Assembly: GCA_021432635.1 (NCBI GenBank)
Contig: MU270059.1
Span: 394,003-458,002 of the forward strand
DNA: 64,000 nt
Origin: Thozetella sp. PMI_491
Taxonomy: Eukaryota > Ascomycota > Sordariomycetes > Chaetosphaeriales > Chaetosphaeriaceae
Direction: 5' to 3'
Shown: in pieces, positions 1-64,000 of the stretch
Numbering within the stretch: the first letter of the stretch is position 1
How the letters are laid out: each line of letters starts with the position of its first letter
Notes under the pieces: generated by a model
The model's database searches: none
What the model was told of the DNA's origin: nothing
The model's input: the letters and a program-made list of their open reading frames with translations, nothing else
Translations under genes and position numbers: made by a program

Positions 1-586
1 GACTATGGGGCTGAGTTCTACTTCTTAATGATTTAGAAGCGGCAAAGCTATGTCTATCGCTCCAAGAAAGGCTTTTTGCCGCTGGAAGCAGACGATATTG
101 TATAACCCCCTCCCCTGCTTTTCCGCCTTTGATTGCTAAGAAGAAGAAGGGTGTGTATTACCTGCTACAGGTCTTAGTCACTGTAGCAGAAGGAGCAAGG
201 AGAAGCAGGAGACCACGACGGAAAGAGAACCAGGATTCTGCACAAGACGTGTATTTACAAGAGATATCACATGCAGCTCGAATGTATGCTTCAATAGTGG
301 ATTTACGCCTCTGATGTAAACGAATTCTACAAAGCAAGATAATGGGTGGCGTCTCTCTGAATGGCAGTAGAGAGATAGCTGGCAGGAGAGAGAAGGTTAG
401 GAGAGAGTTTTTAAGACGGGGAGAGGAAGGAAGAGGGAAGGGGTAAAAAGGGGTCTAAATAGCTTCCTGCCAGAGGTTTAAAAATAAGGATGTGAATAAA
501 AGCTGAGGCGCAAACACAGATCGTCCCCTGTGCTAAATACTTCAAGATAAATCTCAGGCAGTTGACAGCAGAAAAGACTATCAGAT
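1..586. other. Gene-free left edge
   Basis: No convincing coding exon is visible. The stretch is purine-rich around 360-450 (GAGAG-rich) and holds only short, motif-free reading frames. It may be the edge of the degraded repeat that follows. Confidence 0.5.
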
Positions 587-860
587 ATGACAACTAAACC
601 TGTGTCTAAGGAGGCACCTGCCGAGCTCGACCCGGAGCCTGTGTTTGAGGAGGCATGCCGAGCTCAAATTAACGCCAGTGTTTGAGTTGAAAGATGGCAA
701 TGACTTCTGGACTTCCGTCGAGCCGCATCCCGAACCAGAACCAGAGCCGGAACCAGAGCCGGAGGTCTTCCCCAAACAAAGGTCGAGAAGGACAAAAAGA
801 GAAGACTGGCAGCTCGTGGTACCGGCCTCAGCGCTCATGCCTGAAAATCAGAAAACGTAA
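587..860 (+). pseudogene. Frameshifted ORF with acidic proline repeats
   Basis: An ATG at 587 opens a frame built from imperfect repeats of about 37-39 bp: unit 1 at 599-637, unit 2 at 638-674, and the start of a third from 675. Unit 2 lacks two bases that unit 1 has (near 656), so the frame shifts. The following part reads on in another frame as a run of Glu-Pro pairs (about 733-765), then a basic stretch and a tail ending near 860. I do not recognise the product. The repeat structure and the frame break suggest a decayed gene or transposon-associated ORF. The opposite strand reads the Glu-Pro run as Gly-Ser repeats, which is a shadow. Confidence 0.3.
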
Positions 861-1594
861 GAAACTAGCTCATTACTATGGGACAGACCTCTATAATATT
901 ACAGTTCTATAGAGGGTCAACCAGATTGCCTATACTGTAATTTGAAGTTACGAGCCTGTCTCTGCTGGACTTGTTCGATTGTCTGGAGCTTAACATTATG
1001 GACTAACTTAACATGGTTCCTAAAGTGATCTATGCTTTACAACTTTACCTTACCTATCCTATACTTAGGATATTTATATATAATAAGCTTATTATATTGT
1101 TTAGCCTACTCTCTTTCTCCTAGGTAGCAGTTGTTAAAGTAGTTATTTTGTTTTAGAGGCTGATAATATAGGAAAGCCTACTCTTACTTTGTTAGTCGCT
1201 TATTACCTATATAGTTGGGACACTAGGTTGCTCTTATAAGAAGCGGGAAAGGGTTTAGCTCTAGCTCTTGCTTTAGTTTAAGCTTAATATCTTTAAAAGT
1301 TAATAAGGATTTAACGTTTATTAATAACTATAGGCGCTTAAGATATTTAAAAGTTAATATAGGTTTAATATTAGTTAGTAGCTATAGGTACTTATGCTTA
1401 ACTATTTCTTGTAAACTTCTCCAGTAATGGCGGCCGCATACAGTTCGCGGCCCCTTCACGGGAAATCTAGCACCGCTAGCTTTACATATACCAGGAGTTC
1501 TCACCACACCTAGCCAAGAGTTGATTCGCTTTATTTTACGATATGTAGCACTTGTCCTTAGGTCATGTTTGTCCAGGCGGCAACTTCAATATTC
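861..1594. other. AT-rich island, RIP-like
   Basis: About 960-1420 is markedly A/T-rich, dense in TA, TTA and TAA, unlike the near-balanced DNA elsewhere, and has no open frame. It looks like repeat-derived DNA worn down by C-to-T changes, as repeat-induced point mutation leaves in Pezizomycotina. The process is inferred; only the composition is seen. Confidence 0.45.
1284..1395. repeat. Diverged tandem repeat, about 55 bp, two copies
   Basis: Copy 1 (about 1284-1340) and copy 2 (about 1339-1395) share the blocks TTTAAAAGTTAATA, GGTTTAA/GGATTTAA and CTATAGG...CTTA in the same order. The differences are mostly transitions and small indels. Confidence 0.6.
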
Positions 1595-2455
1595 TCATGT
1601 GCTTATTGTGTTTCCATCGCCGCGGTTCAGAGTTTGGGTTGCACTGAAACGCCACTTGTCGCCCGGCCCCCCAGAAAGAGCCAGCACATCGATTCCAGTC
1701 GAAGCTGAGGTTACTGGCAGCACTATGATATAATGCATCCATATGAGGCCGAGGTTACCAGCAAGGCGCACAGTGACACCTTCGAAGTCCTCTTGCCACT
1801 TCGCGTCTGCTGGGATGGAACTTGCTCCATCAGCAAATGTTTTCAACGTTTTCTCCAGGGGGGCTCCCGTTGCTGGATCGGGCAACTTCTGTCGGACGAA
1901 TCGAGTGCCGGGCACAGCCCAATCATCCAGCTGCTCGAGAAGCTTGCCCCGCGTCTCCCACATTTCTTCCGCAAAATGCATTAGTCTTTCCGCACCGGGG
2001 GTAAACTCTTTCATGACTGGTGGTAGTGGGGCGACCTCAGCAGAGTGCGAGTGCGCAAATCCGGATATCTTCCAGCTGCCATCCGAAGTCTTGATAAGCG
2101 AAAATACCGAGTAAGAGCGGAAGCCGACCGAGCCGTCGGGAGCGATACGCTGCAGACCTGCCCAAGCGGCTGCGACTTTGTCAAAGATGAAGACCTCAGG
2201 TGCAGGATTGCCCATCAGTCCGAATTGGCCTGGCTCGTCCTTGCCGTCATTCTTACGGCCCTCGGCGACATCGATCGCTTCGCCAAGAGAGTGTTGCAGG
2301 TTTCCGAACTGATCCGATGTTACACAATGAAACCCAGGTTCGAAAACGTACTGTCTAGCAGCATCGAGAGGTGGCGGCTGGCTCATGGCCGCCAAGAATG
2401 AGGCAATGATGCTCAGCACAGTGGGCTTCTCTTCATGATTCGCATCGTGAGACAT
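1595..2455 (-). CDS. Tandem NTF2-like (SnoaL-like) protein
   Basis: This is a single-exon gene of 286 residues starting at ATG 2455. No signal peptide or membrane segment is seen, so it is probably cytosolic. Two halves look alike. The first (about residues 20-140) ends in a strand pair reading SVFSLIKTSDGSWKISGFAH. The second (about 165-280) ends with GLIWMHYIIVLP followed by KWRFSATQTLNR. Both fit the closing beta-strands of the NTF2/SnoaL fold, where a conserved Trp sits before the last strand. Such proteins act as small-molecule cyclases, isomerases or unknown-function stress proteins; no catalytic dyad can be assigned here. It stands alone, 590 bp from the next gene. The fold is inferred from pattern and the function is unknown. 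Confidence 0.6.
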   Translation of the reverse strand: MSHDANHEEKPTVLSIIASFLAAMSQPPPLDAARQYVFEPGFHCVTSDQFGNLQHSLGEAIDVAEGRKNDGKDEPGQFGLMGNPAPEVFIFDKVAAAWAGLQRIAPDGSVGFRSYSVFSLIKTSDGSWKISGFAHSHSAEVAPLPPVMKEFTPGAERLMHFAEEMWETRGKLLEQLDDWAVPGTRFVRQKLPDPATGAPLEKTLKTFADGASSIPADAKWQEDFEGVTVRLAGNLGLIWMHYIIVLPVTSASTGIDVLALSGGPGDKWRFSATQTLNRGDGNTIST

Positions 2456-3041
2456 TCTGCTTAACGAGATCGACGAACGTGATCTACAAACTTAAAATGT
2501 TACCAAATATCTAGAAATGCATTGCGAGAACTCGGCCAGCATCGATCTAGCTAGGCATATATGAGAACTTTCTGTGCCGTACACGTCAGCGTCACCCAGT
2601 TGGTGGCAACCCCACCCATTTGCAGAAAAGAAGCTCGCCGGCCTATCAACAACGTGGACTTCCGAGTAGGATCTAACCCCTGTCACGAGAAACTACCAAC
2701 AACAAAGCTAACTTGCTATGCCACCGCAGTTCGTCAGCCAGATGAGGTCAGATAGATATGCCCGTCGCTATTGCTTCATTTCCCTCTCACTACATCTGCG
2801 TATGGGGTGTAGGAAGATCTTTCTCGACTTCTTGAAGGGAAAGTTGTCATGGTCAGGAATAGCATGATTACGGAGAAGAAAAGTGGCGAGCTTGTTCGCG
2901 ATATCTTTTTGTTAAATAGCAACATGTTTCGTTTAGGATACCCGCTGTTTGTCGTATATTCATTGGACTCATCAACGGCTAGCTCCTAATCTGGCCTTGT
3001 GGGCACCTGGATATTTCACAGGGATGGGGACTTGTAGTCAT
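2456..3041. other. Intergenic, nothing recognised
   Basis: Short frames only. This is the promoter side of the NTF2-like gene and the downstream side of the regulator-like gene. Confidence 0.6.
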
Positions 3042-4606
3042 CTATGCGTGACATTTGTACGTTTCCACTGCTTCCTCCCAAGCCGTAGCAAACCGTCCCA
3101 GCAACTTGGAATATGGCATGAAAGTTTTGTCTAAGATATTTTCCACCTGGGACCACTCATTAAGTCGCATTGCCTTCGACAGCCTCCACAGCGTGATTTT
3201 GAACCAATTTCGGGCTTGTAGCTCTGTAGTTGCTACGCAGCCAACCATCAGCTGCCAGGCTGTGAATTCAATCGAAGTACAGAGCCGAGTGTCGGGCTCG
3301 CTGAGGGCGTCTTTTAGATCGTTGGCCATGGCACCGAGTTGGGCAGGAGGTGTAGAGTGGTGATCACAGGAGAGGTGGAGAAACATATGAAGGGCTAGGA
3401 CAAGGGCATCTGTGTATCGTAGCTGGCCTCGCAGCATATCTGCCCTCTCCTTGACCATCAACACACGTTGGTTAATGTCTTTGATAAGAAATTCGTCCGT
3501 TGTGCTGTGACTTAGCGAGAACTCGAGGACTGTGCGTAAGCCGGCTAGGTCTTTGGAGATTGTATCGATAATATGGAGAGCGCTATCTGGAAGAAATAAA
3601 TGTGACATGTCCGAGGCTCTATTCGAAGAGGTCATCGGCGCCTGGGCAGCGTCCCTGTAATTTCGTTAGCGTTTGCTAGCAGAAAGGAGATCGCATAACT
3701 GGGGTGACTTGCGAGACTAGAAGGTCCGAAAACCAAGACAAGCTGGCATTGGTGTTGCTACGTTCTTTCCTGAGCTGGATCATACGCCCGAACCCGAGCA
3801 TGTGGACCTGATATTCCTTATCCCTCTTTTCTAAGCGCTTATCACCAGCACGTGTCAGCTTGGTATCTCGTAACTGATCTCGTAGCTGGATAGATTAAAA
3901 GCACGAGGAGCGAGGGGCTTTAATTACTTCGCAGTATGCTAACGTAAATACCGCTCCAAGGACACCATCCGTCACTGCTGCTACAGGATCGTTCAGCCTA
4001 GAATTTATGATACCAATAGCCCTAGCTCTGTGCATATTTGCGTTTATGACGGCGGTAGGGTCCGAAAACCCCCGATAAACGGACGCCAATGCCAAGGACG
4101 CTTCCAAAAGGGCTGGCTCGGCGAGGTTAAGTTGGACCCAACCACGCTCTCGTATCAACATCGGCGTGCCCGATGCCGGGGTGTCGAGCAAGAGACAGAA
4201 GGAGCGAAATACTGCATGGCAGCGTCTCAGCACCACGAGCACAATAACAGGAGTAGACGAGAGTAGGCAAGGTCAAGTTTGACTTACAATGTTGAATGGC
4301 CATTTGGCCACGCTCCTGGGGCGCTCTATATAATGGTGAACCCCAGGTGTCCCGTTCGAGCTCGTGTCGTGAGGGGCTTCTATATTTCGGTAATTGCGGT
4401 CTGGCCGGCATCTTCGGAATAGATTTCCGTTTTTGAATAGCCCTCTCCGACTCCATGTCGCCCTGGTTACTCGCGGCCGCCATGCGCTGGCGTCGCTTTG
4501 CAAAGTTCACGCGGGTGACATGGGCCCGCATCTCTTTGGTATTAGCCGTGCCGAGATCGGGACCTGTCAGTGTCAAGAATGTAAAACGGTCACCCATTGT
4601 AACCAT
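3042..4606 (-). CDS. Fungal transcription-factor-domain protein without Zn cluster
   Basis: Four exons give about 459 residues: 4606-4288, 4211-3928, 3885-3709 and 3641-3042. The last acceptor (CCCAG) was chosen because it keeps frame; an ACAG 13 bases upstream would not. The start has ATG codons at 4606 and 4597. The N-terminus carries the RAHVTRVNFAKRRQR pattern typical of a large group of fungal-specific regulators that lack a Zn2Cys6 motif. The middle (FRSFCLLLDTP, the LAEPALLEASLALASVYRG region, then HMLGFGRMIQLR) follows the same family. The C-terminal exon is helical and acidic. A nuclear regulatory role is inferred from the family and no target is evident. Introns are about 76, 42 and 67 nt. 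Confidence 0.7.
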
Positions 4607-5270
4607 CTGTCTGCTTTGCCCCCGATTCTAAGCTTCGAGGATAACAGCTGTTCACTTTTGGGGGCAAGCCAGGTAGAGGAAAGCCATTGGTGACTGGAGA
4701 AAGTCCGGTTGGCACGTACTTGGTAAGCATGATATGAGATATTATGGGGCAACACGCCTCCTTGGATCAGTTGGTGTAACGCTCTATACCCAAATAGGAA
4801 AACAAGAATCATGCTCCACTATGACAAAAGTTTCGGCGCAAAGCCTGATATCCAGGTTGAAATGGGTTAGCGGCGGCATTCAAGTCTGTCGGCATCGACA
4901 ACGCGATTCTCGCTTTCCTAACACGGACAGCATGATAGAATTACGCACCTCACTGCTGCAGTGTACAAGATCTAGTTTTCCAAAAAAGGTTAATGACAAA
5001 ACCGGAGACGCTGGATACCAGGGGCATAGATTCTGATTTTCCAGAGACGGTTACTCTAATGGAGGGTCGTAAATGATCGCCTTCTAAATCTTTCCGTCTC
5101 CGACACAGTTCAATGGCACAGAAAAGGATATTAAACATATGAGACTACCCCGTTGAATACAAGTGAAATCCATTGAGATATCTACCGATCAGTGAGACCG
5201 ACCTTTGATTACGCGAGCCTGAACTCCTTGAGTCCCTAAAGCGAAGAGATAATCTGAGCTAAAAGTTCCA
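4607..5270. other. Divergent intergenic region
   Basis: This lies between the minus-strand regulator and the plus-strand SDR and probably serves both promoters. No clear TATA box or palindrome was seen. Confidence 0.5.
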
Positions 5271-6225
5271 ATGTATCCGTTTGCAAGTAACCTTTCCGGC
5301 AGCCACGTGCTAGTGACTGGTGAGTCACTCAAATCCATCACTCCCGCCTTGGATACCTGGTACATTAGGCACAGTTCTGACAAGGACTCTAGGAGGGTCA
5401 AAAGGCATTGGGCGACTTATTGTTCAAGCCTTCCTGGCCGAGGGTGCTAATGTTTCTTACTGCTCTCGGGGCGTCCGAGGAGATGAGTTTTCCACCTTCC
5501 AGGAAGCTGCAGACAGCGCCAGAGCTGTTGCATCAACTGTGGACATTGCCAGGCCCACCGAAATCAAAGATTGGGTCAAACGATCGAGTCAAGAATTCGG
5601 ACGAATCGATTATATAGTGGCCAATGGCAAGTTGCTCCTAATTTCCACATTGCAGAACATTCGGAAAGTTGAGGCTAACGCCAGGACGAATCAAGCATCT
5701 CCAATTTTGCGGGATCCCATGCCTGAGAGCTGGGAGAAAAGCTTTCAAGCTGACGTCATGGGGCTTATAACTCTCCTAGAGGAGGCTACACCACACCTAC
5801 AGAAGAGTGCCGAGATGGGTGGCTCCCCTTCTGTCGTGGTGATCACTTCTATGGCAGGATTCGACCTAGCTTTGCCGCAGGTTGGCACCCCATATACAGC
5901 CTTTTCGAGGGCGAAGGCCATAATTGCCAAGGATTACGCTCGCAAGCTAGCGCCAATGGGTATCCGTATCAATACGCTGGCTCTGGGGCTCATTGAAACA
6001 CCCAACACCACTCATGCCGACGGCTTCGTCGACTGGAGTAGTTTCCAAATCGCCAAGAGAGATCACCCTGAGCTGATCAAGAGCTTAGAAGACCGAGTTC
6101 CACTGAAGAGAGCTGCTCAAGCCGAAGAGGTGGCGAATGCGGTGATATTCTTCGCTAGCAGGCTTGCTAGCTATGTATGTGGAGCAACAATTGTCGTTGA
6201 TGGTTCATTTTCAAACGCTATATGA
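5271..6225 (+). CDS. Short-chain dehydrogenase/reductase with altered active site
   Basis: Three exons (5271-5319, 5393-5626, 5696-6225) give 270 residues, usual for a classical SDR. The first exon supplies the beta1 strand. Splicing creates the cofactor loop TGGSKGIG (about residues 16-23), which is otherwise missing. Intron 2 appears to be a GC-AG intron (donor ATG|GCAAGT, branch GCTAAC, acceptor CAAG); removing it restores YIVANASPILRD. The C-terminus (ASYVCGATIVVDGS) is standard. The catalytic segment reads PYTAFSRAK. Spacing to the following DYARKLAP places Tyr correctly, but the Lys four residues later is Ser. Activity is therefore doubtful or altered, and the substrate is unknown. Confidence 0.85.
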
Positions 6226-6738
6226 GCGAAACAGAAAAAGGCATTTTGAAAATATAGAATTCCTATCTTACGACTACTGTCTTTTCATATAGGAAAGAGA
6301 CTTCCTCCCCGGCCACAAGTGATGTTATGATGTCTTGACTGCTCACTACGTGCCAAGTCCTACTGCCTCAGGGTAATTTTTCAGGGAATTATTAAAATTC
6401 GTATTTTGAAGTTACTTTCTAGCCGGGTCCTAGGGAAGTACTTGTAGAATCTACTCCTTGGGCCCATGAGAGCGTTCATTGGCGCGGAAGAGTAGCTCAT
6501 TGCAGGTAGCTTAGATTGTCTTCTATGTCAGTTCACCTCGGGCGACAAAGCCACGGTACCGGCCGATGGAGTAGGTCAGGCTAGGCCACTACTGAATTAT
6601 GGTGCAAGGTCCTCAAACTCAGCTCAACTAGGAACATTGCCCGACTCGTCACTAGATGAAGCTAGACTCCACCCGCACCTTGGAAACTGGAAAATATCCA
6701 ACCGAACATTATTCCTCAGATCTTCGAATTGAAGAAAA
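6226..6738. other. Convergent 3' intergenic
   Basis: This lies between the stop codons of the SDR and the epoxide hydrolase. It should contain both 3' UTRs; no gene was seen. Confidence 0.6.
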
Positions 6739-8174
6739 TTAAGAATTGAATGTGTCAACTCCGGAGAGAGAGGCGTTGCCGAAGAAGGTCCAACAGTCCC
6801 GGGCCATCTCGTCAGGGTTAATGAAAACAGGGACATGACCGCCTGGGATATCTGGAGATTTCTGGATCTGGTAGGTGATGTTTCCTTGGCGTTGAGACCA
6901 CTCTAGAGGCTGTATACTTAGGTCAATAGGTGGTCAAGGACACTTGGAGCCGGCGGAGTTAGTTGAATATACCTGGTTGTATGTGGCGTCTCCAAAGTAG
7001 TTGAGCACTCCCACCGGTCTTGTCACATACGGAAAGTCCCCGCTGAGTGTTCCCTCCTGCCACGCAATTAGCAACCTCCTTATACGTTGAGCTACACGGA
7101 TCTTCTTACCCGCACCGCTTCATGGTACATTCGAAAGCCACCATAAGGACCCTGGATGTAGTTGAGCATGGACCAAGTGATCAAATCTTCCACTCCCCAA
7201 GAGTAGCCTGATGTCAGTAGCCGTAAACCTAAATACTGCCAGGCCACCCAGCCCACAGGACTGTCGCCAACTGAGATGGCAAGGTTCAACGGTGCGTTCA
7301 CCTCGATCCCCCATTGCGCCTGGATCAAATCGAAACTTGAGCCTTGCAATAGGCTTAGTTGCGCCGTCTCATCTGGAGTAGTCTGGTTATTGTTATAGCG
7401 CTCGTAATCCGTTGCATTTGGGAATACGATGAACATATTGAGTAGGATCGAAACGACCGAGTCAGGAAAGTCGGCGGCCATATATCTAAGAGTATGGGCA
7501 CCGAAGTCGCCACCCTGTCCAACGTACTTGTCATACCCAAGCTGCTTCATTAGGTCCTGGAAGGCTTGGCCGGTTTCTCGTAGCCCAAGGCCTAGATTTC
7601 GGGGGACCGGAGAAAAGCCAAAGCCTGGAATGTCGGGAGCCACCACGTGGAAGGCCGGAAGAGACGAATTTGGTGGATTGGTGAGGATATCGATAATATT
7701 GATGACCTCGTGAGATGACGACGGCCAGCCATGGATGAAAAGTAGCGGGATTGCGTCGGATCGTGACGAACGATGATGGATGAAGTGCAGAGGGATAGGG
7801 TCCGTAAAATTCTCGCCAGCGTCGACAGTGGTCGTGAACTGTTGTAATTTGGAGTTGATGTTGTCCTCTACTTTGCGCCAGTCGTACTGTGTAGCCCAAA
7901 ACTTCGCTATGTCGCTCACGTTCTGCACTGGAATTCCGTCCGTGAAGTCGGGCAGATTGATGCCTGGAGTGAGTCGGGTAAGACTCGCTTTGAGCCGGGT
8001 CTGCTCAACAAAATCCTCATGGACATGCAGCTTGAAAGGCTGTGGAGTCGAAGGATATTCGGCATCGTAGTTGAGAGACAAAGAGCCTAGAGAACAGTCC
8101 GCCGCATTGCCAGTCCCCACGGCTGCGAAGAGGCAGAGGGCTGTAAGTAGAGAGGGATGATCTACTCGCTTCAT
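6739..8174 (-). CDS. Secreted epoxide hydrolase (alpha/beta fold)
   Basis: Three exons (8174-7110, 7056-6973, 6909-6739) give 439 residues. An N-terminal signal peptide of about 24 residues (hydrophobic core LLTALCLFAAVG) directs secretion. The epoxide-hydrolase N-terminal domain follows, with a WATQYDWRKVEDNIN segment near 93-107 that is typical of microsomal or juvenile-hormone-type enzymes. HGWPSSSHE (148-156) is the oxyanion segment. GGDFGAH near 221-227 holds the nucleophilic Asp. The last exon supplies the catalytic His in PGGHVPVF. The enzyme would add water across an epoxide to give a diol. The next genes do not define its substrate. Several N-x-S/T sites support secretion. The family is well supported. 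Confidence 0.88.
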
Positions 8175-9715
8175 CGTATCGCGTTTGGATGTAACAAAGT
8201 ATGTGGCTTGAATGGGGGCTCATTAGCTTCGCGTTTGAATTGGGTATGTTGTTGGGGCCTGGTGCCTTATATATAGTCGAATCAAGACTCTACTTACCGA
8301 CTCCGAATGTCCCTTCAGGTCTCGGAGGAGGGGATATTCCTCCCTCCCTCCCCTGCAGCCCGCCCCTGCCCCTGCCCATCGTAGTTCGTGCCCTAAACGT
8401 TGATTCCCAAAGCCAATATGGGATCGCAACCCATACTTTTCAAGCGACTGTATTTGTCAGGTGCGCATCGAATCCCGTGCGCAGATCATCCTAGCCTGGG
8501 GTGCGACGCCCGGCATGCCATACTATGAGCCCTCGTCTGACCAACTCTATAGAATGAAAAGCGGAAGCTAAACAGCTAGCCAATTACTTATCCTCGAAAA
8601 GATCTGCTCCCTGCATAGTTGATGGAGGCTAAGCGCTAGGCATTGCCGGATTCGCTGAGCCCGCTGGGGAAAGGGCTCCACCGATTTGTAATTGCCAAGA
8701 ATTAATCCTTCCGAAACGAGGATAGGTGCCAAGACAGATGAACAGGGCAACTATCTGCCTATGATGCTTACCTCAACACCGGAACCTCGGAGGCGAAGAG
8801 CGCGGCCGCTAGCTAGTTCATGGATACCCAAAGAAATGAATCGGAGCGCGCTGAGGTAGCCATTTCAGAGTCTGACCCGCAAATCATTGGCCAGCTCGTG
8901 TAATGCTACCAACGAGGTTCTCGGGCTCACTTTCGCTCTCAGGGACGACAGGCAAATTGGCAGCCACGGACGAACTTCGGACGTCGAGGGGTCGGAATTC
9001 GGGTCTATGAAAGCCGGGGGGGACACAATAATGCAGAGGGACTCCAGGGCAACAGTGTGGCGTCTTCTCCACCATGTCCATTTGTTCACATCTGTGTATA
9101 GCTAGGCGGCATCAGGGTAAAAGGAAAACAACTATGTTTTCGCAACATCGCGTTCTCTCCCGTGGGTTAGGCAGTGCAGTTGATACTACAACTATTAGCC
9201 TACGGCGCGTTCGATAGCTAACTGGGCATTTAGTGGATGGAAGGGCTGGGAATGACGGAGAAGCTCGACATTCTGGCGCCTCACCAGGCAGTCAGCGCCA
9301 CTGCCGGACATCCTTGTTGGGGAACCCTTTGACTACACCCTGAATCCCACCAGGCTCTCCGTGGAAAGGCTCGAAGACTATGGCATTTCTCTCACCCAAG
9401 TCACCACTTAAAATCTTTGGACGGTACGTACTGACAAGTGGTTTGCCTGTCATGGGCCGTCTCGCCAGCTTGACCTACAGTCCGGTCATTTTCGTTGGTA
9501 AAGAGTATCCATGCTACCTCATAATTAGTTCTGACGCTAGAAAAGAACAATCGAACACTTTCCCTGAGCGCTTTGTGTGTTGAAAATTTCTAGACTGGGC
9601 ATAAATAGAGATGGGATGGATTTGGTCATGCTACTTTCTGAGCTGGCCAACGGGAGTAGAGCATGGCATTCGAAAACTACACCGACTCGCGTACCTAGAG
9701 CACTAGTATATCTCC
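8175..9715. other. Long intergenic region
   Basis: This is the promoter of the epoxide hydrolase gene and the downstream side of the alpha/beta hydrolase. It has a C/T-rich tract near 8326-8380. No exon with recognisable protein features was seen; small frames near 8887 and 9380 lack motifs. Confidence 0.5.
8268..8275 (-). promoter_or_regulatory. TATA box of the epoxide hydrolase gene
   Basis: TATATATA lies about 94 bp before the ATG at 8174, a normal distance for a fungal core promoter. Confidence 0.5.
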
Positions 9716-10870
9716 TCAACGGCCACTTTGCGTCTCTCCATTCTTCATCTGCTCCTCTAAGACGCCGTTGAGCCACCTTGGTCGTTGTTGTATCGGAGCA
9801 TGCCCTAGTCCTTCTGCAATAATCGATCTCCCCGGTTGCAAATTAGCAATCAGTCGCTTGCCGAGCTCCACCGATATCATTTGATCGTCATCTCCATGCA
9901 GAACGAGGATTCTCTCCCGTCCCACTCGGTCCCCTAGTTCTTTTAACTGGCTTTTATTTAACCCATGCTTGCCGGCCGCCATTGCCTGCATCCAAAATCC
10001 TGTGGACGTAAAGTGCTGGTTTCGATTCTTGATTACCTCTTGTGCGGCCCATCGTGCATAATTACTTTCAAATCTCCCATATCCTAATTCTGGCAACTTG
10101 CATCTCGGCGTTTGATCATTGGGAAATTCAGCATCGTCTGTCCCATGCAGCCATGATGCCGGAAAGCACCCTGTAGCTGTATCCTGGATGTCCTTTTCTA
10201 GAGTTTTGGGAAGTAGCATACCAAAGGATCGCGTCAAGTACTCTCTGAAGTTGCCCGTGTTTTCGATTTTCGCTGCGGTAGACAGTAGACTGAGGCTGGC
10301 AATTCGGTCTGGTGCCAGCCGTCCGACTTCTTGACTGATCATACCGCCCATGCTGCCGCCGCCGACATGAAGCTGTCTTGGTTCCGTCCAGCCCAAGTGG
10401 TTCGCCACTTCTAAGATGCATTGCGCCATGCTCGTAGTGCTGTAACCTGAGAGAACGAAAGATTTATCTGATGTGCCCACCCCACGGTTATCGACGAGTA
10501 AGACTGAGTACTCGTTTCCTCGGAGGTGTCCGAAATATAAAGTCTGATTCTGATAATCGGTCTTCGTAACTCCCAGACCCCCGATAAGCTATCAGGTCAA
10601 TAAATTGTCCCGGATGGTGGCAAGCGTACTGTGCATAAGCAACCGAAGCATCCTCACAATTAATTTAACAGGCCCTTCGCCGTGGACTTCCCAACTTATC
10701 GGGTAAGGACCTCCGTTCTTCGGGTCAATCGACAGAATTCCGCTCTGGGAGGGCTCCAGTTGCCATATAGCGGTCAAGAATGCCTGGTGCTTGCATATCT
10801 CGTCGAGGGACGGTAGCCGCTCAGCGCTTGCGCGGTTAGCTGCGGCTGCTTTGAGTGGCAAGAAATAGGG
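9716..10870 (-). CDS. Alpha/beta hydrolase, 5' end unresolved
   Basis: Two coding blocks were found: the open frame up to 10870 ending at 10658, then 10588-9716, joined across a 69-nt intron. The protein has the alpha/beta-hydrolase order. A GGLGVTK segment is followed by LVDNRGVGTSDK, the nucleophile elbow GGGSMGGM (Ser), an Asp in LHGDDDQMI and the His in EGLGHAP. It should be a cytosolic esterase- or lyase-like hydrolase of unknown substrate. The 5' block reads naturally from about 10861 (codon TTG, then PLKAAAANRAS), but there is no in-frame ATG before the upstream stop at 10871-10873. Either a small upstream exon was missed or the start codon is lost. Confidence 0.7.
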
Positions 10871-10873
10871 TCA

Positions 10874-11364
10874 TTTACCTAGTTGCGCTCATCACTAATG
10901 AAAAAAAATATGGATCGCTTTGCGGTCCCTCAAGATCTGATTATATGCGTGGCACATCTCCTCAGCGCGAGTATCTACGTGCGGAGGTTGTTTGTACGAA
11001 GGACAGCGAAATATGGCTCAATCGTCGAACCATTTATGCAGCATTGCCAAGGCGTTATATGGGTCGAAGTTCAGCCGCGCCTCCTTATTCTTACCTGTTC
11101 TAACGCATCTAAAGAATCTAGCCTCAAATGTACTAAATGGGTGGAGCCCATTTGCATCAACTCCCATCAGTCGTTGAACTAATAGAATCGCGTAAGAAGG
11201 CTATGTGTGACACGTCTTTCCTTCAGCATAGGCCTCGGCCTATAGAAGCAATTTTGAAGCTGGTTTAGCAGCGCCAGCCGATTCTTAGTTACTTTGGCTT
11301 TTCAATTCCCCTTCATCATAAGCACGCTGGTACTACCACTACAGATAGTCAAGGATGGGTTTTC
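10874..11364. other. Intergenic
   Basis: No gene was recognised. It could hold a missing first exon of the alpha/beta hydrolase, whose 5' end is open. Confidence 0.4.
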
Positions 11365-12941
11365 CTAAACTGCTCCTTTTGTGATATTTGACTGCTTCAA
11401 TCCGAATTCTCCCGCATGATGTTGTGTCTCGCTTCGGCTTTGAATCTGGTTAGGATCTTCGGCATCCCATTCTGAGTTGACCTTCCTCAACGGCATGCAG
11501 GCGAGAGTCAAAAATAGCAAGCCAATGCACTTCAGCCATAATAGTTAGCACACATAATAAATAGAATAACGTCACAGGAGAGTCGTGCTTACAATTGCGG
11601 CAAGTATTATAATAACTCGGGCAAAATCTGGTGTTCCATCAGGAAGGTGGTAGTTTTCACCAAGCTTTGTCTCGATAGATGGGGCGATTGAGCTGATGGC
11701 ATTCCCAAGATTGTAAACAATACCCCCAAAAGCCCCACGGATTCCTGGGTGTGGGCATATCATCTGTAGGATATTCCCAATCGGCGCCATGGATGCGGCA
11801 TAAAAGAATTCGAAGAAGAAGGCTCCGAGGGCTAGGAGATTCCATTGGCCGGGCAGGAGCAAGAGAGGTAGGAAGGGGGCGATGAGGATGGTGAAGATGG
11901 CCGGTATCCATTTCACACTATACTTGCTTCCGTATCCGCCAAATACGGCGCCGAATAAGCCACCGGCCTGGAGCACGACCGCCACCCAGGTTTGATGGCG
12001 AACGTCTAGTTTGCGTTGCGAGACCAAGAAGGCCGGATATACGTCAAGATGGCCGTGGCCGAGTGTGCTGTAGCAAGCGGTGAGGACAGTTCCGTAAACG
12101 AAGATAGGCCAATGCTCGCGTAGGGCATATTTCAGCTTCGTCACGAATGCTAGCTCGCCGCCCACGGCAGCCCTTTCAGTTACTTCTTCCACGCCCTCAT
12201 TCTCCCTCACGGCCTCGGCCGTAACAGAATAGGAAGGCGTTATCAGCCGTAGGAAGCAGGCAGTGAGGCTGAGGGCCCCGCCGAGAAAGTAGAGCGATCG
12301 CCAGCCATATGGGTCTAGGTAGATGTGTTAGCAGTCTCCCCATTGTTGAGTTTTATATGATGTTACCCACCCATTGCTAGATGAAATCCCGACGCGAGAA
12401 GGTTACCAGCTCCAAACCCCTGCTGCGTTATTCCAGCAACAAGGCCTCGTGCTTCGCGAGGGACTGCTTCTAGTACCGCGGCCATATTGATGCCATACAG
12501 ACCACCGTACGTGATACCTACCAAGTGTGTTAGAACCGGTGCCAGGTGTTATCCGCGATGTGAAATACCAAATAAAAACCTCAGTGCGATGAATTGAGAG
12601 TAGGACTGGACTAAACCAGAGCAAATAGTGAAAACACTAAGGAGCACGAGGTCTATCAGTAGCGGTGTTTTTCGCCCGTACTGATCGGACAAGACTCCGA
12701 ATATTATTGCCCCGACCGTGCGCGAAAGCATAGAGGTTGTGTTGGCGTATGCAATATCACTCTGTTGGACCCCCAAGGCCTTCGATAGCTCCTGCTGTGT
12801 ATAAGGGAGCAAATAGAAACCCATAGATGCTGCTGTCCAGCACCACCATGACGTAAAGAATATCAATATCTGTACCCTTTCCATCTGCATATCCCTCGAG
12901 AATGTGCGAAAAGCCGTCGAAATGCGAGTTGCTGCCGCCAT
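11365..12941 (-). CDS. MFS carboxylate transporter, JEN/SHS-like
   Basis: Four exons (12941-12569, 12517-12371, 12314-11593, 11529-11365) give 468 residues. The protein is a 12-helix major facilitator. The loop 2-3 motif GVLSDQYGRKTPL is present, followed by FGITYGGLYGINMAAVLEAVPREARGLVAG, a conserved pattern of the sialate:H+ symporter/Jen1 monocarboxylate group. The central loop carries two TE/EE-rich turns before the second half. Where Jen1 proteins have the N-x-x-[S/T]-H-x-[S/T]-Q-D signature, this one reads TLGHGHLDVYPAFL, so several signature residues differ. A proton-coupled uptake carrier for a small organic or aromatic acid in the plasma membrane is inferred. The start is the ATG at 12941. 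Confidence 0.8.
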
Positions 12942-13831
12942 AGTGACTCCAAGACCGAGTCGCAATGCTGAGCCTGAAACGGCGACCGTTGCTCCCCATC
13001 GGCAACTGGGCGATGGGTTATATAAACGTTTCCGAGAGAAAAGACAACGACGCACTGTTGAGACAATCTAGGGATGATGACTGGTTGGACATCTCGCGGC
13101 TGTACTCACTGGCAGAATTAGATGATGAGTGCAGGTGCGATGCACGTCCCTTACTTGTCCCTCCACTGGCTCGTACTCAGTGATCGACAGCAGTCGAATC
13201 CTCCAGCTTTTGGCTACGTAATAAGAAGGATCGTGCAATGCAATATGCCGCGGCGTAAGCTGCAGTTCAGCTGTTACACAGTCACAATAAAGTTTCGGCA
13301 GTGGTCTCCCCAATATACAGATAGCACTTGTGTTACCCCAATCATTCTGCATATAATAATCCGGCTCACCATCATGCGGGCCTCAATCGCGCAGATTGAC
13401 TTCTTTTAGCCATTCTGTTTCCACATGCTGCCCCTGGGGCTGTGCTGGTCGTCCCCGTAGAAAGTTGGACTGGACGGCTTTCTCCCCCAAAAGCCATCTA
13501 GGTGAAGACCACGCAGCTAAGGCGGCGGCGTGAATGTTCTGGCAGTCACTCCACCTCAGATACGTTACCAGTTTTTTCAGCGGAAAAAGTCTCGCGCCGG
13601 CCATCACCAACTGTCAGATGACTAAAATGGCCAAATGACAGTCCTGTGTATCATACCAATCATCAAAACAGCGACGTCATCAAGCACCCGAAGTGACTCT
13701 TGATAGCACGCTATCCCCTTCCTAGGCTTGTAGACTAGCGGGCGATACCGTCCCTAATAAGGCCGCCGACCGCCGCTGTAGTTCGAGTTAGGGCTCACCG
13801 TCTGTGTCCGAATGTATGTTGATATTACTGA
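12942..13831. other. Intergenic
   Basis: This is the promoter of the JEN-like transporter plus the downstream side of the CAP gene. Only short motif-free frames were seen. Confidence 0.55.
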
Positions 13832-14393
13832 CTAGTTACCAGGCGGGTCGTAGTGGGCCACGACGTATATGCCCCCTTTCCTATCGCGAACTGCTGCAAT
13901 ACCGACCCGCTGGGTACTAGACCATACTACCTGTGCTAAGCAATAGGGTCAGCCTTAGGAAGTAGCTCTGTCGAAGTACCGCGCCTAACACACTGTAGTG
14001 GCCGTAGCTCTCGAAATTTCCTTTTGGGATTTTCTCGCCGTGGTAGTTGTGCTTCTCATTTGTCCAGCCCTGCGTAGCACGTTGTAGGTCATGGTCCGTG
14101 TGGGCTGAAGACCACCACAGATTCTCTCCAGGGCCGCTGTGGATAAGGTGGCCACCGGGTCGTTTGGCCAGTTTCCTAGCATAAGCTTCGGCACTTCTCT
14201 GCAGCTTGAGGTCCCACGCGAGATTTTTCACGTGAACTGCTCCGCGAAACTTGTTGTGGAGGTTCAGGGCAAGCCTTTTGTCGTCTCCCATGGAGATGTA
14301 CGCCGCGAGCTCGCCGCTTTCTGTAATGTTGGTGGGGCTGGCGACCGCCAGCGCTAGTACAACTGCGACGCCAGCGGCAAAGGAGAGGCGCAT
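13832..14393 (-). CDS. Secreted CAP-domain (PR-1/Pry-like) protein
   Basis: Two exons (14393-13994, 13935-13832) give 167 residues. A signal peptide of about 18 residues (VAVVLALAVASP) is followed by the CAP domain. Signature pieces are LNLHNKFRGAVHVKNLAWD, SGPGENLWW with upstream GHLIHS, and a C-terminal VVAHYDPPGN. Splicing with donor A|GTGTGT and acceptor TTAG rebuilds the family hallmark GHYTQVVW, which confirms the join. CAP proteins in fungi bind sterols, lipids or hydrophobic compounds outside the cell and include defence-related effectors. No cysteine-rich extension is present. A TATA box lies about 90 bp upstream. Confidence 0.9.
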
Positions 14394-17300
14394 CGGAAGA
14401 GGCTTTGGGAATGCCGGCTTTAGTGCTTAAGGGAGGAATTTCTGTATTTTGGTATCTCCGTTGGGAGCAAAGAGCACTTATTTATATATCTGTCTGGAAA
14501 TCATGACTTTAGCGTCAGCGATTGAAACATTCCTTAACCCCACCCTTGACAGCCAGGGCTCTAGCATTCCTCTGCTAGGCATGTGCAAACGATAATATTG
14601 TTTCTGGAACAGTTATCTCGAACTTCATTCTTACTGGAATTGGCCGGAAATACAGAATTTGTCGGTATCTTTACCGACATCATGGCTTAGCAAGGGCCAG
14701 CACGATATGAATAGATACCCTGGCCTACTGGTACTGGAGAGCACTTGTGATTTACGCAGTCGCCGTACCGCCATCCCCTCTTTGGAGGGCGAGATTCCGG
14801 CATCGCCTATTCACTTGACGCAGGCTGGTATTTATATGGGTGAATGGATGGACTATCCATCACCCCAATTGGGAACAAGCAAGCTGCTTGGCCATAATCA
14901 GCCTAGCACCTCTGGCGGACAGGTTCTAGTTCTCACTTCATCTAAGTTCCCAAACAATTAGCGCGGCTGCAGTGTTAAATTGTCGTGTTGTCACTTCTGC
15001 TGCATCAACTGTGGTGAACATGTATAGTTAGGCGGGGAGGGGTTGAAAGACTGAGCGAAGCAAATTACGAGGATAAAATGACAGCCGAGCAGTATCGGCA
15101 TGCTAGATAGAAGGGTTAGGCTCGCGAAGCTGAGAGCGTGGCTGATAGGGTATCCTGGCTGCGGCAAGACGCATAAGCTTACGGTACCTCCTCCCATTAG
15201 AGAAAATCTGAGACCTGCACGCTAGACTTTAGTGCAAGTAACTATTCGATGGGCATCATGCAGCAAAGTAAGGCATCTGGGATATGCTATGGAGGCGGGT
15301 GATATCCCACTTCATGCCAGCCGAACACGTTCAAGACTGTTGTCGTGCTTCATTGGCTTCCATATATCATACCGTATGTCACTGCAGCGTTTCTACTGCA
15401 GCCTCCTGCATTACAAGCAGGATGCCGGCAAATCCCGACCCCCATCCCTCTCCGCCACCACTTCGCTGGTCTCAATTCTTCCAAGGGCGATCTTAATTGG
15501 CGGCGGGCGCGCCCTGTGCTCAGGTAATACAACGCAGTATTTCTCCGGCGGCGGGGTGATGCAGGTGGGGGGCTAAGGGGGAATTGGCGGAGAAGTGGCG
15601 GGATACGATTGTGCACTGCAGCTGTGGCCACGTCCTCGCCGACGTGGACGAAGGTGTCGTAGGATTAAGTATCCATGGGATGCCAGGCTAGAGGCTGCCA
15701 TCTCCGAAGGTTGGAAAACAGTGCTCGTATTTCTTGAGCTCTTCTACGCCTCATCCCTCTAAGCTTTGCTGGTCTTCTCCACACGGAAGATTGAGCTCTC
15801 GCAGCTTGTGGTCTGGATATTGCCTTGGTTTTTGGTCAAGTCCTATAGGATGAACAATCCCTTTCGACGATCTCTAGAGCCTTGCCTATTCACCCCAGTC
15901 TTACAAAAGGGGTTGCCACATGCTCGCATATGCATCTGGTTGCCAAAGTACTCAGAACATCCAAAATAATATACCCCATACAGGACAGCTTATCCACAGC
16001 AGCAGTCACCGTAGGGCCCCCGCGCTTCATTTCGGAGTTGGGCGCAGTGCCAGATGCGGCCAAGGAATCGAGGTAGCATCGCCACCACCACGGTAGAGTT
16101 TGAGACAGTGGCAGAGATTTTACGGCGGGGTTTTCTTCCTGCTCGTATAGTAATAGCCTAGGTCTCTGACGGGCGGCATGGGCAGTCCTTCAGCTTTTCC
16201 TTTGCGGAATAAAGTCATTGGCCTCGCGGAGCGCTCAGAGCTCTCTCGTCTACCTGTATACACTCCGTGCTCAACTCTGCTAGGCAAGAGCCGACAGGGG
16301 CCGCGGCTGACTGAACCTTGCTCCCCAAGCCCTGCATCATTACCAGGGACCACGTATGTACAGTACTCCGTACAGTACATGCACACAATCATCACATCAC
16401 GCCCCACTCTTTATTCGGAGCTGCCCGTTCTCGGACCTACCCGGTGCTGGGTTACCTTGGCTGGCAAGGCGGGGTGCGGCACGGGCAATCTAAACCGCGC
16501 AGAGAGGCGGACCAAAAGTTCTTGGTCACCGGCTTGGGCAAAGGCTAGGGGCGGAGTTTTGGGGGCGGGACATAGGGTTTTTTTTGTACAGAAGTCCTTC
16601 CACTAGCTCTGCCAGTTGCTGTCCGCTATACTGTTTGGTCGCGTACTATGTAGCTCCACCTACACACCTCTAAGAAGACAGCAAGGGGAAGCCATTTAAC
16701 AAGGTACGTATGTACGCGGCATCATGGACAGGGCGGCCTTTACAATACGGGGCTTGAAGGGCAGAGAGAAAAAGTAACAGGAAAGAAAATAGGCTAGGCC
16801 CCGACGGCGCAGCCATGCCTAAGCAGGGGTTCTAGGCCACTAGATACTCCCAGCGGCGGCGGTAAAGCGAATGAGATAGGTTTAGATGGCGCCGCGCTTT
16901 GCGAGCGTTGTGCCGATGGAATCGCAGGCCTGCTTGCATCAGGGAAACAATTGAATGTCTCTTATTTAGGTAGGTACAAGCCTAGGGACCTGAGTCGCAT
17001 CCCTGCAAGTGATCACTGAGATGTGTAGGTACCGAAGTATCTGGGGAAAACCTGGTAGGCAAGCATCAAATAGGAGCAAGCACGTAAACGAGTGAACGAG
17101 TCAACAAGCAGGGGAATCTCCGTCCACATGCCCAGGCAGGCTTCATTCCGTAGCCTTGCATGCGGGTCAACTCTTGACTTTAATGTAATGCAGCATCTTT
17201 TCGCTCCACTCCCTGACGACTTCGCTTCATCCCTGCGTAGTAACTAGCTGCTGGACAGAGGCCGAATCTTCTTGGATAGCTGGGGCCCGAGGCGCGTCTC

Positions 17301-18324
17301 GGTCTAGGAACTTTGCTGTTCCTCCCCCGGCGGTGGAGAGGGTGGTGAGGTGGGGGGGTTAAGAGGCCGGCTCACCGGTCGTATTTTGTTCGCAGCCGCT
17401 GTTCAACAGCCGGCTGTGAAAGAGGGGAAACCGATCTATTCGTCACGCGAGCAAAGCAGGGAGGTGGCGCTTGCAAAGTCAGGCTTCCCTTCTAGAAGGT
17501 CGATATCTTGATGAATACTTCCCTCGCAGTAGCTCTGCGAGTTGCTTGTAGATTATGACGCTGATTCTGGCGCGTTTGAACCGAGCTTGTCTAAAATGTG
17601 GTAACCCTAGATGCCGGCACTTGTTGAAAGAGAAGAAGTAGCAGTGATGGATGCGCCACGACGGCGAGCCTGAGAGTATATAGCGACACTCCAAAGGGAC
17701 GCCCCCTACATGCATGGACAATCACAGGTGCGCCTCCTGCATAATTAAGCCGGTCATTCGTTCGGGGAAGGGATTCCGCCTTGCTAGTGGACCTAGTACT
17801 GTGCCACACAACTCGGCCTTGTTTCTCTATTACAGGCCGTGCTATGGTTATGCACAGGGGGTTGGGGAGGAGGGTGTCCATTCGTCTCCAGCTTTTGGTT
17901 CTTTCAACCTCGCTGCAGTGCTCGATAGCGGTGTACTGCTCAGCCCTTGTGACTTCTAATGGGATCTCCAAGTATCGTGAAGGCCTGTTCACGCCTCCAT
18001 GATACCCTCCCCTTCTTGGCCAGAAACCTAGTAGCCGGATAGGCCAGTCCATGCCAGGCCCTGCATCGATCCTCCATGTGAGCCTTCATCCACGAAATAT
18101 ATTTGTTTGAACTCCCGGTCCCGCTGGAAGACACACTGCCATTACAAGCTATAACAAGGGTCTCTCCCCCACCAGCCATCCTCATATTTTCCGCTTGTGG
18201 TCTAACTGGGCATTTTTATCCCGATCCTCAGTATTACCGCTGATCACTGCTCCTTGGGATTTGGTTCCATCTTGAACCTTGCGGCCGGAGTCTCAGCTCA
18301 ATCACCAAACAGCAACGGTTCAAG
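14394..18324. other. Long gene-poor region
   Basis: Nearly 4 kb has no exon with recognisable protein features on either strand. Frames of 100-153 codons at 15232-15576, 16178-16606 and 17591-18052 lack motifs and overlap other frames. The DNA is locally G-rich (17330-17360) and holds the nested GTACA/TGTAC pattern near 16356-16380. It probably contains regulatory DNA of the flanking genes or non-coding transcription units. Confidence 0.45.
14483..14488 (-). promoter_or_regulatory. TATA box of the CAP gene
   Basis: TATATA lies about 90 bp before the ATG at 14393. Confidence 0.45.
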
Positions 18325-19729
18325 ATGGGCTTCCCTGCACCTGAGCCGAATCTGCCAGGAGAGAGCAATGGGCCCATGATGGTAAACACCATCATTGCCT
18401 TCGCTGTCCTCTGCCCACTGCTCGTAGGAATTCGACTCTGGACGCGATTACGAAGCCGTGGGCCGGGTATGGGCTGGGATGACTGGACAATCGTCTTTGC
18501 GTTGCTGCTCTCTTTCGCTTCCGGGGGAGCAGTTATGTATGTGTGACTTGCCTCCTCTTGGTCTTCTGGAGTCTTTATCTTTCTCGGGGATTGCTAATGA
18601 CATCGGTCTTGAAACAGCGCTGGCGTCCAGTACGGCTACGGACAACACATAGCGAATCTCACACCTTCGAATAAGTATGAAGCCAATAGGGCGAGTCGAC
18701 CTTTCTCTCTCAATAAAGCCTGGAAGGTTTGCGGTCTGACTTCCAAAGCAGTGGTTCTACACATGCCAGATCACCTACAAATGGTCCATCTCGGCGACGA
18801 AAGTATCGATCCTGCTATTGTACCAAAGAATCTTTCACAACATTCGATGGCTTCGCATAGCTTCTCGAGTTTTGATCGGAATTACTTGTGCCTACTTGAT
18901 CGCAATGACAGGTACCGCTATATTCCAGTGCACTCCGATCGAGCGGGCCTTCGACAAAAGCATACCAGGGACATGCATCAATAACACAGCGACCTGGTTT
19001 ACAAACAGCATTTTCTCGGCCGTGACCGATTTCGTCATTCTTTCACTACCAATGTACCCAGTGTACCAGCTTCAAGTGCCACGGATGCACAAGATTGCCT
19101 TAGCCCTTGTTTTCTGCTTGGGTATCTTTGTCGTAATCACAGCGTGCGTTCGAAGTATGTAACCTGACCCTCTCTTCTTTGTTCCCACTGCGTTGGCCAG
19201 TTTTCGGCTAACTGTGATTACTCAAGTGACTACACTTCAGCTAGGAACCACTACTACAGACAACACATACAACGTCGGTCCGACTTGGTGGTCTTTGATC
19301 GAGCAGAATGTCGCAATCATCTGTTCTTGTTTGCCGATGTGTCGTGTCATCATCGTCGCCATATTCCCGCACTTCATGGGAACATCAGATAGCCATCAGC
19401 ATTCCTCGGGGCGGTATGCCAATGGTACGGTTGGCGGGAGCCACTTCGGCCATCGCTCATCGGTCGGCCACCATACACTGAACTCGTTTAGCGGGAAGGA
19501 TGAAGAAAGCAACGCATGGCCGACAAAGGACGGAAGCGCCACCAATAGCATCCAGCTCAACTCGGTACGGCGGCACAGCAGTGAGGAACACATTCTACGT
19601 GTCAAGCACGACGGTCTTCATAGTACCTTGGAGCATGACGTATCTGGAGGTCGGTCGCCTTGGAGCGTTGAGAAGGGCACAATCCACAAGACGGTCGAGT
19701 ACTCGGTGAAGGTGGGCGAGGCTGTGTAG
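18325..19729 (+). CDS. Fungal rhodopsin-domain 7-TM membrane protein
   Basis: Four exons (18325-18536, 18618-18690, 18749-19154, 19227-19729) give 397 residues. The protein follows the fungal rhodopsin-like family. TM1 is followed by RLWTRLRSRGPGMGWDDW, then AGVQYGYGQH. The WFYTCQITYKWSISATKVSILLLY helix, a TGTAIFQCTPIERAFD loop and later WWSLIEQNVAIICSCLP complete the pattern. Intron 2 has a GC donor (AGG|GCGAGT) with a CTGAC branch site. Intron 3 restores VRMTTLQLG. The C-terminal 120 residues are hydrophilic, His/Ser-rich and probably cytosolic. These proteins sit in the plasma membrane and some relatives (PTH11-like) sense surfaces; no CFEM domain is present here. The ligand is unknown. 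Confidence 0.85.
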
Positions 19730-21581
19730 AGCGGTTTCGCAACCTAAGTGGCGTTCTGTACAGGACAGTGGCAATATGTTCAGTGGCCAGATCCATGTCC
19801 GAATACTCGGGGTACAGATGTACATGCTAGTTTCTACATAGCTATTGATACGGCTGTTCTTGTTATTCGCACCCTTAGAGCTGTCCGCTGAAGTGTATAT
19901 CCTCTTTAGAAAAGGATCTATCTGATGCTACAATACGTAGCCTGAGGGTAGATTCACATGACAAATTGCAAACCTAGGATGGCGGAGCTGACTAGTACAG
20001 AGATACACCGATTCTCCAAACGATTGCGATGTCCTACTGTCCTACGAAGCTCCTCATTTAAAGTTTAAACTTGAGCTTCCTCGGCTCTGATGCCATATTG
20101 GGGTGGGGGAGTGAGTCAAGGTGGACTTCTCTAGGCTTAAAACGTGTGCTATGAGGTGCTTGGTCCCAAGGATACTATCTGCTTTCAGGTGATGGCGTGG
20201 AGCCCCGAGTTGAACCTTCCTAGGAGATGGTAGTGCGCATTCGAGACTTGACCAGGGAGCCGCAATTTTCTGCATCTCTTCTATCTCTGTTCCCTGCTCT
20301 GCGCTTCACTGGTCAGTTTCCCAGTATGGGCGTGGTCACTGACCCACTTGGGAGTGTGTTGTGCTGATAATTCTCTACGGCCTTGCACGAGGCGCATGGT
20401 AGTGTTAAATTAGGGACGGGGCACACAGGGTACCAAAGGATTAGCGCAACGATAAATTCATGTAGCGAAATATCTCGTTGGAACCTAATGGTGCTGGACA
20501 GTCGTCTACTTATTTAAGCTCTTCCTCAAGGAGAGAAGCAACCAAGGGCTCAAGCGTGCTTGATGATTTGAGAGAGCTTGAGATAGGGGACTGGACGAAG
20601 GATACAATCGACCCATGGATTCATCTGCTGTCACGTGACTCGAGGGACACCGGCTGCATGAAAACCAACAAGAATAGAGTATGAACAAATAGAAGTAAGC
20701 TCGGTAACGACCCTGAACAGCACGGAAATCTTTACCTTTGGAGGACTCTTCGCCCATGAATATACCTGGTAAGCCAGCCTGCGGTGTTGGGAAGAATTTG
20801 CCGGGATTCCCCCCCCCCCCGAGTCATGAGCTGGCAATGAAACACGAGGGGGGATAGTAGCGCTACGGTCGTATTGTAGGTCAACTATATTTCAACTGTT
20901 ACTTTGAACCCCTCATTGTCGACGCAGTGCAGTGGCACGGGCTGCAGCAAAAGGTCTCGGCGGTCCGGATGCTGGTGTGAAGGTGGGGTTCATTTCGAGC
21001 TCAATTTCACAAACAAGGCCCTGGACGTGACAAAACTTCGCTAGTCTTCTTCTAGTATGATGTTCTGTCCTGGGAAGCTTTATTATACAGGCGATTATCG
21101 ATAGAATATTCATAAGACGCCATTAGCGGTCCACCCTGCTCATCCCTGTCGTGTGACAGAGTTGCAGCGAGCATTGTTTGTAGTTAGCAGCACGAGTCAA
21201 TAGATTGGAGCACGCTGTGCCACTGAATGCAGGCAACGAACGCCTCGAGGGAGAAAAGGGAAGTGTCAGTGAGATTGATCATGCAGCCAACATGGCCCTG
21301 GTCGATGCTATTGGAGAGCGGAACCAGGTCCCGTCCCCATATCCGGCATCTCGGGTCGCTTACTCTTCTTGTCTTCTCTGTGCGCATGTCTCTTCTTTCT
21401 CCTCGCACGCGTCACCCGTCATCGCCCCTCCCCTTACCCTTACGAGGCTCTATCCGCACGTGGCATTGCGTTTGGGTGCTCAGGGTATATAGCTGCTCTC
21501 TCCCGCCCCCACGGTACACCGTCCGCCGAGGATTGGCAGGCGAAGCTCTAGCTGTGCATCTTCCCTCCTCAGCTCCTCAAG
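19730..21581. other. Intergenic with poly-C tract
   Basis: No gene was seen. A run of 12 C lies at 20809-20820. The last 400 bp before the amidohydrolase are pyrimidine-rich, as in many highly expressed fungal promoters. Confidence 0.5.
21486..21491 (+). promoter_or_regulatory. TATA box of the amidohydrolase gene
   Basis: TATATA lies about 95 bp before the ATG at 21582, inside a pyrimidine-rich promoter. Confidence 0.45.
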
Positions 21582-23188
21582 ATGCGTGCGCGTGCCACCT
21601 TCCCCGCGTTTCTCCTGGAAGCCGTCATCGGCGCAATCGGGTGCTCGGCGGCGTGCTCGGCCTCGTCCACTCTTTTCTCAGGCGGCACCATCATATCCTA
21701 CGATGTCTCTCAGGAGGCTCCCGTTGTCATCCGGGACGGCTCGTTGCTGGTCACCAAGGACAGTGTCGCTGGGATCTACAACAGCCCCAGCCCGCCGGAT
21801 CTCCCTCGAGGCACAGTCACGGTAAACTGCACGGGAAAGATTCTCACGCCGGGTTTCATCGACACGCATAAACACGCTTGGCAGACAGCTTTCAAGACGC
21901 TGGCATCCAACGCTACTCTGGCAGAATATTTCGTGCGGTACGGAGAATTTGCGACGGTAGGCTTGCTGTCAGCCGACGACGTCTACCTGGGCCAGATCAT
22001 GGGGTTATATGAATCCTTGAACTCGGGCACCACCACAATCCTCGATCACGCCCACCACACCTGGTCCGAGACCACCTCAATCGCTGGCCTTCAGGCCTCT
22101 ATTGACAGCCAGGCTAGGGTTATGTGGGCCCATGCTTTCCACAACGTCACCAATTACACAGTTTCAGACCAGCTTCCTGTCTTCCGCTCTATAGCCGAGA
22201 AGGCCATCTTCAATAACACGGCCACTCAACTTGCGGTGGCGTACGATAGCGTTGGGGCTACTCCCTTCAACAAAGCCGAGCACGATGCTATTTGGGCTCT
22301 GGTCCAGGAGTTTAAAATTCCAGTGATGACCAGTCATCTCGTGGCGGGCCCGTACGGAAGTATGTCACATGAACCTTTGTATAGCCCCATGCGCAAAAAC
22401 GGTATGCTGACAGCGGATTAGATCCAAACACTCCAACGACCATCAACAACCTGGGCTGGTACAACACCTCGATGCCATATGTGCTGTCGCACGCGTCTTT
22501 CATCCAGCCAAACGACGCTCTCGTACTCCGTAGTGCGAACCAGTACATTGCCACATGCGCGGAGTCCGAGTCCCACTATGGTCACCTGCACACAGATTCA
22601 CACCTGATAGGCGATCAGCAGGCGTTGGGCGTCGACACTCACTTCACATACTCGGGAGACTTGCTCACGCAGGCCCGTATCTGGCTTCAGACGACCCGTT
22701 ACCGCTTGTACGAAGAAGTTACCAGGCACTGGGAGGTGCCGGGTACCAGTCCCATGTCCGTCAACCAGGCTTTTAAGTTGGCGACGCGCAACGGCGCTCT
22801 CGCTCTCCGTCGCCCTGACTTGGGTGTTCTGACTGTCGGTGCCAAGGCCGATATCGTGGTGTGGAATGGCGACTCTCCCGCCATGGTGGGGTGGAATGAT
22901 CCTGTTGCGGCCGTGATCTTGCATGCTAGCGTGGCCGACGTTGAGCACGTCATGGTGGATGGCATATTCGTCAAGCGGGACTTCAAGCTGAAAGCTAAGA
23001 ACTATACCGACATTAGGCAGCGCTTCCAGGCTAGCGCTAAGGCAATCCAGGCGAAGATGATTGCTATACCGCTACCCCCTCATACCGGCTTTTCTCAAGG
23101 AGTGCACCCCCTGGGGCAGCCATGGCAAGTTGACGTGGTGAGGGGAGATGGCACAGGTTATGGTCAGCAATACCTCACCTCGGGTTAG
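21582..23188 (+). CDS. Secreted amidohydrolase (chlorohydrolase/deaminase type)
   Basis: Two exons (21582-22359, 22422-23188) give 514 residues. The metal-dependent amidohydrolase fold is clear. TPGFIDTHKHAW holds the first HxH metal pair. A His in TSHLVAG, a further His in LSHASF, and an Asp in the GVDTHFTYSGD segment fit the remaining ligands. The end reads GVLTVGAKADIVVWNGDSP, the usual return to the beta-sandwich. This subgroup (triazine hydrolase, guanine or cytosine deaminase relatives) attacks ring C-N or C-Cl bonds. It is unusual in having an N-terminal hydrophobic leader of about 28 residues and many N-x-S/T sites, which suggests an extracellular or vacuolar enzyme. The substrate is unknown. 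Confidence 0.85.
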
Positions 23189-23606
23189 TGGTGAATGAGA
23201 GATGCCGTCTAATTAGCACTTTGTCCTATCCCGGAGCCTGCACCTCTAGTTGAAGGTCTTGGGCCGTTTAGAGGAGGGGACAGTTCTGCACGTTATAGAA
23301 CCATGATAGCTCTTTTAATACGAGTTCTACATATTGAATCACAGTCACCTGCAGAGAGTATAATCATTAAATAAATTCCCACCTCTATCCTCGTTTGGGG
23401 CGAGCAGCATGTCGGCTTTCGGCGATCTGCAGAAAGAGTGAGTGCCTTAGTCTACCAGAGGTAGCCAATCAAATAATGAGTCACACCGATAAGGTGGATA
23501 AGATAACAAACAACAGACCGCTTCACTCGTCGTTGTACTAGCCCAGTGACTAAATCACATCGAGTGACATACCGTGCTAGTTCTCAGTACTCCCATAACT
23601 ACAGAA
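23189..23606. other. Intergenic
   Basis: This is the 3' UTR of the amidohydrolase and the promoter of the GNAT gene. Nothing else was seen. Confidence 0.6.
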
Positions 23607-24221
23607 ATGTCGCCACCGACGACTGCCACGCCGGCAGAGAGTACCCGCCGGTTCAACATTGTATCAGGGTACCTGCCCGGCATCTTGGGGCGGACAGTAG
23701 CCATGCATCTAGACTACTACTCGGGTCCCGATTTCCAGTGGGGTGTCGAGTTCGAAGCGGGCCTGGCGAAGAGCCTTAGCGCCTTCATCCCACGTCTCGA
23801 CAACCCGATTAATGCGGCATGGTCTGCCGTGGAGGAGCACGCAACCAGCGGCAAGCTAGACATTGTCGGTGTCATCTTCATCGATGGGGAGAATCTCAAC
23901 AACCCTGATTCCGTGCCCGGAAGCATCGCCAACCTCAAGGCATACATAGTGGATGAGAGCGTCCGTGGGTTTGGGCTCGGGCGTAAGCTCTTGGATGCTG
24001 CGATGGCATTTGTACGCGAGAAGGGGTTCAGTGAATGTCGACTCTGGACTGTGAAATCTCTGGCGGTCGCCCGTAGAATGTATGAGGCCGCCGGCTTCCG
24101 CGCTGTGACGGAAGAGTTTTCCGATAGGTACGGGGAGGGAGCCTGGGTAGTCGAGTATCGGTGGCAGCGCGAGGACGAAGGAGCAAGTGGCCAGCATGAG
24201 GTTGAGAGCACCGGAAAATAG
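23607..24221 (+). CDS. GNAT-family N-acetyltransferase, bacterial-like
   Basis: This is a single exon of 204 residues from ATG 23607. The acetyl-CoA loop RGFGLGRKLLD (motif A, about residues 128-138) follows LKAYIVDESV. The end of the domain has LWTVKSLAVARRMYEAAGFR and a Trp/Tyr-rich last strand. The arrangement GYLPGILGR...HLDYYSGPDFQWGVEFEAGLA at the front matches the acetyltransferase half of bacterial MarR-GNAT fusion regulators, here without the MarR part. The gene lacks introns in an intron-rich neighbourhood. It would transfer an acetyl group to an amine of an unknown small molecule in the cytosol. Bacterial ancestry is inferred, not shown. Confidence 0.85.
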   Translation: MSPPTTATPAESTRRFNIVSGYLPGILGRTVAMHLDYYSGPDFQWGVEFEAGLAKSLSAFIPRLDNPINAAWSAVEEHATSGKLDIVGVIFIDGENLNNPDSVPGSIANLKAYIVDESVRGFGLGRKLLDAAMAFVREKGFSECRLWTVKSLAVARRMYEAAGFRAVTEEFSDRYGEGAWVVEYRWQREDEGASGQHEVESTGK

Positions 24222-25895
24222 CGTTTGTCGGCGTCATCGGACTACCGACGAGGCGCTGTGCATGCCGGGAAGGTGGTGAATTACTCAGACATACTTTACC
24301 GAATTTCCACATTGCCTTGCCCCCAATCATGTCCGGACGATCTGTGGAGATAAATGCCGTACAAGGCTTTGGTAGAGTGCCTAGTGTATGCTTACTAAAA
24401 CGAGATAGGTTCTAGGACATCCCACCTGTTCACTAGAGAAGGAATGGAGGAAAGTAAACGTTGTTCGTCAGCATAGAACTATTATAAAGTTGCAATACAC
24501 AGACAATAGCACCCATTAGGACCATAAACTCCTTACCTGGGGTAAGATTCAGACAAAATAGGCCTAAATGGTTGGAATTCGATAAATCGGGAGCCTTGCA
24601 AGGCGTCCATGGCTGCTTGTGATTACTAGCGTGTGGGCTCGCGGGCGCCACGACGTCGCTCTTATTTTGTCTCCATCTTTCTAAAACCTTTACGCCAAGT
24701 GGCAGTTCACTGACAACTGCATCGTATTTTCCCAGAAATACTTCGATCACCTCTTCAGTGCCACAGTTGCCACCATAGTGCCAATTCAATTGCAATCCAC
24801 CAAGCCATCCTATCGCTATGAATTTCCTAGCAGTCACAACGTTGCTTCCGGATTGTCAACTATTTGTGGCTGTGGGGAAGGACCGATAGCAGGTTTCAGC
24901 CGTTGTGTGGGACGGCGCCACTGGACTTCCCCTAGTTTTATCCTCTCCCATCTTATTCGCTTTGAGCCAAAGTTGAGTTATAAGACAGTCTACGGCAAGG
25001 GCCGCCCGTGGCTTTTGCCGGAGGGATCAGGTTTCAGTGTTCACGCTAGGTCATAGACTTCCGGGGACCCAGAACGTGTCACATTATGGATCAAGCAGAG
25101 AAGCAATGAAGCGGGGAATCTAGTCACAACGTCCCACCTAGTCATCCATGAGCGACTGATTGAAACGGACCTCGGGAACGGTTTCTTTTACGCAGCGGGT
25201 ATACCCGAGTCATGGCCATCGCCGGACATATCAATATGACAGACTGGCCCAAATTTTCCGAGGCATAGAGCAGCACTTCTCGTGGGGAATGCTTAGTTGA
25301 TCATGGCACTGCGGCTACTTAGATACATACCCACCTAGAGCATGTGCGGTCAGAAAGAAATAAGTTCCAGCCTTGCGCTATACCATTTCGGAATCTGCTT
25401 CTATCCCTCCGATGTCCGAGAACTGGCTCGAATTTGTTCCAGCACCCTGCGGCTTCAATGTCTGCTTTGTGGTGTATGGATGTCGCAAGCCTTTCTTAGC
25501 CGGAGTGGCTGCTGGTGTTTCGGAGTTTCGTGGATAGACTGCGAGAGATCTCATTACCGGTTCGTTTGGCTGATGCGCCACCTTGACTAACTCGAATGAC
25601 CAGATGAGCACCCCGCGATCATACGAGGACTGGGGTCAAGGGAAATTCTTTCTAAGACAGGTTATGTGCGATTCAAAAAGTGGCAGCTGTTTGTGAAATG
25701 AGTTGTAATAGTCGAACTATTGCTGGCCGCTACTTAGCCATCCGCTCGTTTGCAGGCAAGTAAGATATAAGAGAGTCTGAAAGTCCCGCTCTACCATCCA
25801 CTGTTGTTACCATCATTCTCATCAGTGCACTCGGCGGATGCTTAATCGTCCGGATATACCCTCACCTAATCGACTCGACCGCAATTTCAAATACC
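24222..25895. other. Intergenic
   Basis: About 1.7 kb without a recognisable gene. It includes the aquaporin promoter, with GATATAAGAG near 25766. A minus-strand frame at 24433-24837 starts without ATG and has no motif. Confidence 0.5.
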
Positions 25896-26738
25896 ATGTC
25901 GGCTGTATCAACTCGAACTCTGCTCGTCAAGAGCTGCGGCGAGTTTTGCGGCACTTTCTTCTTCCTCCTTCTTTCTTTCGTCGGGGTGCAGACGGCCATT
26001 ATTACCAATGCGACCGAGGATTCGGGTACCTCCCTCCATCCGGCAAGCCTGCATTATATCGCTGCTACATTCGGTACTTCCATCACTGTCAATGTCTGGA
26101 TCTTCTATCGTGTCAGCGGGGGCATGTTTAACCCTGCCGTAAGTGTGGCTGCCATAGACGGGTACTAGACTTCTTACTCACTAAATTCGATCCAGGTCAC
26201 ATTAGGGCTGATTCTTGCCAAAGCTGTTCCACCTTTGGTCGGCCTGTGTGTCTTTGTCAGTCAGATAGTTGCCGGCATTGCCGCTGCAGCGGTGGCTCAA
26301 GCCCTAGTACCTGGTCCTTTGCTAGTCGCCAATCAGCTCGGAGGCGGCGCAACTATATTTCAGGGGTTGTTCCTAGAGATGTTCCTCACGGCCCAGTTAG
26401 TTCTAACTGTGTACTTCCTTGCGGTCGAGAAGCACAGAGCCACCTATCTTGCCCCCATTGGGGTTGGCGTCTCAGTCTTTGCTGCACACATGGTGGCCAC
26501 AAACTGGACCGGAACCTCCATCAACCCGGCGAGGTCTTTTGGACCGGCCGTCATGACAGAGTTCGTCTCCTACCACTGGATCTATTGGCTGGGGCCGTTC
26601 ATGGGGTCGATCTTAGCCTGGGCGATTTACTCGCTTTTCAAGTATCTCCAGTTTCAACTAGCGAATCCGACCCAAGACTCAGACAATCTCGAGGAAGGAC
26701 GCCCCCCCGCGAGCCCGGTGACCAAGGTTCGAGTCTAG
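25896..26738 (+). CDS. Aquaporin (orthodox water channel)
   Basis: Two exons (25896-26138, 26196-26738) give 261 residues with six membrane helices. Both signature loops are intact. The 57-nt intron splits the first just after NPA (GGMFNPA|VTLG), and the second reads NWTGTSINPARSFGPAV. The Phe in AATFGTS, the His in FAAHMVA and the Arg of NPAR fit the narrow aromatic/arginine filter of water-selective channels rather than the wider pore of aquaglyceroporins. The C-terminal tail is short and acidic with Pro-rich end. It should sit in the plasma or vacuolar membrane and pass water. An upstream frame from 25838 starts in another frame and was not used. Confidence 0.9.
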
Positions 26739-27519
26739 AGCTCCACCAACTTGAAGATTTGCTGTTGGAGCAAACTGGACCTCGAGATAAGCAAATCTAC
26801 AGCCAACCACGGAAGGGCCTACGAATACTGTCGTCTAGTTATAGCTAAAGCAAACTACCTAGTTAGTCTTCGAAATCGCACAAGGAGGCAATCGTAGAAC
26901 TAGCCACCATAGTGGACAACAGGATGGCCTAGGTATTAGCTAGTAATTTGAGAATTATCAACCGTATTCGAAAACTCTTTTCCCTATCTCATCAGAGGAT
27001 GCTTGAGACCATCTCTCCACAGTTCACCATTGGTGGCTGATATGCTGGCTTACTTTCAAGACATCGCTAAGCCATGTCTGTGCACTCTTATGGCTCTCAT
27101 ATCTACCGGCGCCACCTTTCAAATGGAGCTTCAAATCGTTCATCTCGGAGATCGTCACAGCCGCACACAAATAAGGTGCTTAGATCCGAAACATGGCGTG
27201 TGGGTTGACGCACCGACTCAATTTTACCCACACTCATCCCTGGTGGCTAAGCTGTATCCACCTGGTTATACAAAACTGTTTCTCAACCTTAAATGCTCTC
27301 GCAGACCCCCGACAGTGGTGGCCGCCCTGTTTCGGGACCATGTATGTGGTGAAATCACTGAGACTCTGCCGCTTTCCTTCTAAGAAAGAAGAATGTAGCG
27401 GAACTAATACCGTCCTACTCTTTACCCAACGGCCAGATTTTAGAGCTGGATGATACACACAGTGCATGTCAGCCTTCAACAGATGCTCGGAGCATTCGAA
27501 TCTGGCTTCCTTGTCTGCT

Positions 27520-27553
<34 letters not shown>

Positions 27554-27913
27554 GAACAACGATGCTTTAATCGGGGGAAATTTTGGACAAGGAGGGCAAG
27601 AGTAGGATTGGAGAACTAGGGTCATCTAATGGCTGCGCGGAAAAGATGTATCTGGATATGGGACGTTTATCTCGGCCAAATAAGGCTCGCGTGTGGGCGT
27701 GAGAATGACTCAATAGGTATATTCCCGGGAAAGTCATGCCTTTCTCCGAAGAATTCAAGTTGTATATACATAAAAGTATATATGTGCTACAGATTTTGCA
27801 AATGGGAAGAAAATTTGTGGTGCAAATGGGTACTATCCCCTATGCGCACGCGTGCCAGAAGAGTCAATTCTGGAGGACTAGTGTCGTCACATTCCTCCAC
27901 ACGGGGAAACGAA
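26739..27913. other. Convergent intergenic with poly-T
   Basis: This lies between the aquaporin and mannanase stop codons. The frame at 27003-27383 starts with a TTG codon and has no motif. It contains the 29-base T run listed separately. Confidence 0.5.
27522..27550. repeat. Poly(T) run of 29 bases
   Basis: This is an unbroken T run on the plus strand, i.e. poly(A) on the strand of the mannanase gene, 364 bp past its stop codon. The mannanase gene has introns, so this is not a processed copy of that gene. It may be a simple-repeat expansion or the tail of a short retroposed sequence. Confidence 0.9.
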
Positions 27914-29352
27914 CTAGTACACACTGTCTATGTATGCAATGTGATCTGTGACCATGCAGGCCCAGTTGGTGCCATTGTAGAAGACTGTGTTTCCGTCCTG
28001 GGATGTCTGACAGTTACAGCTGGGAAGGACATCACCGTACTGCCAGAAGAGATCTGCAGCGATTCCGGAGGTGTCCACGGCGGCCTTTTGCCAGGGATTC
28101 TCGTTTGCACAGCTGTTGTCGCCGCCGTATTCTTCAAAAAGACATGGCTTTTTGGCGTTGGCACACGCTGCTCCATGGGTAGTCACCCAAAGGCTACCCC
28201 AGGATATCGGCTGGCCCCCTAGCACGAGTTAGATCTTCGGCACTGCAACAAGAGAACGCTTGTATCGACTTACAGCTATCAGGGTAGAGATGGAAGGTGG
28301 CAAAGTCTAGAGTCTCAATACCCAGAATATCGTCCCAGATGTAGCCGCCTGCGGACGTGGTGTACGGGTAGCTACCATCACCCCCATTCAGTGGCCCAAA
28401 GCCCTCATCGCCCAAAGTAACCATGTGGTTAGAGTCAAGGGACTTGGTATAATCCGAAGTGGACTTGGCCCAGTTGTAGATCACAGACCTGAAATAGCTT
28501 AATTAGCTGTTCCTCGATAACTCCGCCGCTGTGGGCATTTGCTTACGTGTCGCAGCCGTCGCATCTGGGCTCGTTGCCTAGTTCCCAGGCAAATACTGCA
28601 GGAGAAGTGCTATACCTGCTGACGACTGCTTTGATGTATGTCTTATACTGTGCTTGTGCCGCGGTGTTGGTATACCAGGTAGACGTGTTGCCTCCGAAAG
28701 CAGTGACATAAGCAGCCTTGCCACCGTAGTCGGACCAGTTGTTCACAAAGTTGATGATCAGCTTCAACCCATGGGCAGCCGCCGACTGGACCACGTAGTC
28801 AAGCCTCTGTAGTCCATCCGCTCCAGTGTTGATCTGAGAGCCGCTCGCCGATAGGTACTGATACCAAACCGTGCCAGAGGAGGGGATGGTCGTGACGTCG
28901 TTGAAGCCCCATACGCGCACAATCTTGAACCCAGCAGCTGCCATATCCGCAAAGACATGATCGACATCCCCGTTGGCTGTGAGGAAACCACACCAGTAGC
29001 AGTTGGTGCCGGCATAGTAAGTTGTGACGCCGTCGATCTCGAACAGTAGCCCGTTCGTCTTGGCGAATCCAGTGGCCGTGGAAATCGCGCTCGAACTAGT
29101 CCTTGTCGAGGTCGAGGTGACCTTCGAGGTCGAAGTCGTACTGGACGCTTTGGTAGACGACGCAGGAGTGGAGGTGGCTGTTCCAGTAGCTCCCGGGATG
29201 CATTGGTAGTAATAGGGGTTATATGACGTGCAGGCATAACCGTTAACACAGGCCGTAGCCCCGGTCCAGCCCTGCCCTCCACATTGACCATACGGTGTCT
29301 GCTGAGCAGCTATGCTGCCTGCGAGCAGGAGAAGTGAGATGGTAATATGCAT
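27914..29352 (-). CDS. CBM1-linked GH5 endo-beta-1,4-mannanase
   Basis: Three exons (29352-28547, 28488-28274, 28218-27914) give 441 residues. A signal peptide ([15 protein letters not shown]) is followed by a fungal cellulose-binding module, CBM1: [15 protein letters not shown] with later Cys and aromatic residues up to about 53. A Ser/Thr-rich linker (about 58-95) leads to the catalytic domain. WELGNEPRC near residue 255-263 holds the acid/base Glu and [10 protein letters not shown] the nucleophile region. The order and motifs match GH5 subfamily 7 mannanases, which cut the backbone of plant mannans outside the cell. The N-terminal position of CBM1 is the less common arrangement. The gene is typical of a litter- or wood-degrading lifestyle. 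Confidence 0.9.
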
Positions 29353-31878
29353 TTTCGCGGGACCTGGGACTGAGAGAGCAGATCTACAGCTCACCAAAGC
29401 TTCCTTCAACAGCTCATCAATTGCGAAATATATATAGCCGCGAGTGGGACGTGATGGCCAACAATGTCCGGAACAGCTGAACGAGATTCCGTTAGTGCGT
29501 GTCTTCCGGGGCAAGCAACTCACATGTTGCTATGGCGCTACGCGTCGTTTCTGCAAGTTAATGTTAGTTCCCGGCAATTTTGGCCGTCTGATGATTTGTT
29601 CAAAACTCCACCAATAACGTTGGGTATCTCCACATCCTTCTTGTGCAATGCATGACTCGGAGGGGCTCGGAAATATAGGGTAGCATCCTGGCCATTTCCC
29701 ATCCACTTGGGTCGGAAGGAGTAAACCCACTAATAGTGATTGTCAGGGTTTTAACTTGTTGCTCCCGACCGTGTCAGCCCAACAACGGCTGTTCGTTGAG
29801 CTAAAGACTTGGAGTTGTTACATTTCGCTGGATTACAAGTCAGGCTGGGGAAAGGGGAGAGCGTGGTTGCAAGTCGCAATTGAGAAAAGCGAAGTTGTCT
29901 GTGGCATTGTTACTCCGTCTAATAGGGACGTTCTATAATGGCTGGTATTATAATGGACGATTCGATATCAATGCTACTACCAATTGAGTTTCTACTATCT
30001 AGCATCGGTGGTAGATACATAAGTATCAAATTGTCGCAACCAAATATATGTATATATGCAGATACTCGGAGCGAAGATGCCCCACACTGTCCTAAATCAC
30101 TACCCCTAGAGCCGTACCTAATGGTGGAGTACGAGCCTCTGCGGGCTGTTGGTAGTAATCCGTAGCTTGGGCGATAAAGCAGTGTCTTCGCGGATACCAA
30201 CTGGTGAATAGCCTCTCCTACCATCACACTCCTGGAAGTCAACCCTGTATGCGTAGTACGTGTGTTCGATCTTCCTTACTCCCTACATACCCCAGCATTA
30301 TAAGGCTACCTTCGTCCAGCCACTTCAAACATCATCACAAATCTGCGGTGCCAGCACCAATGCGATGCACCGGCCAAAATACCTCAATGGTACCCCCAGC
30401 GAACATGGGACATATGGCCTTTTGGTTGAGATCCTAGGCGGGAGCACTTGTGTTTATGAGGCGGCTCAAGACCACGAAGTACTCACTTCGCACCATAGCT
30501 GCGTTCTGCACATCGTCCAGTGATGGCGCGCGCCCGCTTCTGTCGCACCCGGCCGTAGCGATCTTGCGGAATGGCAGACAGCTCACTGTACTCGAAGGCT
30601 CAATTGATGTACACGGATGGCTAAGTAACAGACAATAGGGCGGTGAGAAGAGCCTTTGCCTATGACGGTAGGTAGGAGTGTCTCATAGGAGGAGGCGTCG
30701 GGTGGGGCAAGGACGATGGGTGTGAGAGATAATTCAAGAATGGAAATACAGCTTCACTTCCATTTCGTCTTGCATCCCCAGCTTTGGGAAGTTGCAAACA
30801 GTACGGAGAAAAAGATGACGGGCTATGCTTAGAGGAATAGTTTTGTTAGCAGTACTGGTTTGCATCGGCCCGTAATTACTCTCGGGCTGTCGGTTACTCC
30901 GTCTACTGAGAGGATGAGCTAGGCCAAAAGCTCTAATGGTGACTACAGGGCATAAAGATATGCTACTTGGCTTTTGGCTGGCCGTGGACAATAGAAAGCG
31001 CTCCGTAAAGAGAACTTCAAGTTTTTACGATAATTTCCTAAAGGAGGCTTTTGCTTGACAAAATCGGGGTGTATTCCCAGTTTCGCTGATAACTGTTCTT
31101 CCCAATGGGCGGCAAATAACTATGATATCATGGAGCAGGCAGCTGCCCATATAGGAATTGTCCTCTCCCCGCATTTTCCAATCGCCAAGCCCGACTCCAG
31201 CCACTTTACACCGCGGGAGGGTACCGGGCACAGTAGCGGTTGTTCGGTACCATGCACAGGCGTTAGGCAGCGTCGTGTGAGCCCCCAGCTTTTCTCTTCC
31301 CCTCCTCACCTCGTTGCAACCAGCCACGATCGTGGGGCAAAATTACATAAACTCTTGGAAGACCATTTGGGGCACGAGAGCACTACAGCGATGGGGTTTT
31401 TGATCTTCGTGCATGGTGTGCTGAGGGGGGCGGGGGCGGCAGGCGACGGACCCGACTAGTTGGCTACGCGCCCAAGGCTGCCCACTAGGCGGAAAGATGG
31501 GCACTACCATATTCTACGTCTACTGAAAATCGGACCAAATCAGACCTTAGACTGGTTCGACCTGGTGCAGTGACCAGGCGCAGCATTACGAGATTACCTA
31601 TGCCAAGTATGCACCAACCAGGGGAGGCTACAAAAGGATGGATGTTGGTGGGCTGCGACGCGACTGAATACAACGTGGCCCACGTCATTAACATCGCAAT
31701 TAAATGCCGATTTCTTTTTCGCACCTTTTCGCATCGTAGTCCCAAGCTTGACTGCGCGCCAGCATTTCTCTGAGATCTTGAGCTGCACTCTTAATTACCC
31801 CCTTGCCCAGGGGTTTTTATTTTTTTATTTTTTTTACTCCCGTTGCTTTTGTCCTTTGCTAAAGCACCGATTCGCACT
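29353..31878. other. Long divergent intergenic region
   Basis: 2.5 kb lies between the divergent mannanase and S28 peptidase genes. No recognisable coding exon was seen. T-rich tracts at 31816-31836 stand just before the peptidase start. Confidence 0.5.
29429..29436 (-). promoter_or_regulatory. TATA box of the mannanase gene
   Basis: TATATATA lies about 77 bp before the ATG at 29352. Confidence 0.5.
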
Positions 31879-33801
31879 ATGAAGAAACTCAGTTGGACTA
31901 CAGTCCTTGCCTTGACCGCGACAGCAGCGGCCTTCAAAAACAATGGAGGCAGGCTTCTCAAGCGGCAATCGAGCAGCGGGCGGGCAACAGTGATAAACGT
32001 GCCCACCTACAACTTCAGCATGCCGGTGGATCACTTCAACTCTTCTGATATCCGCACATACAACAACCGCTACTTCGTGAACGATACTTATTATAAGGAG
32101 GGCGGCCCCGTTATCTTCTACGACTTCGGAGAGAGCGGAATTGATTCTACCTATGCCGCCATATACTTCGCCGGCGAAGCCAACGTCACGAGCGCCCCGC
32201 TAGAGCTGGCCAAGGCACTCAATGGTGTTGTTATCGGATGGGAACATCGTTACTATGGCTACAGCAACCCTTTCGATATTACTGGCGGATTCGACGCCTC
32301 GGGGACTAGCTTCAGAAACAGTACACAGTTCCAAGGCATCCCAGTTGGTGGAGCTGCAGACTACAAATACCTCACTGTCGAGCAGGCTCTGGAAGACACC
32401 GCCTACTTTGCTAGGAACTTTAACAAGACCAAGCTTGGGGTGAACAATACAGTCCTGGCTGGTCAGAATGCTACCGCAAATCTCGGCCCTGACCAGACTC
32501 CCTGGATCTGGATTGGCGCCAGCTATCCAGGCAACCGCGGTGTGTGGGCACGTATGAGGAATCCTGAGATCTGGTACGCTGTCTGGGCCTCTTCTGCGCC
32601 TGTCCAAGCCGTCCCCGACGGCTCCGCCTACTACAATTCAATCTACCGGGCTATCCCTGCCAACTGCTCCTCCGACATCCAGGCCGTAGCAAACTATATT
32701 AACGATATCTTTACAAGCGACGACGCGAAGACACAGTTGTCAGTACAAACCGGCACAGCGTTTGCCAGCGGCTGGTCTACTACCGATAGAGTCGACCTAT
32801 CCGTAGAGCTTGATGCTTTCAACATCACACAGTATCTCTTCGTCCTGCCGCTTAGATTGGTACAGAGCCTTGGCGTCAGTCTAACGACGCAGAAATTCTG
32901 CGATCATATGGAATCGTTCAACGTGGATCAGTTCCTCAATAATGCATCTGCCACGGATAATAACATCACTACACGCCAATCTGTCTTTTTATATAACAAC
33001 GGCAAGGGGGTGCCTACGGACAAGGGCATAGTGGCCTCGCAAAGTGCCGGCGCCAAGGGGCTGAGCGGGCGCGAGATCGGCTTCGCGGCGCTGCTCTACG
33101 GTCTCCGTGAATTCCAGAACGACTACTCGAACATTATCCGCAATGCTAGCATCTACTCAGAAGCTATATCGACATGGGAAGATCTGCACTCGTGGGAATG
33201 GCAGGTGCTATCTGAGCTGGGCTTTGTGGTCAACTTCAACGCCAGTTCCCCGCTAAACCTCGGTACCAAGTTCTACGGCCTCGAGCCCGTCCGTACAACA
33301 ATCTCGAGCTACTTCGGTAGTATTCCCGAAGCTGACATACCGCGCCAACCGAACCAGACATACTTGCAGAGTTTTAAAGGGTGGGATGCCCAGCCAAGCA
33401 ACGTGATGTGGACCAACGGCGAATTCGACCCCTGGCGCGCCTATACTGTCATGAGCCTAGAGCAGGATCTTGGCGCGCCGGTGCGCAAGGTTACACAAGA
33501 CATCCCCAAGTGCAACGAAGCGCCGGCTGGTACTGATGTGTTTGGCCTGCTGTATGGCGGCGCTGTTCATGCCGAGGATATCGCACATATACCCGGATAT
33601 CCCGGGGGTTCCATCGCAGAGAAGACGCCGGTCGAGCAAGGTGCGGATTTATTCGTCAGCGCGTACAAGGCTTGGCAGCCCTGTTTTGCCACAAGCCGGA
33701 CCCAGACGCCTGGCAACGCTGGCTTCCGCCTCAGGCCAGACATGGGGTTTGGGAAGGGACTGGCTATTCTAATTATTGCCGCTATCTGTACCTTGGCTTA
33801 A
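31879..33801 (+). CDS. Secreted S28 serine peptidase, GPI-like tail
   Basis: This is a single exon of 640 residues from ATG 31879. A signal peptide (about 1-18) is followed by a Lys-Arg site near 28-29, a likely Kex2 cut. The S28 family (prolyl carboxypeptidase, DPP2-like) is shown by the N-terminal PVDHFN, GGPVIFYDFGE and WEHRYYG segments. Catalytic residues are Ser215 in IGASYPGNR, Asp517 in NGEFDPW and His564 in GAVHAED. The C-terminus ends in a short hydrophobic stretch (GLAILIIAAICTLA) after a small-residue region, the pattern of a GPI-anchor signal, so the enzyme may be held at the cell wall or membrane. About fifteen N-glycosylation sites are present. It would remove residues after proline in acidic surroundings. 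Confidence 0.9.
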   Translation: MKKLSWTTVLALTATAAAFKNNGGRLLKRQSSSGRATVINVPTYNFSMPVDHFNSSDIRTYNNRYFVNDTYYKEGGPVIFYDFGESGIDSTYAAIYFAGEANVTSAPLELAKALNGVVIGWEHRYYGYSNPFDITGGFDASGTSFRNSTQFQGIPVGGAADYKYLTVEQALEDTAYFARNFNKTKLGVNNTVLAGQNATANLGPDQTPWIWIGASYPGNRGVWARMRNPEIWYAVWASSAPVQAVPDGSAYYNSIYRAIPANCSSDIQAVANYINDIFTSDDAKTQLSVQTGTAFASGWSTTDRVDLSVELDAFNITQYLFVLPLRLVQSLGVSLTTQKFCDHMESFNVDQFLNNASATDNNITTRQSVFLYNNGKGVPTDKGIVASQSAGAKGLSGREIGFAALLYGLREFQNDYSNIIRNASIYSEAISTWEDLHSWEWQVLSELGFVVNFNASSPLNLGTKFYGLEPVRTTISSYFGSIPEADIPRQPNQTYLQSFKGWDAQPSNVMWTNGEFDPWRAYTVMSLEQDLGAPVRKVTQDIPKCNEAPAGTDVFGLLYGGAVHAEDIAHIPGYPGGSIAEKTPVEQGADLFVSAYKAWQPCFATSRTQTPGNAGFRLRPDMGFGKGLAILIIAAICTLA

Positions 33802-34384
33802 TTGTCTTCCTTAGACTGTCCTCTCTGACTTAGGGCAATCTCTAATTTTTTGGGGTCCTTTTTCACGTGGAAATGGCATGGGGCATGAGGGATGTTATGA
33901 TGGTCTTGAGCCCAGTGCCTAGAGTACAGCTTCTGCTAATCTTTGAATCAAGTCGCAATGCTGGAACCCTAACAGGCTGAAATAAACCGACTGCTGTTAT
34001 GCCTCTTTCTTTCCTCCTTCTTTTGTGTGCAACCAAATCAGTCTGTGTTGAGCCGATCACAGCTCGGTGCATCTTGTGTATCAGCTAATCAAGGCTCACT
34101 GAAACACGCAGCCTCGGCATTCGGTCGGTCCTAACTAACCGAAGGTGATTATCTAAGCCAAACACAAGCTCTAACTAACTCGTTCACGTTAGGCTTAGCT
34201 CCGCAGTTGTCCGTGACCTTCTGTCCGCTCAGGTCAGTTTTGTTTCCCCGCCGGACCGGCCACGTTTCTACAACAGCTGACCAAGTTGATCGCGCGTTGC
34301 CTGTCGAGGTGCTAAATCTCCCCAGGGAGGGAATCTGGACGAATTTATAGCAGCTTAGATTTCTGTCCCTCATTCGCCTCGAAA
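33802..34384. other. Intergenic
   Basis: This is the 3' UTR of the peptidase and the promoter of the 2EXR-like gene. Nothing else was recognised. Confidence 0.55.
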
Positions 34385-35590
34385 ATGAGCCTCCAGAGCG
34401 GGTCCCTGCTCTTGGCCCTTCCACCAGAAATTCGCGAGCAAATTTATCGCATCATCCTCCACCCTCGACACAACCAGGTTTTCGGCAGCGATGATTACAA
34501 TAGCTACGACTATACGGATGCGCTGGTTCTGTTTAGACTCAACCAGCAGATATACTATGAGTCGAGGAAGATCTTCCGGGACCTCAATATCTTCGTTAGG
34601 ATCCAGACACCATGGCCCGAGGCTCAGGATCATGTCGCAATTGAGGGCCACGTGCCGATCCTTATGAAGGACCGGAGAGCAGCGAACTTCAAAGAGTACA
34701 GGCTTAACGTGGCGATCGAGGCCCCGCAGATGCCCCTGGAACCTAAGGACATGCAATGTTTCGTGGTCTTGCTCAACGACCTGGACAAATTCACAAAAAC
34801 CTGGATGTACGCTGACCTATCGAACCCCGGACTAAACAGCCACTTAGGGGTTAGGCTTACCTTGCACGACCCATATACGCCAGACTGGGAGCAGAAGCAT
34901 GTGCCTAAATGGCTGCAGCGCGACCTCCTATTGCCATTTGGCATGGTTAAAGGCTTGGCGCGCGTCATCGTCGAGGGGGATCCGGCACCACTGGCGTCTG
35001 TCAAGTCCGACCTGCGGGCCGAGCAGCTGGTCCCATACAAGAGCCCAGAGGCATGTCTGAGCGAAGCCACCCGCCTCAAAGCGGCGGGAAACGCCGCCCT
35101 CAACGCGGGCGATTATCACAAGGCACTGAAGATCTACGGCGAGGCCTGGGAGGCGATACACATCGTTGTCAGGGGGCGGCAAAGACACATTCACGCCGAG
35201 GCGTACTTTGCCGTGGAGCTAACTGAAGACCCATGGAAGGGGAAGAACGGCCAAGGGGAACGGATCGCTCTCCGAATTCAGTTAGTGGCGAATACCTGCC
35301 AGGTGTATCTGAAGCTTGAGGAGTGGGATGAGGTGTGCTATTGGGGCACGCGAACTATCAATATGATGCGACAGACAGTATTTGGTCCTGTTCAACGCAT
35401 ACTCTCGCCAGAGATGGAAGCAATGCTAGACTTTCCTTACGCGTCGCAGATTGGCAAGATTTATTATCGGACCGCGGTTGCTTTCGAGCGGCTAGCAGAC
35501 ACGCACCAGGCCAGGGCACTATTGAAGGTCGCAGCCGTATACCTACCGAGAGATCCCCATATCAAAGCACTGCTGGCAGCATTAACTTAA
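34385..35590 (+). CDS. 2EXR/F-box-like protein with TPR-like C-terminus
   Basis: This is a single exon of 401 residues. The N-terminus LALPPEIREQIYRIIL (about 10-25), followed by ALVLFRLNQQIYYESRKIF, is the pattern of the fungal 2EXR/F-box-like domain, which is expanded in Pezizomycotina and probably recruits partners for ubiquitin ligases or acts in unknown complexes. The C-terminal part (about 225-401) contains repeated helix pairs: AGNAALNAGDYHKALKIYGEA, then LVANTCQVYLKLEEWDEV and YYRTAVAFERLADTHQARALL. These fit three TPR units of a co-chaperone-like type. No signal peptide or membrane segment is present. The role is unknown beyond protein binding. Confidence 0.75.
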   Translation: MSLQSGSLLLALPPEIREQIYRIILHPRHNQVFGSDDYNSYDYTDALVLFRLNQQIYYESRKIFRDLNIFVRIQTPWPEAQDHVAIEGHVPILMKDRRAANFKEYRLNVAIEAPQMPLEPKDMQCFVVLLNDLDKFTKTWMYADLSNPGLNSHLGVRLTLHDPYTPDWEQKHVPKWLQRDLLLPFGMVKGLARVIVEGDPAPLASVKSDLRAEQLVPYKSPEACLSEATRLKAAGNAALNAGDYHKALKIYGEAWEAIHIVVRGRQRHIHAEAYFAVELTEDPWKGKNGQGERIALRIQLVANTCQVYLKLEEWDEVCYWGTRTINMMRQTVFGPVQRILSPEMEAMLDFPYASQIGKIYYRTAVAFERLADTHQARALLKVAAVYLPRDPHIKALLAALT

Positions 35591-36366
35591 TAGCCTGGGC
35601 CGGCTTTACGCATTGCTCAGCCCACTCTTTACTGTTAAGAAACATACATTCTATTCTTGTGGTATCATGACTAGCGCGCATTGAATAGAAATAAAACGCT
35701 TTGCTTGTACTTCTTGAATGCTCTCCATCGCCAATCATCGATCTACGGGACGGATCTGGAGTGAGGCTCAACTCATATCCTAGAGGTTGCATCTATGAGC
35801 GAGCTGCTGTAGCTGCCATCGGATTGTCACTGTGCTTGATGGTGCTGAGGGTGAAATCTGCTATACAAAGGTTCTATTCATTCAACATATGAGTAGCCCT
35901 TGTCCATAGTCCAGCCTTTGATTCCTGTCCACAACTTGTTCGTGTACGTACCGAAGTCATCCCAACGGTATTTGATCGTAGCGACCAAAATCTAGAGATA
36001 CCACATAGCGCGAGCTACGTTCTATAAATCGGGGGTTACCTTTCCGCTACATTGTTCTATACTGTTACTGGTCAGGATTACCCTTGATCGGCGGTCCTAC
36101 GACCGGGATTCTGCGTCGGTTGATAAGCCCGCCAACTGAGAGGGGTTATGGTCTATTGCAACACGATTACCTTGAATTTATTTGGCTCGGCATGTATGCA
36201 CGTTGGAAGATAATTTCTATAAGGGTCTAGCGCACTGCTGATTACCATGCTGATGGTAGTACGTAGGGAATCCCCTCCGCTGGCAATTTACTGCGTAGGA
36301 TCCCCTATTAGATGAGGATCTGTGAAATTTCCCTGTGTTACATACAGGAACAACCGAGTTTATTAG
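35591..36366. other. Intergenic with a gene relic
   Basis: Apart from the oxidoreductase fragment at 35900-35966, no coding sequence was seen. It lies between the 2EXR-like gene and the 3' end of the FAD oxidoreductase. Confidence 0.6.
35900..35966 (-). pseudogene. Decayed fragment of a DAO-type oxidoreductase
   Basis: These 67 bases align without gaps to 36584-36650 inside the neighbouring oxidoreductase gene, with 8 mismatches (about 88% identity), mostly transitions. On the minus strand it still reads the family pattern WDDFGTYTNKLWTGIKGW against WEDSGAYTDKLWTGIQGW in the intact gene. Similarity fades on both sides. This is best read as the last visible piece of a second, tandem copy. Confidence 0.75.
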
Positions 36367-37865
36367 CTAATCCTCGGTGCCGAGAATCTCATTTCTCCTA
36401 CTTTGTAGCCTCTCCATGGTCGGTTTGAACAGCTTTGGCAAGCCAGTGTCCTCGAAGTCCTTCCCCATCACCATCTCTGCCAGCGACACTGACGCGAGGC
36501 AGATTATGGGCATCCCATGGCCATTAAACCCAGCGAACACGAATTGACCCGGCTTTTCCGGAACCGCTCCTATGTAAGGCATTTTGTCCGTAGTCCAGCC
36601 TTGGATTCCTGTCCACAATTTGTCCGTGTACGCACCAGAGTCCTCCCAACCTTTGAAGTTCCTCCGAATCACGTCATCGAAGTAGGTTCGCGCCGGCTCG
36701 ATCAATTCGGTGTCATCTGTCACATTATACCACTGCGACCGATCGTCCCAAAAGCGCTCCTTACCGCCGCCAATGATGATTGATCCATCCAGCCGCACAA
36801 TCATATAATCCGAAATGGCGCCTCGGTATCTGATGCTGTAGGTATTGGTAAGCCGCTGGGTTTGCGTACCTCGCGGAGCAACAATACGGCTGCAGATCCC
36901 GCGCACGGGAATGATCTTGTTCTCGAACTGTGGTGCTATGGCAGCCGTGTAGCCATTAGTCGCAAAGACCACTCTCGTGGCCAGAATGGGGCCACGTGGC
37001 GTTACGACTGTCCACTTCCCACTCGAACCGGGAGTCTCGGAGACTGAATGAACGGGCGTACGAGTCTGAACGTTCAGGCCCCTTTCAACCAATCTAGACA
37101 AGAGGCCTAAGACGAGTTTATACGGCCAAAGATGAGCAGCAGTGAATGAAAAACAAGTCTTGGCCCCTTTCACTCCCGATATCTAAAGCATAGTCAAAAG
37201 GTTAGACGGGCATTGTCATACAGATACTATTCAAACTGCAGGTAAATGGTGGGCGAACCGTTTCGGCGTCTTTGCCTTTCAACATTTGAATATCCTTGAG
37301 GTCTGCTGCCCCAATCCTTAGGAGCTCTCGATACGCCTCTTCGGTAGCCTTAGCATGGTCTGGGTCCAGATAAACGTCTATTGCTCTGGTGAGAGTAAAA
37401 TCACAGTCGATGCCTTCTCGTTCGACCAATTCCTTAACTGCATACACATTGGCTGCCTCGAAGCTTGCTACGGCGGCTGCTGCCTCGGCTCCGTATCTCT
37501 TCGTATAGTTGAGGATATTGAAGTATACATCTGGCTTGACATGGCCGCCTGCAACTCCTCATTAATGCATGAAAGAACAAAGTAGCGTACTAAAATGCCT
37601 TGATACAAATCTACTTGCCATTTCTAGCCGTCGCCCCCGAACAGACCTGGCGCGCCTCGAGCATTACCACGGACGGCGGCGACTCATGGCCTAAAAGACG
37701 ATATGCTGTAGTGACGCCGGCATATCCGGCACCGACTATGACAACGTCGCACTCGGCTGGGAGCCTCTCGGTCGATCGGATATCATCTAGCTCGTGAAGA
37801 TCCGTCCGCCAAAATGGGAGCGTAGATTCGCCGGAGGTAGGCAGGCCAGGAGGGGGGTTCGCCAT
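36367..37865 (-). CDS. FAD-dependent oxidoreductase, DAO family
   Basis: Three exons are proposed: 37865-37619, 37548 to about 37228, and about 37174-36367, for roughly 455 residues. Exon 1 holds the dinucleotide motif VVIVGAGYAGVTTAYRLL (about 41-58) and LEARQVCSGATARNG. Intron 1 has a GC donor (ATG|GCAAGT); its removal gives NGGHVKPDVY, the usual continuation in this family. The middle carries FATNGYTAAIAPQF. The C-terminus has the DAO closing motif FAGFNGHGMPIICLASV. These enzymes oxidise C-N bonds of amino acids or amines with O2. The second donor is uncertain. The gene is transcribed away from the haloacid dehalogenase at 39036, and a decayed copy lies downstream. Confidence 0.8.
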
Positions 37866-39035
37866 TTTCGGGTTTCAGAAAGTAGTACCTTTGTGGCTTG
37901 GCGGACCGGCAGGGGATGCTTCGGATCGTATAATTTCTGTCACTCAAAGCCTGTATATCGAGAGCAGGCAGTCTGGCATAGTCAGATAGTATGGTCTGTC
38001 TGTACGTCTTCGAAAGTCGTAAGGTGCCGCTGGAGCGGAGTTCTCCGAAAATTGGCCCGCAGATATGGAACTTCCCGAGGTGGGGTTATCATGGTAGCTT
38101 CGTGTGAGCAGCTATCCGTTCGCCGGGAGCATGTTAGTGAATCACCGTTTGGTTAACCTGAGTGGGAGAGGGGTGAGTAGCTGGAGATTCCGCTGTTGAC
38201 CCTGAGATTCTAAGTGCCCCAAGGCGTGAATTACCGTCCCCCGTGCTCGCGCGCGTTGATTCAATGCATTCACACTCGAGGACACCGTCATTTTCTTAAA
38301 CTAAGTGTTCAATATAGCAAGCTTATAGCCGAGCTTTCTAGACCGCTTCCTGCTTGACCTTAGACAATCTCGGCACTCGGCTCCTGATGTCTCACAAACT
38401 TCATTACGATACACATCAGCGTCCTAGCGAGATATCTCGACAGCGAGTAGTTGGCCATGCTGTTGCCCAATCTATGATGTAACCCGTTGGCCAATGAACC
38501 GGTGTTAGAGCGCAAAATGTACTTCACCTCTCGCGGATTTCCTTTCAAGGTACATCCCTTCGCCAGGGTTGCGTATACAGTCATTGCTATAGTAAATAAC
38601 GGGTTGGCTTATAGTGCGTAGCTATTCTCAGCGTGGTTCGCTCAGTGGTATATAGGCGTGTGTTATATGTCTTGAGAGCCGAAATCCAGCCTGCAACCTA
38701 TCGTCATGTAAAGTTAAGGGATTCTAGAAATCGTTAACGGCATATACCGAGGCTGGCCGCTTATCCTCGCAACGTTCCGAAACTCGGTTGTTGACTGGAT
38801 CTACGGAGCCTCCGACAACCGGAGCCCACCCGAGTGGGGAATACCAAACGGAAGGGCGCGCGTCAATTGAAAGACACCTTAGCTACCGTATCCTAGGATT
38901 TGCTATATTTCGCTACCAGTCGGCGGCCACCGCACCACAGGCTGGCGTTTTGATATCTTCTCTGCGGTTACAGCCCGTCTATTCCCTTTCCCCCACTTGC
39001 ACCCGATCCACAGAATCGCAAGTTTCACAGATATA
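37866..39035. other. Divergent intergenic region
   Basis: This is the shared upstream region of the FAD oxidoreductase (minus) and haloacid dehalogenase (plus). No gene or clear operator was seen. Confidence 0.5.
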
Positions 39036-39716
39036 ATGGCACTGAAGATCGACTTTGAGCCCAAATTTATCACCTTTGATTGCTATGGCACGTTGACCAA
39101 CTTTTCTGAGATGAGCGGAATAGCTCAGAGGATGCTTGCCGACCGCTTACCAGCCGAGGAGCTGGAACGCTTCATCCACCTCTTTTCCGGCTTTCGATTC
39201 GATGAAGTCTTGGGGCCCTACAAACCGTACGACGAAGTTCTCATCAACGCATTCAAGCGTACTTGCGAGGCGACGGGCGTGTCGTTCGTAAAGGAAGATG
39301 CAGAAAAGTTTTATGCGGCTGTCCCGACTTGGGGGCCCTGGCCCGATGTTCCCGAGGGTTTGCGCCGACTTGCTACAAAGTATAAGCTTGTCATTCTCTC
39401 CAACACGAATGATGAGATAATCATGTCAAACGTTGAGAAGCTAGGCGCACCATTTCATGCAGTTTTCACGGCACAGCAGGCACAGAGCTACAAGCCGCGG
39501 ATGCCCGGATTTGAATACATGTTTAAGCAACTTGGCTGCAAGCCGAATGATGTCCTCCACGTGTCAGCGAGCATGGAGTACGATCTGCAGACTGTGGAAG
39601 CTATGGGGATGAAGCATAAGGTTTTCGTCAATAGGAAGAAGACGGCATTAAAGGCACCTTTTCTTTACTATGAGGTCGACGGAATCGAATCGTTAGCTGC
39701 TGCAATGGGACTGTAG
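39036..39716 (+). CDS. Haloacid dehalogenase, type II
   Basis: This is a single exon of 226 residues from ATG 39036, typical for the family. HAD motif I reads FDCYGTLTN (nucleophilic Asp near residue 14), motif II is VILSNTND, and motif III/IV uses the Lys in QSYKPRMPGFEYM and the acidic ASMEYDLQ segment. This matches L-2-haloacid dehalogenase-like proteins, which displace halide from 2-haloacids by an Asp-ester intermediate; many fungal members have unproven substrates. It is cytosolic. The divergent pairing with a DAO-type oxidase suggests co-regulation, but the link is inferred from position only. Confidence 0.85.
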   Translation: MALKIDFEPKFITFDCYGTLTNFSEMSGIAQRMLADRLPAEELERFIHLFSGFRFDEVLGPYKPYDEVLINAFKRTCEATGVSFVKEDAEKFYAAVPTWGPWPDVPEGLRRLATKYKLVILSNTNDEIIMSNVEKLGAPFHAVFTAQQAQSYKPRMPGFEYMFKQLGCKPNDVLHVSASMEYDLQTVEAMGMKHKVFVNRKKTALKAPFLYYEVDGIESLAAAMGL

Positions 39717-39952
39717 GAATTCAGTCTAGGAATGTTGTGCCTAGATTTAGGTCTACAAGTGGAACGGCTTAATAGCTGCTGCAGGGTACTCAAAGGAGCC
39801 ATCCGAATTAGTGTCCAACCACCCCCTCCCGGCAAACCCTTCAGCAGTGAAAGCCCAGGCCAGCGGGTCTCTCCCAGTAATTACCCGAACACGGTTCTAG
39901 CGCAGCTAAACATGAAAATCCGAAGCTCTTTGGATTAAGTGGGGTCGGCTTT

Positions 39953-39969
39953 CCCGGTCGCTGACCGGG
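39953..39969. promoter_or_regulatory. Palindrome CGG-N7-CCG
   Basis: CCCGGTC-GCT-GACCGGG is a perfect inverted repeat with 7-base arms, 270 bp before the hydroxylase ATG. It holds CGG and CCG triplets seven bases apart, the layout bound by dimeric Zn2Cys6 regulators. Binding by the cluster activator is inferred. Confidence 0.5.
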
Positions 39970-39988
39970 TCAAGGCTGTCCGTATTTT

Positions 39989-40000
39989 CCCCGACCGGGG
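39989..40000. promoter_or_regulatory. Second palindrome CCCCG-AC-CGGGG
   Basis: This is a perfect inverted repeat with 5-base arms, 20 bp after the first palindrome. The pair looks like a compound site. Confidence 0.4.
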
Positions 40001-40239
40001 AGATAAGATGGTCTATCCGGTGAAGCCTGCTTCTTGACCTTGCGACTAACTATGCTAGCCGGAGATGTCCGGGCAAAAGGCGAAGGAGCCTACGCCCGTG
40101 GAATTACGCTAAGGTATTGTCCTAGCCATGTAGAATTATGTTATAGCCTATATACCAGAGTCGGATGTGTCAGATCGAATCGACAATCGCTCCTTGACTT
40201 TTGGTGCTTCAGCGGCTTTCTTGTATCACTACATCCACT

Positions 40240-42066
40240 ATGCCTTCGATCACTGCTCAGCCTGCTATTGAGAGCAACGGAAATGCTACAAATGGGCTTC
40301 CTCATGTGGCCCACTCAGCAGACATTGACCGCGAGAAGCCAAGACTGGATGCGCGTCGACTCGGGCTTGACCCCAACCTGAGAACAACGTATCCCACGCA
40401 ATCACTTCACTTCCTGCGCACTCTTGAAGAGCAGAAACTTACGCAAAATGGAGGAACTATTGCAGTGCAGGCGATCTCACAGGCGAAGCTAAAAATGGAG
40501 GTTGTGATCGTAGGCGCGGGGTTGGGCGGCCTCGCAACAGCGATCGCGCTCGCCCGACGCGGCCATCTCGTGACCATTCTGGAGCAAGCACCAGCTCTCG
40601 GGGAAGTAAGCGTGGACTCACTCTCAGATAAAAACATCCAGACGTACCTTTGAAAACTGACTTCACCCCTCCTAAGGTGGGCGCTGGCATCCAGATTCCT
40701 CCCAACACTGGCCGTTTGCTGAGGCGCTGGGGTGTCTTTGACAAGCTCGAGAAGTTTGCAGTGCGACCTGACCACATCAACTTCCGAAGATGGGAAAACG
40801 GTGCCGTAATTGGGCTTACGAGACTTGTGCCCGACTTTGAGGAGAACTTTGGAGCCCCCTACTATGTTGCTCATCGTGCCCATCTGCATACAGCCCTCTC
40901 CGAAAGGGCACTCGAGCTCGGCGTCACTGTGAGGTTGAACAGCCTAGTTACAAAGTACAGCATCGATAGCGGGTCGGTTTTCTTGGCGGATGGAACTGTC
41001 GTGAAAGGAGACTTAGTTGTCGGCGCTGACGGTAAGGACTGAGATCCTAAGAGTTTTCACGGGGAGAGACGAGAGAACGCTGACAATGAATGTGGTGCAG
41101 GTATAAAGTCGCTTGCGCGGGAGACTCTCCATCCGGAGACTACTGCGGAACCGACGTTCACCGGCTTTGCGGCATACCGTGCGACAGTTGATGTCGAGAA
41201 GATGAAGGCAGATCCGACTTTGGCGGCCCTCCTGGAGACGCCGTCTCTCAACGTGTGGTACGTCTACTCAGCCTTTCATGGAAAATGATACCAATGGGGT
41301 GTTATGTTCGTTCTACTGACTGGTCCGCAGGATTGGCGAGGAAAGGCACGTCATGACGTATACAATTGCCGCTGGCAAATCGTTCAATATGGTCCTTTCC
41401 CATATCGACCATTCGGACCCTGCGAGTTGGAGCTCAGAAGGAGTCGTAGAAGGAATTTTGCAAGAATTTTCAGGGTGGGATAGCCAGTAAGCGGAGATAG
41501 GAATGAGATTCTTTCTCCGAACGCCGGCTGACATCGAGTACAGGCTCCTGAGGATTATCTCTCTAATCGAGACCGCCATGAAGTGGTCTCTTCGCAGCGG
41601 CTCACGCCTGAGCTCGTGGGTCGACCCTTCATCGCGCCTTGTCCTCATAGGGGACGCCGCGCATGCCATGGTGCCTTACATGTCGCAGGGGGCTGCGATG
41701 GCCATGGAGGACGGTGCCGCCCTTGCCTACGTCTTGTCACAGATATCTTCGCTCAGCGAGTTGCCGTTTGCGATGCGTACGTTCGAACAAGAGCGCATCA
41801 AGAGGAGCGGCGCCATGCAGGAAGCGAGCATGGTCAACGGACTGATCTGGCATTTCCCTGACGGACCCGAGCAAGCTGCCCGGGATGCCGCCATGCGGGC
41901 AGAGGTAGAGGGCCGGCCCTTTACGAGGAGCGCGAATCAGTGGAGCGATCCAGTCACTCAGGCATGGGCCTATGGCTATGATGCCGAAGATGCGATGCAA
42001 GCCGAGTGGGAGAAAGCCGTCGCCGCTCATGTTGTGGAGAGCAGCTCTAGCCAGGCGGCGCGATAA
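40240..42066 (+). CDS. Flavin hydroxylase of salicylate/3-hydroxybenzoate type
   Basis: Five exons (40240-40605, 40677-41031, 41101-41257, 41331-41486, 41544-42066) give 518 residues in frame. The Rossmann motif VVIVGAGLGGLATAIALARR starts at residue 88. The DG motif is LVVGADGIKS and the second FAD motif is LVLIGDAAHAMVPYMSQGAAMAMEDG. The family is class A flavoprotein hydroxylases that add one hydroxyl to an aromatic acid with NAD(P)H. Homologs form catechol from salicylate or gentisate from 3-hydroxybenzoate. The neighbouring gentisate dioxygenase makes a gentisate-forming role more likely. An 85-residue leader precedes Met86, the usual start in this family; the leader is continuous and has no clear targeting pattern. 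Confidence 0.88.
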
Positions 42067-42313
42067 GTAGCCCGCAACACTACAGAAATACGGTATATTG
42101 TAGTGCAGATAACGCAAGAACCATATACTGTATCTTTTATTCATAAAATCTAGATTCGAAACAAGTAGTTTAGATGGACACCGCTCACACTTAACTCGCT
42201 GGTACAGTTACTTTGGTAAATCCCACGATGTACTGTCTTTTCAGCCACAAACTCTACGTGCTAAGGGTATGAAATTCTATTTTATTTTATATGCTAGCAT
42301 AATATGCCATTTA

Positions 42314-45306
42314 TCATGTCAGGCTCCATTCGGGACCTCGAAGATGGCCGTGAATAGGTATGTTGAGAAACTCCAAGTCGGCCGGATCTATTAACTCAGT
42401 CACATCCATGGTCCTATACAGTGGCTGGCTTTGGGATCCCAAAGGGAGCATATCAACCCCTTCTCCAACACTGAGATCATCTCGACGCGTAAAATCCTGT
42501 GGCCCATCGAAATACCCTACGGCGTCGGTATCTTTGCAGGCTAGATAAATTAGTGGTTAGCGAGCTCTGGTACTTCAGGTATGCAACTGGGGTTACATAC
42601 ACACAGAGTCGAGTATATACAGAAGCTTTGAGGCATATTTTGCGCATTTTTCAGTCATTCGATTACCCTTGTCAAGCAAAAGAAGTGATTCGATGCTTTC
42701 TTGCAACTGCTCTCGGCGAACTTCGATGTCGGTTTCTGGGAATGGCAAATTTCTTGCTTCCGCATCGTATCGAATGAGAAGTCCCGAAAAAAGGACAAGA
42801 GTAGCATTGAAGGCTAGTGGGCAAAAAATAAGTCAGTATCAAAGCAAGCTGGGACTAATATAATATGATGATCTCACTGTAGTAGAGAGAAAACCACCAG
42901 GCACCGAGTGGACGGTCTGCGCCTTCCCAGCGCATCAAACGGGCAATAAGCTCAATAATGGATACTGCAGACTGTATGCACGTGCGTAGGCTAGTTGTAC
43001 CAACCTGCCGGAGGGTGTTGATGTCTGCGATCTGGGGATCGTGCTCTCCAAGGGCCTTAAGAAATTGGTGCAGTACTGGTCGATGGGCTAGGACGCGGAG
43101 ATTTAAATATCGCAAGGTAAGAATGACCCGGAACCGAGTCAGTCCTGGGTAGGTACTGTGTACAGTTGTGAGATCGGCAGGCTGTATCAGTTGCATTGAG
43201 GGTGGCAGCGAGGCCTGCCACTGAAAAAGCCGCTGCTCGATGCGGAGGAGGTCAGAGGCAATGTCGAAGATATTCTGTGGCGCATCACACCCCAGGTTAC
43301 CGCCGTAGAGGGTGTCCAGTACTGTCCACATGATTTTGTACAGGTTACTTTTAATCGTTAGTTTCACAATTGAGATGGAAGGGCATTGATCCAAGTACAT
43401 TGTGGCATTAAAAAATGCGATGCTATTAGCTACGGCTGCATCGGCAACCAGGTCGACTGTGTACCCAGGATTCGAGAGATGACAAGGAGGTTCTATTCTA
43501 ACATAGCTCTCCGGGATCGAAGAAGGGCGCCCTAGGGTCATGCTTAAAGATCTGGGCCGCCGGTTAGCGGACTAGTGGCAAGACAAAGTCAGTCGCTGAT
43601 GGACCTCACCGATCAAGTATCACACAGCCGTACCATGTGCGGGTACGGATCTCACGCTCGAAGGGGGAATACTGATTCAAAGCCTCTGTCGAGTGTAAGC
43701 CAAGCTGGAGGGCAGTCTTCACGGCGAGTCCATGTAAATTCCAGGTCTGGATGGATCGTTCCGTGCCTTGCAGGTATTGGCACATCAGCAAAAGGAATTG
43801 AACTTGGTGGCTACCGTCAGCACATGTCCACTATAGGGATTCATGGTAGCTCACCAATCTCGAGGCTTGAGCCGGATCTAATTTGCTTCTCGCAGAGAGC
43901 CATTGCACGGGCAAAAAAGACCTCGGACTCTGCCGATCGCTGCTCGGCACTCTGGTCATTGCTGTAAGACGTATTCGTCGACATAGCCAGAACCATGTTA
44001 AGAAGACCTAGCCAGGACCGCCTGATTTTGCGAAAGTTGGTATTCGACAGCTCTCGGTAGGTTTCTAGAAAGCTTTCCTTGTGTATATATGGAAAAAGGA
44101 GCCCGGTATTAGAGAAGTACTGCTCAACAAGCCTTAAAGTCTCCTCGGCAGGCGGAAGGGTGAACATGGACTTCATTTCGACGGCGCGCGCTGGGGACGG
44201 CGGCCATGACGCGTGCAGCAAGTAGTTGTGAGAGGCGGCAATATTCGGAGAGGACGGCATGTCAACTACCTGAGACCGTTTCAAGACGGCTGTTGTGGCG
44301 TGGACGACGCGGCGCGTGAATGCTATGTTGGACGACGGGCCTGATTCCTGTCAGCGTCGGGAGCCATGAGGCCTGGCAGATACACGAACCAAAGTAGCCA
44401 GTGCCCTCTTCCTGCCTAAATATAATAGACCCAATCCCATCCGTTGGGTCGTCGTTTGCATCACGCGACTCATCGCCCTCGTCTTCGGCAGAGCCATCTG
44501 CGTCCTGCCGATCAGACTCGACGTCTGGATCTACAGAGCCGCTGTGGCGACTTTGCTCGATCTGCCCGACCCGGCCCGAGAGTCTCCTCAAGAGACGTTC
44601 TACTGTTGATAGACGCTCTTCGACGGATTCGACATGTCTACAGCTTGTGAGCAGGGCTATTCGGAGGATGGACAGAAGGGGCTAGTACGTACGCAAGGGA
44701 AGCAATCTTGGTCTGGCTTAGCGGGCCTGACTGCGGATACGAGCAATCGTAGTCGTGGTCTCTGCATGTAGAGCACCGTGGCCGGGATCCATCACACTGG
44801 AAAGAGTATCGACGTCAGTAGTGGTGCAGTGGCAGCCGCAGGGCTTCCAATGGCAGAGCTCGGCCCGTCGCTTGACTATGATTCCTCAATTGCACAAGAA
44901 TCCGGCCATAATGGCAAAAGCACGGATCGGGGATGGGCCGACGCACCCTCGATTTGCGGTATCTGCAAGATGTGCATGCAATCGCTATCCTACGCCGCTT
45001 GGCAGGCTTGGGATTGTCGGCATGGTTCCCGGTCTGAATAGCCGGCGCCGCGAGAGACCCGGCATCCGGAATGCCGCGATGTCGAGCGGTCGACATGACT
45101 ATTGCTCTTTTACCAAGCACGTTTCCAGTCACACTGTTTTGAACACTCTCGGAAGTGGAAGACCCAGGTAGTGCGGGGAGAATGTGGTTGGGCCGGAGGC
45201 CTGACTGCGATTTCCCTTGGGGATGTGGGGTCCTTCTCCCCACAGGAACTGGCCGGGCGGGGATAGAACGGGTAGTTCCCTTATGTCCCCGGAGCAGCCG
45301 CGGCAT
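42314..45306 (-). CDS. Zn2Cys6 activator of the gentisate cluster
   Basis: About eight exons give a protein of roughly 750 residues. The zinc cluster is split by an intron after RKSR: CTSCRYRKSR joins CDGSRPRCSTCRDHDYDC, giving the exact C-x2-C-x6-C-x6-C-x2-C-x6-C spacing. A coiled linker follows (HVESVEERLSTVERLLRRLS), then an acidic stretch, then the fungal middle-homology domain. That domain has VEQYFSNTGLLFPYIHKESF, the WNLHGLAVKTALQLGLH exon and the TWYGCVILDR / LGRPSSIPES pair. The last exon is acidic and may activate transcription. It starts 200 bp from the divergent gentisate dioxygenase and lies beside the hydroxylase, so control of both is the natural inference. An ATG at 45096 is an alternative start. 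Confidence 0.85.
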
Positions 45307-45506
45307 GAGGCGCCACAGGGTAACAAGCGGGAAGATGCAGGCCAAAGGAATTCTACATCGGCGGCCGGCCGGCCATTAACGACCTCAACAGAGTCATAGA
45401 CTTGTTCATATCACTGCTAAAATATAAGGACTTGTAGTCGTCCATCAGGCCCATCGTGCACACCATCAGGGACATTTTTGCATTCAAAGACCTCGACATA
45501 GTCAAA
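45307..45506. promoter_or_regulatory. Divergent promoter, regulator and gentisate dioxygenase
   Basis: Only 200 bp separate the two start codons. The region holds a CGGCGG-GGCCGGCC block (45359-45374) with overlapping CGG and CCG triplets, and an AT-rich AAAATATAAGG near 45418 that can serve as a TATA element for the dioxygenase. Confidence 0.55.
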
Positions 45507-46627
45507 ATGAGCACTGTAACTTCCACCGAAGCACTCGCCTCCTCCAGGGAAGAGGCTACCGCAAGCCTCCTCCAGGAGGCCAAGGGCCAACACACAAAGC
45601 CACTCTGGACCCAAATGACAAGGCTGAACCCGCCATTGCCCAACCCTCAATGCGTTCCCCACGTGTGGGAGTTCGAGAAGATCCGCCCGGCGCTACTCAA
45701 GGCGGGCGAGCTGGTCACCGAGAAGCAGGCAGAGCGGAGGGTGCTAATGCTGGTCAATCCAGCCCGAGGTACGTTAGTATACGGTATGACGGGTCAGTTG
45801 GGATGTGCCGGGGCTAACCGGCCAAGATGCTCCTTACACCACGGACACCATTTATGGGGGGCTTCAGTTGGTCATGCCCAATGAGACGGCTCCAGCCCAT
45901 AGACACACGGCCTTTGCCTGTCGCTTCATCATTGAAGGCAACGGCGGCTTTACCGCCGTCCACGGTCGCCGCATTCGCATGCAGCGCGGTGACGTGATCT
46001 TGACGCCGACCTGGAACTGGCACGACCACGGCAAGGACGGCTCAGGTCCCATGATCTGGCTTGACGGCCTGGACCTACCCAACTTTATCCATTTCCCTGT
46101 CCACTTTGTCGAACACTTCTCCCAGTCGCGCTACCCGGCGGAGGACGTCGACTCGGAAACCTCACCAATCGTGTTTCCATGGGCAAAGATGAAAGCCGAA
46201 TTGGACTCCACAAGCGGGTCGATGGCGACAATTCCTTATCTGAAAAAGAACAATGCAGAAAGTATGCTACACACTCCATTATCTACCATGATCTTTTTGA
46301 TGATTCTGACACATACTGTTAGTTAGCAAGGTGCTTGGTGCCAGTGCTACAAGGATCGCAGCTGGCTCCACGACCGACCCGGTCCAGGAGACGGCGTCCT
46401 CCATCTTTCATGTCATTGAAGGATCTGGGCACTCGGTCATAGATGGCAAGACTTTCTCATGGAAGAAGCATGACACCTTCTGCGTACCATCGTGGCACGA
46501 GTACTCGCATCATGCAGATGCTAGCGAGACTGTCTATCTGTACCGGTGCCACGACATCCCGATGCTCAAGTCTCTGGGATTTTACAGAGTCAACGGGGTT
46601 GATATTGAGAGCATCGTGTCCGAATAG
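45507..46627 (+). CDS. Gentisate 1,2-dioxygenase
   Basis: Three exons (45507-45768, 45827-46261, 46323-46627) give 333 residues. The protein is a bicupin. The first cupin carries the iron site in [19 protein letters not shown] and the following [17 protein letters not shown], with DGLDLPN after it; this is the family signature of gentisate dioxygenases. The second cupin ([17 protein letters not shown] to WHEYSHHAD) is a weaker copy. The enzyme opens gentisate between the carboxyl-bearing and adjacent hydroxyl-bearing carbons to give maleylpyruvate, using Fe(II) and O2. It is cytosolic. It is divergent from the Zn2Cys6 gene and convergent with the fumarylpyruvate-hydrolase gene. The ATG at 45507 was chosen because the frame upstream has no other ATG. 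Confidence 0.93.
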
Positions 46628-47101
46628 ACGAACTAGACTATTAATGTAGGAAGAAAGCTTATACGCAATACTATTTTGTGGTACACCTACGCGATAACAG
46701 ATTAGCTGGAGCATCTGGTACAAAAGAGAACTGATCGTCTTGATCTATCTACTGACAGAGAGGGAGCTCTCCGCTCTTATATAGCCGCCAGCGAGCCGGG
46801 GCTCCCTGGTCTCCTGTGGTGTAGTAGTGCTGATGCCAGCCGCGGTTAAAGCTCGACCAGCTGTAGCGGCCACGTGCACTAAGCAATGCGGGCACTTTGC
46901 ACGATGTATTTCTACTCCAATGCCTCTGTATAATTTTCCTCTTACTACCAAGTGAGATCACCACCATGTATGCTAAGATATCCGCCAGATCCCTCCCGCA
47001 CGAAAAGGTAACGGTGGTGTAATTCTTAAAATCTAGCAATCTAGAACTACCTATGCATGATGGAGTGCCGCACGTATTGTATTTACAACAATACGATAGG
47101 G
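46628..47101. other. Convergent 3' intergenic
   Basis: 3' UTRs of the dioxygenase and the FAH-family gene; no gene was seen. Confidence 0.6.
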
Positions 47102-48139
47102 CTATGCAAACCTCACTCCATTCTTAAGCGTGCCGATCTTGTCGATGACAACCTCCATTTGCGTGCCTGGAACTAAATACTGAGGCGGCTTCAGGCCAGC
47201 ACCGACGCCTACTGCCAGTTAGCCGACGATGACGTCAAAGTAGGGTTTCAGTCATTTCTTACCTCCTGGGGTGCCAGTCATGATAACCGAACCCTTCTGG
47301 AGCGTGGTCCCCGTGGACAGGTACGACACGAGGTATGCGCAGTCAAAAAGTAGATCAGACACCATCTCTTTTTGGTTCACCTTGCCATTGATAATGGTTT
47401 TGAGCTCCAGAAGTTTCGGGTCTCCAATCAGGTCGGAGCGCACTAGGCAGGGGCCAAGCGGTGCGAACGTGTCGAAGCCTTTAGAGAACCCCCATTGAGG
47501 AACGCCTCCGGCCAGCTTGGGATCACGCTGTAGCTTACGTGATGAAACATCGTTTCCGCATGTGTATGCAGCTACGTAATCCAGCGCCTGGTCGACGGGT
47601 ACGTCCTTGGCGTCCTTGGCGAGGACGAGACATAGTTCACCCTCATAGTCGGCCTGGTCGTCCTGCGCAATCCTGGGGATCACGACATCTGCACCATGGT
47701 CTTGGATGCAGGTGTTGGGCTTGAAAAAGATGAAGGGGAACGGAGGTGGGGTTCGACCGGCCTCTCGGACTAACATGACTCAGTACGTTCTGTCATCAGG
47801 CCCCGGCCAGAGAGTTGGTGGGCTTGCCGTAAAGAAATAGAGGAGGTGTGTTAAAGATTGCTTACTGTGCTTTGCATAATTGAGGCCCACGCACCGCAAG
47901 ATGCTGACATCGCTCTGCGCGAGCGGCCCGAGGAGCTTCTTCACCGTGACGACTTCATCCGATACCTTGGTTGCCCCTGTTTCGTCATACATATCCTCGC
48001 CAGTAATGACTTTAGCCTGGAGCGCTGTCTCCTCGGTCACGGTACCCAGGTCAAAACCCTCCGAGGGCATAATGGGCTCCCCGCGAAGCACGCGGCCATC
48101 AGTGGCAACGAAGCGGATAAGCCGAGTCCAGACCACCAT
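47102..48139 (-). CDS. Fumarylpyruvate hydrolase-like FAH protein
   Basis: Three exons (48139-47866, 47769-47263, 47211-47102) give 296 residues. The FAH fold is shown by CVGLNYAKHIREAGRTPPPF, then FIFFKPNTCIQDHGADVVIP, the metal-binding pair in DYEGELCLVLAKDAKDV, AYTCGNDVSSRKLQ, GFDTFAPLGPCLV, and the closing SVIMTGTPGGVGVGLK-like segment (here VGVGAGLKPP). FAH proteins of this size cleave beta-diketo acids. Next to a gentisate dioxygenase the expected substrate is fumarylpyruvate or maleylpyruvate, giving pyruvate plus fumarate or maleate. The frame is open upstream to about 48355 with further ATGs, so a longer N-terminus is possible; VVWTRLIRFVATDG is the usual start. Confidence 0.9.
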
Positions 48140-49219
48140 CGTTGCTGCAATATAGTTCCTTGGGCGTTGGTGGTAAGTACTATGCACATAGCTAGAAAGA
48201 GGCAAGTTTGAACGGACTATATCTGCCCCAGGCTTTCTACGATAAAGCATCGGCTGAGGCATCCGCGGACTTAGGAACCGAAGACCCGACGACGCGGGGC
48301 GAAACTCGGCGAAGGAGAAACTCGGCGATGTGTGCATACGTGCCCACAAACTCACACTAAACCTGAATGCTAGGAGGTGCCGATAGTTACATGGTCAATC
48401 AAATGAGACCAAGCATCCCATTCCAGCTTGCTATTGACTCAAGGCGTAGATAGTTGAACGATACACTCACACGCGTAGGGGTGTGGGGTTCTTGCGTCGC
48501 TCAGCTAGGGGCGTATCGCTATGTCTTCATTTACTAAGGATACCATTCTTGTATGATCTTCTACTTCCATTATTTACCCATACATATCGCGGGAAGATTG
48601 CGAAAGCCATAAAGCAATATCTAGCTCCACGCCATCGGTCAATTACCAACCACAAGCTTGATGGGTGTAGGTATCTGAGGGCCGAAGTGCTGGTGGTGGG
48701 TGGTGGGGCTGGATATCCCGGGAGCTCCGGGGACTTAACGGATCGAGTCCCGCTCCCCGCCTTTCCCCACTCCTGCCTGCCCCACACCGGGCTTTGTTTG
48801 CCTGTCGGAGCGACGCGCGCAATAGCTTCCCCAATGCAGAGAGTGGGCAGTATGAATGATGTAGGAGGCGTTGTAGCCCAATAAGCCCCCTTTCGAATGC
48901 GTGTTCTCGGCAGCCAATATAAATTATCATTATAAATAGTATGGTTGCTTGCTTATCCCAACTTTTCGTGTCAGCATATCAACTCCCGCTAGCCGAGCCG
49001 TTACCAGCGGTGTATCCACTGCCTCGGTACAAACTTCTCCTTGCAATGCGAACATGTCTCCCCCACCCCCGTTCCACGCCTTGTCTGAAGCGTCTTGGGA
49101 TGCGAGTTACCGCGAGATGTCTTTACTTGTGTTGGGGAAAACCTACGGCGAGAACTCACCCAGGAGGGCATCAATTTGGTGCACATAGTCCTAGGCCAAG
49201 GTCAAAATACATATACCTG
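48140..49219. other. Intergenic
   Basis: FAH-gene promoter and the downstream side of the bZIP relic. The plus-strand frame from 48941 has no motif and is antisense to the bZIP gene. Confidence 0.5.
48302..48329. repeat. Direct repeat with CTCGG, period 16
   Basis: GAAACTCGGCGA occurs at 48302-48313 and again at 48318-48329, about 165-190 bp before the FAH-gene start. CGG half-sites in tandem could bind a Zn2Cys6 regulator; it could also be part of a longer coding N-terminus. Confidence 0.5.
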
Positions 49220-50338
49220 TCATCCCTGGAGTTTCATAGCACGAATGTCTCTTTCTCGCCTCCTCCTATTAGTCGTCACCACCGCATTCTGTTCTATACA
49301 GAACCACCAGTTTCTATAGAAGTACTCCCCCATCTCCCAAGCATCTTCTACAAGCTCGCTGGAGCAATCCCAACCCACCGTGTTCCCATATACTCTGGTA
49401 CCCTCCCGGACGTCGTCAAGATCCTGAGACAGTCGCCGGATAGCGTTGGCCTGCCCTGTGCTACAAGGGTCGTCCTGGGCGACTGGCGGCCGACAGATTG
49501 ACGGCAGTGAGAGTATGCATATTAGCTTTTCGCGAGCCGATGGCCAAGGGAGGGCGTCAATGAAAGGATGGTGTGGGATAGCCAGCTGGGCTAGCGTCGG
49601 TTGGAGGTTCCAGGGCAGATTGTGTGTCGGTGTTGGCGGAAGAACGTGAATATTATTCAAATCCCACACTACGCTCACTATGTTTAAAGTAGTGGCGATA
49701 GAAGAAAACGTGCCGATTGTGCTCAGGATGGGTACTTGAAGTTGCGCGTCACCGCTAAGCGGGAAGTCGAAGGTGAGTGGTGGTGCCGAAGAAGAACTGG
49801 GCTGGGAAATTGCTGCAGGTGGGGTTGCGCCAGGAAGATTACAAATATCTGAACATATCGGCATCGTGGTATGCCATCAAGACATGAAGATGGCTCTACT
49901 AACTCCAATCTCCAAACAGTGGCACGTCTAGAGAATCTGGTCCTAGATCCATCTCTGGGAAGCCAAAGCTATCTGAGCTCCGCACGATCTTTACAACCTC
50001 AACGTCTGAAAAAGATCCTGAAGATGTTCTAGATGTGAGTTCCGGGAAGACCTCGGAGAGTTGCACACCAGCATCTTGGCCAAGCGGTCGCGAGGCTTCT
50101 TGGTTTTTCGTTTGGGCCTCCTACGCCGCAATTTTCTCTCGTTGCCTTTGACCTGTGGCCTTAGCAGCGATCTCTTTCTATCGAGAGCTATGTACAATGC
50201 TCGGCGTACAATATAGTCTTTACGCCAAAATATTCAACATTCGCTTCCGTTCCGGATCGGCCGCGCTGGGTACCCCCTCTGGGGTCTTCGTCTTTTTCTT
50301 CGCTCGGTAGGCATGATGTTATGCTTTTCGGCAACTGT
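49220..50338 (-). pseudogene. Damaged bZIP / DUF3425 transcription factor
   Basis: The C-terminal exon (about 49845-49220) is an intact DUF3425 domain: NLQPTLAQLAIPHHPFIDALPWPS, later DDVREGTRVYGN and a Trp-rich end (YRNWWFCIEQ). Upstream, a frame reads the acidic linker ending in DLGPDSLDVPLFGDW, joined by an intron of about 75 nt. Further up lies the basic-region start ADPERKRMLNIL. Between them the zipper segment QRQREKIAA is followed in frame by a TAG at 50121-50123, where family members normally have a Leu, then EAQ. The basic region cannot be joined to it in frame by a normal splice. No ATG opens the first frame. I read this as a decayed gene, or one whose 5' structure I cannot resolve. 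Confidence 0.55.
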
Positions 50339-50949
50339 GATCTATCTCAAGCGAGGTTCTACAAATAATGTGGGCCTCGGGTGGTTAAATGGTAAAATAA
50401 ACACAGCATAGCGTTATGTCCGTGGAGCTTAGCAGGGCAGCCTTACGGAGGCGGTTAGCAAAGTGGAACAACAACTCACATCGTGAGATCGAACACGGCA
50501 AGTCCATGCACACCCAGTATCCTTCCCATCGGCATGGAAATAAGAATATGGCCCCTCGGCATCGACTTCGAGGCGGACGAAGGCCCTGAAGTCAACATCT
50601 CTGGGGTCATCCCAGCCATCAGCCATGACCCAGGGGACAATTGGGGAAACCGCAAAAGTAAACGTGGATATCGGAAAGCACAACCTACATTATGGCAGTC
50701 ATTACCAGAGCCCCATCATTCTCCCATTTGTCTAGTCTCATAAGAACACATAAGACTAAGTCGCTTTATATGCTGTAGAAGGTAGAATGATATCCGTCTT
50801 GGTAAAGGTTGCGGGGGTATAAGGAGCAGGCTTTCACAGTTACTAGTCTACCCAGACGAATTCAAAGCTTTTCTAAGAGAAAGATATGTTTTGCGGTTAT
50901 AGATCTCCGATAATAGGCAAAGTCCCAGGCCGCCCAGTTGTCTCCCGCA
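50339..50949. other. Intergenic, possible orphan exon
   Basis: A minus-strand frame from an ATG at about 50626 to a GTGAGT donor near 50479 reads like a real exon (WDDPRDVDFRAFVRLEVDAE) but no partner exon or family could be found. It could be the lost first exon of the bZIP gene or an unrelated small gene. Confidence 0.3.
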
Positions 50950-53285
50950 TCAACTAAATATAAATCGCTTAAGCTTGATATACCACGATACGCCGTGCTT
51001 CGACTCTTGGTCAGAGGAGTAACCAGCAAGCTGTCCGAGGTCTCTTCTTCCAGTCATCAGATCTATATCTGCCAAGGGGACAATCTTGGTCCGCTTAATA
51101 ATCTTCCAGCCGGCGTAGAGGACCACAAATACAGCCACAACAATGTAGTTGACCACGAACCCGACAGCGTCGAAACCTCCGATGAAAACAGAGTAACCCG
51201 CTATCAAAGTAAGGAAGCTATTGATGGCAATGACAAACCATGTGCCATACGGGTAAAACAGGGCTTTGTATGGCAAGTCTTCGACCTGGTTACCCTGCAA
51301 GACCCACGCTTTGCGAAACCGCAGATGAGTAACGCCAATGAAGGCCCAAGCGATGTAAGTCGCAGAACCTGAAATGCTAACAAGGTAGGTGAAAACTTTT
51401 GCCGGGCCAGCCTTGTAATTCAGCATAGACAGGAGGCCAAGGGCATTGCAAAAAACGAGAGCGATGACTGGAGTCCCATTCTTGCTCGTCTTGGCGAAGA
51501 TTTTGGGTGCTCGTCCGCGAGCGGCCAGCGAGACAAGACTTCGAGACGCGACATAGAGTGCCGAGTTCATGGAAGAGAGTTGCGCCGTGATCCTACACAG
51601 GGTTAGCCCAGGCAGCAAGAGTTGCACCCAGGCGGATCGCTCACATCACAACATTCACCACATGGCCTAGTTGCGGTGCCCCAGCGTTTTTAAACGCGAT
51701 AGTCCAAGGCGACAAGCCAGATTTGCTTGAGGCTGTGAGAAGGTCGGGGCTGTTGGAGGGCACCAGGATACCGGCAAAAAACACCAATCCCCTAAATGCA
51801 GCATGTCAGGGCTTTGAGTTACTCTGACGACGAGGGTAGGGTAGTACGATAGCGTACATGAAGATGATTAGAATTCGCCAAAATGTCTGCCTAATAGCAT
51901 TGGGGACATCCTTCCCGGGGTTCTTGCTTTCTGCAGCCGTGAGTGCAAGCATTTCGGTGCCTATAAAAGTAATAATCGTGAGCAGGATGATGCCATCTTC
52001 GTTGGTAAGAGAACATACCGCAGTAATAGACCGCTGCCAGCAAGAACGATTGCCCAAAGCCGTTGATTCCGTTTGCAATTGGGCCCGGATCCCTCCAATA
52101 CCTAAACCCGATGTATTCGCCGCCAATAGCCCCAGTATTCAGCAAAATCGCACAGAGAAAGCCGCCGAGGATGCAGAGAAGCTTCCAACACGCAAAGTAG
52201 AATTCCATTTCTCCCCAAACCACGACTCCCAGGAGGGTCGTAGCTTGATAGAATGCCCACCAGATCAATATCCAGCCATATGTAGGGACTGCATTAGTCC
52301 AATAGCCCATGATAATCTATTCCGTCTTGTTAGCGGCCGTCCAGACTTGGTTTCCCGCTTGATGTGGTACTTGGACGCACAGAACTAGCGTTGAAATCAC
52401 CTGATCTCTAGTTAGCTTTAACCCAGAGGCTCAAGATTTAAGTATCTGCACGTCGTACCAGCTACATTGGTGACCCAAAGGTACCAATAATTATAACCGA
52501 CACTGAAGGCAAGAGCTGGGTCGACAAACCGTCCAGCAAGCTCGATAAAGCCGCCTAGGGGCCAGGAGGTAAGCCGGGCGATCCATTCTGAAGTTAGACA
52601 TCCGCGTTCGATCAAACAAACTCATACCTGGAATTGGGTATAGCGTGGACATCTCGCCCACTGATAGCAAACCACGTCAGCCGATATACGAGTTTTGGGG
52701 CATCGTTAAGCAATTATACTCGTGATACCTCCCCTCCCCTGCGTATTGGCGGTCGGTAGCTCTGCTGGGCTGCCAAGGCCAAAATATACGCTAAAAGAAA
52801 ATAATAACTTACAGCACTGCATGACAAAGTAGACATCGACTCCAACAATAAAGAAGCATATTAACGCGCCGACCGGGCCGCTATATGCGACGGCGAACCC
52901 AGTTCCATACCAAATGCTCGCGCCAACCACGCCACCAAAGCTAATCATGACAAGGTGGCCTACGCAGAGCGTTAGTTATTGTAGCAATAAGTAGCCGAGG
53001 CCGCTAAGGGGCTGCATATTTACGGCCCAGATGCTAGGAGGTGCGTATTGTCAATGTATAGGAAGGGTGATCTTACGGTTCTTTAAGCCTCTCTGAAGGC
53101 CATCATCTACGAGGAAGTTAGCAAGACGTATCTAGGCAAAGCTATGGTGAATGCGCAGGAACCTCACCAATAATATTGCCATTGTCGGCAACGCCGTAGG
53201 ACAGTCCCTCTGCACCAGAGCCTGAGCCCGAGAGCGAAGAAGTCACGCGTGGGACAGCCTTGTCTTCCTCGTATTGCGCAGACAT
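50950..53285 (-). CDS. Amino-acid permease (APC superfamily, yeast type)
   Basis: About ten exons with short introns give roughly 550 residues. Exon 1 (from ATG 53285) is a Ser/Gly-rich cytosolic tail. The first transmembrane block reads HLVMISFGGVVGASIWYGTG, then GEMSTLYPIPG after a splice. This corresponds to the N-terminal signature of yeast-type amino-acid permeases. Later signatures are YWYLWVTNVA, FRYWRDPGPI, and TEMLALTAAESKNPGKDVP. The last exon (about 51596-50950) has SSMNSALYVASRSLVSLAARGRAP, the usual helix 8 pattern. It should be a proton-coupled plasma-membrane importer of amino acids or aromatic acids. It is on the same strand as the CYP504-like P450 just upstream. Internal exon borders were not all fixed. 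Confidence 0.8.
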
Positions 53286-53920
53286 GGTCAATATTGCCAA
53301 GGCGCGGCCGTTGCCGTCTATTGGGTAGGAGCCGAGAATTTGCGAACGGAAGTGTGCTCGGCTTGAAAGTAGGCCACGAACGCCACCACTCCGAGAAACT
53401 GGCCAAGTTAATGAGCTACCCCAGCGAGGTGTCGTGGATTGCAGCTGAACACAAGATGTGGTACCACGGTGAGCTGTGTTGGCACATAAAAAGCTCTTCT
53501 TCCAGGACTGCGGGACGCCCCCCAGCCGGAAATCAGCGAGTGGTCGGGTCCCCAGTTCGCAGGTTTCCGGGTTTCCCCCTGACGCCATAACAGGAGACCA
53601 TTGCGGGGTGCGCCTACGTAAGCCGGCAGCTGGTATTCCACGACTAGCCATTCTCTCCGTACAACAGTATCCACAAGCCAAGGTCCGTAAGATCTGCACG
53701 TCTCGACTCCGCCCGTGGCCGTCTCAGGGGTGGGGGGATGATAACGCGATAGCTGTCTTGCCTATCAGTCCGAATTTACAAGTGGCTGCCGGGATGTAGA
53801 CGACGATAGAGCGGGGTTATCGGCCCCTAATATCGGCTGGTTGCCGACCTATCAAGCTTCCTTGTGGGGCGTATAGCAAAGTCCAATTACACCCAGCTAA
53901 GAGCAGGTCGATTTAAGCTA
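53286..53920. other. Promoter of the permease
   Basis: Lies between the P450 stop and the permease start. No gene was seen; frames here are GC-rich and motif-free. Confidence 0.55.
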
Positions 53921-55788
53921 TCAAACTATCCCGTTGGTAACATAGCGTGTGCTCTCGGCGGATTGAGCGATACAATTTGCAAAAGCCTTCCGATCACGTA
54001 CTTGGAACGTAGCCTCGAATTCCTTAGGTACTGCGCTCTGAGCGGTAGTATTGCGGTTGTACTCTACAGAATCTAGACATGGGGGCTTTGAGTCGCTTTG
54101 CTTGATTCTGAATGAGACTATAACTCGCAGAAAGATGGCGTAGAGAATACGGTTCGAGAAGTTCACCGCGGTGCACATGCGCGAGCCTGCACCAAAGGAA
54201 AACTGATACGGGGCAGGAACCTGGTTCCTGTCTTCGGTTTCTAGCCATCGCTCGGGGCGAAATATGTGCGCGTCAGGGCCATATGTGGCAGGATCTATCT
54301 GCGGTTAGCATTCCATCTAAAGCCCGGTCTTGCCACTTACCGTGATTCGTCGCCTGACAGTTCACTAAGACCATTACGCCCTTGGGGATTTTGATATCGC
54401 TCTTCCACATAAAGTCTCGATATGTTTGCCGAGGAGGTAATAGGTGGAGGGGCGGGTAATATCGTAGGGTCTCTCTGACAAAGGCGGCTGTGTATTTTGA
54501 CTTCTCGTCGCTCACCGCTTGCTCAAACGCGGCCTCTACCGTTCCGTAAGACTCGATAATATCTTGAAATGCCTTCTTCTGTACTTTTTGGCCTTCGGGC
54601 CCCGCCAAGTACGCTATCCCGGCGATCGCGGTGGCAAACATGGTCTCAAATCCGCCAGACATGAGTCCTCCAAGAATAGTACGGATATCGACTGTGTGCA
54701 AAATAGTGCTTCAGTAAAAGGGCATCTCGAGAGCCATACTAGAACAGGTACTTACGTTTCGTCAGCTTTTCTTCTGCGTCAATTAGGAGCCCTGCTGCAA
54801 CACAGTTTGTTATCTTTCCAGAGTTGATGCTTTCCTTAACCTCGTCGAATAGTGCAGCGAGCCATTTGTCTCTTCGTGCCCTAACCTCAGCGGCCAGTTT
54901 CATTCGTTGTTTGCCTTTCAGGAAACCCAGGTATCTGAGGTAGGGGATATAATCTTGGTCATTCACGTTGGTAGATCGAAAGCTACGCATTTCACTGACT
55001 TAATCCCGGCCAAGGATCCAGCAGGTGGTGTGGAATACACACCTCGAAATGATAGAGGCGTCGCCTAGAATACCAAGTAGCAGCGGGTCTTTGATATCAT
55101 CGAAGCGCCTCCCATAACAGAACATGAGCATGATATTCAAAGACAACAACTTTTGGTAGCTGTGGGGCATAATTTCATTAGAGCCACCGTTGCCGTCCCT
55201 GCAGAGTGCCTTGACCATTTCGGCGGTTTCAAGATCGAGTAAGCTAGACAGTCTCTTAATAGCGGGTGCTGTCGTTAAGGAGCCGACAACACGGCGTTGC
55301 TTCTTGGTTCGATCGTTCCAAGGATTTGTACCGATTGTAGCAGCTGTATCTCCAGTTAGGGAATCAGAGAAAAAAAGCCAAACTCCTCACTTACCGGACG
55401 TTTTAGACACTATACTGTGGAATGTGTAAAACAGAGGCCTGTCAACGGTTGAAGCTTGGTTGGTGACGATCCAATCACGTGCCACTTCAAACCCATTCAG
55501 CACTACCACACGCCTGTTTCCAAATCGCACCTGGAACACGGGCCATCCATACTGCTCTGCCCACTTCTGCGCGGCCGTAGCGTGGTCGCTTCCGAGCTTG
55601 TACAGGTGACCGTGAATGAGAGATGCTCCAGGGATCTCTGGAATCCCTTGAATGAGGGGGAAGTCGACGTAGAAGAAACGAAAATAGAGATACGTCGCCA
55701 ATGCCAGAGCAAGGAGAGATAACAAAGCGGCCAACTTCAGCCTCGCATACCCATCGAGAAGCAGGGAATTCATCAAGGAAGAAGCCAT
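53921..55788 (-). CDS. Cytochrome P450, CYP504-like (aryl-acetate hydroxylase family)
   Basis: Five or more exons; exon 1 is 55788-55395. An N-terminal membrane anchor (LKLAALLSLLALALATYLYF) is followed by IQGIPEIPGASLIHGHLYKLG and YGWPVFQVRFGNRR, then VDRPLFYTFHSIV and ATIGTNPWND. These run closely along the phenylacetate 2-hydroxylase family (CYP504). The I-helix reads LMSGGFETMFAT, the K-helix ETLRYYPP, the PERF-like motif FRPERWL and the heme loop FSFGAGSRMCTA with its Cys ligand. Family members hydroxylate phenylacetate or 3-hydroxyphenylacetate toward homogentisate at the ER with a reductase partner. It lies between the permease and a Zn2Cys6 gene. The exact substrate is open, since no homogentisate genes lie here. 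Confidence 0.85.
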
Positions 55789-56073
55789 GATCAAGCACAC
55801 TGCCAGGTGTATGCACTATTTCAGCCAGTTGCTGTCTAAACCCAATCCCTGAAACTATATACTTGTCAGCAAGCGGGTTAGGCTGTTTAGGAGGGGAATA
55901 GATGCCTGAGCCTGATAGCGCAAGGCCAGCCCCGAGCGGAGATCGGAGAATTCCCGGATGCGAGTGGCGCACATTTCCGAACGTACAAAAAGGGAACAGT
56001 GTTTATAGCCGACAGGTTCTTTAGAGGCTCGCAAAATAGGATTCTCTCGTGTATCAGTTTGTAAAACTCTCTA

Positions 56074-57721
56074 TCAAGGTATCGCTCGTGAGAGTTGTCT
56101 GTAAATAGTAAAGTAGTCTAGCCCCCCTTTCCATAACGGCGCGGTAAACGATAGTAGCTCAGAACATTTCAGGAGCGGGCCGGAGCAGCTTTCAGATCCG
56201 GGCCAGTGGCTTGCAATCCCGGTTATTAAGACGCATGCAGCCATAAAAGCTCTGGATGTCGCAAACATGGGTGGAATGAACGTATCCTGAGAAGTCATGA
56301 GGACGTGCACCGACTCAATGAGAGCAATGGCTTCACAAAGTACTCGGCGGTGCAGCCCCGGAGGACTGCCATCTCTCGGGCTTGATGAAAACAGTAGGCA
56401 GGATTCACAGGGGACATGGTCACTAATGAAGGGATAGAGGAGGAGCCATGCCTCGCGTGTCATAGGCTCGAAGCTCGGCATGCTCTGCAGGGTTCTGATA
56501 AGGGAAATTCCCGAGTCCTGCATGGGACATTCCTGCACATGTCGCTTCACGCCTTTTCCAAAGTAGTCTTGTATGATCTGTCGATACCCATTATAGGCAA
56601 TATCGCTATTGGCTACCTTAGAGCTTATGCTGCCCCCCAGCATCGGGGAGCGGTGCCATAAGATGGTCAGAGGCCTACCTGTTGCATTAATTCATTGCCC
56701 GGGTCCGAACACACGGAGCACCATACCTTTCAATGCTGATTAAGACCGATAGAAGTCTTTGGCGATCATCGGGTGCCATAATGTCAGTAGCGCCTTGTAG
56801 ATGACCATCGTTGCTCGGGCGATTATCAGCACCATCTTCGTCGGCTCGATGCCATCCTAACTCGAAGCATACCCGGGTAGCAGAAGACAGAAGCTCCAAT
56901 GTTAAGCCTCTTTCGTCGTCGGCGAGCTCGTACAGGATAAGCATGAGCAGTATGAACACCGTACGGTCGTCACGTTTCTCGAGCAAGGGGCTCGCAAGAT
57001 CATCGGCCCACTCGCGGCAAGTTTTGGCAATTGCTCTCCAAGCTGGGGCATGATAGCTCTTGTGAACGGCCGCCACCGCGCAAGTGAGAAGCACCCCGCA
57101 ACGCTTGTCCTCACCGAGCTGCTTCAGGTCGGTCTCTATGCCTTGCCCGCAGTGTGCCAATGTAGGATAAAGAGGCTCGATGCATCTAGCGTAGTGTGCG
57201 AGAAGGAAGCGTACTGTGCCGAGCGAAATACTGCTTCTCTCATGCTTTGAGCCCGCTGGTGGTAGCTCATGGTCGGGCACGGCTAGGGCTCCCGGCGGCG
57301 ATTCTACCTGTACTCCGAGATGCTGTACTTTGGCAATCGCGACATTTCCTATAACAACTGGTGGGGATGGTCCTAAGAACATATAATGATTGGTTCGATA
57401 GGGAACAAAACATTGGAAAAGGCCAAGATCCGGCATTGCCAATGTGGTTGGATTGTCCTCTCCGGTTGACGGGTGTGCGAAGACAAGCGCCTGTAGCTCG
57501 TCGATACGGTCGCAAAGGCTTTTGATATAGCTCCTTGGAATGTTTTCTTTGAGCGCATCGTCATAGTAAGAGCAAGGAAGGCCGGATTTATGGCAGCCCA
57601 CGCAACTGGGGAGGCGAGCATCGCACTTGCTAGATGAGCTACGAACACAAAAAAGGGCACAGCCGAAATTCTCACTCACCTTAATGCGCCGAGAACGGCA
57701 ACGGGAACATGTTTTTAACAT
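56074..57721 (-). CDS. Zn2Cys6 transcription factor
   Basis: Three exons (57721-57680, 57625-56727, 56674-56074) give 513 residues. The 54-nt first intron interrupts the zinc cluster and could be read through in frame; splicing gives CSRCRSRRIK joined to CDARLPSCVGCHKSGLPC, with perfect six-cysteine spacing right at the N-terminus. YIKSLCDRIDELQALVF is the dimerisation coil. The middle-homology domain follows (GTVRFLLAHYARCIEPLYPTL, then LSSATRVCFELGWHRADE). The next upstream gene, 655 bp away, is another Zn2Cys6 regulator transcribed the other way; the P450 lies downstream on the same strand. It probably controls one or both neighbours; the target is unknown. Confidence 0.85.
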
Positions 57722-58375
57722 AACGTTTGTTTAGACGGTCGACAGACGCAGCACTGCGTGCCCTAAGCAGCAGGACCACGTTCAACGTGAAAGGGCCTCT
57801 GCGACCTTGGAAAGGCTTGTGCAATGCAAGGGAGGATGGACAATAAGGCGGGGCGCACTAGGCATTGATAAGCAACCGCTGTGGACAAGTCAAGTTGCCT
57901 ACAACTCAGAAATATTTTGTACAGCACTACTTGTCTTGGCCATCTTTCGTTTGAGCTAGGGACAATCACACAAAATAAGGCATCTCCAGAATCTGCAACA
58001 GCTAAGTAACGCTGCGACTTTGCCTAGATGCCCCTTTAGGTATAGCAACATTTCGTCTGGTGGGGTTGCTGGAACCATGACAGCGAGATAATGTCGTGCG
58101 CCGTGGGGCCGAACAGCAAACACCCCGAATTCTATTGCCATCCCAAGTCTGGTGATTGACAAAGACTGTCATACTGTGCCATTATCGCTCGTTTCTACTG
58201 ACCCTTCCCCGCAAACGGTCTCAGATGCAAAGTGTTTGCCGCGCCTCGCCGGGGTGCCCGCGATAGCCAAGGACCCACGCGAGTCGGACTACCCGGATCC
58301 CAGACCGCCTGGCCCGCTGCCAGGTGCTACATCGGAATCTCCCACTTGCTTGGTTTGCATATATGCTAGTTACTA
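57722..58375. promoter_or_regulatory. Divergent promoter of two Zn2Cys6 genes
   Basis: 654 bp between the start codons at 57721 and 58376. It contains a perfect inverted repeat CCTGGC-N5-GCCAGG at 58308-58324, 52 bp before the plus-strand ATG. No coding exon was seen. Confidence 0.5.
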
Positions 58376-60472
58376 ATGGACGCTCTCCATGGCTTGCACC
58401 ACGCTGTCTCTGGACGGCGCTCGTCGAAGGTGTGCGCGCGGTGTAGAAAGAGAAAGTCGAAGGCAGGTGGTACCCTCTTGCAGATGAGTTGTATTGGGGA
58501 ATGAAGGGCTAACATGCGTACCTCTTCATAGTGTGACTCTGGGTATCCATCTTGCAGCGCCTGCGCCAAAGCTGGCGCTGTCTGTCGTGGCTATGATTCG
58601 GCCGGGCAACAGGACTTGCCGCGCAGGTGCGTAAGCCCAAGAGTGCAGGCCGAGCAGTTGGACCCTTATGTAGCTTTCCTCGAGATTCATAGGTATGCTA
58701 ATCCACATTAATCGATATATTATAGTCTAGTAAGGGCGCTCGAGGACCAAGTTGCCAAACTCGAACAAAAGGCATCCGATCTACACAATTTACCTGCGAA
58801 TGCGACATTTGCGTTGACCTCAAGGCTGGCCCAAGCAATACTGCCCGTCAAGACTTCGAGTCCACAGCCATTTTTCCTTTCCAATCTCACAACACTGTTC
58901 TTGCTAGGCCCCAGTTGTCTACCGTTGGCCGTGTCGAGTCTAAGCGTCGCGGAGGCGGGCACTAAACATCAGTTTCCGCAGCAACGGCCACTATCGACCA
59001 ACCTTGGACAGATCCCCTACGCGGCAATCGAGCAGATGATAATCAATTACACAAGCATTCACTTACCCCAGTACCCTTGCATTCCCGAACGAGATCTCTG
59101 TGATCTCCTCGAGCGAATTCTCCAAGCGCATGGCGGCGACACCGATGCTGCCTTGACCCTTGGCATTCCAACCGAGTCCAGGCTCACTCATTGTGACTAT
59201 TTCACAGTGTTTATCGCCCTGGCCGTGTCATCTCTTACGCTCACTTGGAAGAATGAGCACCAAGCGAGAATCGCCTCCAACGCCTTCTTCGAGACCGCTC
59301 TGTCCCACTTGCGCCTAGCGGCCGAAGTGACAGAGATTCAGCGGCTCCAGGCGCTTCTGCTTTTGGCACACTATGCACACTTGAATCCCACCAGATTGGA
59401 TAACTGGGTGTGCATTTGGAACGCCACGAGGATTGTCCTGGAACTTGGGCTGCATACACAAGCCTCCGAGATGTTTCTACGAGACGAGGCCCAGGCACGA
59501 TTTCAAAACCAGCTCTTCTGGTGCGCGTACGGTATGGAAAGGTCGCTTAGTGCCACTGTCCGCCTTCCCTTGTCATTCCCTGAGGCTGCCATTACAAAGG
59601 CGCGGGAGATAAACTGGGACGCGAACACGAAATACTCTTCAGCCAGCCACTTGTACCGATTTCGCGCCCTGGAGACCGAGGTCCATCGCGTTTTGTACCT
59701 TCGGGACAGTACAGCTATGGACAACAAGTCAGATCTTAGCTCCTGGTTCATTGAAATTACTAATCGACTTGATAACTGGTTGGAAAAGGCCACCGAGTTC
59801 TCCAGATATCGGATGCTGGAGTTTAGGCGGGTGCAGTATGGCCTCCTCAAGGCTCGTCTATTCCGCCCCACACCGAGAATCGAGTCACGCTCGCCCGAGG
59901 ATCGCGTGAAGTGTTTTGAGGCCTGCTCTATCTTAGTCGAAGACTATCGGCACCAGATCAAGCGAAGGCGTCTATTCTACCCCTGGCATGGCGTTCATAA
60001 TCTTTTTGAGGCTGCAGTGATCATGCTTGAGTCCTACTGGGCGCTAAGAGACTATGAACCCCTTAATCATCAAGCAAGGCATGTTCTTGCTGTCACTTTA
60101 CCCGACTGTCTCGCCCTTGTTAATAAGGTCGGAGAGTCTTGGGCGGATGCTGCCTTGTGCTCCACATATCTCAGCCCAGTCCTCGAAGAAGTGTTTCGCG
60201 CCTTTAGCAGCAGGGTCCTGGGTGAAATAGACTCGGCCCAGATTGAAAGGGAGGCTCTCACAACTGAAAAGCTGCGGAAGCTTCTCTTCCCCGATGGACC
60301 CCTTCTCTGGAGCTCTCGTTTGTCATTTGACGCAAACCAAGCGGTTGCTACTGACGCCAGTTTATCTGCTGACGCTGTGACCTTGGACGTGGAGACCACT
60401 GACTGGGATGTATGCTGGGAGTTTGTTGAGGATTTGTCGCCCATCTGGAGCGATGCCCTGCCTCAACCCTAG
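58376..60472 (+). CDS. Zn2Cys6 transcription factor
   Basis: Three exons (58376-58462, 58532-58626, 58726-60472) give 642 residues. Intron 1 has a GC donor (AAG|GCAGGT) and a GCTAAC branch site; removing it joins VCARCRKRKSK to CDSGYPSCSACAKAGAVC and gives the exact six-cysteine spacing. The next join restores the coil SLVRALEDQVAKLEQKAS. The middle-homology domain has ERDLCDLLERI, an LALLLLAHYAHLNP-like repeat and WNATRIVLELGLHTQ, then CAYGMERSLSATVRLP, the usual order in activators of xenobiotic or sugar pathways. The C-terminus is acidic (DWDVCWEFVEDLSPIW). It is immediately upstream of, and co-oriented with, the PaxM-like monooxygenase, its likely target. Confidence 0.88.
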
Positions 60473-60812
60473 CCCAATGGTGGGAAGGCGACGCGATATC
60501 GGCAGGGCGTGTTAGCAAGCATCTCTAGGTGCCGTTACTCAGACGGTCAGCTCCAGCATATAAGCTGGAAGGAACGCCTGTGTGATCCGTGCGCCCACCA
60601 AATACCAGGGTTCCGCTTTCCTAAAAGGGAATAGTTACAATCCCTGCGCTATGGATCAAGGATCAGATTGTCCGTTCTTGGCGCTGGACGACACGGGCCG
60701 GCCCTGCCGGAGCGCCGCGATATTATGCCATACAAAACCAACCGAGCCGCCTTTGTCGCAGGAATGTGCAGCAGTTTTCTTCCTTCCGCCATCCAATTCC
60801 TCCTTTTACTCA
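60473..60812. other. Promoter of the PaxM-like monooxygenase
   Basis: 340 bp between the stop of the regulator and the ATG at 60813. An in-frame open stretch from 60582 lacks an ATG at its start and was not used. It is GC-rich with several CGG/CCG triplets near 60690-60720. Confidence 0.5.
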
Positions 60813-62215
60813 ATGGCTCCAGCACAGTTTCGTATTATCATTGTAGGCGGTGGGGTGGTCGGGCTCACAGCAGCCAACATGTTGGCCAAGGCTAATATCG
60901 ACTTTGTGGTTCTTGAACGCGGCTCATCCTTAGTTCCCGAGCTAGGCGCCAGCCTGGCTATCTGGTCTTCCACGCTTCGCATTTTTGATCAGCTCGGGCT
61001 GTACGACGCGATATTGGAGAACTCGAGTCCGGTGCTTTCTACAACAATGCTCACACACGAAGGGAAGCAATACGACCGACAGGAATTCTGCGACAAGAAA
61101 TAGTAAGTTCAACCACTGATAGCCCTAGAAATATAGATGTGGTACAGAGCTAACCTATCGTCTCCATACGAAGCCTCGGCCATTCAGGCAGAGTTAGCCG
61201 GCGTTCCAGCATCCTCAAAGTTCTCTTCGATGGTCTGTCGGCCGAATCCAAGGCGCGCATCCACACGGACAAGAAGGTAACTGGAATGAGCGTCCGAGAA
61301 GATGGTGTAACCGTTACATGCCAGGATGGCTCTGCCTTCGAGGGCTCCATGGTCCTCGGGACGGACGGCGTTCATAGCATCGTGAGAAACTTGTCCCGCG
61401 AGCTCGCACTACACGAGTCGCCCAAGGCTATCGTGAATTCCGAAAAGCCGTTCCTAAGCACCTTTAAGGTTGTCTTCGGCAGCGTACCGAAGCCCAAGGA
61501 TATATCGCTGGGAGATACATATGAGGCCCACGGCAAAGACATATCCACTCAATTCTTTTGCGACAGAGACATGGCTTTCTTTTTTGTTTACCAGCGGCTA
61601 GACACGAACACTCAGGAGCGCGTGTCGTACGACGAAAAAGAGATGGAGCAATTTATTGAGGAAACAGGCCACATTCACATGACACCTGGCGTGACTGTGC
61701 GCGATATCTACGCTCAGAGGATCAACTCTGGAATGGTCAACCTCGATGAGGGTATCGTGGACTCCCAGGACTGGAAGCGCGTGTTGCTTGTGGGCGATTC
61801 GTGCCACAAGATGACTCCCAACTTCGGGTTTGGATACCACAGCTCCGTCTGGGACCTCGCAGTGCTTGTGAATCACCTCCGGGAGCATCTCCTGGCTCAC
61901 CCTGACGACCAAATCGACACCCCGACTCTGGTAAAGATCTTCTCTCGGTACCAAGAGGCTCGGGGCAGCCATAACAAGACGCTTATGAAACTCAGTGCTG
62001 GTCTGACGAGGTCCGCAACGTGGCAAACGTGGGTCGATTACCTTCTCGACCGCTTCCTGCTCCCCTGGACACATAGCATGACTTGGATGACCCCGCTTGT
62101 CCTTGTCCCGCTCTTAAAAGTCTGTCCGGTCCTGAACTGGCTTCCGGAGCCCAACTTCAAGAGCGGGAGTACCCCTTGGGATCATATGCCAAAGCTTGGT
62201 GACCTGGTCGAGTGA
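60813..62215 (+). CDS. FAD monooxygenase, PaxM-like
   Basis: Two exons (60813-61102, 61174-62215) give 443 residues. The FAD motif is IIIVGGGVVGLTAANMLAKA with VVLERGSSL at the end of the fold. The second dinucleotide site reads VLGTDGVHSIVR and the third VLLVGDSCHKMTPNFGFGYHSS. This combination, with a hydrophobic segment near the C-terminus (MTPLVLVPLLKVCPVLNWLP), matches membrane-bound monooxygenases of fungal terpenoid pathways (PaxM type) more than the aromatic hydroxylase at 40 kb. Those epoxidise prenyl chains. No prenyltransferase or terpene cyclase is present in the window, so the pathway is unknown. It lies next to a Zn2Cys6 gene on the same strand. Confidence 0.85.
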
Positions 62216-63017
62216 CGCTCGGCTGGCATGGGTCATTGCGTTGCTCATAGAAGCCCGATAGACTTCTCGGTTGATATGTGCAATATACCTAAAGAGGGAG
62301 CCCGATATGAGATAAAGCCTACGCATATGTATGTAAATTGATGTTGGCCTTGAGAGGAAGTATGAATGATTCGAAGTAGGGCCCGGGGTGGAATATTTGT
62401 AGTGTGATATGAGGCTCTTGAGATGGAGGTAAGGCCTCTAAAGCCCACAATACAAGTTTGCTACGGACACATTAATAGTCCTTTACTTGCCACCTGACGG
62501 GACGTATAGTGGAGGATGGATAATGGAGGTAAAAGAACAGCTATTCTATGTTTGTTTGAGCCGTCAAGAAACTGAGGTAGTGACATCTCCGCCGCTTGGA
62601 TGACCTTATATTGGTGCCTATTGCACCAGTCGTGGTGCTCTAACACATTTCAATTATACTAGGAATAAATAAAACGCACTCCGTTAGGCACATATGGAAT
62701 TTAGGTTGCTTCAGCTGCATGAATACTGACGTAGGCCCCGCTTAGACCCCGACGTTAGCAACGATGCTACTTTAACCTCCTATGAACGTGTCCTATTAAA
62801 CATTTAGCTCCAAGATCTACTTTCTCATCGATTATGTCAAATATGTTGGATATGGCATGTACTATGTGAGCTAAATACACCTAATTATTTGCCTGTGCTG
62901 GCTCAGATATAAAGCTGGGTAAATACCACAGTGTGTACCTTACATCCCTATTGCACTTGATACGCTGTGAATTGACCATCTGATGACAGCTCATCCTGAA
63001 CTCCCTCCTTGCTCTGT
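62216..63017. other. Convergent AT-rich intergenic
   Basis: Lies between two convergent genes. 62640-62960 is A/T-rich and without open frames. No gene was seen. Confidence 0.6.
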
Positions 63018-64000
63018 CTATGCCTTGGGAACAGGAGCCGGGACCGCGGAAATTTGTTCCATACCAATATAGTTCTTGGTGGGGACCTCGCCAGTATCCG
63101 CCTCGGGATGATCCAGGACCTTAACGCCGTCAAATACTTCTTCGATTTGTTCCAGGGTCATGTGCCTTGTCTCGACCCAATATATGATGACGTAGATGAC
63201 CATAAGAATATCAATGCTTGCGTTGATGATATACACTTTCCAGCCAATCGCATCTAGGCCAAATGGTACTACCATAGTCACGAATAGGCCGGCGAGCTTA
63301 GTAGTGCAAGTGTACAAACCCATGCCGACAGATCGAATATCAAACGACAAAATTTCTGGGGGGTAAAGAACAGTGAGCGGCGTCATACCCATAGCATAGG
63401 TTCCGTTGTAGAGGAATATCATGGCGATGGTCGCGTAGATCCCTGACTTGTTGGAGGACTCGCCATAAAGCGCAGTAAGACCACCTAGCAAGTAGAGCGA
63501 TACTATACCGCCCGACAGGCTCATAGCACACAACATCTTGCGACTGAACTTGTCGGCAAAATATGAGCCAGCAACGGCCACAACCAACGTAAACGCTGTC
63601 AAGACAACGTTGATTTGCAATTGCGTCGTAGGGTCCTCAATTCCTGCGTTAGAAAGCATAGAGCCGAAGTAGAAGGTGACGATGTTTGTGCCAGGTAGCA
63701 TGATAAATAGCGAAAAGGCAGTCGTGAGCCATAGTCGACGCCGATTCGACTTGGTCGATAGGGCCTCAAAGAGAGTCATATGGCGGGAATCCTCTCGAGA
63801 GATGGCGCCGCTTATCTCGTGGTACTGAGCCAAAACATTGGGATCGTCAACTCGGCCTGACCCGTCAATAATGGCCAGGAGTTGCAGGGCTTCGTCGTGA
63901 TATTCGCGGCTGATAAGCCAGCGAGGGGACTCTGGGATAAAAAAGAGTATAGTAATACAAACAAGGCTTGGGGCAATCTGGAGCAGGCTTGGAATTCGCC
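63018..64000 (-). CDS. MFS sugar transporter, cut by the window edge
   Basis: The C-terminal 327 or so residues are present as one exon. The 5' part lies beyond 64000. PESPRWLISREYHDEAL is the loop 6-7 signature of the sugar-porter family. ADKFSRKML is the second-half repeat of the loop 2-3 motif. The end (WVETRHMTLEQIEEVFDG) is typical of lactose-permease-like fungal sugar porters. Six helices of the second half are visible, with IMLPGTNIVTFYFGSML as helix 7. It would import a sugar or glycoside by proton symport. The substrate cannot be read. Its location beside the oxidative genes may be chance. Confidence 0.88.
   Translation of the reverse strand, partial: RIPSLLQIAPSLVCITILFFIPESPRWLISREYHDEALQLLAIIDGSGRVDDPNVLAQYHEISGAISREDSRHMTLFEALSTKSNRRRLWLTTAFSLFIMLPGTNIVTFYFGSMLSNAGIEDPTTQLQINVVLTAFTLVVAVAGSYFADKFSRKMLCAMSLSGGIVSLYLLGGLTALYGESSNKSGIYATIAMIFLYNGTYAMGMTPLTVLYPPEILSFDIRSVGMGLYTCTTKLAGLFVTMVVPFGLDAIGWKVYIINASIDILMVIYVIIYWVETRHMTLEQIEEVFDGVKVLDHPEADTGEVPTKNYIGMEQISAVPAPVPKA

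Follow-up and report, generated by a model that had tools for sequence, protein, structure and literature searches.

How does a compact gene cluster that appears to encode gentisate degradation pass maleylpyruvate onward when no isomerase gene accompanies it, and what does such a cluster do? A locus in the ascomycete Thozetella sp. PMI_491 offers one more compact system in which both questions can be put to the isomerase-less gentisate-like clusters. The window (the whole stretch of 64,000 nucleotides that was analysed) lies on contig MU270059.1, here C45, and the genome searched comprises 72.3 Mb in 157 contigs. Its short GT-AG introns and Zn2Cys6 genes identify the DNA as fungal. From gene structures, protein families, conserved residues and the recurrence of the gene set in the genome, we consider it likely that the window holds the four-gene core of the ascomycete gentisate catabolism (GC) cluster in its isomerase-less, gentisate-like form. 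The cluster would degrade plant-type aromatic acids through gentisate, with predicted reactions, substrate and regulation as set out below.

Gene organization and related loci in the genome

An initial annotation had recognized four adjacent genes for a flavin hydroxylase, a Zn2Cys6 regulator, a gentisate dioxygenase and an FAH-family hydrolase. Spliced gene models, which we assembled manually from splice sites, and Pfam searches bore out the genes, their families, their order and their coordinates:

40240-42066, + strand: FAD-dependent aromatic-acid hydroxylase, sahG type; 518 aa, 5 exons (40240-40605, 40677-41031, 41101-41257, 41331-41486, 41544-42066)
45096-42314, - strand: Zn2Cys6 regulator, ctfG type; 764 aa, 8 exons
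45097-45506, no strand: intergenic region of 410 bases between the divergent regulator and dioxygenase genes
45507-46627, + strand: gentisate 1,2-dioxygenase homolog, gdoG type; 333 aa, 3 exons (45507-45768, 45827-46261, 46323-46627)
48139-47102, - strand: FAA-family acylpyruvate hydrolase, fphG type; 295 aa, 3 exons (48139-47866, 47769-47263, 47208-47102)

All 15 introns of the four models are of the GT...AG type and measure 49-150 bases, each reading frame is intact with a single terminal stop, and all four proteins score above the cut-off of their Pfam family. The hydroxylase could start at Met86, just upstream of the FAD motif, instead of at the first of the 85 model residues that precede it. 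The dioxygenase gene is divergent from the regulator gene and convergent with the hydrolase gene, and the intergenic region 45097-45506 is presumably a promoter shared by regulator and dioxygenase. An 11-mer, GTCCCCGGAGC, has exact copies at 45285 and 48724 and was considered as a shared promoter motif. It was rejected: chance predicts about 0.18 common 11-mers for this one pair of regions, and matches with up to two mismatches are in no excess (16 against 18.4 in shuffled sequence). The upstream region of the hydroxylase has nothing in common with it at 11-mer length.

The dioxygenase contains two Cupin_2 stretches (73.7 bits in Pfam). Its best NCBIfam match is the gentisate 1,2-dioxygenase model TIGR02272, at 260 bits against a cut-off of 442, which is a naming threshold for prokaryotic proteins and not a trait of the enzyme; the full-length dioxygenase copy on contig C84 also lies under it (225 bits). 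We nonetheless counted the score below this cut-off against the reading of the window as a GC core. The best PDB match is 2d40 (228 bits), by name a putative gentisate 1,2-dioxygenase. Residues His112, His114 and His153 align with three histidines of salicylate 1,2-dioxygenase, which we take to be its metal ligands, and Tyr97 stands at the position of Trp104 of that enzyme, where 2d40 likewise has Tyr. The protein is predicted to be a bicupin gentisate 1,2-dioxygenase with three metal-binding histidines.

The regulator combines a zinc cluster at residues 41-68 (Zn_clus, 37.4 bits) with a Fungal_trans domain (124.3 bits). A search with it, in which 100 of 248 candidates were scored, recovered at least 12 matches at E <= 1e-20, three of them to itself and nine on contigs C18, C80, C47 and C1. 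At three of these four loci (C18, C80 and C47) a dioxygenase match lies no more than 10 kb away; the C1 locus holds hydrolase fragments, and the genome search with the dioxygenase gave no match there. The best relatives of the regulator outside the window sit at gentisate-type loci, which strengthens its link to the cluster: it appears to belong to a family tied to such loci and not to be a chance neighbour. This supports the earlier description of a gentisate-type cluster with a Zn2Cys6 regulator of its own.

Homologs of the dioxygenase occur at six loci, namely in the window and on C18 (72% identity), C80 (66% over the best piece), C84 (43%), C47 (45%) and C85, those on C47 and C85 being partial matches; with C1 there are seven gentisate-type loci, six besides the window. 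Four of the six dioxygenase loci (C45, C18, C80 and C85) have an FAA hydrolase match no more than about 2 kb away. The 43 FAA-family matches of the genome were merged by hand into 28 loci, for which the binomial chance of such pairing is about 4e-10, a rough guide given that cluster duplication makes the cases non-independent. The grouping of dioxygenase and hydrolase is beyond chance. Additional genes differ between the loci: an MFS piece, a full-length aldehyde dehydrogenase frame and a regulator homolog on C18; an MFS sugar transporter and a regulator homolog on C80; a regulator homolog and an amidohydrolase on C47; and an RPE65-family (stilbene-dioxygenase-like) protein, an MFS protein and an aldehyde dehydrogenase on C85, a content near that of the Aspergillus fumigatus GC cluster as far as the published account was drawn upon (PMC3914699). 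By tblastn of the examined stretches, no hydroxylase homolog was found at the other loci.

The five further dioxygenase loci, and above all the C18 locus with its closely similar dioxygenase, hydrolase match and accessory genes, could suggest that the window cluster is a remnant or functions only in part, and that the real gentisate pathway is encoded elsewhere. We regard this as highly improbable: in the window all four reading frames are intact and the residues that were sought are present, whereas the dioxygenases on C47 and C85 are partial and the hydrolase matches on C18 and C85 hold stops or are broken (the C18 match spans six stops), which could reflect introns or decay.

The isomerase and the fate of maleylpyruvate

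The initial annotation had seen no maleylpyruvate isomerase in the window. In agreement with this, searches of contig C45 for GST_N (PF02798), maiA and the GFA family returned no match at E up to 0.001 in an exon-by-exon reading, from which a gene with many introns could escape. Nothing supports regarding the cluster as unusual: the four-gene core was described in 2014 and the isomerase-less form already bears a name in the parts of the literature used here (PMC3914699, PMC7842363); the gene set is already known, and absence of an isomerase is usual for gentisate-like clusters. The expectation of a zeta-class GST in the initial annotation was too narrow: the isomerase proposed for the gentisate cluster of Candida parapsilosis in the portion of the account drawn upon belongs to the GFA family and is not a zeta GST (PMC8929692).

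The suggested whole-genome search for a zeta GST did recover candidates, though none beside a gentisate-type locus. Only two zeta GSTs, 35% identical to one another, exceed the maiA cut-off, and the PDB matches of both include maleylacetoacetate and maleylpyruvate isomerases. The one on C50 adjoins a fumarylacetoacetase in a tyrosine pathway cluster; the one on C16 is an orphan, neighboured by a thioredoxin-domain protein and a purine-type permease, and reads S-D-C-S at the site where the C50 protein has S-S-C-S. C18 and C1 also carry GST matches that score under the maiA cut-off; these are 75 kb or more away from the gentisate-type loci. The GFA family has 44 matches in the genome, none of them on C1, C18, C45, C47, C80, C84 or C85, and seven GFA and two maiA queries gave no tblastn hit at gentisate loci L033-L037 and L056-L058; tblastn covered the examined stretches, and the DNA beyond them was covered by the family searches. 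No gentisate-type locus of this genome has a linked zeta GST or GFA candidate. Seven such loci without a linked candidate argue that linkage is not required, and an unlinked isomerase is possible.

Alternatively, the hydrolase might cut maleylpyruvate directly to maleate and pyruvate, making an isomerase unnecessary. The protein (FAA_hydrolase, 203.8 bits) keeps the H-x-x-E, E-x-E and D residues of the family (NYAKHIRE, DYEGEL and GND), whose roles we assume to be those in FAHD1. As its FAA-family matches cover several activities, the sequence does not specify the exact substrate: among 24 PDB matches the best is 8sky (146 bits), FAHD1 entries score 105-107.5 bits, and the maleylpyruvate hydrolases 6jvv and 6jvw, at 77 bits, are among the weaker. 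That these two solved enzymes belong to the FAA fold at all is in favour of direct cleavage, as are the contigs with gentisate-type loci, which hold neither a GFA match nor a zeta GST above the maiA cut-off, and the equally empty tblastn of the examined loci. An exit for maleate would also be available, since the Amdase family includes maleate isomerases and has two matches in the genome (39 and 38 bits, cut-off 25.9), although neither is in the window or close to it (they lie on C3 and C88). Furthermore, a maleylpyruvate hydrolase route has been proposed for Cochliobolus heterostrophus in the part of the account used here (PMC12130555). With the low rank of 6jvv and 6jvw set against these points, we consider direct cleavage rather unlikely.

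The FAD hydroxylase and its substrate

The hydroxylase (FAD_binding_3, 86.5 bits) keeps all three FAD motifs, and its class was compared by PDB score ranks together with a residue check. The top PDB match is 8gsm, a 4-hydroxybenzoate decarboxylase (354 bits), followed by vanillate 1-hydroxylase 8x38 (341 bits) and by 8r2t (337 bits), presumably the Trametes 4-hydroxybenzoate 1-hydroxylase; TvMNX1 is named as a Trametes enzyme of this activity, without a PDB code. By comparison, 3-hydroxybenzoate 6-hydroxylase (3HB6H, 4bjy) scores 166 bits and salicylate hydroxylase (6bz5) 121 bits. The protein also falls below the cut-offs of the 3-hydroxybenzoate 6-monooxygenase model (243 bits against 459) and of the salicylate 1-monooxygenase model TIGR03219 (151.5 bits against 446.35). 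By these scores it appears nearer to the decarboxylating 4-hydroxybenzoate and vanillate 1-hydroxylases than to 3-hydroxybenzoate 6-hydroxylase or salicylate hydroxylase. The earlier proposal that it forms gentisate, and not catechol, agrees with the weaker match to salicylate 1-hydroxylase; it sits less well with best matches that are decarboxylating 1-hydroxylases and not 3-hydroxybenzoate 6-hydroxylase.

Individual residues are divided. Gln301 is important in 3-hydroxybenzoate 6-hydroxylase, and the window protein has Pro at this position, mapped via its paralog L044; a P-Y-x-x-Q-G-A motif is common to it and the decarboxylating 1-hydroxylases. This Pro, together with the proximity to decarboxylating enzymes, was likewise counted against the GC-core reading. 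His299 and Tyr303 are the equivalents of His213 and Tyr217, described as active-site residues of 3HB6H in the part of the source used (PMC5472690), and both are kept. The equivalent His is given as the general base in salicylate hydroxylase, NicC and 3HB6H alike (PMC11921375, drawn on in part), so His299 does not separate the enzyme classes.

These observations raise the prospect that the enzyme is a decarboxylating 1-hydroxylase and no source of gentisate from salicylate or 3-hydroxybenzoate, in which case the cluster would act, perhaps in detoxification, on a substituted gentisate or a different para-substituted acid. Besides the PDB ranking, headed by enzymes with about twice the 3HB6H score, the shared motif and the missing Gln301, this would agree with the assignment, by its authors, of a Scedosporium cluster monooxygenase to the decarboxylating 4-hydroxybenzoate 1-hydroxylases (PMC8283699, in part) and with a description of the role of the gentisate-like pathway as unclear (PMC13094099, in part). 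However, no fungal 3-hydroxybenzoate 6-hydroxylase is named among the 60 of 80 PDB matches listed, and fungal ancestry, not reaction type, may be part of the reason for the ranking, because the paralog L044 gives the same order, with three decarboxylating or related fungal entries first. Moreover, of the two family models, both below cut-off, that of 3-hydroxybenzoate 6-monooxygenase scores higher than that of salicylate 1-monooxygenase, and sahG is called homologous with the yeast 3HB6H mnx2 in the portion of Greene's account drawn upon (PMC3914699). On balance we judge a decarboxylating entry step rather unlikely. A special case, which comes from chemical reasoning and not from evidence, is that a true decarboxylating 1-hydroxylase makes gentisate from 4-hydroxyphthalate or 4-hydroxyisophthalate, since 2,5-dihydroxybenzoate results when OH takes the place of the carboxyl that is para to the phenol; we hold this to be very unlikely. 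Were this entry combined with a hydrolase acting directly on maleylpyruvate, the cluster would encode a gentisate route that needs no isomerase and starts from a new substrate, which could explain the missing early response of a gentisate-like cluster to salicylate.

A proposed pathway and its comparison with known clusters

We return to the GC-core reading as the preferred one. It rests on the match, by family, of all four genes to the conserved GC core, on the convergent dioxygenase and hydrolase genes, on a dioxygenase whose best hits are the gentisate 1,2-dioxygenase model and 2d40 with aligned metal histidines, on the kept residues of hydrolase and hydroxylase, and on regulator relatives at gentisate-type loci. 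The hydroxylase would most likely add OH para to the phenol group of salicylate or 3-hydroxybenzoate, giving gentisate, whose ring the cupin dioxygenase would open to maleylpyruvate. This would become fumarylpyruvate either spontaneously or with the help of a glutathione-dependent isomerase not linked to the cluster, for which the orphan zeta GST and the GFA proteins are candidates, and the FAA hydrolase would release fumarate and pyruvate, with the Zn2Cys6 protein predicted to turn the cluster genes on.

In the parts of the published accounts drawn upon, Greene 2014 described 23 GC clusters in which fphG, ctfG, gdoG and sahG are the fully conserved genes, proposed spontaneous isomerisation and reported paralogous clusters within one genome (PMC3914699). 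The window resembles these in having the four types side by side, by family and not by orthology, in the convergent gdoG/fphG arrangement of type GC-MC (which that study itself rated as very weak support), in the lack of an isomerase from the gene list given, and in its paralogous clusters. It differs in that sdoG, adhG and mfsG types do not lie between its four genes; RPE65, aldehyde dehydrogenase and MFS genes occur here at the other gentisate-type loci.

The gentisate-like cluster of aspergilli, so named by Martins 2021 (PMC7842363), shares with the window the set of pathway genes minus maleylpyruvate isomerase, with an FAD monooxygenase and a gentisate 1,2-dioxygenase ortholog, a likeness again by family and not orthology (PMC7842363, PMC13094099, both in part). 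In Aspergillus terreus it is induced by salicylate later and more weakly than the catechol branch and, according to the authors, is apparently not involved in degrading the gentisate formed (PMC7842363); its functional role remains unclear in FAMeDB 2026 (PMC13094099). The protein reported to convert salicylate to gentisate in Cochliobolus heterostrophus is of the Rieske type and not an FAD hydroxylase (PMC12130555, in part), which speaks against the need for an FAD hydroxylase at this step. The late, weak induction and the Rieske-type route were both counted against the GC-core reading.

The Candida parapsilosis cluster, MNX2-HBT1-GDX1-FPH1-GFA1-GTF1 in the section of the account used, has the same hydroxylase, dioxygenase, hydrolase and Zn2Cys6 activator, and differs in HBT1 and in GFA1, the proposed isomerase, contig C45 being without a GFA match (PMC8929692). 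The gentisic acid cluster of Scedosporium, as far as its description was drawn upon, likewise combines a monooxygenase related to the decarboxylating clade, a dioxygenase, an FAA hydrolase and a Zn2Cys6 regulator, with no isomerase among its six listed genes, and has in addition an MFS transporter and a P450 (PMC8283699). Apart from the MFS gene, all of its genes are induced by gentisate, a compound on which the fungus also grows (PMC8283699); this response of an isomerase-less cluster to gentisate itself further supports a GC core in the window.

Genes around the gentisate cluster and a repeated 11-mer

Two further features lie in the window:
39036-39716, haloacid dehalogenase type II gene, one open frame, directly upstream of the cluster
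56690-62212, closely spaced Zn2Cys6 gene, second fungal transcription-factor gene and further FAD monooxygenase gene (PF01494)
The dehalogenase scores 163.8 bits, above the cut-off of 125.4, and the genes of the second stretch perhaps constitute another small cluster. Identical copies of the 11-mer GTCCCCGGAGC lie in the regulator/dioxygenase intergenic region (45285-45295) and upstream of the hydrolase gene (48724-48734), a repeat which, taken alone, is without significance.

Isomerase-candidate families elsewhere in the genome

One candidate is encoded on another contig:
L039:4502-5278 (C16), orphan maiA-type zeta GST
This protein displays S-D-C-S instead of S-S-C-S. Further on, at 5509-5619 of L039, comes a small fragment that shares 61% identity with a portion of the protein. 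GFA-family proteins are numerous, with 44 exon-level matches genome-wide, certain of which belong to one gene.

Relatives of the cluster genes on other contigs

Homologs of the cluster genes were recovered at further loci, among them:
C1:955001-960500 (L057), regulator homolog and hydrolase fragments
C47:518501-528500 (L036), dioxygenase homolog, adjoining regulator homolog and Amidohydro_2 gene
L034:4970-6022 (C84), dioxygenase homolog, single open frame of 351 codons
C85:107001-117000 (L037), RPE65-family (stilbene-dioxygenase-like) protein, MFS protein, partial gentisate dioxygenase, FAA hydrolase pieces and aldehyde dehydrogenase
The C1 locus is possibly the remnant of a gentisate cluster; no dioxygenase match was found on that contig. 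In the C47 homolog the tblastn matches do not cover residues 88-232, the part bearing the metal histidines. Ankyrin-repeat and alpha/beta hydrolase genes adjoin the C84 homolog, and the 10-kb stretch L034 contains neither a homolog of the cluster hydrolase nor one of the regulator. The C85 locus is another cluster, close in gene content to the gentisate catabolism (GC) cluster of A. fumigatus.
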